Source: Gemmatimonadaceae bacterium (lineage in GTDB: Bacteria; Gemmatimonadota; Gemmatimonadetes; Gemmatimonadales; Gemmatimonadaceae). Taken from it: a stretch of 52,153 bases of DNA. A program made the translations under genes and the position numbers. The stretch's first letter is position 1, and every line of letters begins with the position of its first letter. The stretch covers positions 1-52,153 of the forward strand of contig JACVCD010000026.1 of assembly GCA_016742275.1 (NCBI GenBank), read 5' to 3'. Below the pieces are notes generated by a model. The model saw only the letters and a list, made by a program, of their open reading frames with translations. It had not been told where the DNA came from and ran no database searches. Below are positions 1 through 52,153 of this stretch, piece by piece.

Positions 1-1584
1 CGTGTTGTCGCCGGCCCATACACCGTTGAGATCCTGCGACGCGCCGGCCCCTTGGGCCGTCCACGCACTCCCGCTGAGCTGCAGCACCACGCCGCCCGCG
101 CCAACTGCCCACGCGTTGCCGGCGCCTTCGACATACACCGCGAACAGATCACGCACCGTACCCGATGTCATGGTTGTCCACGTTGTGCCATTGAATCGTG
201 CGATACGACCGCCACTGCCCACGGCAATGATCTCGTTCGCACCAGCACCATGCAGCGCGTAGAACTGCGTGCTGTGGGTGGCGCCCGTTGTACTCACACT
301 CCAGGCACTGCCGTTCCAGCGATAAATGTCACCCACCGAATTCACGGCAAACGCCGAATTGGCGTCCACGGCATACACCGCGAGAATGTCTTCGTAGAGC
401 GCTCCACCCAGTCGTGACGCACGCCACTGCGCGGCCAGTCGCGGCACCACCGTTACGGTGACCGTGTCGCGCCGCGTGGGATCGGCCTGCAGTGCCGCCG
501 TGATGAGTGCCGTGCCTGCCGTCACGCCCGTCACCACACCCTGCGTGTTGACGCTCGCGATATTGGTTGCGCTCGATGTCCAGGTGAGCGCGGTGTTGAC
601 GCCCGGATCCGCCGATACCGTTGCCGTGAGCGCGGTCGTCGTGCCGGGATTCACACTCACATTGCGCTGCGGAATGCTTACTGTGGTGATGCGAGGTGCC
701 ACCGTCAGCGTGGCCGTCGCACGGCGCAGCGTATCGACAGTGGAGAGCACCGTCAGTGTCGTGGTGCCAAGACCAACGGCGGTTACCGTACCGCTGGCGT
801 TGACGGTGGCCACGGCGGCATTGGCCGTACGCCACGTAACAGTTTGAGCGACACCGGCGTCTGCGGTCACCGTCGCGGTGAACGCACGCGTGTCGTTGAT
901 GTTGAGTGTGGCTGTCGTCGGCGTCAGGGCCACGGCGCGCACACTGGGTACCACGTTCACCGTAGCCGCCATGCGCACGGTGGTGTCGGCCGTGGACACG
1001 GCAGTGATTTGTGCGCTGCCGAGCGCCACACCGGTGACCACACCGCTGCTATTCACCGTGGCAATGGCTGTCGATGCCGAACGCCACGTAACCGTGGTCG
1101 GAAGGCCGGGGTCCATCTGCACGGCGACCGTCAGTGCTACGGTCTGCCCGATACCGATGTTCGCCGTTGCCGGCGTGACCGTGACATTGCGCGCAGCCTG
1201 AACCACCACGGTGGCCGTGCCGCTCCGCTGCGCATTGACCGTGGACGTGGCCCGAACGACTGCCGTACCCGTTGTGAGCGCCGTCACAACACCGGTACTG
1301 GATACCGATGCGATGGCCGGTTGTTCGGAGGTCCAGGACACGCCCGTTCCCGCACCATTGGACACATCTACCAGCGCACTCAGGGCCTGCGTTTCGCCAA
1401 CGCGGATGGTGGCCGCGCTCGGCGTGACGGTCACGCTGTTGACCGTCGGCGCGGGCGGCGGCGGAGGCGGCGTCCCTCCGTCGCCACCGCTGCAGGCTCC
1501 CAACGCCGCGAGTGCCGCGAGGCCGCTGCCGACCAGAAATGAGGTGAACAGCGGGCGACGAACGCGACGCGAATACATGAGCAT
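1..1584 (-). CDS. Ig-like (Big_2) lipoprotein with propeller-type C-terminal repeats, partial
   Basis: The frame is open from an ATG at 1584 to the left edge, so the C-terminus is missing. A second ATG six bases downstream is an alternative start. The N-terminus is a lipoprotein signal (FLVGSGLAALAALGAC, lipobox Cys at residue 31) followed by a Gly/Pro linker with PPPPPP. Four tandem bacterial Ig-like domains follow, roughly residues 45-380, each with a 'WxSxxxxIAxVxxxGxVTxxxxG' style core. The remainder has repeats of the form 'W(N/S)GSAW...GxxxxIxAVGxGG', resembling the lipoprotein at 33231-35906. Known for the family: Big_2 domains are extracellular or periplasmic adhesion/spacer modules. 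A role in surface attachment is inferred. It lies downstream of the aspartase fusion on the same strand, 114 bp away, and may have its own promoter. Confidence 0.85.
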   Translation of the reverse strand, partial: MLMYSRRVRRPLFTSFLVGSGLAALAALGACSGGDGGTPPPPPPAPTVNSVTVTPSAATIRVGETQALSALVDVSNGAGTGVSWTSEQPAIASVSSTGVVTALTTGTAVVRATSTVNAQRSGTATVVVQAARNVTVTPATANIGIGQTVALTVAVQMDPGLPTTVTWRSASTAIATVNSSGVVTGVALGSAQITAVSTADTTVRMAATVNVVPSVRAVALTPTTATLNINDTRAFTATVTADAGVAQTVTWRTANAAVATVNASGTVTAVGLGTTTLTVLSTVDTLRRATATLTVAPRITTVSIPQRNVSVNPGTTTALTATVSADPGVNTALTWTSSATNIASVNTQGVVTGVTAGTALITAALQADPTRRDTVTVTVVPRLAAQWRASRLGGALYEDILAVYAVDANSAFAVNSVGDIYRWNGSAWSVSTTGATHSTQFYALHGAGANEIIAVGSGGRIARFNGTTWTTMTSGTVRDLFAVYVEGAGNAWAVGAGGVVLQLSGSAWTAQGAGASQDLNGVWAGDNT

Positions 1585-1698
1585 GGCCGAAAAGGGAAAA
1601 CGGAAACCGATGAGACGGTGGCGCTGCTCACGCTGTGACCAAACCGCGCGGGTCGCAAGGTGGCTGTTACGCACCCGGCAATCCGCGGGTGGCGCCGG

Positions 1699-3603
<1,905 letters not shown>

Positions 3604-3806
3604 GACACCCGGGGGTGCGGGAAGGATGAATAGCAGGGTGCGGCGGGGGCTCCATCGAGACTTCCGGATGCTTCAGCTGGAAATGCTCGTGGATCGACAC
3701 TGCCGACTGGTGACATACTGACGGTCGAACCGCGCTCTCGCCACCGGCATGTTCTTAAGAGCGGCGTGGTTACGGCGGGGACGCCATATTGTCGGGCGAT
3801 CTCGTG

Positions 3807-3832
3807 TCGGGACTCCCGTCTCGGGATTCCCG
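3807..3832. promoter_or_regulatory. Pair of near-identical 12-mers in a divergent promoter region
   Basis: Within the 289-bp gap between two divergent genes, tcgggactcccg (3807-3818) and tcgggattcccg (3821-3832) lie 14 bp start to start. Each is close to palindromic. They could be an operator serving one or both genes; no regulator is identified. Nothing else recognisable was seen in 3604-3892 apart from the ribosome-binding site AGGAG at 3882-3886. Confidence 0.35.
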
Positions 3833-3892
3833 TGCCGGAGTACCCGGAGGCGAAGCCGCAGTCCGGGGTGATACCACAGCCAGGAGCCGTTC

Positions 3893-4951
3893 GTGCCCGT
3901 TTCACGTCGTGAGTTCCTCGAGAAGTCCGCGGCCGTCGCTGCGGCGGGCTTTGTGCCGCGTTTGCCGGAAGCCTTCGATCTGACGTCCCATCCGATCGGC
4001 ATTGGCAGCGGTCCACTGGTCCTCCCGTCCCGCGCGCGGCCCTGCGTGGTGTCGTCGTCGAATGGCATCCGCGGTGTGAAGGTTGCATTCGATCGCATCG
4101 TGGCCGGCGAGGACCCGCTGGATGCCGTCATTGCCGGCGTGAACATCCAGGAGCTTGACCCCGACGATCAGTCGGTGGGCCTGGGCGGCCTGCCCAACGA
4201 AGAGGGTGTCGTACAGCTCGACGCCTCGTGCATGCACGGACCAACCCGCCGGGCCGGTTCCGTGGCCGCGATCGAAGACATTGCCACGCCATCACTCGTG
4301 GCCAAGGCGGTCATGGACTACACCGACCACATCATGCTGGTGGGTGCCGGTGCCAAGAAGTTCGCCAAGGCCATGGGCTTCAAGGAGCAGAATCTGCTCA
4401 CCGACAAGACCCGTCAGGACTGGCTGCGCTGGAAGGCGCGTCTCAATGCGAATGACGCGTGGCTCGATCACGATGACGATGTGAAGATCAAGTTCACGAC
4501 CGGCACCATCAACATGAACGCCGTGACGGCCACCGGCGATCTGGCCTCTGTCACCACCACGAGTGGTATGGCGTGGAAGGTGCCGGGGCGCATCGGTGAT
4601 TCGCCCATCATCGGGGCGGGGCAGTACTGCGACAATCTCGTTGGGGCCGCCGGCAGCACGGGCCGCGGTGAAGCCAACATCAAGACCTGCGCCTCGTTCC
4701 TGATCGTGGAGTTCATGCGTGGCGGTCTCGCGCCGCAGGCCGCCTGTCTCAAGGCCCTCGAACGTGTGGTCGCCATGACGGAAACACGCCTGATGGGTCC
4801 CAATGGTCGCCCCAAGTTCGATCTTGAGTTCTACGCTGTCGCCAAGGACGGCACGTTTGGTGGGGCGACGCTCTACTCGGGTGGCAAGTTCGCGGTGTGC
4901 GATGAAAGAGGGGCGAGGCTCGAAGAGGCTGCCTTCCTGCTCCGGCGCTGA
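3893..4951 (+). CDS. Tat-exported N4-(beta-N-acetylglucosaminyl)-L-asparaginase (glycosylasparaginase, Ntn hydrolase)
   Basis: 352 aa starting at GTG 3893, six bases after AGGAG. The N-terminus SRREFLEKSAAVAAAGF is a twin-arginine signal, so the enzyme is probably exported folded. The core matches glycosylasparaginases: GGLPNEEGVVQLDAS near 98-112, the autocleavage region TTGTINMNAV (proposed nucleophile Thr205), and GRIGDSPIIGAGQY after it. The family hydrolyses the Asn-GlcNAc bond of glycoasparagines to aspartate after self-processing into alpha and beta chains. Human and Flavobacterium enzymes cleave at Asp-Thr; here the residue before Thr is Gly, as in EcAIII-type isoaspartyl peptidases. 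Divergent to the aspartase fusion, suggesting a shared aspartate catabolic module (inference). Strict substrate preference is not certain. Confidence 0.88.
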   Translation: MPVSRREFLEKSAAVAAAGFVPRLPEAFDLTSHPIGIGSGPLVLPSRARPCVVSSSNGIRGVKVAFDRIVAGEDPLDAVIAGVNIQELDPDDQSVGLGGLPNEEGVVQLDASCMHGPTRRAGSVAAIEDIATPSLVAKAVMDYTDHIMLVGAGAKKFAKAMGFKEQNLLTDKTRQDWLRWKARLNANDAWLDHDDDVKIKFTTGTINMNAVTATGDLASVTTTSGMAWKVPGRIGDSPIIGAGQYCDNLVGAAGSTGRGEANIKTCASFLIVEFMRGGLAPQAACLKALERVVAMTETRLMGPNGRPKFDLEFYAVAKDGTFGGATLYSGGKFAVCDERGARLEEAAFLLRR

Positions 4952-4955
4952 TTCG

Positions 4956-5130
4956 GATCTGAGGGGTTGGAGGATCTGAGCAACAGAAGGCGTGAGGATT
5001 TAAGGATCTGAGGATAAGAGGTGCGGGCCGCGGGGGTGCCCAGCAGAACCGGGCACCCCCGCGGCCCGCTCTCCTGTCCTCAAATCCTCAGATCCTCGCG
5101 CAATCTGTTCCCCAAATCCTCGTCAACCTC
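4956..5130. repeat. Large imperfect palindrome with a perfect 19-bp GC stem
   Basis: The core arms 5023-5041 and 5051-5069 are exact reverse complements over 19 bp with a 9-nt loop. Outside the core both arms continue for about 55 nt with related words (gaggatttaaggatctgagg on the left; the reverse complement of the right arm reads gaggatctgaggatttgagg). It fills the gap between two plus-strand genes. It could terminate transcription of the upstream gene, but there is no clean U-tract. It belongs to the general class of intergenic palindromes in this window but uses its own vocabulary. Confidence 0.75.
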
Positions 5131-5157
5131 CAATCCGTGTTCGACTAGATTCACAGG

Positions 5158-7587
5158 ATGGAAGAGACCCCCCCAAATCCGTACACGCCCTCGGTCGTTG
5201 AACCCAAGTGGCAGCAGCGCTGGACTGAACGCGGAACCAACACCGCGACGCTCGACAATCCCAAGCGCCCGTTTTATGCGCTGATGATGTTCCCGTATCC
5301 GAGCGCCGAAGGGCTGCACGTCGGGAATCTCTTTGCCTTCACTGGCAGCGACATCTCGGCGCGGTTCCACCGGCTCATGGGGCATGATGTCTTCCAGCCG
5401 CTGGGCTTCGACGCGTTCGGTATTCATTCCGAGAATTACGCGCTCAAGGTGGGCGCGCATCCCATGGAGCTCACGCCCAAGAACGTCGCGAATTTCACGC
5501 GGCAGCTCGGGCGTGCGGGCTTCATGGTGGACTGGAATCAGAAGGTCGATACCTCGCGTCCCGACTACTACAAGTGGACGCAGTGGGTGTTCTTGCAGCT
5601 CCACAAGCAGGGGCTCGCGTACAAGAAGGCTGCCGCGGTGAACTGGTGCCCCACCGACAAGACCGTGCTCGCCAACGAGCAGGTGGAAGGTGGGTTGTGT
5701 GAGCGTTGCGGTACGCCCGTCGAGCAGCGTTTTCTCGAGCAGTGGTTCTTCCGCATCAGCGACTACGCGCCGCGTCTGCTGAACAATCTCGAGTGGCTGG
5801 ATTGGTCCAACGTCACGCGTCAAGCGCAGCGCAACTGGATCGGCAAGTCGGAAGGCGCACACGTCACGTTCGACGTGCAAGGGCATGGTGAGCGTCTCAC
5901 GGTGTTCACCACGCGCGCCGATACGATCTTTGGTGCCACGTATCTGGTGCTCGCTCCCGAGCATCCGCTGGTGAACACGCTCACCACCGACGCGCAGAAG
6001 AGTGCCGTGGCCGCGTACGTGGAGCAGACTACCAAGCAGGACTTGATTTCGCGGAAGAGCACACGCGAAAAGACCGGTGTGTTCACGGGCGCGCACGCGA
6101 TCAATCCGGCCACCAAGCAGCCGGTGCCCATCTGGATTGCCGACTACGTGCTCATGGAGTACGGCACTGGCGCCATCATGGCCGTGCCCGGGCACGATGA
6201 ACGCGACTTCGAGTTTGCACAGGTGTTTGCACTGCCCATCGTGCGCGTGGTGGCCGGTGCGGATCAGCAGGCCGACACGCCGTTTGACGGCGCGGCATTC
6301 ACCGACGATGAAGGTGGTCGTCTGGTGAACAGCGCGCAGTTCGATGGCATGAGCGTGACCGATGCCAAGCGCGAGGTCACGACGTGGTTGAATACGCAGC
6401 GGCATGCGGAAGCGGTCACCAACTACCGTCTGCACGACTGGTGCATCTCGCGTCAGCGTTACTGGGGACCACCAATTCCCATCATCTACTGCGACGATTG
6501 TGGCGCCGTGCCGGTGCCCGAGTCGCAGTTGCCGGTGGAGTTGCCCAACATCCCCGACTTCAAGCCCGACGATAGCGGTATCTCACCGCTCGCACGGCAT
6601 GAAGAGTGGTATCGCACGCCGTGTCCGACCTGTGGCAAGAGTGCACGTCGCGAAACCGATGTGAGCGACACGTTCCTCGACAGCGCGTGGTACTTCCTGC
6701 GCTATCCGAGTGCCACACGTGATGATGTGCCGTTTGACGCCGCACGCACGAAGACGTGGCTGCCGGTCAATTCATACATCGGTGGCAACGAACACGCCGT
6801 GTTGCACCTGCTGTACTCGCGCTTCATCACCATGGTGCTGAAGGACGGGGGACACATTGACTTCGAGGAGCCATTCACGCGTTTCCGCGCGCATGGCATG
6901 ATCATCCGCGAAGGCGCGAAGATGTCGAAGTCCAAGGGCAACGTCATCAACCCCGATCAGTACATGGAAGAGTGGGGCGCCGATGCGTTCCGCATGTATC
7001 TCATGTTCCTCGGCCCGTACGAGGAAGGTGGAGATTTCCGTGATCAGGGCATCAGCGGTGTGCGGCGTTTCCTCGATCGCCTCTGGGCATCGGTGCGCGA
7101 CGCGACCACCGAAGGCGCGGCCGATGACGAAGTGCTGCGCAAGCTGCACCGCACCATCAAGAAAGTCGGAGACGATACAGCGAATCTGGCGTACAACACG
7201 GCCATCGCCGCGATGATGGAATACATCAACGTGGTGCGCCGTGGTGAGCGTGCGCCGCACCGCGATGAGGTGTTGCCGCTGGTGCAGTTGGTGGCGGCTT
7301 ATGCGCCGCACCTTGCGGAAGAGTGCTGGGAAGCGCTTGGCCACACCGGCAGTGTCTTCGACGCGGGCTGGCCCGCCTTTGATGCGAGCAAGCTGGTTGA
7401 CGATGCCGTGGACATTGTCGTGCAGGTCAACGGCAAGACGCGCGGCAAGGTGCGTGCGGCCACCGGTGCAGGACAGGAGGATGCGGTAGCTCTCGCCATG
7501 GCAGATTCAGGAATCGCCAAATTCGTGACCGATACCCCCCGGAAAATCGTCTTTGTTCCGGGCCGCCTGCTCAATCTCGTGGTGTGA
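5158..7587 (+). CDS. leuS: Leucyl-tRNA synthetase
   Basis: 809 aa, normal for bacterial LeuRS. It charges tRNA-Leu with leucine in the cytosol. Class I signatures are intact: HVGN at 54-57 for HIGH and KMSKS at 588-592. The CP1 editing domain lies between them, with cysteine zinc-binding stretches (CERCG near 181; CDDCG and CPTC around 445-500). The C-terminal ALA-type anticodon-binding helices and the final small domain (VQVNGKTRGKVR) are present. The ATG start gives the usual N-terminus (YTPSVVEPKWQQRW). A hairpin at 7599-7634 follows the stop. No odd features. Confidence 0.98.
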   Translation: MEETPPNPYTPSVVEPKWQQRWTERGTNTATLDNPKRPFYALMMFPYPSAEGLHVGNLFAFTGSDISARFHRLMGHDVFQPLGFDAFGIHSENYALKVGAHPMELTPKNVANFTRQLGRAGFMVDWNQKVDTSRPDYYKWTQWVFLQLHKQGLAYKKAAAVNWCPTDKTVLANEQVEGGLCERCGTPVEQRFLEQWFFRISDYAPRLLNNLEWLDWSNVTRQAQRNWIGKSEGAHVTFDVQGHGERLTVFTTRADTIFGATYLVLAPEHPLVNTLTTDAQKSAVAAYVEQTTKQDLISRKSTREKTGVFTGAHAINPATKQPVPIWIADYVLMEYGTGAIMAVPGHDERDFEFAQVFALPIVRVVAGADQQADTPFDGAAFTDDEGGRLVNSAQFDGMSVTDAKREVTTWLNTQRHAEAVTNYRLHDWCISRQRYWGPPIPIIYCDDCGAVPVPESQLPVELPNIPDFKPDDSGISPLARHEEWYRTPCPTCGKSARRETDVSDTFLDSAWYFLRYPSATRDDVPFDAARTKTWLPVNSYIGGNEHAVLHLLYSRFITMVLKDGGHIDFEEPFTRFRAHGMIIREGAKMSKSKGNVINPDQYMEEWGADAFRMYLMFLGPYEEGGDFRDQGISGVRRFLDRLWASVRDATTEGAADDEVLRKLHRTIKKVGDDTANLAYNTAIAAMMEYINVVRRGERAPHRDEVLPLVQLVAAYAPHLAEECWEALGHTGSVFDAGWPAFDASKLVDDAVDIVVQVNGKTRGKVRAATGAGQEDAVALAMADSGIAKFVTDTPRKIVFVPGRLLNLVV

Positions 7588-7598
7588 GGTTTCCAGAT

Positions 7599-7634
7599 AT
7601 CGGCGGGTCGGACGAAATTGTCCGATCCGCTGAT
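7599..7634 (+). terminator. Hairpin after leuS
   Basis: A 15-bp stem with two G-T type differences (7599-7613 with 7620-7634) and a 6-nt loop starts 11 bp after the leuS stop. No U-rich tract follows, so factor-independent termination is only possible. Confidence 0.45.
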
Positions 7635-7745
7635 GTGATATTGCAGGTGTAGGAAGACCATCCGCCGAACGTTGCATGGAACCTGGAGCTCCGACATGCT
7701 CCGGGATGTCGTCGCCGGAACGTCGCGTACAGGATCAGCCACGCG

Positions 7746-9773
7746 ATGCACAGCATGTTCCTCTTGGGGCTCGTCAGCCTCACGTTGCAGTACGCCATGG
7801 CGTTTGCCCTTGCTTTGCTCGGGCGAGCGCCGCGTTGGCGTCCAGCCGCGTGGTTTGCTGTCGTGGCATTGACCGCCGGCTTTTATAGCACGGTCGACGC
7901 CGCTGGCGCCCTCTGGAGCGTGACCTCGGCACAAATGGGCTGGACGTTTCGCGCCAATCTGGTCAACGGTACTCTGCACGCCGGTGCCTGGCTGCTGTTC
8001 ACTCACCTGCAGCCCGGCGCCCACTGGCGCGACATTTCGCGACCGGTGCGATGGGCCGCCGTGCTTGGAGGGGTGATCGCGCTGGCGGTGGCCGTCAGCC
8101 CATTCGCGGTTACTCCCCTCCCTGGCGAAATGCTCTACGTGCCGGGATTGGGAGACCCGATTCCTCGGGCTGAGTTCGCACCATTGGCGTCCGCCGTGAC
8201 GCTGATTCCCCTCGCGTTCTTTGCCGTGAGCGGGTGGCGCTTCTTTCAGCGGTGGCGTGCCGGTGAACCCGGAACAGGGTTCATTCTGATCGGCTTTGCA
8301 CTTTTCATGGTGGCCGTGGTCGAAGAAGTGCTGGTGGCTTCCGGCATCGTCAACTTTATCTACCTGGCGGACTTCGGATACATCTGCGTTGTCACGCCGG
8401 TCACCGTGCATCTGCTGCGTGGTTTCGTGCAGGACGCCCGCGCGCTCGATGATCTGCGTGGGCATCTCGCGAACGAAGTGGAACGTCGTACGGCGGAGCG
8501 AGACGAAGCGAGACAGCTCGTGGTGGAGCAGCAGCGACTGGCCGCGCTTGGTCGTCTCGCCGCAGGCGTTGGGCACGAGGTCAACAGTCCACTGCAGTAT
8601 CTGCGACTCAGCCTCGATGAACTCGAGCTGTTGCCCAGTGTGCGTCGCGATGCCAATGCCATGGAGCATCTCGGACATGCCTTCGAAGGCGTGGATCGCG
8701 TACGGCATATCGTGGACGCACTGCGCACTTACAGCCGACCCACCGGTAGCGACAGTGCGCCGCTCGATCTTCGCGATGTCGTGCACGCTGCGCTCCGTGT
8801 CGGTGCATCGCAGTGGCGTACTGATGTGGCGATGGAAGTCGATCTCGAGCCCGTGCCTTTGGTGCGTGGTCATGAAGGACGACTGGTGCAGGCCGTGCTC
8901 AATGCACTGGTGAACGCCGTGTATGCCGTGACATCGCAACCGGCAGGACAACCGCGTCGTGTGCATGTGCGCACCACGACCACACTGGCTGGTTGGGCCG
9001 AGATCATGGTGTCGGACAGCGGACCTGGATTTTCAGCGGAAATTCAGGAGCGACTGGGTGAACCATTTGTCACCACGAAGGCCGACGCTGGTGGCACCGG
9101 TCTTGGCATGTTCGTGTTGCGTGGAATCGTGCAGACGCACGGCGGTCATCTGACCTGTCGCAATGCACCGCTTGGTGGCGCGCAGGTCGCCATTGCGTTG
9201 CCGCCGGCCGATACGGTTCTGCCCGATGATTTGCATGACGCGGTCGATGTCGGATCGCCGGTTCCGGTGTTGCCACTTCGACGTGAGCCGCGAGCAGTCC
9301 ATACGCCGCCGAGTGCTCCCATTACTCCTGAAAAAACCGCATCATCGCGTGCCGCTTCAGTTGCACCTTCTGGCATACGCATGGTGATGGTGGAGGATGA
9401 TGCCGCCTCGTTACGTGCTTATGTCCGTGGTTTGGGTGCGGAAGGATTTGTGGTGCAGGGGTTCACCGATGCATCAGCGGCACTCAAGTGGCTCGAGGAC
9501 AATTCTGCGGACATCGTCGTCACCGATCTCATGATGCCGGGCATGTCGGGCAGTGAATTTGCTTCACAATTGGCCGCACGATTTCCCACGCTGCGCGATT
9601 CACTCATCGTGCTCACCGGTGGTGCCGTGAGTACTGAGGCCGAGCAGTTCCTGCGTTCGGATACGGTGCTGGTGCTGGAAAAGCCGATTAGTCGCATGGC
9701 GCTGGCCACGCAGGTCCGGCAGCGCCTTGGACAGCAAACAGAGGCGTCGGCGGGTCCGGAGCAGGTCGGGTAA
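7746..9773 (+). CDS. Membrane hybrid sensor histidine kinase with C-terminal receiver domain
   Basis: 675 aa. Residues 1-225 carry about seven hydrophobic segments forming an integral-membrane sensor of unknown ligand, without a clear periplasmic domain. A coiled-coil linker (about 230-265) leads to the HisKA dimerisation helix with H-box GVGHEVNSPLQYL (phospho-His277). The HATPase domain follows with N-box NALVNAVYAV, SDSGPGF and GGTGLGMF. A 60-residue Pro/Ser-rich linker precedes a receiver domain (MVEDD; phospho-Asp in VVTDLMMPGMSG; Lys in LEKPI). The ATG at 7746 has AGGA about 11 bases upstream; ATG 7755 is an alternative. Signal and output partner cannot be told. It is followed by the PDZ protein gene. 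Confidence 0.93.
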   Translation: MHSMFLLGLVSLTLQYAMAFALALLGRAPRWRPAAWFAVVALTAGFYSTVDAAGALWSVTSAQMGWTFRANLVNGTLHAGAWLLFTHLQPGAHWRDISRPVRWAAVLGGVIALAVAVSPFAVTPLPGEMLYVPGLGDPIPRAEFAPLASAVTLIPLAFFAVSGWRFFQRWRAGEPGTGFILIGFALFMVAVVEEVLVASGIVNFIYLADFGYICVVTPVTVHLLRGFVQDARALDDLRGHLANEVERRTAERDEARQLVVEQQRLAALGRLAAGVGHEVNSPLQYLRLSLDELELLPSVRRDANAMEHLGHAFEGVDRVRHIVDALRTYSRPTGSDSAPLDLRDVVHAALRVGASQWRTDVAMEVDLEPVPLVRGHEGRLVQAVLNALVNAVYAVTSQPAGQPRRVHVRTTTTLAGWAEIMVSDSGPGFSAEIQERLGEPFVTTKADAGGTGLGMFVLRGIVQTHGGHLTCRNAPLGGAQVAIALPPADTVLPDDLHDAVDVGSPVPVLPLRREPRAVHTPPSAPITPEKTASSRAASVAPSGIRMVMVEDDAASLRAYVRGLGAEGFVVQGFTDASAALKWLEDNSADIVVTDLMMPGMSGSEFASQLAARFPTLRDSLIVLTGGAVSTEAEQFLRSDTVLVLEKPISRMALATQVRQRLGQQTEASAGPEQVG

Positions 9774-9883
9774 ACCCCTCCCGCAGGGTTCGTGTCCGAT
9801 TGAGCAAACCCATTGGGCTGGCCTGGGGGATCCTGCGTGAGGGTCCAGGAGCAGTCATCGGGCAACCTCAGGAGGACATTCGG

Positions 9884-11005
9884 ATGACATCCCCTCGTAT
9901 TTCGACACGACTGACTACCGCGGCGCTAGCCGTTGCTCCATTTGTGGCTCCCGCACTGGCTGGTTCGCTATTCCTGGCCTCTCCGGCCGAAGCCCAGCGC
10001 GACGTACCGCTCGAAACGCGGGTACGCACCCTTCCGGGGGTTGCCAGTACCATCTGGTCCCGTTCGGCCGATCGGGCCGTATTGGGCGTGACTATGGGCG
10101 CCGGTTCGAGTGCTGACACGGCCGGTGTGAAGCTCGAAGCCGTGGATGACAAGGGGCCAGCCGCCAAGGCCGGTCTCAAGGCCGGCGACATCGTAACCTC
10201 CATCAATGGCGTCAGCCTCAAGGTCGCGCGCGAAGACGCCGAAGACCTCGCGCTCGCCGGATTGGCGCAGCGTCGCCTGCAGCGCGTCATGGCCAAGGCC
10301 AAGCCGGGCGACGTCATCACGCTCCAGGTACGCAGCGGCGCGCAGTCTCGCAGCGTGCCTGTCACTACAGTGTCCGAAGCCTCACTCGCTGAAGGGGAAG
10401 TGCGTCGACTCTCCCGTGCCGCAGCGCCCGAAGACGACAAGCGTGGGCGGGTTGGGCTGGCCATTACCTCCATGGGCAATGCGCGCGACACACTAGGGCT
10501 GTTCGTGAGCAGCGTCGTGACCGGTGGGCCGGCGGAGAAGGCAGGAGTTGTGGAGGGTGACCGCATCGCCGCCGTGAATGGCGTGGATGTGCGTGTGGCT
10601 AAGGAAGACGTGGAAGACATGCAGGCCGGCGGCGCGCGCGCTGACCGTTTCATCCGCGAAGTGCAGAAGGTCGAACCCGGCAAGGCGGTGACGCTTCGGG
10701 TGTTCAGCGGCGGACGCTACCGTGAAGTCTCCGTGACGGCCGTCAAGTCGAGCGAACTGCCCAATCAGGGTTTTGGTGTGACCGTCGGAGACGGCCAGTT
10801 CCGCATCATGACCCCGTCCATGCCCCGCATGCCGCGTGGTACGATTGCCCCCTTCGAGATGAACTTTCCCGACGGGCGCATGTTTCTGAGGGATGGACAG
10901 GGTGTCCGTGAGCTACGAATCGAACGGAACGGGGAGGAACCGCGTGTGATTCGGGTCAATCCGGAAGTGCGAATCCGCACACGCGGGTCTGGTTCGGGAA
11001 GCTGA
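9884..11005 (+). CDS. Exported protein with two PDZ domains
   Basis: 373 aa from ATG 9884, chosen because GGAGG at 9871-9875 lies eight bases upstream and because it opens directly into a signal peptide ending ASPAEAQ. An in-frame ATG at 9800 would add 28 residues with no such support. Two PDZ domains are visible, about 60-160 (GPAAKAGLKAGDIVTSINGV) and about 180-285 (GPAEKAGVVEGDRIAAVNGV). No HtrA-type protease domain or catalytic Ser is present. The C-terminus is Arg/Gly-rich (RIRTRGSGSGS). A periplasmic scaffold or chaperone-like role is inferred; the specific function is unknown. Confidence 0.88.
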   Translation: MTSPRISTRLTTAALAVAPFVAPALAGSLFLASPAEAQRDVPLETRVRTLPGVASTIWSRSADRAVLGVTMGAGSSADTAGVKLEAVDDKGPAAKAGLKAGDIVTSINGVSLKVAREDAEDLALAGLAQRRLQRVMAKAKPGDVITLQVRSGAQSRSVPVTTVSEASLAEGEVRRLSRAAAPEDDKRGRVGLAITSMGNARDTLGLFVSSVVTGGPAEKAGVVEGDRIAAVNGVDVRVAKEDVEDMQAGGARADRFIREVQKVEPGKAVTLRVFSGGRYREVSVTAVKSSELPNQGFGVTVGDGQFRIMTPSMPRMPRGTIAPFEMNFPDGRMFLRDGQGVRELRIERNGEEPRVIRVNPEVRIRTRGSGSGS

Positions 11006-11267
11006 GCTGTAGTTCCCACTCGGCAGTTCGACAGGGTTCGGCGGACTCCTTAACGTCCCGAATTCCTGAACGTCTCATTACAAATAGGCGTCTCCGCGGC
11101 TGATTCTGGTGTTCCAGATTTCGGCTCGGAGACGCTCCTGTTTCGGTCGGAGAAGACGCAACGCTCCCCCCCTCCTCGGCGTTAACTTCGGCAGATGATT
11201 TGCGCGCCTCCACACTCTGTGGCGGCGCGTTTCCTCGCCGAAAGGCGCCACATCGTTCGCCCCGCGA
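11006..11267. promoter_or_regulatory. Gap upstream of the RND efflux operon
   Basis: 262 bp without a convincing gene. It holds an exact 9-bp inverted repeat, gcgtctccg at 11088-11096 and cggagacgc at 11127-11135, with a 30-nt loop. It could be a hairpin or an operator. A promoter for the downstream operon is expected here but no confident -35/-10 pair was identified. Confidence 0.3.
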
Positions 11268-12536
11268 ATGTTCGCAATTGCCCCGCTCGCGCGTTCCCCG
11301 CGCCGGCTGACGTTATCCTCCCCGCCTGTCGCTGTTCTCGCTCTGCTCGTTCTTGCTGCGTGCAAGGAGAAGTCCGGACCGCCCCAGCGCCCAACGCCTA
11401 CCGTTGCCGTGCAGCCCGCGGCAAAGGGACCACTTCCGTACGTCGTGATCGCGAACGGTCAGGTCGAGCCGAATCGCACCGTTGCCGTACAGTCACTGGT
11501 GTCGGGTCAGCTCACACGTATCGCCATTGCTGAAGGCGATGAAGTGCGTCAGGGCCAGGTGTTGTTTGAAGTGGATCCGCGTCCGTTCCGCGCGGAAGTG
11601 GAGCGCGTGAAGGCTACGCTGGCTCGTGATGAAGCGACGCTCGTGCGTGCGCGCGCCGACTCGGTGCGTTTCGCCGGTCTCGCGAAGGATGGTTACGTCA
11701 CGAAGCAGCAGCTTGATCAGACGTTTGCTGAAGTGTCGTCACTGAGCGCGACGGTGGCTGCCGGACGTGCGCAGCTGCAGCGCGCCGAATTCGATCTCGA
11801 GAACACCACGATCCGCGCCACTATTGGTGGTCGCACGGGTCAGCTGCTGTATCGCGCGGGTTCATTGGTGCGCGCGTCGACCGATCAGTTGGTCACGATC
11901 AACGAACTGCGCCCGGTGCTTGTGCGCTTCCCGGTGCCGGAGCACGACTTCGAGGAACTGCGCAAGCGTGCCGGTGTCGACAAGCGACTCAAGGTGCGTA
12001 TCACGCCCGGCGGAACGGACAGTGCGCGCGCTATTGACGGTACGCTCACGTTCGTCGACAACCAGGTTGATCGTGCGTCGGGTTCCGTGCTGCTCAAGGC
12101 CACGGCTCCCAATCAGGATCGACTGCTGTGGCCCGGTCAGTTCGTTTCGGTGGCGTTGACTCTGAGCGTTGACGCGGATGCCGTGACGGTACCTGCGCAG
12201 GCTGTCATCACTTCGGGTACGAACACCTTCGTGTACACGATGGTGGATGACAAGGCCAAGCGCACACCAGTGAAGGTCGGACGTCAGGCAGGACCGCTGG
12301 TCAAGATCGACAGTGGGCTGGTTGGCGGAGAGCAGGTCATTACTGAAGGGCAGACGCGTTTGAGCGATGGGGCCCGCGTGCAGTTGCGTGGCGCACCGCG
12401 TTCGGGTGGCGGACCAAACGGCCGGCCCAATGGCGATCGGCCGAGTGGCACTGAAGTCGGTGGTGCCGGTGAAGGTCGCGGTGGTGCGCGTGGTGCCCAA
12501 CAAGGACAGCCAAACGGTCAGGGACGCAATCCATGA
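11268..12536 (+). CDS. RND efflux periplasmic adaptor lipoprotein (MdtA/AcrA family)
   Basis: 422 aa membrane fusion protein linking an inner-membrane RND pump to an outer-membrane channel. The N-terminus is a lipoprotein signal ending VLALLVLAAC. The order is lipoyl half-motifs (GQLTRIAIAEGDEVRQGQVLFEVDP), a helical hairpin (about 110-165), the second lipoyl half, a beta-barrel (about 215-300) and a membrane-proximal domain (about 305-375). The last ~45 residues are low-complexity and Gly/Pro/Asn-rich (GGPNGRPNGDRPSG and similar), unusual for the family. The start ATG gives a complete lipoprotein signal. Its stop overlaps the pump start by four bases (ATGA), implying translational coupling. 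Confidence 0.95.
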   Translation: MFAIAPLARSPRRLTLSSPPVAVLALLVLAACKEKSGPPQRPTPTVAVQPAAKGPLPYVVIANGQVEPNRTVAVQSLVSGQLTRIAIAEGDEVRQGQVLFEVDPRPFRAEVERVKATLARDEATLVRARADSVRFAGLAKDGYVTKQQLDQTFAEVSSLSATVAAGRAQLQRAEFDLENTTIRATIGGRTGQLLYRAGSLVRASTDQLVTINELRPVLVRFPVPEHDFEELRKRAGVDKRLKVRITPGGTDSARAIDGTLTFVDNQVDRASGSVLLKATAPNQDRLLWPGQFVSVALTLSVDADAVTVPAQAVITSGTNTFVYTMVDDKAKRTPVKVGRQAGPLVKIDSGLVGGEQVITEGQTRLSDGARVQLRGAPRSGGGPNGRPNGDRPSGTEVGGAGEGRGGARGAQQGQPNGQGRNP

Positions 12537-15500
12537 GTAATGCGCAGCTGCCGCCGAACGGAGCGCCGAACGGTACACCGAACGGGCAGGATGACACGCC
12601 CGCCGCTGCTGGTCTGAACCTCAGTGAGATCTGGATCAAGCGACCCGTCATGACCACGCTGGTCATGACGGCCGTTCTGATTTTCGGCGCCGTGGCGTAC
12701 AACCGCCTTGCGGTGAGTGACCTTCCGACGATCGACTATCCGACCATCACGGTCTCCGCCAATCTCCCCGGCGCGAGTCCTGAGGTCATGGCCACGTCGG
12801 TCGCCACACCGCTCGAGCAGCAGTTTGCGACCATCAGCGGCATCGACAACATCACGTCGTCGAGTTCGCAGGGTAGTACCAACGTCACCATTCAGTTCGC
12901 CCTCGATCGCGACATCGACAAGGCGGCTGCAGACGTTCAGTCCGGCATCTCCAAGACGCTGCGCCAGTTGCCGCAGGGCATCAATCCGCCCTCGTACAAC
13001 AAGGCCAACGCGGCCGATGCGCCGATCATGATGTACTCGCTCAACTCCGATGTGTTGTCGCGCACGGAGCTGAACGAATACGCGGAAACGTTCATCGGCC
13101 AGCGTCTCAGCACCGTAACCGGTGTGGCGCAGGTGCAGGTGTTTGGTTCTGCCAAGTACGCCGTGCGTGTACAGCTCGATCCCGGCGCGCTGGCTCAGCG
13201 CGGTATCGGCATCGATGAAGTCCAGCAGGCCATCAACGCCGGCAACAGCAACTCGCCGGCCGGTGTGCTCATGGGCCCCAACCAGGCCTTCACGCTGCAG
13301 GCCACCGGCCAGCTGCGCAACGCCGCTGAATTCCGTCAGCTCGTCATCGCCTATCGCAACGGCAATCCCGTGCGTCTCGGTGACCTCGGCAACGTCATTG
13401 ACGGTCTGCAAAGCCTGCGTGGTTTCAGCGAGGTGAATGGACGCCAGAATATTTCGCTCTCCATCATTCGCCAGCCGGGTGCCAACACCGTGGCTACGGC
13501 CAAGGGTGTTGAAGCAGAAATGGCGCAGCTCAAGGAGCAGTTGCCACCCAGTGTGAATGTGCAGACCATCTTCAACCGCGCTGAAAGCATCGAGCATGCG
13601 GTGTGGGACGTACAGTTCACGCTGATGCTCACCGTCGCCCTCGTGGTGATGGTGATCTTCCTGTTCCTGCGCAACGTTCGCGCAACGATCATCCCGTCAC
13701 TCGCCCTGCCGTTCTCGATCATCGGCACGTGCATCGTGATGTGGGCGCTGGACTACAGTCTCAATAACCTCACGCTCATGGCGCTCACGCTCGCCGTGGG
13801 CTTCGTGGTCGACGACGCCATCGTGATGCTCGAGAACATCGTGCGTCACATGGAAATGGGGAAATCGCCCATCCGTGCGGCGCTCGATGGCTCGAAGGAA
13901 ATCAGCTTCACGATTCTTTCGATGACGCTGTCGCTGGTGGCGGTGTTCATCCCGCTGTTGTTCATGCCGGGTCTTGTGGGTCGAATCTTCCGCGAGTTTG
14001 CCGTCACGATCGGTGTGGCCATTCTCGTGTCGGGTTTCGTGTCGCTGACGCTGACGCCCATGCTGGCCGCCAAGTTCCTCAAGGGCGGCGAAGGACACGC
14101 CGCCACGGAAGGCAAGTGGCGTTCGGTCGAGCGCCTGTATCAGACCAGTGAGCGTTGGTATGTCGATTCGCTCAACTGGGTCATGCGCCATCGTGTGCTG
14201 ACGATGTTGTTCAGCGCGGCCACGCTTGTTGCGACGGTGTTGCTGTTCATGGTCATTCCGAAGGGCTTCCTTCCCTCGGAAGACACGGGTCGTGTGCAGG
14301 GTTCGATCGAAGGGCCGGAAGGCATTGGTTACGACGCGTTGGCAGTCAAGGCGCGCGAAGTGGGCACCATCATCGAACGCAGCCCGTACGTGGATCGCGT
14401 GAATGTGTCCATTGGTGGTGGCTTTGGCGGCAACAACAGTGCGCGCCTCATGCTCATCCTCAAGGACCGCTCGCAGCGCCCGCACGTGGATCAGGTCATG
14501 CGTGAGATCACGCGCTCCACGGCCGGCGTGCCGGGTGTGCAGGTGTTCCTCCGTAACCCGCCACCAATCAACATCGGTGGTCGTCGCGGTAATAGCGCGT
14601 ACTCCGTATCATTGCAGGGTGCCGACATCGCCGAGCTGTACACATCGGCACGTGCACTCGAAGCACGGATGCGCGAACTGCCCGAACTTGAAAACATCTC
14701 GAGCGATCTGCAGGTCGGTAATCCGCAGGTGTCCGTGCAGATCGATCGCGAGCGGGCATCCGCGCTCGGTGTAACGGCCAGCCAGATCGAAAACGCGCTG
14801 TATAACGCGTATGGCGCGCGGCAGGTCAGCACCATCTACACGCAGGTCAATCAGTACCAGGTCATCCTCGAGCTCAAGGAAGAGTTCCAGAAGGATCCCG
14901 CGGCACTAAGTCAGCTCTTCATCCGCGGTACGGGTGGTGCGCTCGTTCCGCTCGGCGCGGTGGCCACGTTCACCAAGGGTGTTGGACCGCAGTCGGTGCA
15001 GCACAACGGTCAGCAACCGGCCGTGTCGATTTCGTTCAATACGCGCCCCAACGTCGCACTCGGTACGGCCGTCGACGCCGTGCAGCGTGAGGCGGGCGCG
15101 GTGTTGCCGGCCAGTGTGACCAGCGTGCTGTCAGGTGATACGCAGGCCTTTGCGCAGGCGCAGAGTGGTCTGCTGGCGCTGCTCGTCGTGGCCATCTTCG
15201 TGATTTACGTGGTGCTCGGCATTCTCTACGAAAGCTACGTGCACCCGCTCACGATTCTCTCCGGCTTGCCGTTCGCGGCCGTCGGTGCGCTGGCCACCCT
15301 CATGATCTTCGGCAAGGACTTGAGCGTGTACGCCTACGTCGGCGTGATCATGCTCATTGGTCTTGTGAAGAAGAACGCCATCATGATGATCGACTTCGCC
15401 ATCGAAGCCGAACGCAATGAAGGCATGACGCCGCATGATGCCATTCTGGAAGCGGCTCGCGTGCGTTTCCGTCCGATCATGATGACCACGATGGCTGCGC

Positions 15501-15724
15501 TCATGGGTACGCTGCCGATTGCCGTGGGCTATGGCGCCGGCGCCGAGTCACGGCAGCCGCTCGGCCTCGCCGTGGTTGGTGGTCTCGCGTTCTCGCAGCT
15601 GATCACGCTGTACGTAACGCCGGTCGTGTATACCTATCTCGATCAGTTGGTCAATCGCCGCCGTCGTCGTAAGGCTGCCGCGGTTGCACCGCGCATTGAC
15701 GCAATCCCGGTCGCTGGCGATTGA
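12533..15724 (+). CDS. RND multidrug efflux pump, HAE1 family (AcrB/MdtB-like)
   Basis: 1063 aa inner-membrane proton-driven transporter expected to work as a trimer with the adaptor encoded just upstream. Twelve transmembrane segments and two large periplasmic loops follow the AcrB plan. TM4 carries the proton-relay pair in GFVVDDAIVMLENIVRH. The N-terminus has an extra ~28 residues before the usual 'IWIKRPVMTTLVM', rich in PNG motifs (APNGTPNGQDDTP), echoing the adaptor's C-tail. No outer-membrane channel gene is attached; the TolC-like genes at 20246 and 27029 are candidates. It ends inside the palindromic repeat at 15723-15896, convergent with the next gene. Confidence 0.97.
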   Translation: MSNAQLPPNGAPNGTPNGQDDTPAAAGLNLSEIWIKRPVMTTLVMTAVLIFGAVAYNRLAVSDLPTIDYPTITVSANLPGASPEVMATSVATPLEQQFATISGIDNITSSSSQGSTNVTIQFALDRDIDKAAADVQSGISKTLRQLPQGINPPSYNKANAADAPIMMYSLNSDVLSRTELNEYAETFIGQRLSTVTGVAQVQVFGSAKYAVRVQLDPGALAQRGIGIDEVQQAINAGNSNSPAGVLMGPNQAFTLQATGQLRNAAEFRQLVIAYRNGNPVRLGDLGNVIDGLQSLRGFSEVNGRQNISLSIIRQPGANTVATAKGVEAEMAQLKEQLPPSVNVQTIFNRAESIEHAVWDVQFTLMLTVALVVMVIFLFLRNVRATIIPSLALPFSIIGTCIVMWALDYSLNNLTLMALTLAVGFVVDDAIVMLENIVRHMEMGKSPIRAALDGSKEISFTILSMTLSLVAVFIPLLFMPGLVGRIFREFAVTIGVAILVSGFVSLTLTPMLAAKFLKGGEGHAATEGKWRSVERLYQTSERWYVDSLNWVMRHRVLTMLFSAATLVATVLLFMVIPKGFLPSEDTGRVQGSIEGPEGIGYDALAVKAREVGTIIERSPYVDRVNVSIGGGFGGNNSARLMLILKDRSQRPHVDQVMREITRSTAGVPGVQVFLRNPPPINIGGRRGNSAYSVSLQGADIAELYTSARALEARMRELPELENISSDLQVGNPQVSVQIDRERASALGVTASQIENALYNAYGARQVSTIYTQVNQYQVILELKEEFQKDPAALSQLFIRGTGGALVPLGAVATFTKGVGPQSVQHNGQQPAVSISFNTRPNVALGTAVDAVQREAGAVLPASVTSVLSGDTQAFAQAQSGLLALLVVAIFVIYVVLGILYESYVHPLTILSGLPFAAVGALATLMIFGKDLSVYAYVGVIMLIGLVKKNAIMMIDFAIEAERNEGMTPHDAILEAARVRFRPIMMTTMAALMGTLPIAVGYGAGAESRQPLGLAVVGGLAFSQLITLYVTPVVYTYLDQLVNRRRRRKAAAVAPRIDAIPVAGD

Positions 15725-15896
15725 GAATTGAGAGGGTGAGACGGAAATAGACACTGCGAGGGTCAGCAACCAAGGATGTGAAACTCAGAGGCTCGGCGGA
15801 AAGGACTGCAGTTTTCTCGGCCGAGCGTCTGATCTTCGTCTCTTGAGTTGCTGACCCTCTCAATGTCTCTATCCATCTCACACTCTGAACTCTCAC
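15723..15896. repeat. Palindromic intergenic repeat, copy 1 of a two-copy family
   Basis: An imperfect palindrome between convergent genes. Left arm 15723-15770 and right arm 15847-15896 pair over most of their length, including gggtcagcaac at 15760-15770 with its complement at 15847-15857. An inner stem lies near 15786-15832 around ctcggc/gccgag. The core 15743-15874 is clearly the same element as 49584-49718 (by eye about three quarters identical with small gaps). It carries no ORF. It could act as a bidirectional terminator; origin unknown. Confidence 0.85.
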
Positions 15897-15897
15897 T

Positions 15898-17868
15898 TCA
15901 CTTCTCGCGTCTGATCCTCTCATCAGAGAGTGCGAGAGAGATCGACGAGTACAGCTCGGCCGCATTGAATGGCTTCTGCAGGAATCCCGACAGCTCTCGC
16001 CCCGCAAACATGCGAGATACATCGGACTCATTGTATCCGCTCATCAGCAAAACGCCGATGTCCGGTCGTCGCTGACGCAGAGCCCGCAGTGTTTCTTCGC
16101 CGTTCAGGTGCGGCATGGTGAGATCGAGCAGCACGAGCGCGTACTCATTTGGGGACGCGTTGAACAGCGAGACTGCTTCAAGCCCGTCTCGGGCAACACT
16201 CACCGAGAATCCGCGTCGACGCAGAAGGGCGGTGGCCACGGTGCGTACGTTCTCCTCGTCATCAACGACCAGGATGTGGCCCTCGCCGCTCCAGTCTTCA
16301 TCTGGCGCATGCGGGACATGCGTCGTGTCCGCATGACTGATGGGGAACAACAGTTTGACCGACGTGCCAGAGCCAACTTCGCTGTACACGCGAATTGCCC
16401 CACGATGTCCACGCATGATGCCCATGGTGGCGGCCAGACCGAGGCCGCGTCCCGTGAACTTCGTGGAGAAGAACGGTTCGAACATGCGCTGACGTGTGGC
16501 CGGATCCATGCCGGTGCCCGTGTCCCGCACTTCCACGAATACGAAGCGTCCAGGTTCGGCCGCCGAGCCGGGCACACACGACGTTAGATAGTCCGCTGTG
16601 ACTTCCTGTACTCCAGACACCACACTGATAACACCGGCTCGCTCCTCGAGCGCATCGGATGCATTGGTGACCAGCGTCATCACGACTTGGCGGAACTGAT
16701 TGAGATCCGCCTCGAGTGGAGGCAGCTGGTCCGGCAATTCGAAGTACAGTGACGCGTTGCGTGCGATGGCTGTGCGCAGCAACGAGGCCATGTCATCGAT
16801 GGTCGCCGTAGCGTCCAGCGATTCCACGTGATAGCGCCCCTTGCCAGCGTAGGCGAGCAGTTGCCTGGTGAGCTCGGCGGCCTTTTGCGCAGACCGTTCG
16901 ATCTCGTGCAGACACTCCCGCAAGGCCGGCGGCACATCACTGTCCAGCAATGCCAACGACGCATTGCCGAGGATACCAACCAGCAGGTTGTTGAAGTCGT
17001 GCGCGATACCGCCCGCGAGTACACCAAGCGATTCGAGTTTCTGCGCCTGCTGCATCTGCGCGTCGATACGTGTGCGCTCGGCTTCGGCCTGCACCTGATC
17101 GGTGATATCGAGCGCCGTGCCAACCAGACGACTCGACGCTTCGTCCGATCCATCCACACGCATGATGGTGATATGCATGTGGCGGACGTCGCCATTGGGC
17201 CGAACGATGCGTGCCTGCAGTGCCTGTTTGGTACCTGCTTCTGCGGCGCGTCGGATTGCTTGCTGGATGCTGCCTGTGTCGTCCGGATGAGTGAACTTCA
17301 TGTCCGGATCGTTTCCGATACGACGCTGATCGAGCGTCGCAGGATCGTGCCCCATGAGGCGCACCAACTGATCGGACCAGAGCCACTGATTACTGGCCGT
17401 ATTGAGTTCGAAGCTGCCAATGTTGGCGGCTTCCTGAGCCATTACCAGCATTTCTTCATTCCTTCGCAGTCGGTCGACGATACGCCGCTGCTCTGTGATG
17501 TCCTCGAGTACGGCGACCACGCCATCGTCGGCGGGATACGCGTACACCGAGTGCCAGCGATCACGATCGAGATCATGTCGCTCGAATCGTGCCGATGCGC
17601 CGGTGTCCAGGACTTCCTGGTAGGCGCGATGAAAGATCGAGTTGCGCAGCGCCGGATACGCATCCCAGATGTTCTTGCCGACAAGCGCGTCATGATCCGT
17701 CGCGCCGTAGATCGTCGCCGCCGCATTCACATAGCGAACGCGGAACTGGCGGTCGAGAACGAGCTTGGGATTTGGGCTCCACTCGAGCAACGCAACCTGT
17801 TCCGGCGACAATGGCCGGAACGGTGGCAGTGCCGCGGCGGCATCGCCTGAGGGGGAGGAGTCCGGCAT
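15898..17868 (-). CDS. PAS-domain hybrid histidine kinase with receiver domain
   Basis: 656 aa, soluble, with no membrane segment. Two PAS domains (about 22-128 and 145-258, the second with PAC-type ending LVGTALDITDQ) precede HisKA with H-box GGIAHDFNNLLVG (phospho-His290). The HATPase domain follows (VTNASDALEE; DTGTGMD; GRGLGLAATMG). The C-terminal receiver has ILVVDDEENV, phospho-Asp in LLDLTMPHLNGEE and Lys in LQKPF. The architecture is that of cytosolic redox or small-ligand sensors, but no cofactor residues can be assigned. ATG 17868 is used. The stop lies two bases past the palindrome at 15723-15896. Confidence 0.95.
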   Translation of the reverse strand: MPDSSPSGDAAAALPPFRPLSPEQVALLEWSPNPKLVLDRQFRVRYVNAAATIYGATDHDALVGKNIWDAYPALRNSIFHRAYQEVLDTGASARFERHDLDRDRWHSVYAYPADDGVVAVLEDITEQRRIVDRLRRNEEMLVMAQEAANIGSFELNTASNQWLWSDQLVRLMGHDPATLDQRRIGNDPDMKFTHPDDTGSIQQAIRRAAEAGTKQALQARIVRPNGDVRHMHITIMRVDGSDEASSRLVGTALDITDQVQAEAERTRIDAQMQQAQKLESLGVLAGGIAHDFNNLLVGILGNASLALLDSDVPPALRECLHEIERSAQKAAELTRQLLAYAGKGRYHVESLDATATIDDMASLLRTAIARNASLYFELPDQLPPLEADLNQFRQVVMTLVTNASDALEERAGVISVVSGVQEVTADYLTSCVPGSAAEPGRFVFVEVRDTGTGMDPATRQRMFEPFFSTKFTGRGLGLAATMGIMRGHRGAIRVYSEVGSGTSVKLLFPISHADTTHVPHAPDEDWSGEGHILVVDDEENVRTVATALLRRRGFSVSVARDGLEAVSLFNASPNEYALVLLDLTMPHLNGEETLRALRQRRPDIGVLLMSGYNESDVSRMFAGRELSGFLQKPFNAAELYSSISLALSDERIRREK

Positions 17869-18030
17869 GACACGGGAGGTCGTACTGCATCAACATCGAT
17901 GCCGCACGTGACGGGGGAGCGAGACGCAGCGTCGCGGACTCGAACTCTTAAATTGCCGTGCTCGACCGTTCGCGACATAGGTCACTTGCCCTATCGCCTG
18001 CCTAGAGCGGCCGAATCCTCCCGTCGATAC

Positions 18031-20094
18031 TCAGAATTCGATCTGGGTTCCCAGTTCCACCACGCGATTTGGTGGAATTCCAAAGAACGCGGTCGCGCCG
18101 CGTGAATTTTTCGCCATCACGGCGAAAATGATCTTGCGCCACTTGGACAGCTTGATGCGATCCGTGGGCTTACCGGCCACCGGAATCAGACGCTCACGGC
18201 CCAGGAAGTAGCTCGTTTCCATGGGCTTCGCGCGAATCCCCATCTGATCCACGATTTCGAGGACCTGTGGGATATTCGGTGTCTGCATGAAGCCGTATGT
18301 CGCGATCACACGCCAGAATCCCTGGCTGAGCGGCATGATGCGTACGCGCTCAGCGGCCGACGTTTCCGGCACATCCGCTGTCTTCACGGACATCAGCAGA
18401 ATGCGCTCGTGCAGCACCTTGTTGTGCTTGAGATGATGCAGCAGCACCGGCGGCACGCCGTCAGCAGAACTCGTCATGAAGACCGCAGTGCCCGGCACCC
18501 GATGCACCTTCGACTTCTCCACGCCATCAAGGAACAGATCGATGGGCATGGTGCCCTCGGTCAGACGCTGCGTAAGCAACGCGCGTCCACGCTTCCAGGT
18601 GAGCATGAGCAGGAAGAGCACGACACCCAGTGCCATGGGCACCCAGCCGCCGTGCATCAGCTTCACCACATTGGCGCCAAAGAAGAACAAGTCGACAACG
18701 AGGAACAAACCGCTCAACAACAGCGCCTGCCACGCTTCCCAGCGGAAGCGGATACGCGCTACGAGATAGAACAGCACGCTCGTGATGAGCATGGTGCCGG
18801 TAACGGCAATGCCGTACGCCGCGCCGAGATTGCTGGTATTGCGGAACGCCATCACTACCACGAGACAGCCGATCGCAATGAACCAGTTCACCTCGGGAAT
18901 GTAGATCTGGCCTTCTTCCACCTTCGACGTGTGCCGGATCTCGAGGCGCGGGATGAAGCCGAGCGCGATACCCTGACGTGTCGTGGAGAAGGCGCCGGAG
19001 ATCATGGCCTGTGATGCCACGATCGCCGCGGCGGTGGCAATGACCAGCAGCGGAATCAGGAACCAGGCCGGTGCCAGCAGAAAGAACGGATTCTCTGCGG
19101 CTGCGGGATTCTCGAGTAGCAGGGCGCCCTGGCCGAAGTAGTTGAGCAACAGCGACGGGAATACGAGAAAAATCCACGCGACGCGAATGGGCTTGGCACC
19201 GAAGTGGCCCATGTCGGCGTACAGCGCTTCGCCACCCGTGATCACGAGTACGACAGAGCCAAGCACAAAGAAGGACAACGCACCATTCGCTCGGACGAAG
19301 TCCACGGCGTACAACGGATTCACGGCAGCGAGGATGTCTGGCTGCTGCACAATTTCGACGGTACCGAGAACGGCGATCGTGATGAACCAGATCAGCGTGA
19401 TGGGGCCAAAGGCCTTGCCGACCAGATCGGTGCCGAATCGCTGTACCGCGAACAGCGTACTGAGAATGACCACCGTGATCGGTACGATGTAGGCAGCCAA
19501 CGACGGAATCGCGAATTCCAATCCTTCCATCGCGCCAAGCACACTCATGGCCGGCGTGATGATGCCGTCACCGTAGAGGAGAGCCGTACCGAACAACGCC
19601 AGGGCAACGAAGATGCCGCCCTTTGTGAAGCTGTGTGGTGTGCCGCGCGGGAAAATCAGCGCGAGCAGAGCAAACTGGCCACCTTCACCACGATTATCGG
19701 CGCGGAGCACGAAGCTCACGTACTTCACGCTGACCACCAGCGTGAGCGACCACACGATCAGCGACAGGACGCCGAAAACATTTCCACGTGTGGGGAGCAG
19801 GCCATAGTGATGGCCGAAAATTTCCTTGACGGAGTACAGCGGACTGGTGCCGATGTCACCGTACACCACCCCGAGGGCGGTGAGTGTGAGGATCGCCAGG
19901 CGTTTGCCTTTGGGATCCGGATCACGATGTGTATGGCCGCCGGCAGCCGTGGCTGCGGGAAACATGCCGGTGGTGGCGCTGAGCACCTCGCCCGGTTTGG
20001 CATCAAGGGCGTTGACCGGCCCAGGTTCTGGTTCCTGGCCTGTCGGGTGTCTCAGTGAGCCGGCGGCCGAATTAGTAGAGGCGTCGTCGGTCAT
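18031..20094 (-). CDS. kup: Kup-type potassium uptake permease
   Basis: 687 aa. KUP/HAK/KT family K+:H+ symporter of the inner membrane. The diagnostic first segment LTALGVVYGDIGTSPLYSVKE is at about 70-90 after a hydrophilic 60-residue N-terminal extension. About twelve membrane segments follow to ~490, with GGEALYADMGHFG intact. A ~190-residue cytosolic C-terminal domain ends with the family's SYFLGRE and FFGIPPNRVVELGTQIEF motifs. A well-formed terminator at 20179-20204 separates it from the upstream tolC gene, so it probably has its own promoter. No K+ or c-di-AMP riboswitch was recognised in the ~90-base leader. Confidence 0.97.
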   Translation of the reverse strand: MTDDASTNSAAGSLRHPTGQEPEPGPVNALDAKPGEVLSATTGMFPAATAAGGHTHRDPDPKGKRLAILTLTALGVVYGDIGTSPLYSVKEIFGHHYGLLPTRGNVFGVLSLIVWSLTLVVSVKYVSFVLRADNRGEGGQFALLALIFPRGTPHSFTKGGIFVALALFGTALLYGDGIITPAMSVLGAMEGLEFAIPSLAAYIVPITVVILSTLFAVQRFGTDLVGKAFGPITLIWFITIAVLGTVEIVQQPDILAAVNPLYAVDFVRANGALSFFVLGSVVLVITGGEALYADMGHFGAKPIRVAWIFLVFPSLLLNYFGQGALLLENPAAAENPFFLLAPAWFLIPLLVIATAAAIVASQAMISGAFSTTRQGIALGFIPRLEIRHTSKVEEGQIYIPEVNWFIAIGCLVVVMAFRNTSNLGAAYGIAVTGTMLITSVLFYLVARIRFRWEAWQALLLSGLFLVVDLFFFGANVVKLMHGGWVPMALGVVLFLLMLTWKRGRALLTQRLTEGTMPIDLFLDGVEKSKVHRVPGTAVFMTSSADGVPPVLLHHLKHNKVLHERILLMSVKTADVPETSAAERVRIMPLSQGFWRVIATYGFMQTPNIPQVLEIVDQMGIRAKPMETSYFLGRERLIPVAGKPTDRIKLSKWRKIIFAVMAKNSRGATAFFGIPPNRVVELGTQIEF

Positions 20095-20178
20095 GGAACG
20101 GTTTCAGAAACGCTGAATCTACTGTAGTCCGGCCAAAAGGAAGAGCGCGTCGTGCTAAGACTCGTCACCCAAACGCAA

Positions 20179-20204
20179 AACCCGAAACTGATCAGTTCCG
20201 GGTT
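20179..20204 (-). terminator. Intrinsic terminator of the ECF/TolC operon
   Basis: A 26-bp near-perfect palindrome (aacccgaaactg / cagttccgggtt, one mismatch) is followed on the minus strand by TTGCGTTT. It lies about 40 bp after the TolC-like stop. Best terminator in the window. Confidence 0.75.
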
Positions 20205-20245
20205 CACGTTCAGATTTCGAGTTGTAGGAAACCGACAACCAGCTG

Positions 20246-21592
20246 TTACAGTTCCCGCCCAATCAGCGTGGACAGCTGTGCACGGGCAATGCGTCCGTCG
20301 AACCGCGCCTGAATGAGCGCCTGACGGGCCTGGTTGAGCTGCGTCTGCGACGTCAGCAGATCGAGCAGCGTGGACGCACCAAGCGCGTAACGCTGCTGCT
20401 GAACGCGGAGATCTTCTTCGGCTGCAGCGATGGCGGCGAGCTGCACGCGAACGCGCGCTTCCGCGGTATTGAGTGACCGCAGCTGCTGTTCGAGCAACTG
20501 ACGCGCACCCAGTCGCGCGTCCCGCACCTGCGCTTCGGCATTGCGAAGGGCGACATCGACCTGAACGGCCTGCTGCTCTCGCACGAGATTGTTGAACAGC
20601 GGCATGGAGAAGTTGAACGTCATCTGTTGACGGTTTGGATTCCCACCGCCGAAGAGTACCAGATTGCCACGGTCAAACTCGCGGCTACCCTGTGTCAGCG
20701 TGTAGTTGTACTGCAAGGACAGCGACGGCATGAACTGCGAACGCTGCGCGCTCTTTGCCGAGCGAGCTGCCTGCAGATTGGCTTCCGCAACTTGTACTGC
20801 AGGCCCATGGGAAACGAGCTGCTCGAACTCCTGCTCCGTTGGCATCGCCGGTGCAGTGTAGGCTGTGTCAGACAGCGAAGCCGTCACCGTCGTCGTCGAC
20901 CCCACAAAACGCGTAAGCGCGGCGTTGGCCACTCGGCGATCGTTCTGCGCGGTAAGAACCGCAAGCTGGGCGTTGCCCACCTGAATTACACTGCGCAGCG
21001 AATCGGATTTCGTGGCCACGCCAGCTGACACGCGTGCGGCCGAGGCCTTGAGCTGCTGATCGGCCTGTTCGAGCAGGGCCTTCGCTGCCAGTTCATTCTC
21101 ATGGGCCGCGAGAACAGCGTAGTACTGCTGCTTGACTTGAAGGGCGGCATCGAAGCGCGACTGGATCACCGTCGCATCAGCCACATCTCCAGTGGCGCGT
21201 GCACGCTTGATTTCCGCCCAGCGCCGACCGCCATCAAAGATGTCGATCTGCGTAAGCAGGCCGTTGTTGTAGTTCCACGGATTGCCGGTCAGTGGGATCA
21301 GCTGACCCTGGAAGAACTGCACACCCTGGGTGCGACCGCTCGACGCGTTGAGCGTCAGCGAAGGGAAATACGCCGCGTAGGCCGAACGTGAGGCTGCAGC
21401 GGCAGTCCGCTCGAGCCCACGCGCTGTCACAACCGCCGGCAGATTGCGATGGGCGAGCTGAATCGCTTCAGCCAACGAAATCGGACGCGCCCCATCTTCT
21501 GGAACAACAGGCACCTGTGCACGCAGCGGGGCGGCCACATGGACCGCCCCGAGTACCGCCACCGCCAATCCCGCACGGAAGTTCGAAATCAC
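20246..21592 (-). CDS. TolC-family outer membrane efflux protein
   Basis: 448 aa starting at GTG 21592, overlapping the stop of the preceding gene by four bases (GTGA). Signal peptide about 1-25 (AVLGAVHVAAPLRAQ). Two repeats of the outer-membrane efflux protein family follow, each with long Ala/Gln/Arg-rich heptad helices (about 40-230 and 245-440). They form the trimeric channel-tunnel that docks with an adaptor. It is last in an operon headed by a sigma factor, implying envelope-stress control of a channel that could serve the unattached RND pair at 11268-15724 (inference). It ends at the terminator 20179-20204. Confidence 0.92.
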   Translation of the reverse strand: MISNFRAGLAVAVLGAVHVAAPLRAQVPVVPEDGARPISLAEAIQLAHRNLPAVVTARGLERTAAAASRSAYAAYFPSLTLNASSGRTQGVQFFQGQLIPLTGNPWNYNNGLLTQIDIFDGGRRWAEIKRARATGDVADATVIQSRFDAALQVKQQYYAVLAAHENELAAKALLEQADQQLKASAARVSAGVATKSDSLRSVIQVGNAQLAVLTAQNDRRVANAALTRFVGSTTTVTASLSDTAYTAPAMPTEQEFEQLVSHGPAVQVAEANLQAARSAKSAQRSQFMPSLSLQYNYTLTQGSREFDRGNLVLFGGGNPNRQQMTFNFSMPLFNNLVREQQAVQVDVALRNAEAQVRDARLGARQLLEQQLRSLNTAEARVRVQLAAIAAAEEDLRVQQQRYALGASTLLDLLTSQTQLNQARQALIQARFDGRIARAQLSTLIGREL

Positions 21593-21975
21593 CGCTTTTC
21601 CCCTCGAACTCGCGCGACGCTATCGGCGAGTCGTTCGTTGCGTTCAATGAGTTGATAGAACTTGACCTTCTGTGCCTCATCCAGCTCGTTCAGGATGAGT
21701 ACCCGCGCGCTATCCCGCCATCGATCCAGCTCCACGCGCACCGGCGCGAGTGTTTCGCGCTGCAGCCCCCGACGCCAGGCCCACACGGAGTCAACAGCAG
21801 CGCGCTGCGCGTCGGAGAATCCGAGCACGCGGGCCAACTCGTCCTGCGAGTCGTAATACCGGGGCTCGGGCTTGTTGAGGGCCCGATCGGTGGCAAAGCC
21901 TACAACGCCTCCCGTGAGGAAGGCGCCGAGGATGGACAGGATGGCCACTGACTTGGCCTGAGGGGACGTGGACAC
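21589..21975 (-). CDS. Small membrane-anchored periplasmic protein, Spy/CpxP- or heavy-metal-sensor-like
   Basis: 128 aa from GTG 21975. One N-terminal membrane segment (AILSILGAFLTGGVVGFATDR) precedes a helical periplasmic region (LARVLGFSDAQRAAVDSV ... LDEAQKVKFYQLIERNERLAD). The 'L-x-L-s-x-x-Q-x-x-x-v' pattern repeated twice resembles LTxxQ-type Spy/CpxP/CnrX proteins. Those bind misfolded proteins or metals and tune envelope-stress sigma or two-component systems. Its place between the anti-sigma factor and TolC fits such a role. Homology is weak by eye. Confidence 0.7.
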   Translation of the reverse strand: MSTSPQAKSVAILSILGAFLTGGVVGFATDRALNKPEPRYYDSQDELARVLGFSDAQRAAVDSVWAWRRGLQRETLAPVRVELDRWRDSARVLILNELDEAQKVKFYQLIERNERLADSVARVRGEKR

Positions 21976-21983
21976 GCGACCGC

Positions 21984-22427
21984 TCAGTAGCTGTCGAGCA
22001 GGTTGAGATACCGCTCGGGTGCGTCCGGAGATAGCGTCAGACGATCGCGACGCGAAAGCGTGCCGTCATCGATGGGAAGCGGCATGGCGGCTTCCACTGC
22101 TGCACGAGCCGCCATCTCACGCGCCTGGGCCACTGCACGCTGTTCACGCACAAACGTGGCACCAGCGGCCATGAGCGCGATCGTCGCCGCGATCAGCCCC
22201 GACTTCTGCCAGTCCGCGCGGCGGAATTCGCCAAAGCCACTCCACCACGCCGGCTTGAGCTCGAGCACCGCGCCACTGATCGAGGCCGTGATGCGCTGCA
22301 TGAGACGGGATTCCATATGCTGCCAGTAAGCTTCGTCCTGTGGCGCCGCATAGTGCGACCGCAGGGCGTCGGTCACGCGAGGATCCGCGCCCGGGCTCTG
22401 CCCGTCGTCGTTCCGTGTGACGTTCAT
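21984..22427 (-). CDS. Putative membrane anti-sigma factor
   Basis: 147 aa overlapping the sigma gene stop by four bases (ATGA). Residues 1-70 are cytosolic and hydrophilic (PQDEAYWQHMESRLMQRI). One membrane helix lies about 77-93 (SGLIAATIALMAAGATFV), then a short periplasmic tail. This is the layout of membrane anti-sigma factors, which hold the ECF sigma until a signal arrives. No zinc HxxxCxxC motif is visible. The assignment rests mainly on topology and coupling to the sigma gene. Confidence 0.75.
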   Translation of the reverse strand: MNVTRNDDGQSPGADPRVTDALRSHYAAPQDEAYWQHMESRLMQRITASISGAVLELKPAWWSGFGEFRRADWQKSGLIAATIALMAAGATFVREQRAVAQAREMAARAAVEAAMPLPIDDGTLSRRDRLTLSPDAPERYLNLLDSY

Positions 22428-23122
22428 TCTACGCTCCGAAGATTGCTCAGTTGGCGCCGCAGGTGCGCCCGAGCATGATGCAAGTCCGATCGGGCCGTGC
22501 CCTCGGGAATTCCGAGGAGGGCACCGATCTCCGCGTGTTTATAACCTTCGACGTCGTGCAGTACGATCACCGCGCGCTGTCGATCACCCAAAGTTTCAAG
22601 CGCCCGCGTCAGACGCGCACGCAATTCATCCGCTTCTGCCGGATCGCGATGCGGAGACGACAGCGTCTCCGGCAACTCGTCGGCGTCACGCACCTTGCGA
22701 CGACGCGCGATGTCCAGCGCGGCATTGGCAACGATGCGATGCAACCAGGCCCCGAACGCCTGCTCGGGACGGAATCGCTCGAGGGCGCGAAACGCGTGCA
22801 GAAATCCTTCCTGCACCGCATCCTCGGCGTCGTCGTGCGAAAGCACGATGGCGCGCGCCACGGCATACGCCCGTCGCTGATGGCGACGCACGAGTCCCGC
22901 GAAAGCAGCGCTGTCACCTGCCTGCGCTGCCAACACCAGATGCCGCTCTTCCAGCGCATCCGGCGACACCGGCCGATCAGCCACCACACCAACCCCGGCC
23001 GGTTCGGCCGCGCGCGACGTCCCACGCACCGTTCCCCGAGGGGACCAGGTACGCGTGCCCGACGTGGGCACTGCAAGGGACGAAGGCAGTGGAAGGGCAG
23101 TCACAGGGTCGTGTATGGTCAC
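22424..23122 (-). CDS. ECF RNA polymerase sigma factor (RpoE-like)
   Basis: 232 aa from GTG 23122; the start is uncertain because no strong ribosome-binding site or internal ATG is seen. The first ~55 residues are a Pro/Thr-rich extension. Region 2 is at about 65-135 (AFAGLVRRHQRRAYAVARAI; EDAVQEGFLHAFRALERF) and region 4 at about 165-225 (LGDRQRAVIVLHDVEGYKHAEIGALLGIPEGTARS). It recruits polymerase to stress promoters. Transcription order on the minus strand is sigma, anti-sigma, Spy-like, TolC. The HD gene ends five bases upstream, so it may belong to the same transcript. Confidence 0.95.
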   Translation of the reverse strand: MTIHDPVTALPLPSSLAVPTSGTRTWSPRGTVRGTSRAAEPAGVGVVADRPVSPDALEERHLVLAAQAGDSAAFAGLVRRHQRRAYAVARAIVLSHDDAEDAVQEGFLHAFRALERFRPEQAFGAWLHRIVANAALDIARRRKVRDADELPETLSSPHRDPAEADELRARLTRALETLGDRQRAVIVLHDVEGYKHAEIGALLGIPEGTARSDLHHARAHLRRQLSNLRSVE

Positions 23123-23127
23123 CCTGT

Positions 23128-23736
23128 TTACGCATCGCTGGAAAGCGCCGTTGAGGGCGCAGGAGCGCCGAGACCCAGCGCCTCCGCGTTGGCTTGCATG
23201 GCCGTCAAGACCACCCCGATGTGTTCATCGAGGGGGACACCAAGGGCCTCAGCCCCTTGCACGATATCGTCGCGATTCACACCGCGGGCAAATGCTTTGT
23301 CCTTCATCTTCTTTCGTACCCCGGAAACGTCCACATCGGCCACGGCACGCGAGGGCTTGACGAGCGCACAGGCCGTGATCAATCCGGTCAGTTCGTCGAC
23401 GGCAAACAGCGCCTTGGCCATGTCCGATTCGCGGGCGACCCCAGTGTAGTGGGCGTGTCCCAGAACGGCATCGCAGATCTCTTCCGGCCACCCGAGCGAG
23501 CGCAGATGACGCACGCCCTCCGCCGGGTGTTCGGCGTCCGCCGCCATGGCCGCGTTGGGGTAGCGCTCGTAGTCGAAATCGTGGATGAGCCCGGCGATGC
23601 CCCACGACTCCTCGTCGGCACCGAGACGCTGCGCATAGGCGCGCATCGCGGTTTCAACGGAGAGCATGTGTTTGCGAAGGGATTCCGACTGTGTCCACTC
23701 GTGGACCAGCGCGAGGGCCTCGGGGCGGGAGGGCAT
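23128..23736 (-). CDS. HD-domain putative phosphohydrolase
   Basis: 202 aa from ATG 23736. A longer frame reaches 23850 but its first 38 residues are translated from the repeat block and look unlike protein, so the internal ATG is preferred. The HD metal motif is visible: His in LRKHMLSVE, HD in IAGLIHDFDYERYP, and Asp in LFAVDELTGLI, the usual order of HD phosphohydrolases. The substrate is unknown; relatives act on nucleotides. It ends five bases before the sigma start, so co-transcription is possible. Its upstream region is the 0.4-kb palindromic block. Confidence 0.85.
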   Translation of the reverse strand: MPSRPEALALVHEWTQSESLRKHMLSVETAMRAYAQRLGADEESWGIAGLIHDFDYERYPNAAMAADAEHPAEGVRHLRSLGWPEEICDAVLGHAHYTGVARESDMAKALFAVDELTGLITACALVKPSRAVADVDVSGVRKKMKDKAFARGVNRDDIVQGAEALGVPLDEHIGVVLTAMQANAEALGLGAPAPSTALSSDA

Positions 23737-23761
23737 CACGGCAAGGTCGCCAACGTCAGCC

Positions 23762-24172
23762 GGAACTGCAACTGCTGTTTGGGACGGCAACTGCGGTTGA
23801 GGGAACTGCAACTGCGGTCGTGGGCGGCCACTGCGGTCTGGGAACGTCACCGCAGTCGGGGAACTGCTGCCGCAGTTGGGGCTACCGAAAATGCGGTTTG
23901 GGGCTGCACCTGCGGTTCAACCGCCACCGCAGTTTGGGAGGGCAATCGCGGTTGTGGGCAGCAACTGCCGTTGGGGCGGCCCAGACGGCAGTTGCTGCCC
24001 CAAACGGCAGGTGCGGTTCGACCGCAGTTGTGGACCACGACTGCGGTTGCTGTCTCAAACTGCAGGTGCAGTAGCCCCAACCGACGTGGCGGGAGTCCAA
24101 CTGCAGTGACTATCCCCAACCGCGGTCGCTGTCCACAACTGCGGTTGCGGTTCCCCAACCGCCGTCGCGGTT
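23762..24172. repeat. 0.4-kb composite palindromic repeat block
   Basis: Almost every base belongs to forward or inverted copies of a word like caactgcggttgggg. By eye TGCGGT occurs about eight times and CCGCAGT about four times on the plus strand. The left half is mostly in the gttgggg orientation and the right half mostly ccccaac. A perfect 16-bp inverted repeat lies at the centre (23956-23971 with 23985-24000, 13-nt loop). Spacing is irregular and there is no repeat/spacer structure. It separates two minus-strand genes and overlaps the stop of the MFS gene. No credible ORF. Function unknown. Confidence 0.85.
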
Positions 24173-25802
24173 AGTGCGCGTCCGCCTTGACCGCCGCCAT
24201 TCGCCCCGTCTTCCAGATCAGCAGCAGTGGCAACGCACTGACCAGCAGAATCCCTGAAATCAGGTAGATCCGCGAGAATGCCAGTACACTGGCCTGCGCC
24301 CCGATCTGGGCGTCGAGCATGCCAAGCGCCTGCTGCTTTGCCGTCACGGCGTCCACACCTCGGGCCATGAGGCCGCGGGTCATCATGCCCAGACGCTCCA
24401 GTGTGGCGCTGTCATACGCCCCGGCATGTTCGGTGAGGATGGCCTTCTGTGACTTCGTGAATCGCGACAGCAGGGTGGCCATAATGGCGATGCCCAACGA
24501 GCCGCCCAGCTGACGAAGCAGATTGAACATGCCGGTGCCCTGTCCAATCTTGTGCACGGGCAGATCGGCCATGCTGGCACCGGTGAGCGGTACGAACAGC
24601 AGGCCCAGTCCCACGCCGCGCATGATGAGCGGCCAGAACATGTCGTCGACGCCGGCTTCAAGTGGCAGATGGGCCAGCTTCCACATGGCGCCCAGGAACA
24701 TAAAGGCGCCGGTGGAGATCAGTACGCGCGCATCGAAGCGTCCACCGAGACGGCCCATCACGCCCATGGTGACCGCGCTCGCGATAGCGCCAGGCAGAAT
24801 CACCATACCCGTTTGTTGTGCGGTGTAGCCATGCAGCGATTGCAGAAACACCGGCAATACGAACACCGAGCCGTAGAGCGCGAGTCCCATAAAGGCGGCA
24901 AACACGACGCCGGGGGCCAACTGCCGCGACTTGAGCACGCGGAAATCGATGACGGGTTCGTCGATCGTGAGTTCGCGCCATACCAGTAGCACGGCCGATA
25001 CCACACTCACCACTGCGAGTGTCGTCACGAAGCGCGATTCGAACCAGTCGTACCGTTCACCGCGCTCGAGCATCCACTGCAGCGCACCAACGGCGAGTGT
25101 CAGTAGCACGATGCCCAGTACATCGACCGACTTGGCACGCACCTGGTGTGCGGCGTCGCGCACATAGGTCCACACCATCAGGCCGGCGATGATGCCCAGC
25201 GGCACGTTGATGTAAAAAATCCACGGCCACGCATACGCGTCCACGATATAGCCGCCGAGTGTGGGACCCAGCGTGGGGCCGACCATGACGCCGACACCAA
25301 AGATGGCCTGACCGATTCCGCGTTCGTGTGGTGGAAACGACTCGAACAGCGTGGTCTGCGCGGTAGCGAGCAGTGCACCGCCGCCGAGCCCTTGTAGCAC
25401 GCGCCAGAACACGAGCCCCCAAAGACTCGTGGCCGCACCGCAGAAGAACGATGCGGCAACAAACAGAGCGATCGAACCGGTGAGATAGCGTTGACGACCG
25501 AAGTACGCCGACAACCAACTCGACATCGGAATCACGATCACGTTGGCGATGATGTAGCTCGTGCTCACCCATGCGATTTCGTCGAGCGTGGCGCCCAGGG
25601 TACCCATCATGTGCGGAATGGCCACGTTGACGATGCTCGTATCGACCAGCTCAAGCACCGCCGCGAGCGTTACCGCAATGGCGATGAGATACTTGTTTTT
25701 GTACGGATCGTCCGGACGCGAGTCCGCATGCAATCCGGCTTCCGCTTCTGCACGCGCCTTGAGCTGCTCCACATGGAGCGTGCGCATGACGTCTGTGGAC
25801 AC
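24171..25802 (-). CDS. DHA2-family MFS multidrug exporter (EmrB-like)
   Basis: 543 aa from GTG 25802, with GGAG about eight bases upstream. The open frame continues to 26039, but that part is the antisense-like shadow of the adaptor gene and is rejected. Fourteen membrane segments are expected, as in EmrB/QacA drug:H+ antiporters. Family motifs include LELVDTSIVNVAIPHM (D1-type motif in TM1), WVSTSYIIANVIVIP and GPTLGPTLGGYIVDAYAWPWIFYINVP (motif C region). It should pump with the HlyD adaptor just upstream and the TolC protein of the same operon. The stop lies at the edge of the composite repeat. Confidence 0.93.
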   Translation of the reverse strand: MSTDVMRTLHVEQLKARAEAEAGLHADSRPDDPYKNKYLIAIAVTLAAVLELVDTSIVNVAIPHMMGTLGATLDEIAWVSTSYIIANVIVIPMSSWLSAYFGRQRYLTGSIALFVAASFFCGAATSLWGLVFWRVLQGLGGGALLATAQTTLFESFPPHERGIGQAIFGVGVMVGPTLGPTLGGYIVDAYAWPWIFYINVPLGIIAGLMVWTYVRDAAHQVRAKSVDVLGIVLLTLAVGALQWMLERGERYDWFESRFVTTLAVVSVVSAVLLVWRELTIDEPVIDFRVLKSRQLAPGVVFAAFMGLALYGSVFVLPVFLQSLHGYTAQQTGMVILPGAIASAVTMGVMGRLGGRFDARVLISTGAFMFLGAMWKLAHLPLEAGVDDMFWPLIMRGVGLGLLFVPLTGASMADLPVHKIGQGTGMFNLLRQLGGSLGIAIMATLLSRFTKSQKAILTEHAGAYDSATLERLGMMTRGLMARGVDAVTAKQQALGMLDAQIGAQASVLAFSRIYLISGILLVSALPLLLIWKTGRMAAVKADAH

Positions 25803-25812
25803 CGTGGCTCCG

Positions 25813-26847
25813 TTACTTGTTGACGACGATGTTGGCAACCACGGACATACCGGGGCGCAGCGGACGTTCGGCACCCAGATCCTTCGTGACACGAATGCGC
25901 ACCGGGACGCGCTGCACCACCTTGGTGAAGTTGCCAGTCGCGTTGTCGGGTGGCAGCAGCGCGAACTTGGCGCCAGTGGTCGATGCAATGCTTTCCACTT
26001 CGCCTTCGATGGTGGCGCCATCGTAGGCGTCGACTTCAAGGTGCACGACCTGTCCCGGGCGAATGCGCGCCAGCTGCGTTTCCTTCACGTTGGCCGTGAC
26101 GTAGAGACCGGAATCACTCACCACGCTCATGAGCGTCTGTCCGGCCTGCACGAGCTGACCGAGTTCTACCTGCTTGCGTGATACGGTGCCGGACAGCGGC
26201 GCCGTGATGCTGGTGTAGGAGAGCTGCAGCGCCGCATTATCCCGTGCGGCCTGTGAGGCGGCGAGACGTGCTTCCGCCAATCGCACACCGGCCTGCGCAC
26301 TGGCAATGCTGCTTGTCGCAGCGGTCACCTGACGCTCTGTGGCCGCCAACTGTGCGCGCGCCGCATCGTACGTGGCCTGCGCCGCGTCGAGCTGCGCGGC
26401 ACTGATGATCTGCTTGCTCACGAGTTCCTTGGCCCGGGCAAGATCAGCCTCGGCACGTGTGAGCGTAGCACGGGCCGCTTCGACCTGTGCCGAACCCACA
26501 TCACGCTGACTCGACGCGGTACGCACCATGGTCGCAGCCTGACCTTCCACACCGCGACTACCCGATGCCGCACGCGCCGCCGCCAGTTCGGCCTCGGCCT
26601 GCGCGAGCTTCACTTCGTATTCGCGCGGATCGATGCGCACCAGCAGGGCCGTATCGCCCACGTGTGCATTTTCGGCCGCCGACACCAGCGTCACGTAGCC
26701 ACCGACCTTGGCGACGATCGGCACGATATGTCCTTCGATCTGCGCATTGTCGGTGGACTCATGCGCGCGGGAGAAAGACCACTGTTTTACGCCCCACGCG
26801 CCCAGAGCCACGGCGGCAGCGGCGGGAACAAGAAGACGGATGTTCAT
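25813..26847 (-). CDS. HlyD/EmrA-type membrane fusion protein
   Basis: 344 aa. A single N-terminal membrane anchor (LLVPAAAAVALGAWGVKQW) is followed by the biotinyl-lipoyl halves (GHIVPIVAKVGGYVTLVSAAENAHVGDTALLV split around the hairpin, and SYTSITAPLSGTVSRKQVE). A long Ala-rich coiled-coil hairpin spans about 80-205, with a C-terminal beta-barrel (KETQLARIRPGQVVHLEVD; RPGMSVVANIVV). Adaptor between the DHA2 pump and the outer-membrane channel. It lies ten bases before the pump start. It is separated from the upstream tolC gene by the palindrome at 26880-27000, which may set its expression level. Confidence 0.94.
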   Translation of the reverse strand: MNIRLLVPAAAAVALGAWGVKQWSFSRAHESTDNAQIEGHIVPIVAKVGGYVTLVSAAENAHVGDTALLVRIDPREYEVKLAQAEAELAAARAASGSRGVEGQAATMVRTASSQRDVGSAQVEAARATLTRAEADLARAKELVSKQIISAAQLDAAQATYDAARAQLAATERQVTAATSSIASAQAGVRLAEARLAASQAARDNAALQLSYTSITAPLSGTVSRKQVELGQLVQAGQTLMSVVSDSGLYVTANVKETQLARIRPGQVVHLEVDAYDGATIEGEVESIASTTGAKFALLPPDNATGNFTKVVQRVPVRIRVTKDLGAERPLRPGMSVVANIVVNK

Positions 26848-26879
26848 ACGATTGAGACTCGAGAGATGGGATCTATGAA

Positions 26880-27000
26880 AAGCGGCAGCGAAGACGCGGA
26901 AGCGGGGTGACGGAAGCGCATGTGCGGATGCAGGGAGGCGGATGGTCGCGGCTTCGCTTCCGCGCGCGCGCTTCCGTCACCTCGCTTCCGCCGTACTGCT
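26880..27000. repeat. Inverted repeat inside the efflux operon, gcggaagcg words
   Basis: Arms 26896-26919 and 26968-26991 are reverse complements over 24 bp with one mismatch. Further gcggaagc/gcttccgc copies sit in the loop and flanks (26950-26965, 26998-27006). It lies between the tolC and hlyD genes of one minus-strand operon. A strong mRNA hairpin here could act as a partial terminator or a 3'-end stabiliser. Confidence 0.8.
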
Positions 27001-27028
27001 TCCGCAGTTCCTCTGTTCGTTTGAGGTC

Positions 27029-28378
27029 TCACGGCAACCTCCTGACTGTCCCGGTTGCCTTGGCATACGCCACGCGCGCCTGCTGGTATGCGGCCAGCGC
27101 ATCGTTGCGCAGTGTGCGGGCCTGATTGAGTGACAGGAGCGCGGTGATGACATCCGCATTGCCGGCCACACCGGCGCGGAAGCGATCCTGGGCCTGTGTC
27201 ACTTCCTGTTCGGCCAGCTGCAGGCGTTCAGAGACGGCTTCGAGTTGTTCGGATGTCGAGGCCAAGTCGAGCAGGGACGTGCGCACTTCAAGGGAGCCCT
27301 GCTCGCGCAGGTCGCGAAGTCGTGTGTCGGTTTCGCGGGCCATGGCGATCTGCTCCTCGAGACGGGCTTCGCGGCGGAAGCCGTCGAAGATGCCCACACT
27401 GAGTTGCACGCCCCACGAGTACGTGGGCAGGAGACGCTCCCAGTTGCGACCCACGACACCGTGATCCATCACGAGACCGAGCTGCGGGGTGCGTTCCCAC
27501 CGAATGGCCTTTGCTGCCTGTTGTTGCGCGCGTTCCTGTGCGCCGAGTGCTTGTACGTCGGCGCGTGCGGCAATGGCGGTTTGCACGGCGGCGTCCACCG
27601 CATTGGTACCACTGGGCAGGGCATCTACGCGGGGCAGGGCGGCCAGTGAATCACCCAGGGTGATGGTGGCATCGGCCGGCATACCGGTGGCGCGCTTGAG
27701 TTCGAGCAGCGTGCGATCTCGCTCGTTGCGGGCCACGATGATCTGGGCGCGCACAGCTGCCAGTTGCGACTGGGCACGCGTGACATCGAGGGCGATACCC
27801 ACACCAGCGGCGAGTTGGTCTCGCGCGATGCGCAGGAGATCAGCAGCGAGAACTGAGTCGGCCTGACGGGCTGTCAGTTGCGCCTCGGCGCGGGCGGCCC
27901 GCACGTAGGTCGCTGCGGCCATCGTGGCCGCGACATCGGCCTGGGCCTCGACCTCTGCGCTCGCCGCTCCGGTGGCCGCCTGCGCGGCCTTCCAGCTGGC
28001 GTAGCGACCCAGGTCCACTAGTGGCGCCTGGATGCGGTAGCGCATGTCCACCGTGGGGACTGGACCGATCAGTTCACCGTCCGGCCGGAGCATGGGCTGG
28101 CCGGTAACCGGATTGCTGAAGGCAAAGCCGAAGGTGGCCGAATTGAGCGTGCGCTCGGATTGCGCGACTCCGGCGGCCAGGTCGGGGATCAGGGCGCCGC
28201 GCCGCTGGAGCGCCCGCGCTTCGCTCTGGGCCACCCGGGATTCTGCTACGGCGACGGCTCCGTTCTGCTTGGCGGCCAGTCGCGCCGCGTCACCCATGGT
28301 GAGACGGGTTTGCGCCGAAAGCTCGCTGGACAAGACCAGTGAGAGTGTCAGTAAAGATATCTGTTGGATGCGGTTCAT
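27029..28378 (-). CDS. TolC-family outer membrane channel of the DHA2 efflux operon
   Basis: 449 aa from ATG 28378, whose ATGA overlaps the tetR stop. A 31-residue longer frame reads through tetR and is rejected. Signal peptide about 1-24 (LLTLSLVLSSELSAQ). Two outer-membrane efflux protein repeats with Ala-rich coiled helices follow. The strand segment MDHGVVGRNWERLLPTYSWGV marks a beta-barrel part. With the downstream adaptor and pump it makes a complete tripartite exporter in one operon. Confidence 0.93.
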   Translation of the reverse strand: MNRIQQISLLTLSLVLSSELSAQTRLTMGDAARLAAKQNGAVAVAESRVAQSEARALQRRGALIPDLAAGVAQSERTLNSATFGFAFSNPVTGQPMLRPDGELIGPVPTVDMRYRIQAPLVDLGRYASWKAAQAATGAASAEVEAQADVAATMAAATYVRAARAEAQLTARQADSVLAADLLRIARDQLAAGVGIALDVTRAQSQLAAVRAQIIVARNERDRTLLELKRATGMPADATITLGDSLAALPRVDALPSGTNAVDAAVQTAIAARADVQALGAQERAQQQAAKAIRWERTPQLGLVMDHGVVGRNWERLLPTYSWGVQLSVGIFDGFRREARLEEQIAMARETDTRLRDLREQGSLEVRTSLLDLASTSEQLEAVSERLQLAEQEVTQAQDRFRAGVAGNADVITALLSLNQARTLRNDALAAYQQARVAYAKATGTVRRLP

Positions 28379-29001
28379 TTCTTTAACGCCTGGAGGTAGA
28401 AGTCGGTCATCTCGTCGAGGACCTGGGCGTCGGTGCCAAGAATGGCGTGGAACTGCTTGAGGGAAGCCCACTTCGCGTGAGCGAACCAGATGGCGGAGTA
28501 CATGCGGGCGGCGATATCCGGGTCGATCGGGCGGAATTCACCGGAGTCGATACCGCGTTGAACGATGCCTGCTACGACCCGTCGTCCGCGGGCGACGACC
28601 TCATTGGCGAAGAATTCCGTGAGCTCGGGATAGGTGAGCAGCTCGCCAGCCATAACCAATCGCTGGATGACCACGAACTGCTCATTTCTCAGGAATTGCC
28701 ACCATCGTTTGGCATATTCACGGAATAGTGATTCGATGGTGCCGCTTATATGTGATGATGCAAGCGCTTCTGCTTCTTCGATGGCAACGCCAAGCGTGGC
28801 ATGCACCATCTCACGGAACAGTGCTTCCTTGTTCTCGAAGTAGAGGTAGATCGTGCCCTTGGCAACACCGGCTCGTTTGGCGATGTCATCGAGGCGCGCG
28901 CCGGCCAGGCCACGTGTCCCGAATTCGACGAAGGCGGCGTCGAGAATCTGCCCAGGGCGTTCTTCCGGACGGCGCCGTCGGGTTTTTTCGAGTGAGTCCA
29001 T
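28375..29001 (-). CDS. TetR-family transcriptional repressor
   Basis: 208 aa, first gene of the efflux operon. The N-terminal helix-turn-helix reads ILDAAFVEFGTRGLAGARLDD then GVAKGTIYLYFENKEALF, typical of TetR/AcrR proteins. The C-terminal ~150 residues form the ligand-binding domain with no assignable ligand. It should bind the palindrome at 29017-29034, just upstream of its own start, and repress the operon until an exported compound binds (inference from family). No Shine-Dalgarno is evident before the ATG. Confidence 0.95.
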   Translation of the reverse strand: MDSLEKTRRRRPEERPGQILDAAFVEFGTRGLAGARLDDIAKRAGVAKGTIYLYFENKEALFREMVHATLGVAIEEAEALASSHISGTIESLFREYAKRWWQFLRNEQFVVIQRLVMAGELLTYPELTEFFANEVVARGRRVVAGIVQRGIDSGEFRPIDPDIAARMYSAIWFAHAKWASLKQFHAILGTDAQVLDEMTDFYLQALKK

Positions 29002-29016
29002 ATCACAACACTAATG

Positions 29017-29034
29017 ACTGACCAGCCGGTCAGT
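29017..29034. promoter_or_regulatory. TetR-type operator palindrome
   Basis: ACTGACC-AGCC-GGTCAGT, exact 7-bp arms with a 4-bp spacer, starting 16 bp upstream of the tetR ATG. Position and symmetry fit an autorepressor site overlapping the promoter. A weak -35-like TTTACT reads on the minus strand at 29039-29034. Confidence 0.75.
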
Positions 29035-29054
29035 AAATAGCTAGAAATGGAAAA

Positions 29055-29079
29055 GGCGGAAGGATCAAATCCTCCCGCC
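29055..29079 (-). terminator. Intrinsic terminator after the small membrane protein gene
   Basis: Stem ggcggaaggat / atcctcccgcc (one mismatch) with a 3-nt loop. On the minus strand it is followed by TTTTCCATTT. It lies 27 bp past the stop of the 29107-29292 gene and separates it from the tetR promoter. Confidence 0.7.
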
Positions 29080-29106
29080 GAAATCCGTCCTGCGAACTAC
29101 TCCAGC

Positions 29107-29292
29107 TTAGACGAGCGTCGCCGAAACCGTCGAAACGGACGAATGGGCCTTGGCTTCACCATGACCGGCGAACTGCCCGTTGGTCCAGATCACGATGCCG
29201 TAGAGGATGGCGCCCACCAGAATGGCGCCGCCAATCAGTCCCGTGAACGCGGCGCCCATATCGCTGCCGCCGTGGTTGTCGTGTCCAGCCAT
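29107..29292 (-). CDS. Small single-span membrane protein
   Basis: 61 aa from ATG 29292; the open frame continues upstream to 29370 but that part overlaps the cyclophilin gene and is unlikely. The N-terminus is His/Gly-rich and soluble (MAGHDNHGGSDMGAAF). One membrane helix follows (TGLIGGAILVGAILYGIVIW), then a Ser/Thr/Ala-rich tail. No family recognised. It lies 37 bp downstream of the cyclophilin gene on the same strand and is followed by a good terminator, supporting a real gene. Confidence 0.7.
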   Translation of the reverse strand: MAGHDNHGGSDMGAAFTGLIGGAILVGAILYGIVIWTNGQFAGHGEAKAHSSVSTVSATLV

Positions 29293-29329
29293 GATGATCT
29301 CGTTGGAAGGGAAGGAGTGTGCCGGCGTA

Positions 29330-29791
<462 letters not shown>

Positions 29792-29826
29792 GATTTCCGC
29801 TTTGAGAGGATGAGATGTGAAAGTTA

Positions 29827-30115
29827 AAAGCGTAAAGGGAGTGGCGTAAGGTTGGACGGCGGGAAGGAACAGCGGTCGATCGGTACTGCGTGTCGATCGG
29901 TACTGCGTAAGGAGAACAGCGTAAGGTTGGAGGGGCGTAAAGGGACAGCAATCGACCGAAACGCGTAAAGGGTGAGCGGGGCCGCGTAAAGAGTTGCCGC
30001 AGTCTCGCGTGCAGTCCCCTTACGCCCCTCAGCTCACCCTTTACGCAGTACCGGTCGGTTGCTTCTCCTTCCCGCCCCTCAACCTTACGCCCGCAGCTCC
30101 TTTACGCTGTTCCGT
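29827..30115. repeat. Palindromic gap of gcgtaaagg words with a tandem 17-mer
   Basis: The whole gap between two minus-strand genes is made of gcgtaaagg-type words: forward to about 29995 and mostly inverted (cctttacgc, ccttacgcc) from 30010 on. A perfect tandem 17-bp duplication lies at 29875-29891 and 29892-29908. 30066-30092 is identical over 27 nt to 38556-38582 in another gap. Folding gives a large imperfect hairpin centred near 30000. No ORF. Confidence 0.8.
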
Positions 30116-30817
30116 TCATGCCGTTCGCTTCTCAAGGCGCAAGACTGTCGGCACTGTCATCGCCAGAATCCGCAGATCATTGGCCACGGTGCGCCGCGCG
30201 AGGTACTGAAGATCGTACTCGACTTTCCGGCGCACATCGTCCACCGAGGCGTCGTAGGGCTGCGACACCTGAGCGAGACCGGTAATACCGGGACGCACAC
30301 GATGGCGGAGCTGGTAGTTGTCGACCTGGTCCTTGAGCTGCAGCACGATCTGCGGACGCTCGGGACGCGGGCCCACGAGATTCATGTCGCCGCGCAGCAC
30401 ATTGAAGAGCTGCGGTAACTCGTCGATGCGGGTATCGCGCAGAAAGCGTCCGACGGGCGTGACACGCGGATCATCGGGCGTAGCCCACACCGGCTGCCCT
30501 TCCTGTTCGGCGCCCACATGCATGGTGCGCAGCTTGAAGATCGTGAATGGGCGTCCGCCCAGATCTTCACCACGACGGCCGCGCGGAATGTCGTCGCGAT
30601 TGCGACGATCCATCCCCACACGCACCTGACGATAAATGACCGGTCCGCGCGACGTGAGTCGAACGGCCAGCATGGCCAGCAAAAGGAACGGCATCGTGAG
30701 CAGAAGCAGAACGAGCGCCATCAACACATTGGCAGCACGCACCAACTCCGGATCCACCCCCGCCTCCATCGGCGTAGGGTCCAGCTCATTGACCGACGAT
30801 TCCCAGAGTCGCAGCAT
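30116..30817 (-). CDS. Bacterial sugar transferase (undecaprenyl-phosphate glycosyl-1-phosphate transferase family)
   Basis: 233 aa from ATG 30817, preceded by GGGGA. A TTG-initiated form from 30997 would add 60 residues of uncertain reality. One membrane hairpin (AANVLMALVLLLLTMPFLLLAMLAVRLTS) is followed by the catalytic domain: GPVIYRQVRVG, FKLRTMHV, RIDELPQLFNVLRGDMN and GPRPERP. The family starts polysaccharide or glycan repeat synthesis by moving a sugar-1-phosphate onto the lipid carrier. An insertion rich in Arg/Asp (MDRRNRDDIPRGRRGEDLGG) lies before the FKLRTM motif. No other capsule genes are nearby. Divergent from the CsgG-like operon over a 243-bp gap. Confidence 0.9.
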   Translation of the reverse strand: MLRLWESSVNELDPTPMEAGVDPELVRAANVLMALVLLLLTMPFLLLAMLAVRLTSRGPVIYRQVRVGMDRRNRDDIPRGRRGEDLGGRPFTIFKLRTMHVGAEQEGQPVWATPDDPRVTPVGRFLRDTRIDELPQLFNVLRGDMNLVGPRPERPQIVLQLKDQVDNYQLRHRVRPGITGLAQVSQPYDASVDDVRRKVEYDLQYLARRTVANDLRILAMTVPTVLRLEKRTA

Positions 30818-31060
30818 CGCTTCCCCGAAATGAGATAACAGCACCGTGACACAATAGCCGCGCTCTGTGATGAACGAAAGCTCATCCGGCCGCCGGCGAG
30901 ACACGCGGGCCAACGGTGTGACAGTGCGCACACCACAGCCGACGGAACGCAACACTCGCCGTGTGCCAACATCGAGTGCAACATGAAGCGTGCTCAATCA
31001 GTGCGGCATGGGCTGGTCAGCCCATACGCCTCGCAGGTCCCTCCCAAGCCCGCCGCGACG

Positions 31061-31993
31061 ATGCGCGTCTTTTCTCCACCACTCATCCTCACATTCGGTC
31101 TGCTCGGCGTTGCGCTGAGTACCGGATGCGCCACCACGGCCTCCGATCCGCGCGCTGCGGTGCGCGAAGCGATGGCAACGGAATCGCGCATCGACGCCAC
31201 ACGATTCCCGGCGCGAACGGTGGCGGTGCTGCCACTGCCGGCATCGGCGAATGACAGCATTGGTACGCTCGTCGGGTGGGCTGTCTCGGACATGCTGGTG
31301 CAGGACCTCGCGCAAACGCGTCGTCTACGATTGCTCGAACGTCAGCGCATCGGCGCTGTCATTGCCGAACTCGATCTGGCACGCAGTGGGCGGGTCGATA
31401 CAGCGACTGCCCCACGCGCCGGTCGGCTGCTTGGTGCACGTCGTGTCATCACCGGTGCTGTCACACGTATTGATCCCGCATCCATGGGGGCGCGTGCACG
31501 CTATCGGTACACGGCACGTGTGCTCGATGTGGCAACTGGTGCAGCGTCCGCTCCAGTGGAAGTCACTTTCCCACTCAACGATGTCCTGCGTGCGCAGGCG
31601 CGACTCAGCAATCAGCTGGTCGTTGCACTGGGGCTCTCGACACGCGATGCCGCCCGGATTGGACGCGACACGACGATCGCCGTGAGTAGCGATGCGCTGA
31701 TTCGCTATGGACGCGGTGTCCAGGCTCTCGCACTCGGCAACACCGCAGTAGGCGTGGCCAATCTGCGTGACGCGCAGCGTCTTGCGCCGAATTTTGCGAG
31801 CGCCGCGCGAGCGGTGCGTGAAGCGGAGGCGCCAGCGTCACCACTGGATACCGACGAGCGACGTGCACGATTGCGTGATGTGGCCGTGTCGGTCGCGCCG
31901 CTTGCTCCGGTTCGCACGGCGGAAGCCGTTGATGTCACGGCCGCTCGCACGGTACCGCAGCTCACCATTGGTGTGGTGATCATCCTGCCATGA
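31061..31993 (+). CDS. CsgG-like lipoprotein
   Basis: 310 aa from ATG 31061, preferred over 30983 because it opens with a lipoprotein signal ending GVALSTGC (lipobox). Residues about 45-180 match the CsgG/FlgO pattern: VAVLPLPASANDSIGTLVGW, DMLVQDLAQTRRLRLLERQR and AGRLLGARRVITGAVTRI. CsgG forms the curli secretion channel, but many CsgG-like lipoproteins are not channels, and the transmembrane hairpin residues cannot be identified here. The C-terminal part resembles a TPR pair (YGRGVQALALGNTAVGVANL). The stop overlaps the start of the next gene (ATGA). Confidence 0.82.
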   Translation: MRVFSPPLILTFGLLGVALSTGCATTASDPRAAVREAMATESRIDATRFPARTVAVLPLPASANDSIGTLVGWAVSDMLVQDLAQTRRLRLLERQRIGAVIAELDLARSGRVDTATAPRAGRLLGARRVITGAVTRIDPASMGARARYRYTARVLDVATGAASAPVEVTFPLNDVLRAQARLSNQLVVALGLSTRDAARIGRDTTIAVSSDALIRYGRGVQALALGNTAVGVANLRDAQRLAPNFASAARAVREAEAPASPLDTDERRARLRDVAVSVAPLAPVRTAEAVDVTAARTVPQLTIGVVIILP

Positions 31994-33231
31994 CCATACG
32001 CACGAAAACTTCAAAGATCGCGCGTGTGGGCACGCAAGCAGTGCAGACAATGGCGCTAGGTGCAGTGCTGTCTGTCGTGACGGCATTCAGTGCAACAGCA
32101 CAACCGGGACGTCCATCGGCGCAGATAGCGTGGCATCAATGGTCACCATCGGAAAGTGTTGGCCGCGATAGCGCTGCTGGTGTTACGGGCCTCTCGCAGA
32201 TGGCGGTCCCACTCTCATGGCGCTTTGGCGCGACACAGCGTGTGTCGTTCGATATCGCAACGGCCGCTGCACGTACGCAGGTCACGCGGCGCCTGGGCGG
32301 AGTCGAAACCAACAGCACACTGAGTGGACTCACCGATACACGCGTGCTGCTCACCGCGACTGCACTGGACGAGCGTCTTGCAGTGCTGGTTGGTGCAAAC
32401 ATTCCGACAGGCAAGACCAAGCTCAATGCCGAGGAGTTGATTGTGCTCGGCACCATGGCGGCACCTGCGGTGGCAGCGCCAGTGGCCGCGCATGGCATCG
32501 GTACCAGTCTCACAGCGGGACTGAGCGCCACGGCTCCGATGGGAACGTGGAACATCACGGGTGGCGTTGGCTACGAGCAGCGTCAGGAATTTTCACCGTT
32601 CTATCTGGCCGATGGTGTGAGCAGCGTTTCCGGTACGCTGGCGCCCGGCAATGTGCTGACGCTATCAGCCCGACTCGATGGTGATATTGGTGACGCGTCA
32701 GTTGTGCTGGATGGCAGCGTGCGACAGTTCGATGCGGACTTTTTCGCAGTGCGATCCGTTCAAATCAGCTCATCGTCGACACAGGGCAATTACGCCGAGG
32801 CCAACTATCGCCTCGGGCCAATCGCCAACATCGCACTCCGTGTGTTGCCGGGTGGCCAAAGTGCGCGGGATCTGGCGTTCACTGCACAGCTGCAGCATCG
32901 GCGACCATTCGAATCTGCGCCGGGTGTGACGCTCGCTAATAGCGGGGCAAATCTGATGTCCGCCGGCCTCGCGGGAACGCTCACACGTCGTGATGCATGG
33001 CGATTGGGCGGAGGATTCGAGGCGCGTCGATACACGGGAATCGATGCTGATACGTCGCTGGTAGCGGCGGCGCTCACGGAAGCGGTGGGTAGTCTGCAGT
33101 TCGTATTCCCGCTGTCGCGCGGTGAGTTTGCACTGACGAGTGCACTGGGCATTGGCACGATAACTGTGCCAGGCCGTGAGAGTGTCGGTGCGCGTCGCCT
33201 TACACTGCGCGGCGAATGGAGGGTGCGCTGA
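31990..33231 (+). CDS. Predicted outer-membrane beta-barrel protein
   Basis: 413 aa. Signal peptide about 1-38 (ALGAVLSVVTAFSATAQ). The rest is alternating amphipathic strands with many Gly/Ala/Thr turns (VSFDIATAAARTQV, LTAGLSATAPMGTWNITGGVGYEQ, LAFTAQLQHRRP, AGTLTRRDAWRLGGGFEARRY) ending in aromatic/basic residues. No specific family is recognised. Four-base overlap with the upstream lipoprotein gene and one-base stop/start overlap with the next (TGATG) mean the three are co-translated, so the barrel may help place the large lipoprotein at the surface (inference). Confidence 0.75.
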   Translation: MTIRTKTSKIARVGTQAVQTMALGAVLSVVTAFSATAQPGRPSAQIAWHQWSPSESVGRDSAAGVTGLSQMAVPLSWRFGATQRVSFDIATAAARTQVTRRLGGVETNSTLSGLTDTRVLLTATALDERLAVLVGANIPTGKTKLNAEELIVLGTMAAPAVAAPVAAHGIGTSLTAGLSATAPMGTWNITGGVGYEQRQEFSPFYLADGVSSVSGTLAPGNVLTLSARLDGDIGDASVVLDGSVRQFDADFFAVRSVQISSSSTQGNYAEANYRLGPIANIALRVLPGGQSARDLAFTAQLQHRRPFESAPGVTLANSGANLMSAGLAGTLTRRDAWRLGGGFEARRYTGIDADTSLVAAALTEAVGSLQFVFPLSRGEFALTSALGIGTITVPGRESVGARRLTLRGEWRVR

Positions 33232-35906
33232 TGCGTCATTCTCTGCGGTCTGCTGCCGTCTCCATGTTCGTGCTGTTCGCAGCGGCAGCATGTTATGGCT
33301 CGTTCGAGCCAACACGTAAGTCTGAAGCACAGTTGGGCATCACCGTCAGTGCTCAACCCTCTACTCAGCTACGCACATCGACCAGCGCGGCTCCGGCATC
33401 GGTGGAGGTTGTCGTAGGACACATGCGCGGGGGTACACCGCCACTACTTGAATTGGCACGAACAGTGGTGCCGCCCGATAGTGGCGGACGGCGTGTGACA
33501 CTGACCTTCGATCTTTCCAGCTGTCTCGAGACGGGTGCAAACACATGCGCCCTCTATGTGCGTGTCCGACTGCGTGATGCGGCTGGTGTGGTTTTTGATT
33601 CGTCGCAGGTGGGCCCGCTCGTCGCGCAGGCGGGTGTGTTTCTCGAAGCGCCCACCGTGCGATTCCGTGGCACCGCACGATTGGTGGCGGTCGATACGTT
33701 GCTGCGTCTGGGTGTCGGACAATCAGCGCCGGCGCGTGTGCAGGCACTGGACTCTGCTGGGCAGGTACTCGCAGGACGCACCCTGACGTGGCGGACGCGT
33801 GATGCCGCCGTGGCCACCGTGACGGCTGATGGTGTGGTCACTGCCGTCGGACCTGGTGCCACACAAGTGGATGCCACGCGGGACAATCTCACCGCATCGG
33901 TGCGAGTGGTCGTTCCGGTGATCGAGACATTCACATTTACATCACCGGTGACGCGCACGACGACGCGGCAGGTAGTGACGACCACCACCGTGTTGCGTGT
34001 CGCACAGGGACGCAGCACGCGTGTTCGGTATCGCACCAGCAACGCGGCCATCGCGACGGTTGATACAGTCGGGCGCATCACCACCATCAGCGAAGGCGGG
34101 GTGGTGATCTCGGCCATCGCTGACGCTGATACCACCGATCAGCGTACCATTGCCCTCACCGTCGAGTCGTTCCGCGCTGCTGTGGAGCTTCGGCGTGTCA
34201 TCACCGGTTCACGCGAGCCCATTCCCGGGCACGTGTATGGCGTAACCGGTACACAAACCGATTCCATGTTTGCGGCGGTCTGTACTGACGCACAGAGCGG
34301 TCGTGTGTCGCGACTGGCGGGAACCGCATGGCAGCAGGTCGGCGGCACAATTCCGGACTGTGTGCGGTCGGTGGCCCTCGTTCCTGGTGCCGGACTCTTC
34401 TCCTCCGGATCAACCGTGCGCCGCTTCAACGGCACCGATTGGGTGAGTGACAACGCACCAACTTCGCTGTTTACACTCGCTGCGGTTGGCCCGCGTCTCG
34501 TGGCCGTTGGTGCGAACGGCGCGGCAGGTATACGTGAAAACGGCAGCTGGCGCAGCATTCCCTCTGTTACATCGCTGCTGCTCGATCATGTGGCGGGAAG
34601 CGCGGATGGAACCATTCTCGCCGCGTCATCGATCGGGCAGTTGTGGCGACTGGTCAATGATCGCTGGACGACCGTCACCGGGTTCAACATCGGCAGCATC
34701 TTTACGATTGCGGTGGTCAGCGCGAACGAGATGTATGTGGCCGGTAGTGATCCGACGAGTGGTGTGATGGTCGTCCGACGATTCGATGGCAGCTTGTGGC
34801 GCACGCAATCACTCCAGGGCGGGTACGCACTGAGGTCCATTGTCGCAGCAGGCACACTGCGCATGGCCGTGAATTCCGTTGGCCAGACGCTGCGCCTCGT
34901 CGGTGAACAGTGGGTGCTCGATCAGGCCGTGGTGGCCTCCGACCCGCGGATGGCGATGGCGGCGAATGGTGATGCGGTCATCGGAGCGCTGAGTGGGACC
35001 ACACATATGCGCCGCAATGGTGTGTGGACACGTTTGTCGCACGTGCCGTCGTATCACGCGATATGGGCTGCCAATCCGCGATTCATTCTAGGTGGTGGCA
35101 CCGAAGGTTCGGTGGATTTCTTCGACGGAACGAGTTGGCGCACTATTCGAGGGCCTAATGGACCTGCCGACGTCACCGGTATCTGGGGACCGGACTCTAC
35201 ACTGGCCTACATCGCCATCGGCACATCGCTCTTCCGATGGCAGGGTGGTCGTCTTGATTCGCTGGGTGTGTATACCGCCAACAGCATCAGCGCCATTTGG
35301 GGTGTATCAGCTACGCGGTTCTGGCTGACCACGCTGCGCGGCGAAGTGGTGCAGGTGGAGAACGGTGTGCCCTCCATTGTCGCATCGGTGTCGCAGGGCC
35401 TGAGCTCCATCAGCGGCATTCGCGCTGGCACGGGTACCGCCTCACGTGCCGTAGCGATCTATGCATCCGGTGGTGGTGGCTCCGTGTTGCGATTCGACGG
35501 GCTGCGATGGTTCTCGGAGAACGTTGGATCGCAGGACTATCTGGTCAGCGTCTTTGCTGCCGACTCTGCCGTTGCGTGGGTGGCAACCTACGATGGCGCG
35601 CCACCTCGTGTGCGTGGAGTTAACGGACAGTGGACTTCGAGCAATGGTCCGTCGTCCGCATACTGGGTAGCCGGAACGGGGCCGCGTGATGTGTATGCCG
35701 GTAGCGCTGTCGCCACATCCCATTTCGATGGCACCCGGTGGGCGACATTGCCACAACCAGTACCTGATGCCGGTGTGCCGATCTCTTATCTCAACGGCAC
35801 CAACGCGTTTGCGTTGCCAACGGGAGGACTGCTGCTCGGGCGCATGCTGCGCACGCTGTATGTTGGCGTACCCGCCAGCGGCGAAGTGATTGGCACACCA
35901 CGATAG
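33231..35906 (+). CDS. Large Ig-like/propeller-repeat lipoprotein
   Basis: 891 aa from ATG 33231, with GGAGGG seven bases upstream; an earlier in-frame ATG (33216) lies inside the barrel gene. The lipoprotein signal ends VLFAAAAC (Cys21). Residues 55-140 are a beta domain with one Cys pair (C98, C106). Two Big_2-type Ig domains follow (about 145-230 and 235-315). Then about 570 residues of repeats with 'F(N/D)G..W......L..V' cores (FNGTDWVSDN, FDGSLWRTQS, FDGTSWRTI, FDGLRWFSEN, FDGTRWATL), likely one or two beta-propellers. The same architecture occurs at 1-1584. Likely a surface adhesion or binding protein; ligand unknown. Third gene of the CsgG-like operon. Confidence 0.85.
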   Translation: MRHSLRSAAVSMFVLFAAAACYGSFEPTRKSEAQLGITVSAQPSTQLRTSTSAAPASVEVVVGHMRGGTPPLLELARTVVPPDSGGRRVTLTFDLSSCLETGANTCALYVRVRLRDAAGVVFDSSQVGPLVAQAGVFLEAPTVRFRGTARLVAVDTLLRLGVGQSAPARVQALDSAGQVLAGRTLTWRTRDAAVATVTADGVVTAVGPGATQVDATRDNLTASVRVVVPVIETFTFTSPVTRTTTRQVVTTTTVLRVAQGRSTRVRYRTSNAAIATVDTVGRITTISEGGVVISAIADADTTDQRTIALTVESFRAAVELRRVITGSREPIPGHVYGVTGTQTDSMFAAVCTDAQSGRVSRLAGTAWQQVGGTIPDCVRSVALVPGAGLFSSGSTVRRFNGTDWVSDNAPTSLFTLAAVGPRLVAVGANGAAGIRENGSWRSIPSVTSLLLDHVAGSADGTILAASSIGQLWRLVNDRWTTVTGFNIGSIFTIAVVSANEMYVAGSDPTSGVMVVRRFDGSLWRTQSLQGGYALRSIVAAGTLRMAVNSVGQTLRLVGEQWVLDQAVVASDPRMAMAANGDAVIGALSGTTHMRRNGVWTRLSHVPSYHAIWAANPRFILGGGTEGSVDFFDGTSWRTIRGPNGPADVTGIWGPDSTLAYIAIGTSLFRWQGGRLDSLGVYTANSISAIWGVSATRFWLTTLRGEVVQVENGVPSIVASVSQGLSSISGIRAGTGTASRAVAIYASGGGGSVLRFDGLRWFSENVGSQDYLVSVFAADSAVAWVATYDGAPPRVRGVNGQWTSSNGPSSAYWVAGTGPRDVYAGSAVATSHFDGTRWATLPQPVPDAGVPISYLNGTNAFALPTGGLLLGRMLRTLYVGVPASGEVIGTPR

Positions 35907-35914
35907 TGCGGGTC

Positions 35915-35956
35915 GATAGCCGATAGCGGCCGCTACACGGTTGCTATTCGGCTATC
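35915..35956. terminator. Bidirectional hairpin between convergent genes
   Basis: gatagccgatagc (35915-35927) pairs with gctattcggctatc (35943-35956) with one extra base; the loop is GC-rich. It begins nine bases after the plus-strand stop and overlaps the last codons of nth on the minus strand. Confidence 0.6.
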
Positions 35957-36678
35957 CCGGCACTTGGGCACACGTCGGCCACTACGCATTGCGCGCACGC
36001 AGGCTTGCGCGCGAAGCAGGTGCGTCGACCGTGCCAGATAAGCAAGTGGCTGAGGAGCGCCCAATCTTCGCGAGGAAAGAGTGGCATCAGCGCCTTCTCA
36101 ATGGCCACCGGATCCGGTTCACGCGTGAGTCCCATGCGGCGCACCAGTCGCTGCACATGCGTGTCCACCACGATGCCTTCGTTGATGCCGAACGCGTTGC
36201 CAAGAATCACATTGGCGGTTTTGCGTCCGACGCCGGGTAGCGGAATCAGCTCCGCAATACTGCGCGGAACCTGCCCGGCGTACTTGTTGACCAGCAGCGA
36301 GGCCATGCCGATCAGGTTCTTCGCCTTGGCACGATAGAACCCCGTGGAGCGCACAATCTCCTCCACGTCTTCCGTCACGGCCTCGCTGAGCGCCTGCGCA
36401 TCAGGATAGGCGCGAAACAGCTGCGGTGTGACGAGATTCACCCGCACATCCGTGCATTGCGCGGACAGGATCGTTGCACAGAGCAACTCAAAGGCATTGC
36501 GATGATCGAGTTCGCAATGCGCATCGGGGTACTCGGCCTTGAGGCGTTCGAGTACCACGCCGGCAATGCGCAGCTTCTCTGTCTTGGTCTTGGGGCTCAA
36601 CGCAACCGGCGCTGCGCGCTGCGATGGCTTTTGACCAAGTGTACGACTGCTACGGGTGCTGGTTTTTCGTGCTGGCAC
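35944..36678 (-). CDS. nth: Endonuclease III
   Basis: 244 aa from GTG 36678; the first ~30 residues are a basic Ser/Thr-rich extension beyond the usual ~211. Bifunctional DNA glycosylase/AP lyase for oxidised pyrimidines. The helix-hairpin-helix is LPGVGRKTANVILG, containing the catalytic Lys. The catalytic Asp is in VDTHVQRLVRR. The 4Fe-4S loop is CFARKPACAQCVVADVC (C-x6-C-x2-C-x5-C). It lies 23 bp after polX on the same strand, forming a base-excision-repair pair. Confidence 0.97.
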   Translation of the reverse strand: MPARKTSTRSSRTLGQKPSQRAAPVALSPKTKTEKLRIAGVVLERLKAEYPDAHCELDHRNAFELLCATILSAQCTDVRVNLVTPQLFRAYPDAQALSEAVTEDVEEIVRSTGFYRAKAKNLIGMASLLVNKYAGQVPRSIAELIPLPGVGRKTANVILGNAFGINEGIVVDTHVQRLVRRMGLTREPDPVAIEKALMPLFPREDWALLSHLLIWHGRRTCFARKPACAQCVVADVCPSAGIAE

Positions 36679-36701
36679 GTCGGATATCGTTTTCGCTTTG
36701 C

Positions 36702-38486
36702 TCAGATGGCGCGCAGATGTGGACGTGCCACAGACGATGCGGTGTCCGCCTGTGCCCGGCGCGCACGCGCAAAGGTAAGGACTTCATCGGCCGTGCGCGT
36801 GTTGAGCACGTGCTGTGCCCGTAGCCAGCCCTTTCGAGCCTGAGCAACACCCAGCGTGATATTCTCGAGGCCCATCGGCGAATGCGCGTCGGGACCGATG
36901 CTCACCATTGTGCCCTTTTCTGCCGCAATGCGGCACGCGCGCCAATCGATATCGAGACGGTGTGGATCGGCATTGAGTTCGATCGCCACGCCGACCGCTC
37001 CCGCCTTTTCAATGACCGCGTCGAGGTCGATGGCGTACGGCTCACGTGTGAGCAGCAGTCGGCCCGTTGGGTGACCGAGAATGGTGAGATGCGGATCATC
37101 GAGCGCCTTGAGCACACGATTGGTCATCTGCTCGGCGTTCATGCCATAGCGCGTATGCACTGAGCCAATCACGAAATCGAAGCGATCGAGAAATGCCGCA
37201 TCGTAATCCACGCGGCCACAGGGCAGGATATCTGCCTCGATGCCTTTGAGGACACGGAAGTCCACACCCTCCGCCGCAAACCGGGCGTTGAGTGTGTCGA
37301 TTTCCTCGTGCTGCTCGATGATACGATCGCGCGACAAACCACCGGCGTAGGTATTGGATTGCGAATGATCCGACACGCCGAGGTAGCGAAGCCCGCGCGC
37401 CATGGCGGCCTGCGCCATCTGTTCGATCGTGGCGCCACCATCGCTGTACTGCGAATGACAGTGCAGCGCACCACGCAGATCGCGTTCCTCCACCAGGGTC
37501 GGCAGCGCATGCGAAGCCGCCACTTCAAGCTCCCCGGTACCTTCCCGCAACTCGGGCGGAACGTAGGCCAGGTCGAGCAACTGATAGAGGTGCTGTTCGG
37601 TCGGAATGGCGACCACGGCGCCATCACTATCGCGCAGTTCATCGCCGGTGAGCACGTACCCGCGCGCTGTCGCGCGCTCGGTCACCTGCTTTACGTGCTG
37701 TGAGCTGCCGGTGGCACGCCACAGGGCAAGCGCAAAATGCTCGGGGCGTACGCAGGACAGGTCCACACGCACGCCATCATCAAGGCGCAGCGAGAGGGTT
37801 CGTCCGCCACCACCCAGGACTTCGCGTACTCCGCGCATCTGCGCCAGTGATGCCGCCACCACACTTGGTGAACCACGCACGGCCGCCACGAGATCCACAT
37901 CGCGCACGATTTCCATACGACGACGAATGGAACCCGCCACTTCAAGCTGTAGCACATCGGTCTGGCTTCGCAGCGCATCGGCAATGCGTTCTGCTTCCGC
38001 CCGCCCGTGCTGCCACAGCACGTAGGCTCCCGCCGCGCGAAGATCGGCAATGCCCTTGAGCACTTTCTCCGCTGTCTTGGCGCCGAACTTTGGCAGCGAC
38101 TCCAGGCGACCTTCCCGAGCCGCCGCCTCGAGATCCTGCAGCGTATCGATGTCGAGATTGTCGTGGATGCTGCGAATACGTGCCGGTCCAAGTCCGGGCA
38201 CGCGCAGCATTTCCATGAGACCCTCTGGCGTCTCTTCCTGCAACCGCTCGAGCAGCCCCGAGCTGTTGGTCTCCGCGAGGTCCTGCAGAACGCCGAGCGC
38301 TGCTGCCGACAACACATCAGGAGCCGCCAGCTCACGCTTCAGCGCATCGACCAGTGGCTTGTCGCCGAGTGCCGCGACAACACGCGCCGCCGTGGCCATG
38401 GCCTTGATGGAGAATTTGTCCTCATCGTGCAACTCCATGAGGACGGAGATCTGACTCAGTGCGTGGGCCGCCGCCCGACATTCCAT
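36702..38486 (-). CDS. polX: DNA polymerase/3'-5' exonuclease PolX
   Basis: 594 aa family X polymerase with a C-terminal PHP domain. N-terminal helices contain HhH motifs (LRVPGLGPARIRSIHDNL; LPKFGAKTAEKVLKGI). The palm has GSIRRRMEIVRDVDLVAAV with the metal-binding DxD. The PHP nuclease has HCHSQYSDGG, GVSDHSQ, GIEADIL, GSVHTRYG, LGHPTGR and GPDAHSP, all metal ligands apparently intact. Gap filling plus exonuclease/AP repair activities are known for the family. Co-directional with nth downstream. The start ATG lacks a clear ribosome-binding site. Upstream is the repeat at 38540-38602. Confidence 0.96.
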   Translation of the reverse strand: MECRAAAHALSQISVLMELHDEDKFSIKAMATAARVVAALGDKPLVDALKRELAAPDVLSAAALGVLQDLAETNSSGLLERLQEETPEGLMEMLRVPGLGPARIRSIHDNLDIDTLQDLEAAAREGRLESLPKFGAKTAEKVLKGIADLRAAGAYVLWQHGRAEAERIADALRSQTDVLQLEVAGSIRRRMEIVRDVDLVAAVRGSPSVVAASLAQMRGVREVLGGGGRTLSLRLDDGVRVDLSCVRPEHFALALWRATGSSQHVKQVTERATARGYVLTGDELRDSDGAVVAIPTEQHLYQLLDLAYVPPELREGTGELEVAASHALPTLVEERDLRGALHCHSQYSDGGATIEQMAQAAMARGLRYLGVSDHSQSNTYAGGLSRDRIIEQHEEIDTLNARFAAEGVDFRVLKGIEADILPCGRVDYDAAFLDRFDFVIGSVHTRYGMNAEQMTNRVLKALDDPHLTILGHPTGRLLLTREPYAIDLDAVIEKAGAVGVAIELNADPHRLDIDWRACRIAAEKGTMVSIGPDAHSPMGLENITLGVAQARKGWLRAQHVLNTRTADEVLTFARARRAQADTASSVARPHLRAI

Positions 38487-38539
38487 CCAGGAAATCTAAT
38501 CAATTCGGTGGACGGTACCGCGAGCCTACTCACAACTGT

Positions 38540-38602
38540 TTGTTCCGCCCGCAGTTCCTTCCCGCCCCTCAACCTTACGCCCCTTTCCTTACGCAGTTCC
38601 TA
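38540..38602. repeat. ccttacgc-word repeat, same family as 29.8-30.1 kb
   Basis: Contains 38556-38582, identical over 27 nt to 30066-30092, followed by ccctttccttacgcagttcc. It lies between the unknown gene at 38617 and polX. It is in inverse orientation to the block at 39083-39170 on the other side of the unknown gene. Confidence 0.75.
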
Positions 38603-38616
38603 CGATCTCTCCGCTC

Positions 38617-39072
38617 TCAACTCTCAACCCCAGCCAAATTCCGCATTTTCCCTACTAATGCAATTATCTGCCGCTCCGTCAATTCGAGTTCCTGCGCCGC
38701 CGACGCCGGATCCAGCAGTCCATTGCGCATCGACACGCCGACCTGATTCATGTAGCGCACCTTGGCCAGTACTTCGAGCGTCAGCTGTCGCAAACCATGA
38801 AAACGACGCTTCTCCGCATTGGCGCGACGATATCGCTGCGCGAGCTCGTCCGGCTTGAGATCACGCGCCAGCGCGAGCACATCATCGAGCGTACGGCCGG
38901 GCAACACACCACGATCGGGGATGCCGTTGTTCGTCCACCCTTCTTCAGCAAAGAAGAGACGCCCGACATACTCGATGCCGTCGTGTGCCGTATGCACCGT
39001 TACGCGCACCGAACGATCGGCGACGGTAATAGTGGCCAGGGGCGTGTGGGTGATGGGGCCGAACGGAAGCAC
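38617..39072 (-). CDS. Conserved-looking protein of unknown function
   Basis: 151 aa from GTG 39072. The open frame extends to 39279, but that part translates the gcgtaaag repeats and the end of the hydrolase gene, so a start just downstream of the repeat is preferred. The N-terminal half is beta-rich (ATITVADRSVRVTVHTAHDGIEYVGRLFFAEEGW split by short turns). The C-terminal half is helical and charged (LDDVLALARDLKPDELAQRYRRA; QLTLEVLAKVRYMNQVG). No membrane segment, signal or known motif is visible. It is flanked on both sides by related repeats in opposite orientation. Confidence 0.65.
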   Translation of the reverse strand: MLPFGPITHTPLATITVADRSVRVTVHTAHDGIEYVGRLFFAEEGWTNNGIPDRGVLPGRTLDDVLALARDLKPDELAQRYRRANAEKRRFHGLRQLTLEVLAKVRYMNQVGVSMRNGLLDPASAAQELELTERQIIALVGKMRNLAGVES

Positions 39073-39082
39073 GGGACGAAAA

Positions 39083-39170
39083 AGAGCGTAAAGAGACTGT
39101 AGGCGTAAAGAAGCTGCGGGCGTAAAGAAACTGCGGGCGCAACAGCGGCAAAAGCGGAAACAGCGAACTG
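39083..39170. repeat. Short tandem gcgtaaagaaactgcggg repeat
   Basis: Three to four degenerate copies of an 17-18-bp unit (gcgtaaagagactgtag, gcgtaaagaagctgcgg, gcgtaaagaaactgcgg, gcgcaacagcgg) with related purine-rich continuation. It lies between the hydrolase stop and the unknown gene's start. Same vocabulary as 29827-30115 and 38540-38602. Confidence 0.75.
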
Positions 39171-39176
39171 CGGTTG

Positions 39177-40022
39177 TTACTTCAAGAAATCCCGTATCGC
39201 TGAGAACAACGGACCGGGTTGCTCGACATACGGCACATGACCGCAGTCGTCCAACACCACCAACTCGGCGCTGAGGCACTCAGCAGCGGCTTCAGCACTG
39301 GCCAGCGGGATTGGATCCTGTCGGCCATGGATGACGAGTGTAGGGCAACGGACGGCACGGAGCTCGTCCCTGATATCAAATTCACCGAGACTCGTCCATA
39401 CCGACTGCTGCACCTTGCCCGTCACACGGAAGGGCGTGAGGTCACGTGCACGGTGCGGATCCGAGAAATAGCCAGCTACACTGAGCTCGAAGCCGCGCTG
39501 TCTGTATGCATCGGGATTGGATTCCCGCAGTCCTGATTGCTGCAGCTCTGTGCGCATTGCCTGAATGACATCACTGCGGCCGCGTGCGAGCAGATTCTGC
39601 TCGAATTCCTCACGCCATGACTTGGTGATCGGGGCGGGAGAGATCAACACCAGACGGGCCGGCGCGACGAGCGCAGAATCTTTAGCGGCCCTTGCCGCAT
39701 AGAGCATCGCCAACAAAGCGCCCCAGGAATAGCCAATGATCGTCGGTGGAATCAGTGCAAACTCCGTGACGAGTGCGGCCAGATCTTCGACCTGCGTGAC
39801 CCATGTCACCGGATCCGGATCGTCGGTGCGACTCTGTCCTCCTCCACGCTGATCGTAGGTGATCATGCGATAGGTGTCGGCCAGCGCCAGCATCTGCGGA
39901 TACAGATAGTCGTGATGGGCGCCGGGACCACCGTGGAGCAGCAACACGGGTGGCGCACCGGGCGGACCATCGGCGCGGAAGTAGAGGGGCAGGGGGGTGG
40001 TTCGCGTAAATCCGCTGGTCAT
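39177..40022 (-). CDS. Alpha/beta hydrolase, proline-iminopeptidase-like
   Basis: 281 aa, cytosolic. The oxyanion motif HGGPG at 30-34 and DQRGGGQS at 57-64 are characteristic of the S33 proline iminopeptidase group. The nucleophile is Ser99 in GYSWGAL. The acid is in IHGRQDPIPLA and the His in DDCGHVPYVEQPG. Likely removes N-terminal Pro or hydrolyses small amides/esters; substrate not determinable. Divergent from the HEAT-repeat gene. Confidence 0.92.
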   Translation of the reverse strand: MTSGFTRTTPLPLYFRADGPPGAPPVLLLHGGPGAHHDYLYPQMLALADTYRMITYDQRGGGQSRTDDPDPVTWVTQVEDLAALVTEFALIPPTIIGYSWGALLAMLYAARAAKDSALVAPARLVLISPAPITKSWREEFEQNLLARGRSDVIQAMRTELQQSGLRESNPDAYRQRGFELSVAGYFSDPHRARDLTPFRVTGKVQQSVWTSLGEFDIRDELRAVRCPTLVIHGRQDPIPLASAEAAAECLSAELVVLDDCGHVPYVEQPGPLFSAIRDFLK

Positions 40023-40078
40023 TGAACGGGGCGTATGCTGCGGTGTGTGGCGAGTGAATGCAGAGGAAACGTAGCGTC

Positions 40079-41821
40079 ATGCGCCCAACCCAGCACGAGT
40101 TGCCGCGTTACATTCCCTCCATGGCTCCACTTGGTTACCGGCGTAGCACACCCTCCTCCACGGTCGCGGTTGACAGCGGCATGCAGCGCGCCATCCCCGA
40201 TGGCCGCGCTGCGCGTGGTACACTGCGGGCGCTCGCGTTGCTGGTGGATCGGATGGCTACCCTGGGGCTCGGTCGTGGTACTTCGCCAGATCCCGATCGC
40301 ATGGCCAGTGTGCGCGACGCGTTGCGTCAGCTCACCTCGCGCATTCGTGAAGCTGCCATTCTCTGCCGCGTGATCGAGGGGCAGTTCGTATTGGCTGGCG
40401 ATCCGGTGGACCGTGGACTCACACGTGATGACCCACTACTGGGCAGTCTGCTGCAACGTTGTCTGACGCTGGGAGTAGGTGGCATTACAGTGCGGCAGGG
40501 CGCTGCGCCGAGTGAGTTGCTGACGCTGGCGCAGATGCTCACGCAGTCCATTTTGTCGAGCGGTGCAGCTGGTGCGATGCCCTCGCCGTCTCGTCAGGAA
40601 CCGGGCTCACCTGACGCCGCTGCTGCGGCGTTTGCCCGTAGCGACACGCCAACGACACTGAGCAGCATTGCCAGTGAAGCGCCGCCACGAGAGTTGCTGC
40701 GCTCGTGGAGCGTACTGGTTACTCCTGCCGAACCGCCACGTGATTCGAATGCCGATGCTTCGTCGGCGAATTCGCTTGTCGAGCAAATTTCGAACGCTGC
40801 TTCGGCAGATGAAGAACACTCGACTTCGCTAGCTTCTGCATTGTCGCGTCTCGTTGCCGCGCACGTAGACGATACGGCGATGCGTGCGGCTGACGCGGTG
40901 ATTGGTGTACTCGACAATCTCGAGTTTCGTGGTGATGCGCGGGCAGTGGAAGGCATTGCCCGCGCGATCATGGCTCACGTGCACCACACGGGTAGCGGAC
41001 CCGGGCGACTCGCGGCCGAGCGCATCGTGAGGCGGCTGCAGCATCGCAAGACGCTGGAGCTGGTGGCATCGCAGGTGCCGTATTCAACGGATCGTCTGGT
41101 CCTGCTTGAATTGCTGGCGCGCGCCGGTGAGATCGCGGTGGATGTCCTCGTGCGTCAGCTCATGTCGGCCGACGATCCGCAGGCGCGCCGTTCGTACTTT
41201 GACAGCATTGTGTCGCTGGACCTCGGCGGCACCATGTTGTTTGACTTGCTGCGCGATTCTCGGTGGTACGTGGTGCGAAATGCCGTGGCGCTGCTCGGCG
41301 AAATGGGCGTAGAATCGGCCGATATGGCGATGTTGCCGCTCTTGTCGCACGAGGACGATCGCATTCGCATTGCGGCGTCGCGAGCACTCATCAGACTTGG
41401 TACTGCCAAGGCGTTGGCCGGTTTGCACAATGCTATCGAAGATCGTCACGCGGAAGTTCGGCGTATCGCTGCGGTAAGCTACGGACTTACGCCAACGGCA
41501 TCGGGCGGTGTGCGTCCACCGGCGGCGCGACTGGCCGTGGCATTCGAGCAGGAGACCGACGAAGACGCGGCCCTCGAAATGCTGGCGGCCTTGGGCAAGC
41601 TTGGATCGGCTGATGCCATTCAGCGATTGCTGCGTATTGCCGTTCCGCCGCAGAACACCGATGCCGGCGAAAAGGTTGTGCCGCGCGAAGCGTGGTTGCG
41701 TATTGCCGCCATCGAGGCGCTCGTGCGTGCGCGCGGAAACGCTGTGCTGCCGGCTATCGAGTTGCTGGTCGGTGATCCAGACCCCGAAGTTGCGGCGGCA
41801 GCACTGCGTTTGCGGGGCTGA
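40079..41821 (+). CDS. HEAT-repeat protein
   Basis: 580 aa from ATG 40079 (AGAGGA 11 bases upstream); ATG 40058 and ATG 40121 are alternatives. The N-terminal ~135 residues are helical and unassigned. A Ser/Ala/Pro-rich linker spans about 160-240. From about 250 to the end there are repeated helical pairs of HEAT/PBS-lyase type (LLELLARAGEIAVDVLVRQL, VVRNAVALLGEMGVESADMA, RIRIAASRALIRLGTAKALA, WLRIAAIEALVRARGNAVLP, DPEVAAAALRLRG). No catalytic motif, signal or membrane segment. Scaffold for protein interaction is the usual role; the partner is unknown. Confidence 0.85.
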   Translation: MRPTQHELPRYIPSMAPLGYRRSTPSSTVAVDSGMQRAIPDGRAARGTLRALALLVDRMATLGLGRGTSPDPDRMASVRDALRQLTSRIREAAILCRVIEGQFVLAGDPVDRGLTRDDPLLGSLLQRCLTLGVGGITVRQGAAPSELLTLAQMLTQSILSSGAAGAMPSPSRQEPGSPDAAAAAFARSDTPTTLSSIASEAPPRELLRSWSVLVTPAEPPRDSNADASSANSLVEQISNAASADEEHSTSLASALSRLVAAHVDDTAMRAADAVIGVLDNLEFRGDARAVEGIARAIMAHVHHTGSGPGRLAAERIVRRLQHRKTLELVASQVPYSTDRLVLLELLARAGEIAVDVLVRQLMSADDPQARRSYFDSIVSLDLGGTMLFDLLRDSRWYVVRNAVALLGEMGVESADMAMLPLLSHEDDRIRIAASRALIRLGTAKALAGLHNAIEDRHAEVRRIAAVSYGLTPTASGGVRPPAARLAVAFEQETDEDAALEMLAALGKLGSADAIQRLLRIAVPPQNTDAGEKVVPREAWLRIAAIEALVRARGNAVLPAIELLVGDPDPEVAAAALRLRG

Positions 41822-41845
41822 AGTCTCGCTGATGCGAGACCGAAT

Positions 41846-42919
41846 TCAGCGCGCGGTGAAATCCGTCGCTGATGTCACGGCGCGGCATGTCTCCGCAATC
41901 AGCGTGGCTGCCCGATCGAGATCTTCGAGCGAAACCATTTCGTTCGGCGAGTGCATGTAGCGGTTGGGGATGCTCACCAGTGCCGTCGCCACACCCTCAC
42001 GCGCCAGCTGCATGGCGTCGGCATCGGTGCTGGTGAAACGACCGGCCGCATGCAGGCTGAACGGAATCTCCAAACGGCGTGCCGTATCGGCGAGCAGTCC
42101 ATACGCCACCGGAGAGATCACGGAACCGCGCGTGAGCACCGGGCCACCGCCGACAGAATGCTCACCGATCTCTTCCTTCTTCATGCCAGGATGATCGGTG
42201 GCAAAGGTCACGTCGACGGCAATGGCCATGGTGGCGTGCACCGACTGCGCCGCGACGCGCGCGCCACCACCGGTGTAGCCGATTTCTTCCTGCGCCGTCG
42301 CAGCGGCAACTACCGTCGCCTCGCCCGGATTGGCGGCGTAGCGACGCAGTGCTTCGAGCACGACGAATGCACCAATGCGGTCATCGATGCTGCGTGACAC
42401 GATGCGCTGATTGGGCATGTCCATCGTGCGAGAATCGATCACACCCGGATCGCCAACTTCCAGCAGCTCACGAGCTTCGGCCTTGGTCTTCACGCCAATG
42501 TCGACCCAGAGATCGGTGATCTTGCTGGCCTTTTCGCGCTCTTCCGGCTTCATGAGGTGAATCGGCTTCTTGCCAATCACACCCATCACATCGCCGTTGC
42601 GGCCGAGGAACCGCATACGCTGCGCCACCAGCACCTGCGGATCCCATCCACCGATCGGCTCGAAGTACACATAGCCGTTGTCGTCGATGTAGGTCACGAT
42701 CACACCGATTTCGTCGATGTGTCCGGCCAGAAGAATCGTGGGGCCGGATCCGGTGCCCGGAACGGTCGCGAGAGAATTGCCTACGACATCGGCGCGCACC
42801 TGCGAGGTGACGGTAGCCGCTTCAGCGCGCCACACACGCGCCGGCGCGCCTTCGAACCCGGATGGACCCGGTGTGTCGAGCAGGCGCTTCAGAAAGGCGA
42901 TCGAGGAGTCGGAAAGCAT
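41846..42919 (-). CDS. M42-family aminopeptidase (glutamyl aminopeptidase/endoglucanase-like)
   Basis: 357 aa from ATG 42919; the longer frame to 43072 is antisense to the TSUP gene and is rejected. Metal and catalytic motifs of M42 are present: LAGHIDEIGVIVTYI (His, Asp), SRSIDDRIGAFVVLEALRR (bridging Asp), AQEEIGYTGG (catalytic Glu pair), VDVTFATD, and a final His in NRYMHSPNE. The family forms dodecameric cytosolic aminopeptidases with two Zn or Co ions. Its start is only 30 bp from the divergent TSUP start. Confidence 0.95.
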   Translation of the reverse strand: MLSDSSIAFLKRLLDTPGPSGFEGAPARVWRAEAATVTSQVRADVVGNSLATVPGTGSGPTILLAGHIDEIGVIVTYIDDNGYVYFEPIGGWDPQVLVAQRMRFLGRNGDVMGVIGKKPIHLMKPEEREKASKITDLWVDIGVKTKAEARELLEVGDPGVIDSRTMDMPNQRIVSRSIDDRIGAFVVLEALRRYAANPGEATVVAAATAQEEIGYTGGGARVAAQSVHATMAIAVDVTFATDHPGMKKEEIGEHSVGGGPVLTRGSVISPVAYGLLADTARRLEIPFSLHAAGRFTSTDADAMQLAREGVATALVSIPNRYMHSPNEMVSLEDLDRAATLIAETCRAVTSATDFTAR

Positions 42920-42949
42920 ACGGGCAATATACGTGCTATCGTATGGGGT

Positions 42950-43306
42950 ATGATCCTCCAGTTCCTGATCATCGGTATCGGTGCCGGCATCCTCAGCGGC
43001 TTGTTCGGCATTGGCGGCGGCATCGTCATCGTGCCCGCGCTCATTTACGTGGCGAAGATGACGCCACAGCAAGCGGCCGGCACGTCACTCGCCGCACTCG
43101 TACTTCCCCTCGGCGCGGCCGTTGGCGCGGCTACCTACTACCGCGCTGGACACCTTAAACCACTCGACGCGCTCTGGATTGCCGTCGGCATGGCTGGCGG
43201 GGCGTTTGTGGGGTCCTACATCGCCACCAATGTCGATGGCGATGTCCTCCGCAAAGCCTTTGCGCTGCTGATGGTGACGATGGCCATCAAGCTTTGGGTG
43301 GGTTGA
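42950..43306 (+). CDS. Half-size TSUP (TauE/SafE-like) membrane protein
   Basis: 118 aa from ATG 42950 with GGGG just upstream. The usual TSUP transporter is about 250 aa with two related halves. Here only one half is present: the signature GIGAGILSGLFGIGGGIVIVP at the N-terminus, AGTSLAALVLPLGAAVGAATYY, and about four membrane segments ending LMVTMAIKLWVG. It may work as a homodimer. Substrate (sulfite, sulfoacetate or other anion) unknown. The stop is followed by the palindrome at 43315-43416. Confidence 0.85.
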   Translation: MILQFLIIGIGAGILSGLFGIGGGIVIVPALIYVAKMTPQQAAGTSLAALVLPLGAAVGAATYYRAGHLKPLDALWIAVGMAGGAFVGSYIATNVDGDVLRKAFALLMVTMAIKLWVG

Positions 43307-43314
43307 TCTGAGCC

Positions 43315-43416
43315 ATCACTCGCAACTGAAAACTCGACAACTCGAAACTCACGAACCGGAATCACGCGATCCCGGTTCGTGAGCTTCGAGTTTTCAAGTA
43401 GTCAGTTTCGAGTGAA
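43315..43416. repeat. Imperfect palindrome between convergent genes, aactcgaaactcacg words
   Basis: Arms of about 45 nt (43315-43360 and 43372-43416) pair imperfectly; the inner part gaaccgg with ccggttc and tcacgaacc with ggttcgtga is exact. Each arm itself repeats aactcga words. It fills the gap between two convergent genes and could terminate both. Confidence 0.75.
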
Positions 43417-43427
43417 TCATGCGGCCA

Positions 43428-44330
43428 TCACTGCAAACGCACAGCATGCGTGCTGGCCACCGGCGAAAACAGCGTGGGATGGAAAATCCGCGCCATCGCC
43501 TCGATTCCGTCCACCACCCGTGGACCGGGTCGGGATGTGAGTCCGTTGGCGTCGAGCGCCCACACGGCGCGATGAGCGAGCCACTTCCATTCCGGTTGCG
43601 CCAGGCAATGACGCGCTTCGGCGGCGGCATGCTGCAGCGAGTACCCGCACGGCGCAAACAGCACGATCTCGGGATCGGCTTCACGCAGTACGTCGAGTGC
43701 AACAGGAACCGAGTGCGCACCGGCCGTACCCAATACGTCGATGCCGCCGGCTCGCTTGATCTGTTCCGGTCCCCAGTGGCCGGCCAGATACACGGGTGAC
43801 GTCCACTCCACGAGCGCCACACGCGGACGCGGTGCCTGAGCCGCCTTGAGTGTGTCGTGCACGTGCTTCACGCGGTCGTGCAAGCCGGCCAGCAATTCCT
43901 CGACTTCGTCGGCCACACCCAATGCGGTGCCAACATTCCGCACGTCGTCATAGATGCCTTCGAGGGATGTACCGCCGAGTGTCACAACTTGTGGCTGCGG
44001 TGTGATGCGCGTCGCCAACGCTCTCACGTCGGACTCGCGCACGGCACACACATCACACAGCGCCTGAGTCAGCAAGACATCCGGGTGCAATGCGCGAATA
44101 CGTGTTTCGTCGAGCGCAAAAAGCGCCAGACCTTCCTCGTTCTGCGTCCGTACGGCCGCATCGATAGCGGCTGGATCGTGTGTATTCGGAATGGCACTCT
44201 TGGTGACACGCGCACGCGACCCGACAATATCCGGGTAATCGCACTCATGTGTGATGCCCACCAGATGGTCGGTGGCGCCGAGCAAGGCCACGATTTCCGT
44301 GGCGGCCGGAAGAAGGGAGACAATGCGCAT
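43428..44330 (-). CDS. BtuF-like cobalamin/helical-backbone substrate-binding protein without signal peptide
   Basis: 300 aa from ATG 44330; an ATG at 44345 would add five residues. It begins at once with the binding-protein fold (MRIVSLLPAATEIVALLGATDHLVGITHECDYP) and has no secretion signal. The inter-lobe helix is at about 145-165. It resembles BtuF/FecB-like proteins annotated as cobalamin-binding. A signal-less form suggests a cytosolic corrinoid or other ligand binder, or a missed leader. No BtuCD genes and no cobalamin riboswitch are seen in the 71-bp divergent region shared with the cohesin-like operon. Confidence 0.85.
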   Translation of the reverse strand: MRIVSLLPAATEIVALLGATDHLVGITHECDYPDIVGSRARVTKSAIPNTHDPAAIDAAVRTQNEEGLALFALDETRIRALHPDVLLTQALCDVCAVRESDVRALATRITPQPQVVTLGGTSLEGIYDDVRNVGTALGVADEVEELLAGLHDRVKHVHDTLKAAQAPRPRVALVEWTSPVYLAGHWGPEQIKRAGGIDVLGTAGAHSVPVALDVLREADPEIVLFAPCGYSLQHAAAEARHCLAQPEWKWLAHRAVWALDANGLTSRPGPRVVDGIEAMARIFHPTLFSPVASTHAVRLQ

Positions 44331-44401
44331 AGGTAAATACTGCACTGGCGTACGCGCTTGCGCTGGCGCATTGTGGGACAGCCATCGACCTCAATACGCC
44401 A

Positions 44402-46123
44402 ATGCTTCGTGCCCCTTCGCTCCGGCGACCCGCGCTTTCGCTACTGCTGCGGTCGCTGACTTTTTCATGGCTCGTTGTTGCAGGGCTTTCTGCCTGTGGT
44501 GGCGGAAGCTCTGACGGAACGACGGAGCCTCCACCGCCTCCACCTCCTCCGCCACCACCGGCGGCTGTTGCCCGCGTCACGCTGGCCGCAGTGCCTGAGC
44601 GCATGACATTGGGTGCGCGCATCACGCTTCAGGCCACCGCTACAGATGCGTCCGGCAATGTGCTCACAGGGCGCGCCACCAGTTGGCGGAGCAGCAATAG
44701 TGAAGTCGCCAGTGTCTCGTCCACCGGTGATGTCACGGCCTTCGCTCTCGGCGCGGCCACAATCACCGTAACCGTGGAGAGCGCGAGTGCGAGCGCCACT
44801 ATTACGGTAGCTCCGCTGCCTGTGGCACGGGTGCGTATCACTGCGCCCACACTCTCGGTGAATGAAGGGCGCACGGTTTCCCTGTCGGCCGCAACATTGG
44901 ATAGTGCTGGCCGTACTCTGACGGATCGCAGTGTTGCATGGGCCAGTCGCAACACGGCCGTGGCTACCGTCAGCAGCGCGGGCGTGGTGACGGGTGTGTC
45001 ACAAGGAGCGGTCGTCATTGCCGCGACGAGTGAAGGTATACGCGACTCGGTCACCATCACGGTTGCCGCGCCACTGCCACCGTCACTGGCGTTCGACACC
45101 GCGCCACCCGCCGGTGTGTTGCCAGGGCGTGCGTTCCGTGCGCGTGTGCGCACTGTCGATGGGCGCACCGGTGCGCCAGTGCTCTACACCGGGCCAGTGG
45201 TTGCCACACTGGTACAGAGCTCGACGGGCAATCTGGTGGGTACCACCACCGTACAGGCGCAGAATGGAGTGGCAATCTTCGACAATTTGGCGCTCATGCA
45301 AAACGGCTCCTGGCAACTGCGATTTGCGGCGACCGGATACGAACCACTGGTGTCGGGTAACATCACGGTCGGCGCAAACGGGAATGGTACGATCACAATC
45401 AGTACGCCCACCGTTGCCCGTCCGGTACTCGGAACTACGACTACCGCGACCTACAGCTTCACGGCAACGGTGCGCGATCTCAATGGTGTTGCCGTGGCCG
45501 CTCCCACGATGGTGAATGCGGAAGTGGTGCGCGGCAACGCGGTGATCGTGTCCGGAGGATCGATGACTACGGGCAGTGGTGGTACAGCCACCATGCAGAT
45601 CTCCGTGCGGGGCAGCGGTACGTTCGATCTGTTGCTCAGCACACCTGATCAGCAAACCGGAACGCATGCCATGGCCACGCTTTCGTCAACGGCGGCGTTT
45701 GGTGGTGCGCAACGCTTTGCCCCGGATTCGGTGGTCGCTGTCGGCGCAACGTTCCAGATCAATTTTGGCGTGCAGGTCAACGCGCAATCACCACTGGCAG
45801 TGCACAGCGTGGTGATGGAGATGAATTGGAGTCCTGATGCGTTCGAGCTGGTGAGTGACAGTACGGTACTCACCAATGCGTCGGTGACACTCAATCGCAG
45901 CGGCGTGGCTGAGGGTGTACTGCGGGCAACGGTTGCAGGTACGGACGCTATCGCCACCATCGGACGATTCACGTCGATGATTGCCTTGAGGTTCCGTGTG
46001 AAGGACGGTGATGGGATACGCGGTGTCCAGCGCATTCAGGTGCACACCATTGAAGCGCGTGGGCCGCTCGGCGAACTCTTTCAGGAACGGGTGACGTCGG
46101 AAACGACGCTTCGGGTGCCATGA
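44402..46123 (+). CDS. Lipoprotein with Big_2 Ig domains and a C-terminal cohesin-like domain
   Basis: 573 aa. Lipoprotein signal ending VVAGLSAC, then GGGSSDGTTE and eleven prolines as a wall/membrane spacer. Two Big_2 domains (about 55-140 and 140-225) and two further beta domains (about 228-330 and 330-435) follow. Residues 437-573 look like a cohesin: VGATFQINFGVQVN, VVMEMNWSPDAFELVS, a GVAEGVLRATVAG strand pair and SMIALRFRVKDGDG, the usual order of the type I cohesin fold. Cohesins bind dockerins, and the third gene of this operon ends in a dockerin. The cohesin call is by pattern only. The stop overlaps the next start (ATGA). Confidence 0.82.
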   Translation: MLRAPSLRRPALSLLLRSLTFSWLVVAGLSACGGGSSDGTTEPPPPPPPPPPPAAVARVTLAAVPERMTLGARITLQATATDASGNVLTGRATSWRSSNSEVASVSSTGDVTAFALGAATITVTVESASASATITVAPLPVARVRITAPTLSVNEGRTVSLSAATLDSAGRTLTDRSVAWASRNTAVATVSSAGVVTGVSQGAVVIAATSEGIRDSVTITVAAPLPPSLAFDTAPPAGVLPGRAFRARVRTVDGRTGAPVLYTGPVVATLVQSSTGNLVGTTTVQAQNGVAIFDNLALMQNGSWQLRFAATGYEPLVSGNITVGANGNGTITISTPTVARPVLGTTTTATYSFTATVRDLNGVAVAAPTMVNAEVVRGNAVIVSGGSMTTGSGGTATMQISVRGSGTFDLLLSTPDQQTGTHAMATLSSTAAFGGAQRFAPDSVVAVGATFQINFGVQVNAQSPLAVHSVVMEMNWSPDAFELVSDSTVLTNASVTLNRSGVAEGVLRATVAGTDAIATIGRFTSMIALRFRVKDGDGIRGVQRIQVHTIEARGPLGELFQERVTSETTLRVP

Positions 46124-46647
46124 CCATGTCGCATCACAATCCTCCATCCAATCGAGTTTCGTGGGCATGTCTGGCCACGCTACTCTCCGTTCTTGCGGGT
46201 GCATGCATAGATACGGCGCGCCCAGGCCCAAGCCCCGCGGTAGTTCCCGGGAGTGAGTATTACACAGCAAGTCTCACCGGTGCGATTGGTCTCGATGGTA
46301 CGACCGTGCTGTCCATGCGCTTGCTCGCTGGCGTGTCGGCACAGCCTATTGGCGGATACCGAGTGAGTTTCACACTCCCTGTGGGACTGGATACGGTGCC
46401 GGGGGGAACCAGTCAGGCAGGTGCTTCGGGCAATGTCCAGCGCGTTGTTTCAATACAGGGACGTACGGTGCATGTCGCTGGAATAGCTTCGAGCGGTTTT
46501 ACCGATAGTGAGTTGTTCGTGCTCGGTGTTCGCGGGAAAGACGCCAACGGAGTCGCGCAGAGTCTTACGGTTCATGAACTCGTGGACGTGAAGGGTGGTG
46601 ATCAGTTGTCGCGTCTTCGTCCTCATGATTTTGCGAGGCCCAAGTGA
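46120..46647 (+). CDS. Small lipoprotein with a possible second cohesin-like domain
   Basis: 175 aa (ATG 46120 overlaps the previous stop; ATG 46126 is an alternative). Lipoprotein signal ending LLSVLAGAC. The mature ~145 residues are one beta domain: TTVLSMRLLAGVSAQPIGGY, RVSFTLPVGLDTVPGG, GRTVHVAGIASSGF and SELFVLGVRGKDANG. This strand order (a framework strand pair, a 'P-x-G-L' turn where cohesins have 'YDPxxL', then a 'LF-x-L-x-x-(R/K)' strand) is cohesin-like but weaker than in the upstream protein. The stop overlaps the GTG start of the next gene. Confidence 0.72.
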   Translation: MTMSHHNPPSNRVSWACLATLLSVLAGACIDTARPGPSPAVVPGSEYYTASLTGAIGLDGTTVLSMRLLAGVSAQPIGGYRVSFTLPVGLDTVPGGTSQAGASGNVQRVVSIQGRTVHVAGIASSGFTDSELFVLGVRGKDANGVAQSLTVHELVDVKGGDQLSRLRPHDFARPK

Positions 46648-49529
46648 GCCACGCGCGTGCAATGCTGAGACGATTGCTGTTCGGCGCGTTGCTCCTCGGA
46701 AGCACTGCGGTGTCGATGGCTGCGCAACCAGTCCCGGTTCAAGCCACCGGGACGCTGCACATGGTCTGGGGCGATCCCATGGATGATCGTATCCCGCGCT
46801 ATCAGGCGTTGATCGACGAAGGCAATGGACGCATCACACGCTATGCCATCGATCATCTCGATCTCGGATTCGTAGCTCGCCTGCAGCAGCTCGACCGGCA
46901 ACGAGTCGTGGTCACGACGGAAATCCCGCGTGCCGGACTGCTGGCAGAAGGCAGTACGGGTTCGCTGCCGCGCTTGAGAGAAGTGTCACCTGTCGCGGCA
47001 GCATCATCCGCTGCCCGTCTTATGGCGCCGGCCGCGTGGGTCATTCAGCGCCGCCCATATGCGGTGGTGCTTTGCAAGTTCAACGACATTCCAACGGAGC
47101 CACTGCCGCCAGCGGCGTATGAACGCATGTATGGACGTGGCAGTGGCGGTGCCGATGCGTACTACCGGGAAGTGTCGCGTGAACGACTCAATCTCGAAGG
47201 CACGACGATCGTCGGATGGGTGACATTGCCGCGTCCTCGCAGTGGCTACACCCTCTCTGATGGGGAAGCCAATCTCGGACTGATGAGCAACGACTGTCTC
47301 GCGGCGGCTGACTCGCAGCTGGACTACAGCCAGTTCGGTGGTGTGGGCATGCACTTCAACAGCGCCATCGGGTGCTGTTCATGGGGAGGCAGCACTGCCG
47401 TCTTGCTCGATGGACCGGCGCGGGTAATGCCGGCCATGTGGAACATGGATTGGGCGCGCTCTGGTACGGTCTGGCATGAACTCGGCCACTCTTTCGGTCT
47501 GCCGCACAGCGCTGGCCCCTACGGCGCGGTATACGACTCGCGTTGGGATGTCATGAGTTCGTCGAGTACGGGCAGTTTTCTCAATGCCGACTTTGGTCGC
47601 GCCGGCGCGCATTTCCTGGGCTATCACAAGGACCGGCTGGGATTGATCCCGGATTCATCGAAAGTCGAAGTGATGAGTGGGACCTGGCATGGGTTGCTCG
47701 AATCGCACAGCGTTGCCGCGACGACCGCCGGCAGCAAACAGTTGATTGTGGTACCGCTCACGCACTATCGCGCGGGTGCACATCTCATGATCGAAGCGCG
47801 TACACGCGCTGGACTTGATCGCAGCGTGCCGGGAGAAGGCGTTCTGATTACCACCGTCGATATCTCGCGCGGTGAACCAGCGCAGGTCGTGGACGTGGAT
47901 GGCAACGGCGATGTGAACGATGCCGGTGCGGTGTTCACGGTTGGCGAGACGTATGACCACCCGGGTGCGGCAGTGCGGGTACGCGTGGATTCCACGCATG
48001 AGAAGGGATGGTGGGTGACGGTCACTCGCAATGCGGGCACTGGTGTGGCCACGTTTGCGAAGCCGGGTGCCACGCTTGAAGTGCCAGCGGGTGTCACCGG
48101 CTGGATCCGGGATTCGGCTGCCGTGACAGCTCAGGATACGTGGTTCGCCTACCCACTGACGTTGCCCCAGTGGCTTCGTTTGGAACGTTCGTCAGGTACC
48201 CGCAACGGATGGTTGGTCTACACCGTTAATCCTTCCCTGCTGTCGGCTGATCGCAGTGTGTTCACGTTGCAACTGTGGGCTCCGGTCGGGCAGACACGTT
48301 CGGCCTTCCGATTGGAAATCGGACGCGTGGCCGACGGAAGACCACAGCCGCTTGCGCAGTTGTCGCGTGTTTCCCGCTCTATCGTGGCAAGTCGTGGTGA
48401 ACCGTTTGTTGGCTTCGATACGGTGCGGCTCAACCTGAGCGGCGCGCTTGCCAGTGTCGTTTGGAGCGCGCGTCCATCGCCGCGCATGTATCTCTACAAC
48501 GAGCCGCGTACTGCGCGCGATACGCTGTCCTTCCGCACCGGCAGCAACACACTGGCCTATTGGTTCGTAACTGCCGGGTTGAACGACGGGACCTACATCG
48601 ATACGCTGCGCATCGATATCCCGGGCCATACACCACGTGAGCTGTTGGTCATCGATACGGTGACCCTGAACAGCAACGAAGGGCCCGCGATACAGTTCAG
48701 CCCACGCCGTCCTTCGCTCACCATGCCGGTCGGTGCACTGCCGCAAACGGACAGTGTGCAGGTCGTGCTCAGCGGCACGAATGCGGAATGGAGTGTGTTC
48801 AACCGTCGCAGCGATTCCCGTCTGGTACGCACGAATGGTGCAAGCGGAGAATGGATCGTATGGCAACGCTCACCCCTCGCGGTGGGACGCACCATCGACA
48901 CCATCTTCGTGAATGTGCCGGGAATCTCCCAGCAGCGCATCGTCGATACACTCACCGGTGTCAATCAGCCTCTCACACTCACCGCATCGCGTCGTGGCAT
49001 GCGTGGTGTCGCGATGCTAGGCAGTATGCCGCGTATCGACAGCGTGCAGGTGGCTGTGCTCAGCACGGTCGGTGTGAACACCAACTGGACGGCGAGCGCA
49101 CCCGCCAGTGTGCGACTGCATCAGCGTGATGCGTTCACCACTGTTGCCACAGGACGCACGGGAGACTTCGTGCGATGGTCGCGCAATCTCCGATTGCTCG
49201 ATCCGGGCCGATACATCGACACCATCAGCATCGTTGTACCGGGCGCGATTGGTTCGCCGTTCTTCGTGGTCGATACCACCGACGTGCAGGCGCCGCTGCC
49301 GGTGATGGGCGACGCGGATGGCGATGGCAGCATCACCGCCGCCGATGCGAGCACCATTCTCCGATGGCTGGTGCAGATGCCCGTGAGCCCACGAGCCAAT
49401 GTGCGAGTACTCGGCGACGCCAACTGTGATGGGCAAATCACCATCGCGGATGCGCTGATCATTCTGCAGCACGATGCGGGGCAACGCGTTCAGACGTCGT
49501 GTATCGGGCGTCCGGTTTCTCAGCCCTGA
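46644..49529 (+). CDS. Secreted zinc metalloprotease with BACON-like repeats and C-terminal dockerin
   Basis: 961 aa from GTG 46644, GAGG five bases upstream; the start overlaps the previous stop (GTGA). Signal peptide to about residue 27 (SMAAQ). The zincin site HELGHSFGLPH is at 278-288 and a Met-turn-like WDVMSSS near 306, with GYHKDRLGLI after it as in M6-like/metzincin proteases. From about 590 to 870 three repeats with 'G.YIDTI.(V/I).(V/I)PG' ends resemble BACON or Ig domains. Residues 885-961 are a dockerin with two complete calcium loops, DADGDGSITAAD and DANCDGQITIAD, each followed by a helix. Dockerins anchor enzymes to cohesins; the two upstream genes supply candidates. Peptidase substrate unknown. 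Confidence 0.9.
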   Translation: MSHARAMLRRLLFGALLLGSTAVSMAAQPVPVQATGTLHMVWGDPMDDRIPRYQALIDEGNGRITRYAIDHLDLGFVARLQQLDRQRVVVTTEIPRAGLLAEGSTGSLPRLREVSPVAAASSAARLMAPAAWVIQRRPYAVVLCKFNDIPTEPLPPAAYERMYGRGSGGADAYYREVSRERLNLEGTTIVGWVTLPRPRSGYTLSDGEANLGLMSNDCLAAADSQLDYSQFGGVGMHFNSAIGCCSWGGSTAVLLDGPARVMPAMWNMDWARSGTVWHELGHSFGLPHSAGPYGAVYDSRWDVMSSSSTGSFLNADFGRAGAHFLGYHKDRLGLIPDSSKVEVMSGTWHGLLESHSVAATTAGSKQLIVVPLTHYRAGAHLMIEARTRAGLDRSVPGEGVLITTVDISRGEPAQVVDVDGNGDVNDAGAVFTVGETYDHPGAAVRVRVDSTHEKGWWVTVTRNAGTGVATFAKPGATLEVPAGVTGWIRDSAAVTAQDTWFAYPLTLPQWLRLERSSGTRNGWLVYTVNPSLLSADRSVFTLQLWAPVGQTRSAFRLEIGRVADGRPQPLAQLSRVSRSIVASRGEPFVGFDTVRLNLSGALASVVWSARPSPRMYLYNEPRTARDTLSFRTGSNTLAYWFVTAGLNDGTYIDTLRIDIPGHTPRELLVIDTVTLNSNEGPAIQFSPRRPSLTMPVGALPQTDSVQVVLSGTNAEWSVFNRRSDSRLVRTNGASGEWIVWQRSPLAVGRTIDTIFVNVPGISQQRIVDTLTGVNQPLTLTASRRGMRGVAMLGSMPRIDSVQVAVLSTVGVNTNWTASAPASVRLHQRDAFTTVATGRTGDFVRWSRNLRLLDPGRYIDTISIVVPGAIGSPFFVVDTTDVQAPLPVMGDADGDGSITAADASTILRWLVQMPVSPRANVRVLGDANCDGQITIADALIILQHDAGQRVQTSCIGRPVSQP

Positions 49530-49555
49530 ACGCTCAGTTCTGTGCTCTGAGCTTC

Positions 49556-49787
49556 AAGAGGTGAGAGCTCCAGAGTACGAGTTGGAAATAGACATTGAGA
49601 GGGTCATCAACTCAGGAGCCGAGGTCTCAGAGGCTCATGCCGAAGAGAACTGCAGTCCTTTCGGCCGAGCGTCGGAGTTTCGTCCCATGCGTTGCTGACC
49701 CTCTCATTGTCTATTTCCCGCCGACCCTCTCACCGTCTCAACCTCTGAGACTCTCGGAGGTTGAGATTCTCGGAGAGTCTCAGAGTC
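49556..49787. repeat. Palindromic intergenic repeat, copy 2 of the family, plus a 13-bp terminal hairpin
   Basis: The core 49584-49718 matches 15743-15874, including outer arms 49584-49611 and 49691-49718 and the central ggccgagcgtc. A second hairpin follows: ctctgagactctc at 49743-49755 pairs exactly with 49773-49785. The block fills the gap between convergent genes (plus-strand dockerin protease, minus-strand PEP-CTERM gene) and could terminate both. Confidence 0.85.
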
Positions 49788-50474
49788 TCAGCCGCGCGTC
49801 TTCCGCTTCCGCGCTACTCCCGCCAGTCCGAGTACTCCCACGCTAAGCAGGGCCAGCGAGGCCGGCTCGGGCACCGTGGTGTAGTTGCCGGCAATGTCAT
49901 CGATCTCGAAGGCCCGTCCATCCGACGTCACACGCAGCGACGTGAAGCCCGATGTCTGCGAGAGATCGAAGAACACGCGGCGGTTCATGCTCGGGATGGT
50001 CTGATCGCCATTGGCGCCAGCGATGATGTCGGTGCCTGTCAGGAACGTGCCGTTGCTCGCGCCGGTGATGGCCATGGCATTGCCGTTGGCATCGAGGAAC
50101 TCGAGCTTGTTGTACGTGTCGATCGAGCCCCAGTAGAAGCTGAGCGCGGTGAGCGAGCGCGTGGCCAGGAAGCCCGAGAAGTTGATCACGGCCGTACCGC
50201 TGCTGTGGCTATTCACATCAGGAACCGCGAAGAATCCGCTGGACACGCCAGCCGGCGCAGCAGCGCCCGAGACCGACCCGGCGAGGATCGAGTAGCTGCC
50301 GCTAAAAGTGATGCCCGAATAGCTCGCGGGATTCAGATTGTTGAAGTTGACGATCAGCTGCTGGGACCCATATCCAGGATCGGGCGCTCCGGTGACCGAA
50401 GAAAAGCTGACCTGGGCATCGGCCTGGGTGGCCGTGGCGGCAAGTAGCAGGGCACCAGCAAGGACTGAACGCAT
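49788..50474 (-). CDS. PEP-CTERM sorting-signal surface protein
   Basis: 228 aa. Signal peptide about 1-20 (GALLLAATATQADAQ). The mature region is a beta-rich domain (FNNLNPASYSGITFSGSYSI; LTALSFYWGSIDTYNKLEFL; GRAFEIDDIAGNY). It ends with VPEPASLALLSVGVLGLAG and ARKRKTRG, the PEP motif, membrane helix and basic tail of exosortase substrates. An exosortase/EpsH system must lie elsewhere; none is in this window. Function probably linked to surface or exopolysaccharide; ligand unknown. Confidence 0.92.
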   Translation of the reverse strand: MRSVLAGALLLAATATQADAQVSFSSVTGAPDPGYGSQQLIVNFNNLNPASYSGITFSGSYSILAGSVSGAAAPAGVSSGFFAVPDVNSHSSGTAVINFSGFLATRSLTALSFYWGSIDTYNKLEFLDANGNAMAITGASNGTFLTGTDIIAGANGDQTIPSMNRRVFFDLSQTSGFTSLRVTSDGRAFEIDDIAGNYTTVPEPASLALLSVGVLGLAGVARKRKTRG

Positions 50475-50571
50475 TTTCGGATCCGATGGAATGAGGTCTG
50501 GGTCGCAAACGATACGGCCAACTGCTGTGCTTGCTGTGCAAACCTCATGCCAAAGCGGACTCAGCCATTCC

Positions 50572-52153
50572 TTACTGTTTGGGGACCGGCCTCGAATAGA
50601 CTCGGCTGCCGCCGATCCAGGTCTCCAGGACCTCGGTGCCGAGCACCAGTTCGGCCGGCACCCGCATGATGTCCTGGGACAGCATCACGAAATCCGCGTA
50701 CTTGCCGGGGGTGATGGACCCCATCTCCTTTTCCTGGAAGCCGGCGTAGGCGGGCCAGAGCGTCATGCTGCGCAGCGCGTCTTCGCGGGACATGCGCTGC
50801 TCGCCAAACCAGCCACCTTCGGGCCAATTGCGGGCATCCTGCCGCGCGATGCTGGCGTGGAACGAGATGAGCGGATTCACCTCTTCAACAGGGAAGTCCG
50901 ACCCGTTGGGAATGATCACACCGCTCTTGAGCAACGACTGCCATGCATAGGCGCCATAAAGACGCGTGGGACCCAGGCGCTTGCCGATCCAGTACATGTC
51001 ACTGGTCTGATGGCTCGCCTGCATGCTGGGAATGACACCGAGCTGCGCAAAACGCGGGATGTCATCCTGATGCAGGATCTGCGCGTGCTCCACCCGGAAT
51101 CGGTGATTGGCCATGGGGACGGCGGCCAGTGCCTTTTCGTAGGCATCCAGCACCACACGATTGCCACGATCACCAATGGCGTGCGTGTTGATCTGGAAGC
51201 CCGCCTTGAGGCCGGCCTGCGCGACATCCTGAATGTGCGCAGGCGCCGAGAGCAAGAGACCGGTGTTGTTTGGATCGTCGCTGTAGGGTTCGAGCAGCGC
51301 CGCGCCGCGTGAGCCCATGGCACCGTCGGCGTAGAGCTTTACCGCACGTACCCACACGCGGCCATCGTACAACGCAGAACGTGGTCCCTGCGCGAAGTAG
51401 TGCTTGAGCGCGGTGGAATCGTCGCCAATCATGACATAGAGCCGGAGGTCGAGCTCCTTCTTCTGCGCCATGTCTTCGAACAAGTCGATCATGGCGCGTG
51501 ATGCACCCGCGTCATGCATGCCGACCAGTCCCCATCGATGCATGAGCGCAATGGCGTCTTTGTGCATCCCACGCCATTCGGCAATGGTCGGTTCGGGCAC
51601 TTTGCCGCTCACCAGACTCTCGGCGCGGTCGATCAATACGCCCGTGGGATTGCCCTTCGCATCGCGCATGATCTTGCCGCCACTCGGATCCTTTGCGGCA
51701 GCGGTCAGACCCGCCAATCGCATCGCGTGCATGTTGGCAAGTTGCGCGTGGCCATCGATACGCTCGAGCAATACCGGATGATCCGGAAGTGCGGCCGACA
51801 ATGCTTCATGAGTCGGGAATGCGGTGTTGCCCCACGCATTCTGATCCCATCCGCGCCCAATAATCCACGAACCCTTCGGTGTGGACTTTGCGCGTTCGAC
51901 AACACGGGCAATCACTTCGTCGTAGCTACGCGAACCCACGAGATCCACGCTGCGAAGCTTGAGCGCCAATCCCGTGAAGTGCGCATGCGCATCGACCATG
52001 CCCGGGATGATCGTGCGTCCCTGTGCGTCGATGGTTTGCGTGGCGCTGCCCTTGAACATGGCCGCTTCGCGCGACGAACCCGTGAAGATGACTCGTCCAC
52101 CGCGTACGGCGCTTGCGTCTAATAGCGGACGGGCATCGTACGCCGTGTAAACG
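50572..52153 (-). CDS. Amidohydrolase family 3 protein (YtcJ-like), 5' end outside window
   Basis: The frame stays open past the ATG at 52059 to the right edge; the extra residues (AYDARPLLDASAVRGGRVIF) are the normal N-terminal beta domain, so the true start lies beyond 52153. Metal motifs of the amidohydrolase superfamily are seen: DAHAHFTG, MHDAGAS, NTHAIGDRGN, VEHAQIL and NGSDFPVEEVNPL. The C-terminal PGKYADFVMLSQDIM closes the beta sandwich. Relatives hydrolyse amides or ureas of exported or cytosolic substrates; specificity is not predictable. It is upstream of, and co-directional with, the PEP-CTERM gene. Confidence 0.93.
   Translation of the reverse strand, partial: VYTAYDARPLLDASAVRGGRVIFTGSSREAAMFKGSATQTIDAQGRTIIPGMVDAHAHFTGLALKLRSVDLVGSRSYDEVIARVVERAKSTPKGSWIIGRGWDQNAWGNTAFPTHEALSAALPDHPVLLERIDGHAQLANMHAMRLAGLTAAAKDPSGGKIMRDAKGNPTGVLIDRAESLVSGKVPEPTIAEWRGMHKDAIALMHRWGLVGMHDAGASRAMIDLFEDMAQKKELDLRLYVMIGDDSTALKHYFAQGPRSALYDGRVWVRAVKLYADGAMGSRGAALLEPYSDDPNNTGLLLSAPAHIQDVAQAGLKAGFQINTHAIGDRGNRVVLDAYEKALAAVPMANHRFRVEHAQILHQDDIPRFAQLGVIPSMQASHQTSDMYWIGKRLGPTRLYGAYAWQSLLKSGVIIPNGSDFPVEEVNPLISFHASIARQDARNWPEGGWFGEQRMSREDALRSMTLWPAYAGFQEKEMGSITPGKYADFVMLSQDIMRVPAELVLGTEVLETWIGGSRVYSRPVPKQ

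Follow-up and report, generated by a model that had tools for sequence, protein, structure and literature searches.

A three-gene operon of a Gemmatimonadaceae bacterium that probably docks a secreted M6-like protease onto divergent cohesin lipoproteins

The docking of dockerins onto cohesins is familiar chiefly from cellulosomes, whose many enzymes it holds together. Three overlapping genes of a Gemmatimonadaceae bacterium raise the question of whether such docking could serve a single secreted enzyme and, if so, which domains would receive it. The earlier note on this DNA read the genes as encoding two lipoproteins with cohesin-like domains and a metalloprotease with a C-terminal dockerin, and proposed a minimal one-enzyme system at the cell surface. 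The window, i.e. the whole stretch of 52,153 nucleotides analysed here, is contig 8 of a host genome of 4.57 Mb that is 99.6% complete.

Gene layout and protein products

The coordinates and lengths of the three open reading frames, together with their ATGA and GTGA overlaps, were confirmed in the window sequence. The operon and its domains lie as follows.

44402..46123, + strand: gene 1, predicted lipoprotein of 573 amino acids carrying two Big_2 repeats and, at the C-terminus, a cohesin-type domain (ATG start)
44567..45064, + strand: two Big_2 (bacterial Ig-like) repeats, about residues 56-221 of protein 1, a candidate stalk (Pfam E 6.3e-19; first boundary approximate)
45701..46105, + strand: cohesin domain 1, residues 434-568 of protein 1 (family cohesin profile, AF2, Foldseek and VIA-align)
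46120..46123, + strand: stop/start overlap ATGA of genes 1 and 2
46120..46647, + strand: gene 2, predicted small lipoprotein of 175 amino acids (ATG start)
46267..46623, + strand: probable cohesin domain 2, residues 50-168 of protein 2 (family profile, hhalign and a weak AF2 model)
46644..46647, + strand: stop/start overlap GTGA of genes 2 and 3
46644..49529, + strand: gene 3, predicted secreted M6-like metalloprotease of 961 amino acids with a C-terminal dockerin (GTG start)
47460..47852, + strand: core of the M6-type protease domain, residues 273-403 of protein 3 (TIGR03296 E 2e-19, under the curated cut-off)
47475..47507, + strand: zinc-binding motif HELGHSFGLPH, of the form HExxHxxGxxH, residues 278-288
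49287..49502, + strand: dockerin domain, residues 882-953 (PF00404 over its cut-off; family profile E 2.9e-28)
49311..49346, + strand: dockerin calcium loop 1, DADGDGSITAAD, residues 890-901
49416..49451, + strand: dockerin calcium loop 2, DANCDGQITIAD, residues 925-936

A search for promoter- or terminator-like signals found none above chance. Full orthologues of all three genes are present in the genomes G048, G050 and G052, and a Gemmatimonadaceae metagenome-assembled genome encodes a near-full-length relative of protein 3 with 72% identity. Just downstream of the operon, on the - strand (49788-50474), lies a gene for a PEP-CTERM-type protein ending in VPEPASLALLSVGVLGLAGVARKRKTRG; similar PEP-CTERM-type neighbours also adjoin the orthologous loci L029 and L030.

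Protein 1 carries a lipobox, LSAC, at Cys32 after a signal peptide, as well as a Pro-rich linker and the two Big_2 repeats, in agreement with its earlier description as a Big_2 lipoprotein. In protein 2, Cys29 follows the signal peptide within an imperfect lipobox (LAGAC); the lipoboxes of its orthologues (L029, L030, L031) read VSAC, LVAC and MAGC, and these canonical forms support its prediction as a small lipoprotein. Both proteins would be acylated at these cysteines. Neither lipoprotein was matched by any NCBIfam model, and protein 2 had no match in Pfam either; in protein 1, Pfam left some 140 residues at the C-terminus unassigned.

Protein 3 combines the motif HELGHSFGLPH with a following Met-turn, WDVMS, features by which this protein and its relatives are predicted to be metzincin-type zinc proteases; the earlier note had called protein 3 a metalloprotease. 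HExxHxxGxxH is present in ten of the 12 M6-type proteins compared, that of the window included. The NCBIfam M6 domain model TIGR03296 matched with an E-value of 2e-19 and 70.5 bits, and since this does not reach the cut-off of the model (110.8), we refer to the protein as M6-like rather than M6. A PDB sequence search with the protease returned only weak matches to dockerin and to calmodulin EF-hands. The dockerin claimed for its C-terminus was recovered by Dockerin_1 (PF00404) at residues 889-940, with 23.7 and 26.7 bits in two scans against a cut-off of 22.9. It is type I-like, and both calcium loops, starting at residues 890 and 925, are intact in their 12-residue D-x-N/D-x-D-G pattern. Cys928, at position 4 of the second loop, and the C-terminal Cys953 recur in most dockerins of the group (DANCDG...C), where they may form a disulfide clasp.

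A divergent cohesin domain in protein 1 and a probable one in protein 2

Whether the lipoprotein domains are cohesins was addressed with profiles and with structural models. The starting cohesin profile consisted of 27 cohesins of relatives that PF00963 had found, in genomes where it recognises cohesins adjoining dockerin genes, and was then extended iteratively over gene neighbourhoods; since the family profiles were trained on relatives and grown in this way, their E-values are optimistic. The hhalign queries were alignments of only the four orthologues of each domain, and the AF2 models of both domains were built from two-row alignments, which left out the relatives found by genome search.

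For domain 1 the several approaches converge. The family cohesin profile matched residues 443-539 of protein 1 with an E-value of 1.7e-9 after one round of extension, when the window still lay outside the training set, and with 3.5e-15 in a later round. Alignment of the domain 1 orthologues with Pfam-defined cohesins by hhalign gave a P-value of 6.8e-8 and a probability of 95%. The AF2 model, derived from its two-row alignment, has nine strands, a pLDDT of 82 and a pTM of 0.78. In Foldseek, the PDB matches to this model are led by the Clostridium perfringens cohesin 2vo8 (E 9.1e-8), and nearly all of the best 30 are cohesins, with pilin domains lower down the list; VIA-align superposed the model on 2vo8 with a Z-score of 16.2 and an rmsd of 2.1 over 132 residues. 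The model thus supports a cohesin fold for domain 1.

Domain 2 is more distant. The family cohesin profile matched protein 2 with an E-value of 1e-9, only late and with the filters off (--max); the orthologue of protein 2 at L031 scored 8.4e-10 before its inclusion. With hhalign, the domain 2 orthologues matched Pfam-defined cohesins at a P-value of 4.7e-5 and a probability of 68%. The AF2 model is of low confidence (pLDDT 63.5); its best PDB match is the Archaeoglobus fulgidus cohesin 2xdh (E 5.1e-5), and VIA-align with this same low-confidence model gave a Z-score of 10.4 for 2xdh, cohesins occupying rows 1-23. A direct hhalign comparison of domains 1 and 2 gave no link, the two being too divergent. 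On sequence grounds, homology of domain 2 to cohesins is supported, and the domain is probably itself a cohesin.

Reversed-sequence control proteins gave zero matches in every profile iteration, and because this control remained without any match, the cohesin homology lies far beyond chance. Control hhalign comparisons of cohesins with the Big_2 repeats of protein 1 and with the two domains in its middle gave P-values of 0.016 to 0.13. PDB sequence searches with either lipoprotein domain returned nothing relevant. Neither domain of the window matched the Pfam cohesin model PF00963, whose cut-off is a detection threshold and not a biological feature; both are divergent cohesin homologues and not PF00963 matches. 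The cohesin-like domains suspected earlier are backed by fold and profile, more weakly for domain 2 with its low-confidence model.

Occurrence and exchangeable cargo in the Gemmatimonadota

When the whole genome was searched with the family-built profiles, exactly one dockerin and two cohesins were found, all of them inside the operon, so that the term 'minimal one-enzyme' proved literally true for this 99.6%-complete genome. Most genomes of the genus likewise contain one dockerin and two cohesins, while five of 30 have neither family. In four genus genomes (G046, G068, G070 and G069) a cohesin or a dockerin appeared alone; the mismatch is only apparent, contig ends having cut the loci. Within the genus, the Pfam model detects cohesins in 3 genomes as compared with 24/30 for the family-built profile.

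The association extends to the family. Among 178 genomes, 48 contain both domains and 118 neither, while four have a dockerin only and eight a cohesin only (Fisher 4e-30, a value that treats related genomes as independent). All 115 cohesins located on a dockerin-bearing contig lie at most 4.5 kb from a dockerin, and for 63 of the 75 dockerins a cohesin is no more than 5 kb away. Of the 41 dockerin genes uncut by a contig end, 39 are accompanied on the same strand by a cohesin gene at a distance of at most 1.5 kb, and 28 by at least two such genes. The gene order of large cohesin lipoprotein, small cohesin lipoprotein and dockerin protein recurs across the phylum; the homologous operons of relatives thus keep the dockerin, as the earlier note would have them do.

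The cargo varies from locus to locus around retained cohesin genes. Sortilin-Vps10/BNR propellers are the commonest type among the cargo proteins scanned, and others include RCC1, S8 subtilase, beta-helix and DUF285 proteins. The operon of the window encodes a protease as its predicted cargo, but the kit is not protease-specific, its usual cargo being a Vps10/BNR propeller. It may be, and here our confidence is evenly divided, that the Gemmatimonadota possess a general docking kit, in which paired cohesin lipoproteins, mostly invisible to Pfam, and a single dockerin cargo in each operon, exchangeable among protease, Vps10/BNR propeller, RCC1 and beta-helix, replace the multi-enzyme scaffold, the window representing the protease form.

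Several loci depart from this layout. In family f6, a small cohesin lipoprotein adjoins a large protein whose dockerin is N-terminal, and no stalked cohesin lipoprotein was detected at these loci. In G055 and G062, which belong to the same genus as the window's genome, a lipoprotein that exceeds Pfam's cohesin cut-off is encoded directly 3' of the M6-dockerin gene. Some cargo proteins have a cohesin of their own ahead of the dockerin, among them the M6 proteins of these two genomes (L035 4991-8323; L036 5976-9488), where one chain has the cohesin immediately ahead of the dockerin and at least two genes for cohesin lipoproteins lie downstream; chains of this type could link units or polymerise. 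In some propeller-cargo operons an extra gene separates the gene of the small cohesin lipoprotein from that of the cargo (L040 4049-4696, L041 10014-10589, L126 8740-9345); by eye its product resembles an IPT/TIG-type lipoprotein, and the window operon is without it. In three M6 relatives that lack a full dockerin, the chain ends with one EF-hand-like motif, LDLQGNRNGRxDxGDxRAW, and each of their genes overlaps the start of a gene for a lipoprotein of about 134 amino acids with a short beta-rich domain (L032 6197-9598 and 9595 onwards; L033 7437-10154 and 10151-10552; L034 6986-9874 and 9871 onwards). Each such pair may be a reduced docking pair; alignment to cohesin and dockerin by hhalign gave probabilities of 10% and 7.5%, which are no more than suggestive. 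At the other extreme, genomes of family f11 of the same phylum (G179, G181, G182, G184, G186, G187) have dockerins numbering 13 to 16 or more and as many as 11 cohesins, including multi-cohesin frames in contig G186:C135, with four or more, and G179:C180, with a frame of 3111 amino acids, that are scaffoldin-like and possibly cellulosome-like. Finally, in a cluster of G063 (L163 3617-11463) that includes lipoproteins and a TonB-receptor-like protein, there are cohesin-like ends and a split dockerin-like stretch.

Docking mechanism, alternatives and known parallels

We consider it quite probable that the three genes form a self-contained docking operon, in which the dockerin of the protease docks in a calcium-dependent manner onto one or both lipoprotein cohesins and is thereby held at the envelope. 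Gene 3 would supply the secreted M6-like zinc protease with its C-terminal type I-like dockerin, and genes 1 and 2 two lipoproteins with one divergent cohesin each, that of gene 1 on an Ig-like stalk and that of gene 2 on a short protein. Docking would keep an otherwise soluble protease at the cell envelope, most likely at the outer face of the outer membrane; no path by which the protease might cross the outer membrane was identified. Of the two cohesins, the small one is more likely to be the primary partner, since the f6 loci keep it and the stalked one went undetected there. The presence of two cohesins for one dockerin might reflect alternate anchors at different heights, or an escort and an anchor.

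One alternative concerns the position of the complex. If the lipoproteins were attached to the inner membrane, or to the outer membrane at its inner leaflet, docking would be real but periplasmic, with a protease working inside the envelope in quality control or processing. Lipoprotein signals alone give no sidedness, the +2 residues (Gly, Ile) do not decide location, and a surface-export system was identified for none of the three proteins. A Pro-rich linker and an Ig-like stalk such as those of gene 1 are, however, of a kind usual in exposed proteins, and the very large dockerin cargo of relatives, 1400-2300 amino acids long, has RCC1, beta-helix or cadherin-like repeats such as extracellular proteins typically contain. 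A periplasmic site appears rather unlikely.

A second alternative concerns the division of labour between the lipoproteins: the small one could act as chaperone or escort, capping the dockerin while it is exported and then passing the protease to the stalked anchor. Such roles would be in keeping with the retention of both cohesins in most intact operons (at least two at 28 of the 41 uncut dockerin genes, and mostly 2:1 in the genus) and with a divergence between domains 1 and 2 too great for a direct hhalign link. In family f6, however, the dockerin protein has only the small lipoprotein beside it, which would have to be the anchor there, so that we regard an escort role as doubtful.

It is also conceivable that the domains have the cohesin fold without binding this dockerin, acting as adhesins or glycan-binding domains while the dockerin finds its partner elsewhere. 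A shared fold does not prove function, and the Pfam cohesin model misses both domains; yet the near-perfect genomic linkage of the two families and their co-absence, the exchange of cargo around the cohesins and the dockerin, and the finding of no other dockerin or cohesin in the genome make this improbable. That the domains are ordinary bacterial Ig-like sandwiches with a superficial likeness to cohesins deserves almost no credence: the beta sandwich is common to cohesins and Ig-like domains, and pilin domains do appear lower in a structural list, but cohesins top both lists, and Big_2 and the other domains of protein 1 have no profile match to cohesins.

The preferred reading, docking of the protease onto lipid-anchored cohesins, can be set against known systems. 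As in the clostridial cellulosome, an enzyme with a dockerin tail would sit on cohesins, and the dockerin is type I-like with two calcium loops. Unlike the clostridial system, the operon has no multi-cohesin scaffoldin, each cohesin being on its own protein, a single dockerin protein that is a protease instead of a glycoside hydrolase, and predicted lipid anchors in a diderm. A cellulosome was thus rejected as an explanation: two cohesins lie on two proteins, and the genome has one dockerin. The S8 protease of C. thermocellum, which has a double dockerin, prefers the cell-bound scaffoldin ScaD (PMC12484212). There too the proposal is that a dockerin keeps a protease at the cell surface, outside the main enzyme scaffold; it is, however, an S8 enzyme and a cellulosome part in a monoderm, whereas the operon described here is free-standing and has three genes.

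Non-cellulosomal cohesins and dockerins occur in the three domains of life, according to Peer et al. 2009 as cited in PMC9012536. Among solved structures, those closest to both domains, A. fulgidus 2xdh and C. perfringens 2vo8, 2jh2 and 2w1n, are single cohesins outside cellulosomes; those cohesins belong to glycoside hydrolases or archaeal proteins, and not to paired lipoproteins adjoining one cargo gene. Cohesin and dockerin proteins are found in ANME archaea and Seep-SRB as well (PMC9012536, PMC10553843), likewise for extracellular docking unrelated to cellulose degradation, but some of theirs are scaffoldin-like, with as many as five cohesins, and the cargo is different. For Ca. Stygibacter (Cloacimonadota), a cellulosome-like complex with dockerin-bearing peptidases has been proposed (PMC8542988). 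It resembles the present case in placing dockerins on secreted peptidases of a diderm, and differs in that one scaffoldin of 3,755 amino acids with tandem cohesins gathers several enzymes, whereas here there is no scaffoldin. In the open-access literature, to which the search was confined (subscription papers lay outside its scope), no paper on Gemmatimonadota, cohesin and dockerin was found.

The operon would thus represent nearly the smallest form of cohesin-dockerin docking, one plug and two lipid-anchored sockets, stable and widespread in a diderm phylum that has received little attention in this regard. The kit is concealed by standard annotation, as the 3 against 24 of 30 genomes of the genus illustrate. 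It offers a simple test case for why two different cohesins are needed by one dockerin, and could be a source of small orthogonal cohesin-dockerin pairs for surface display.
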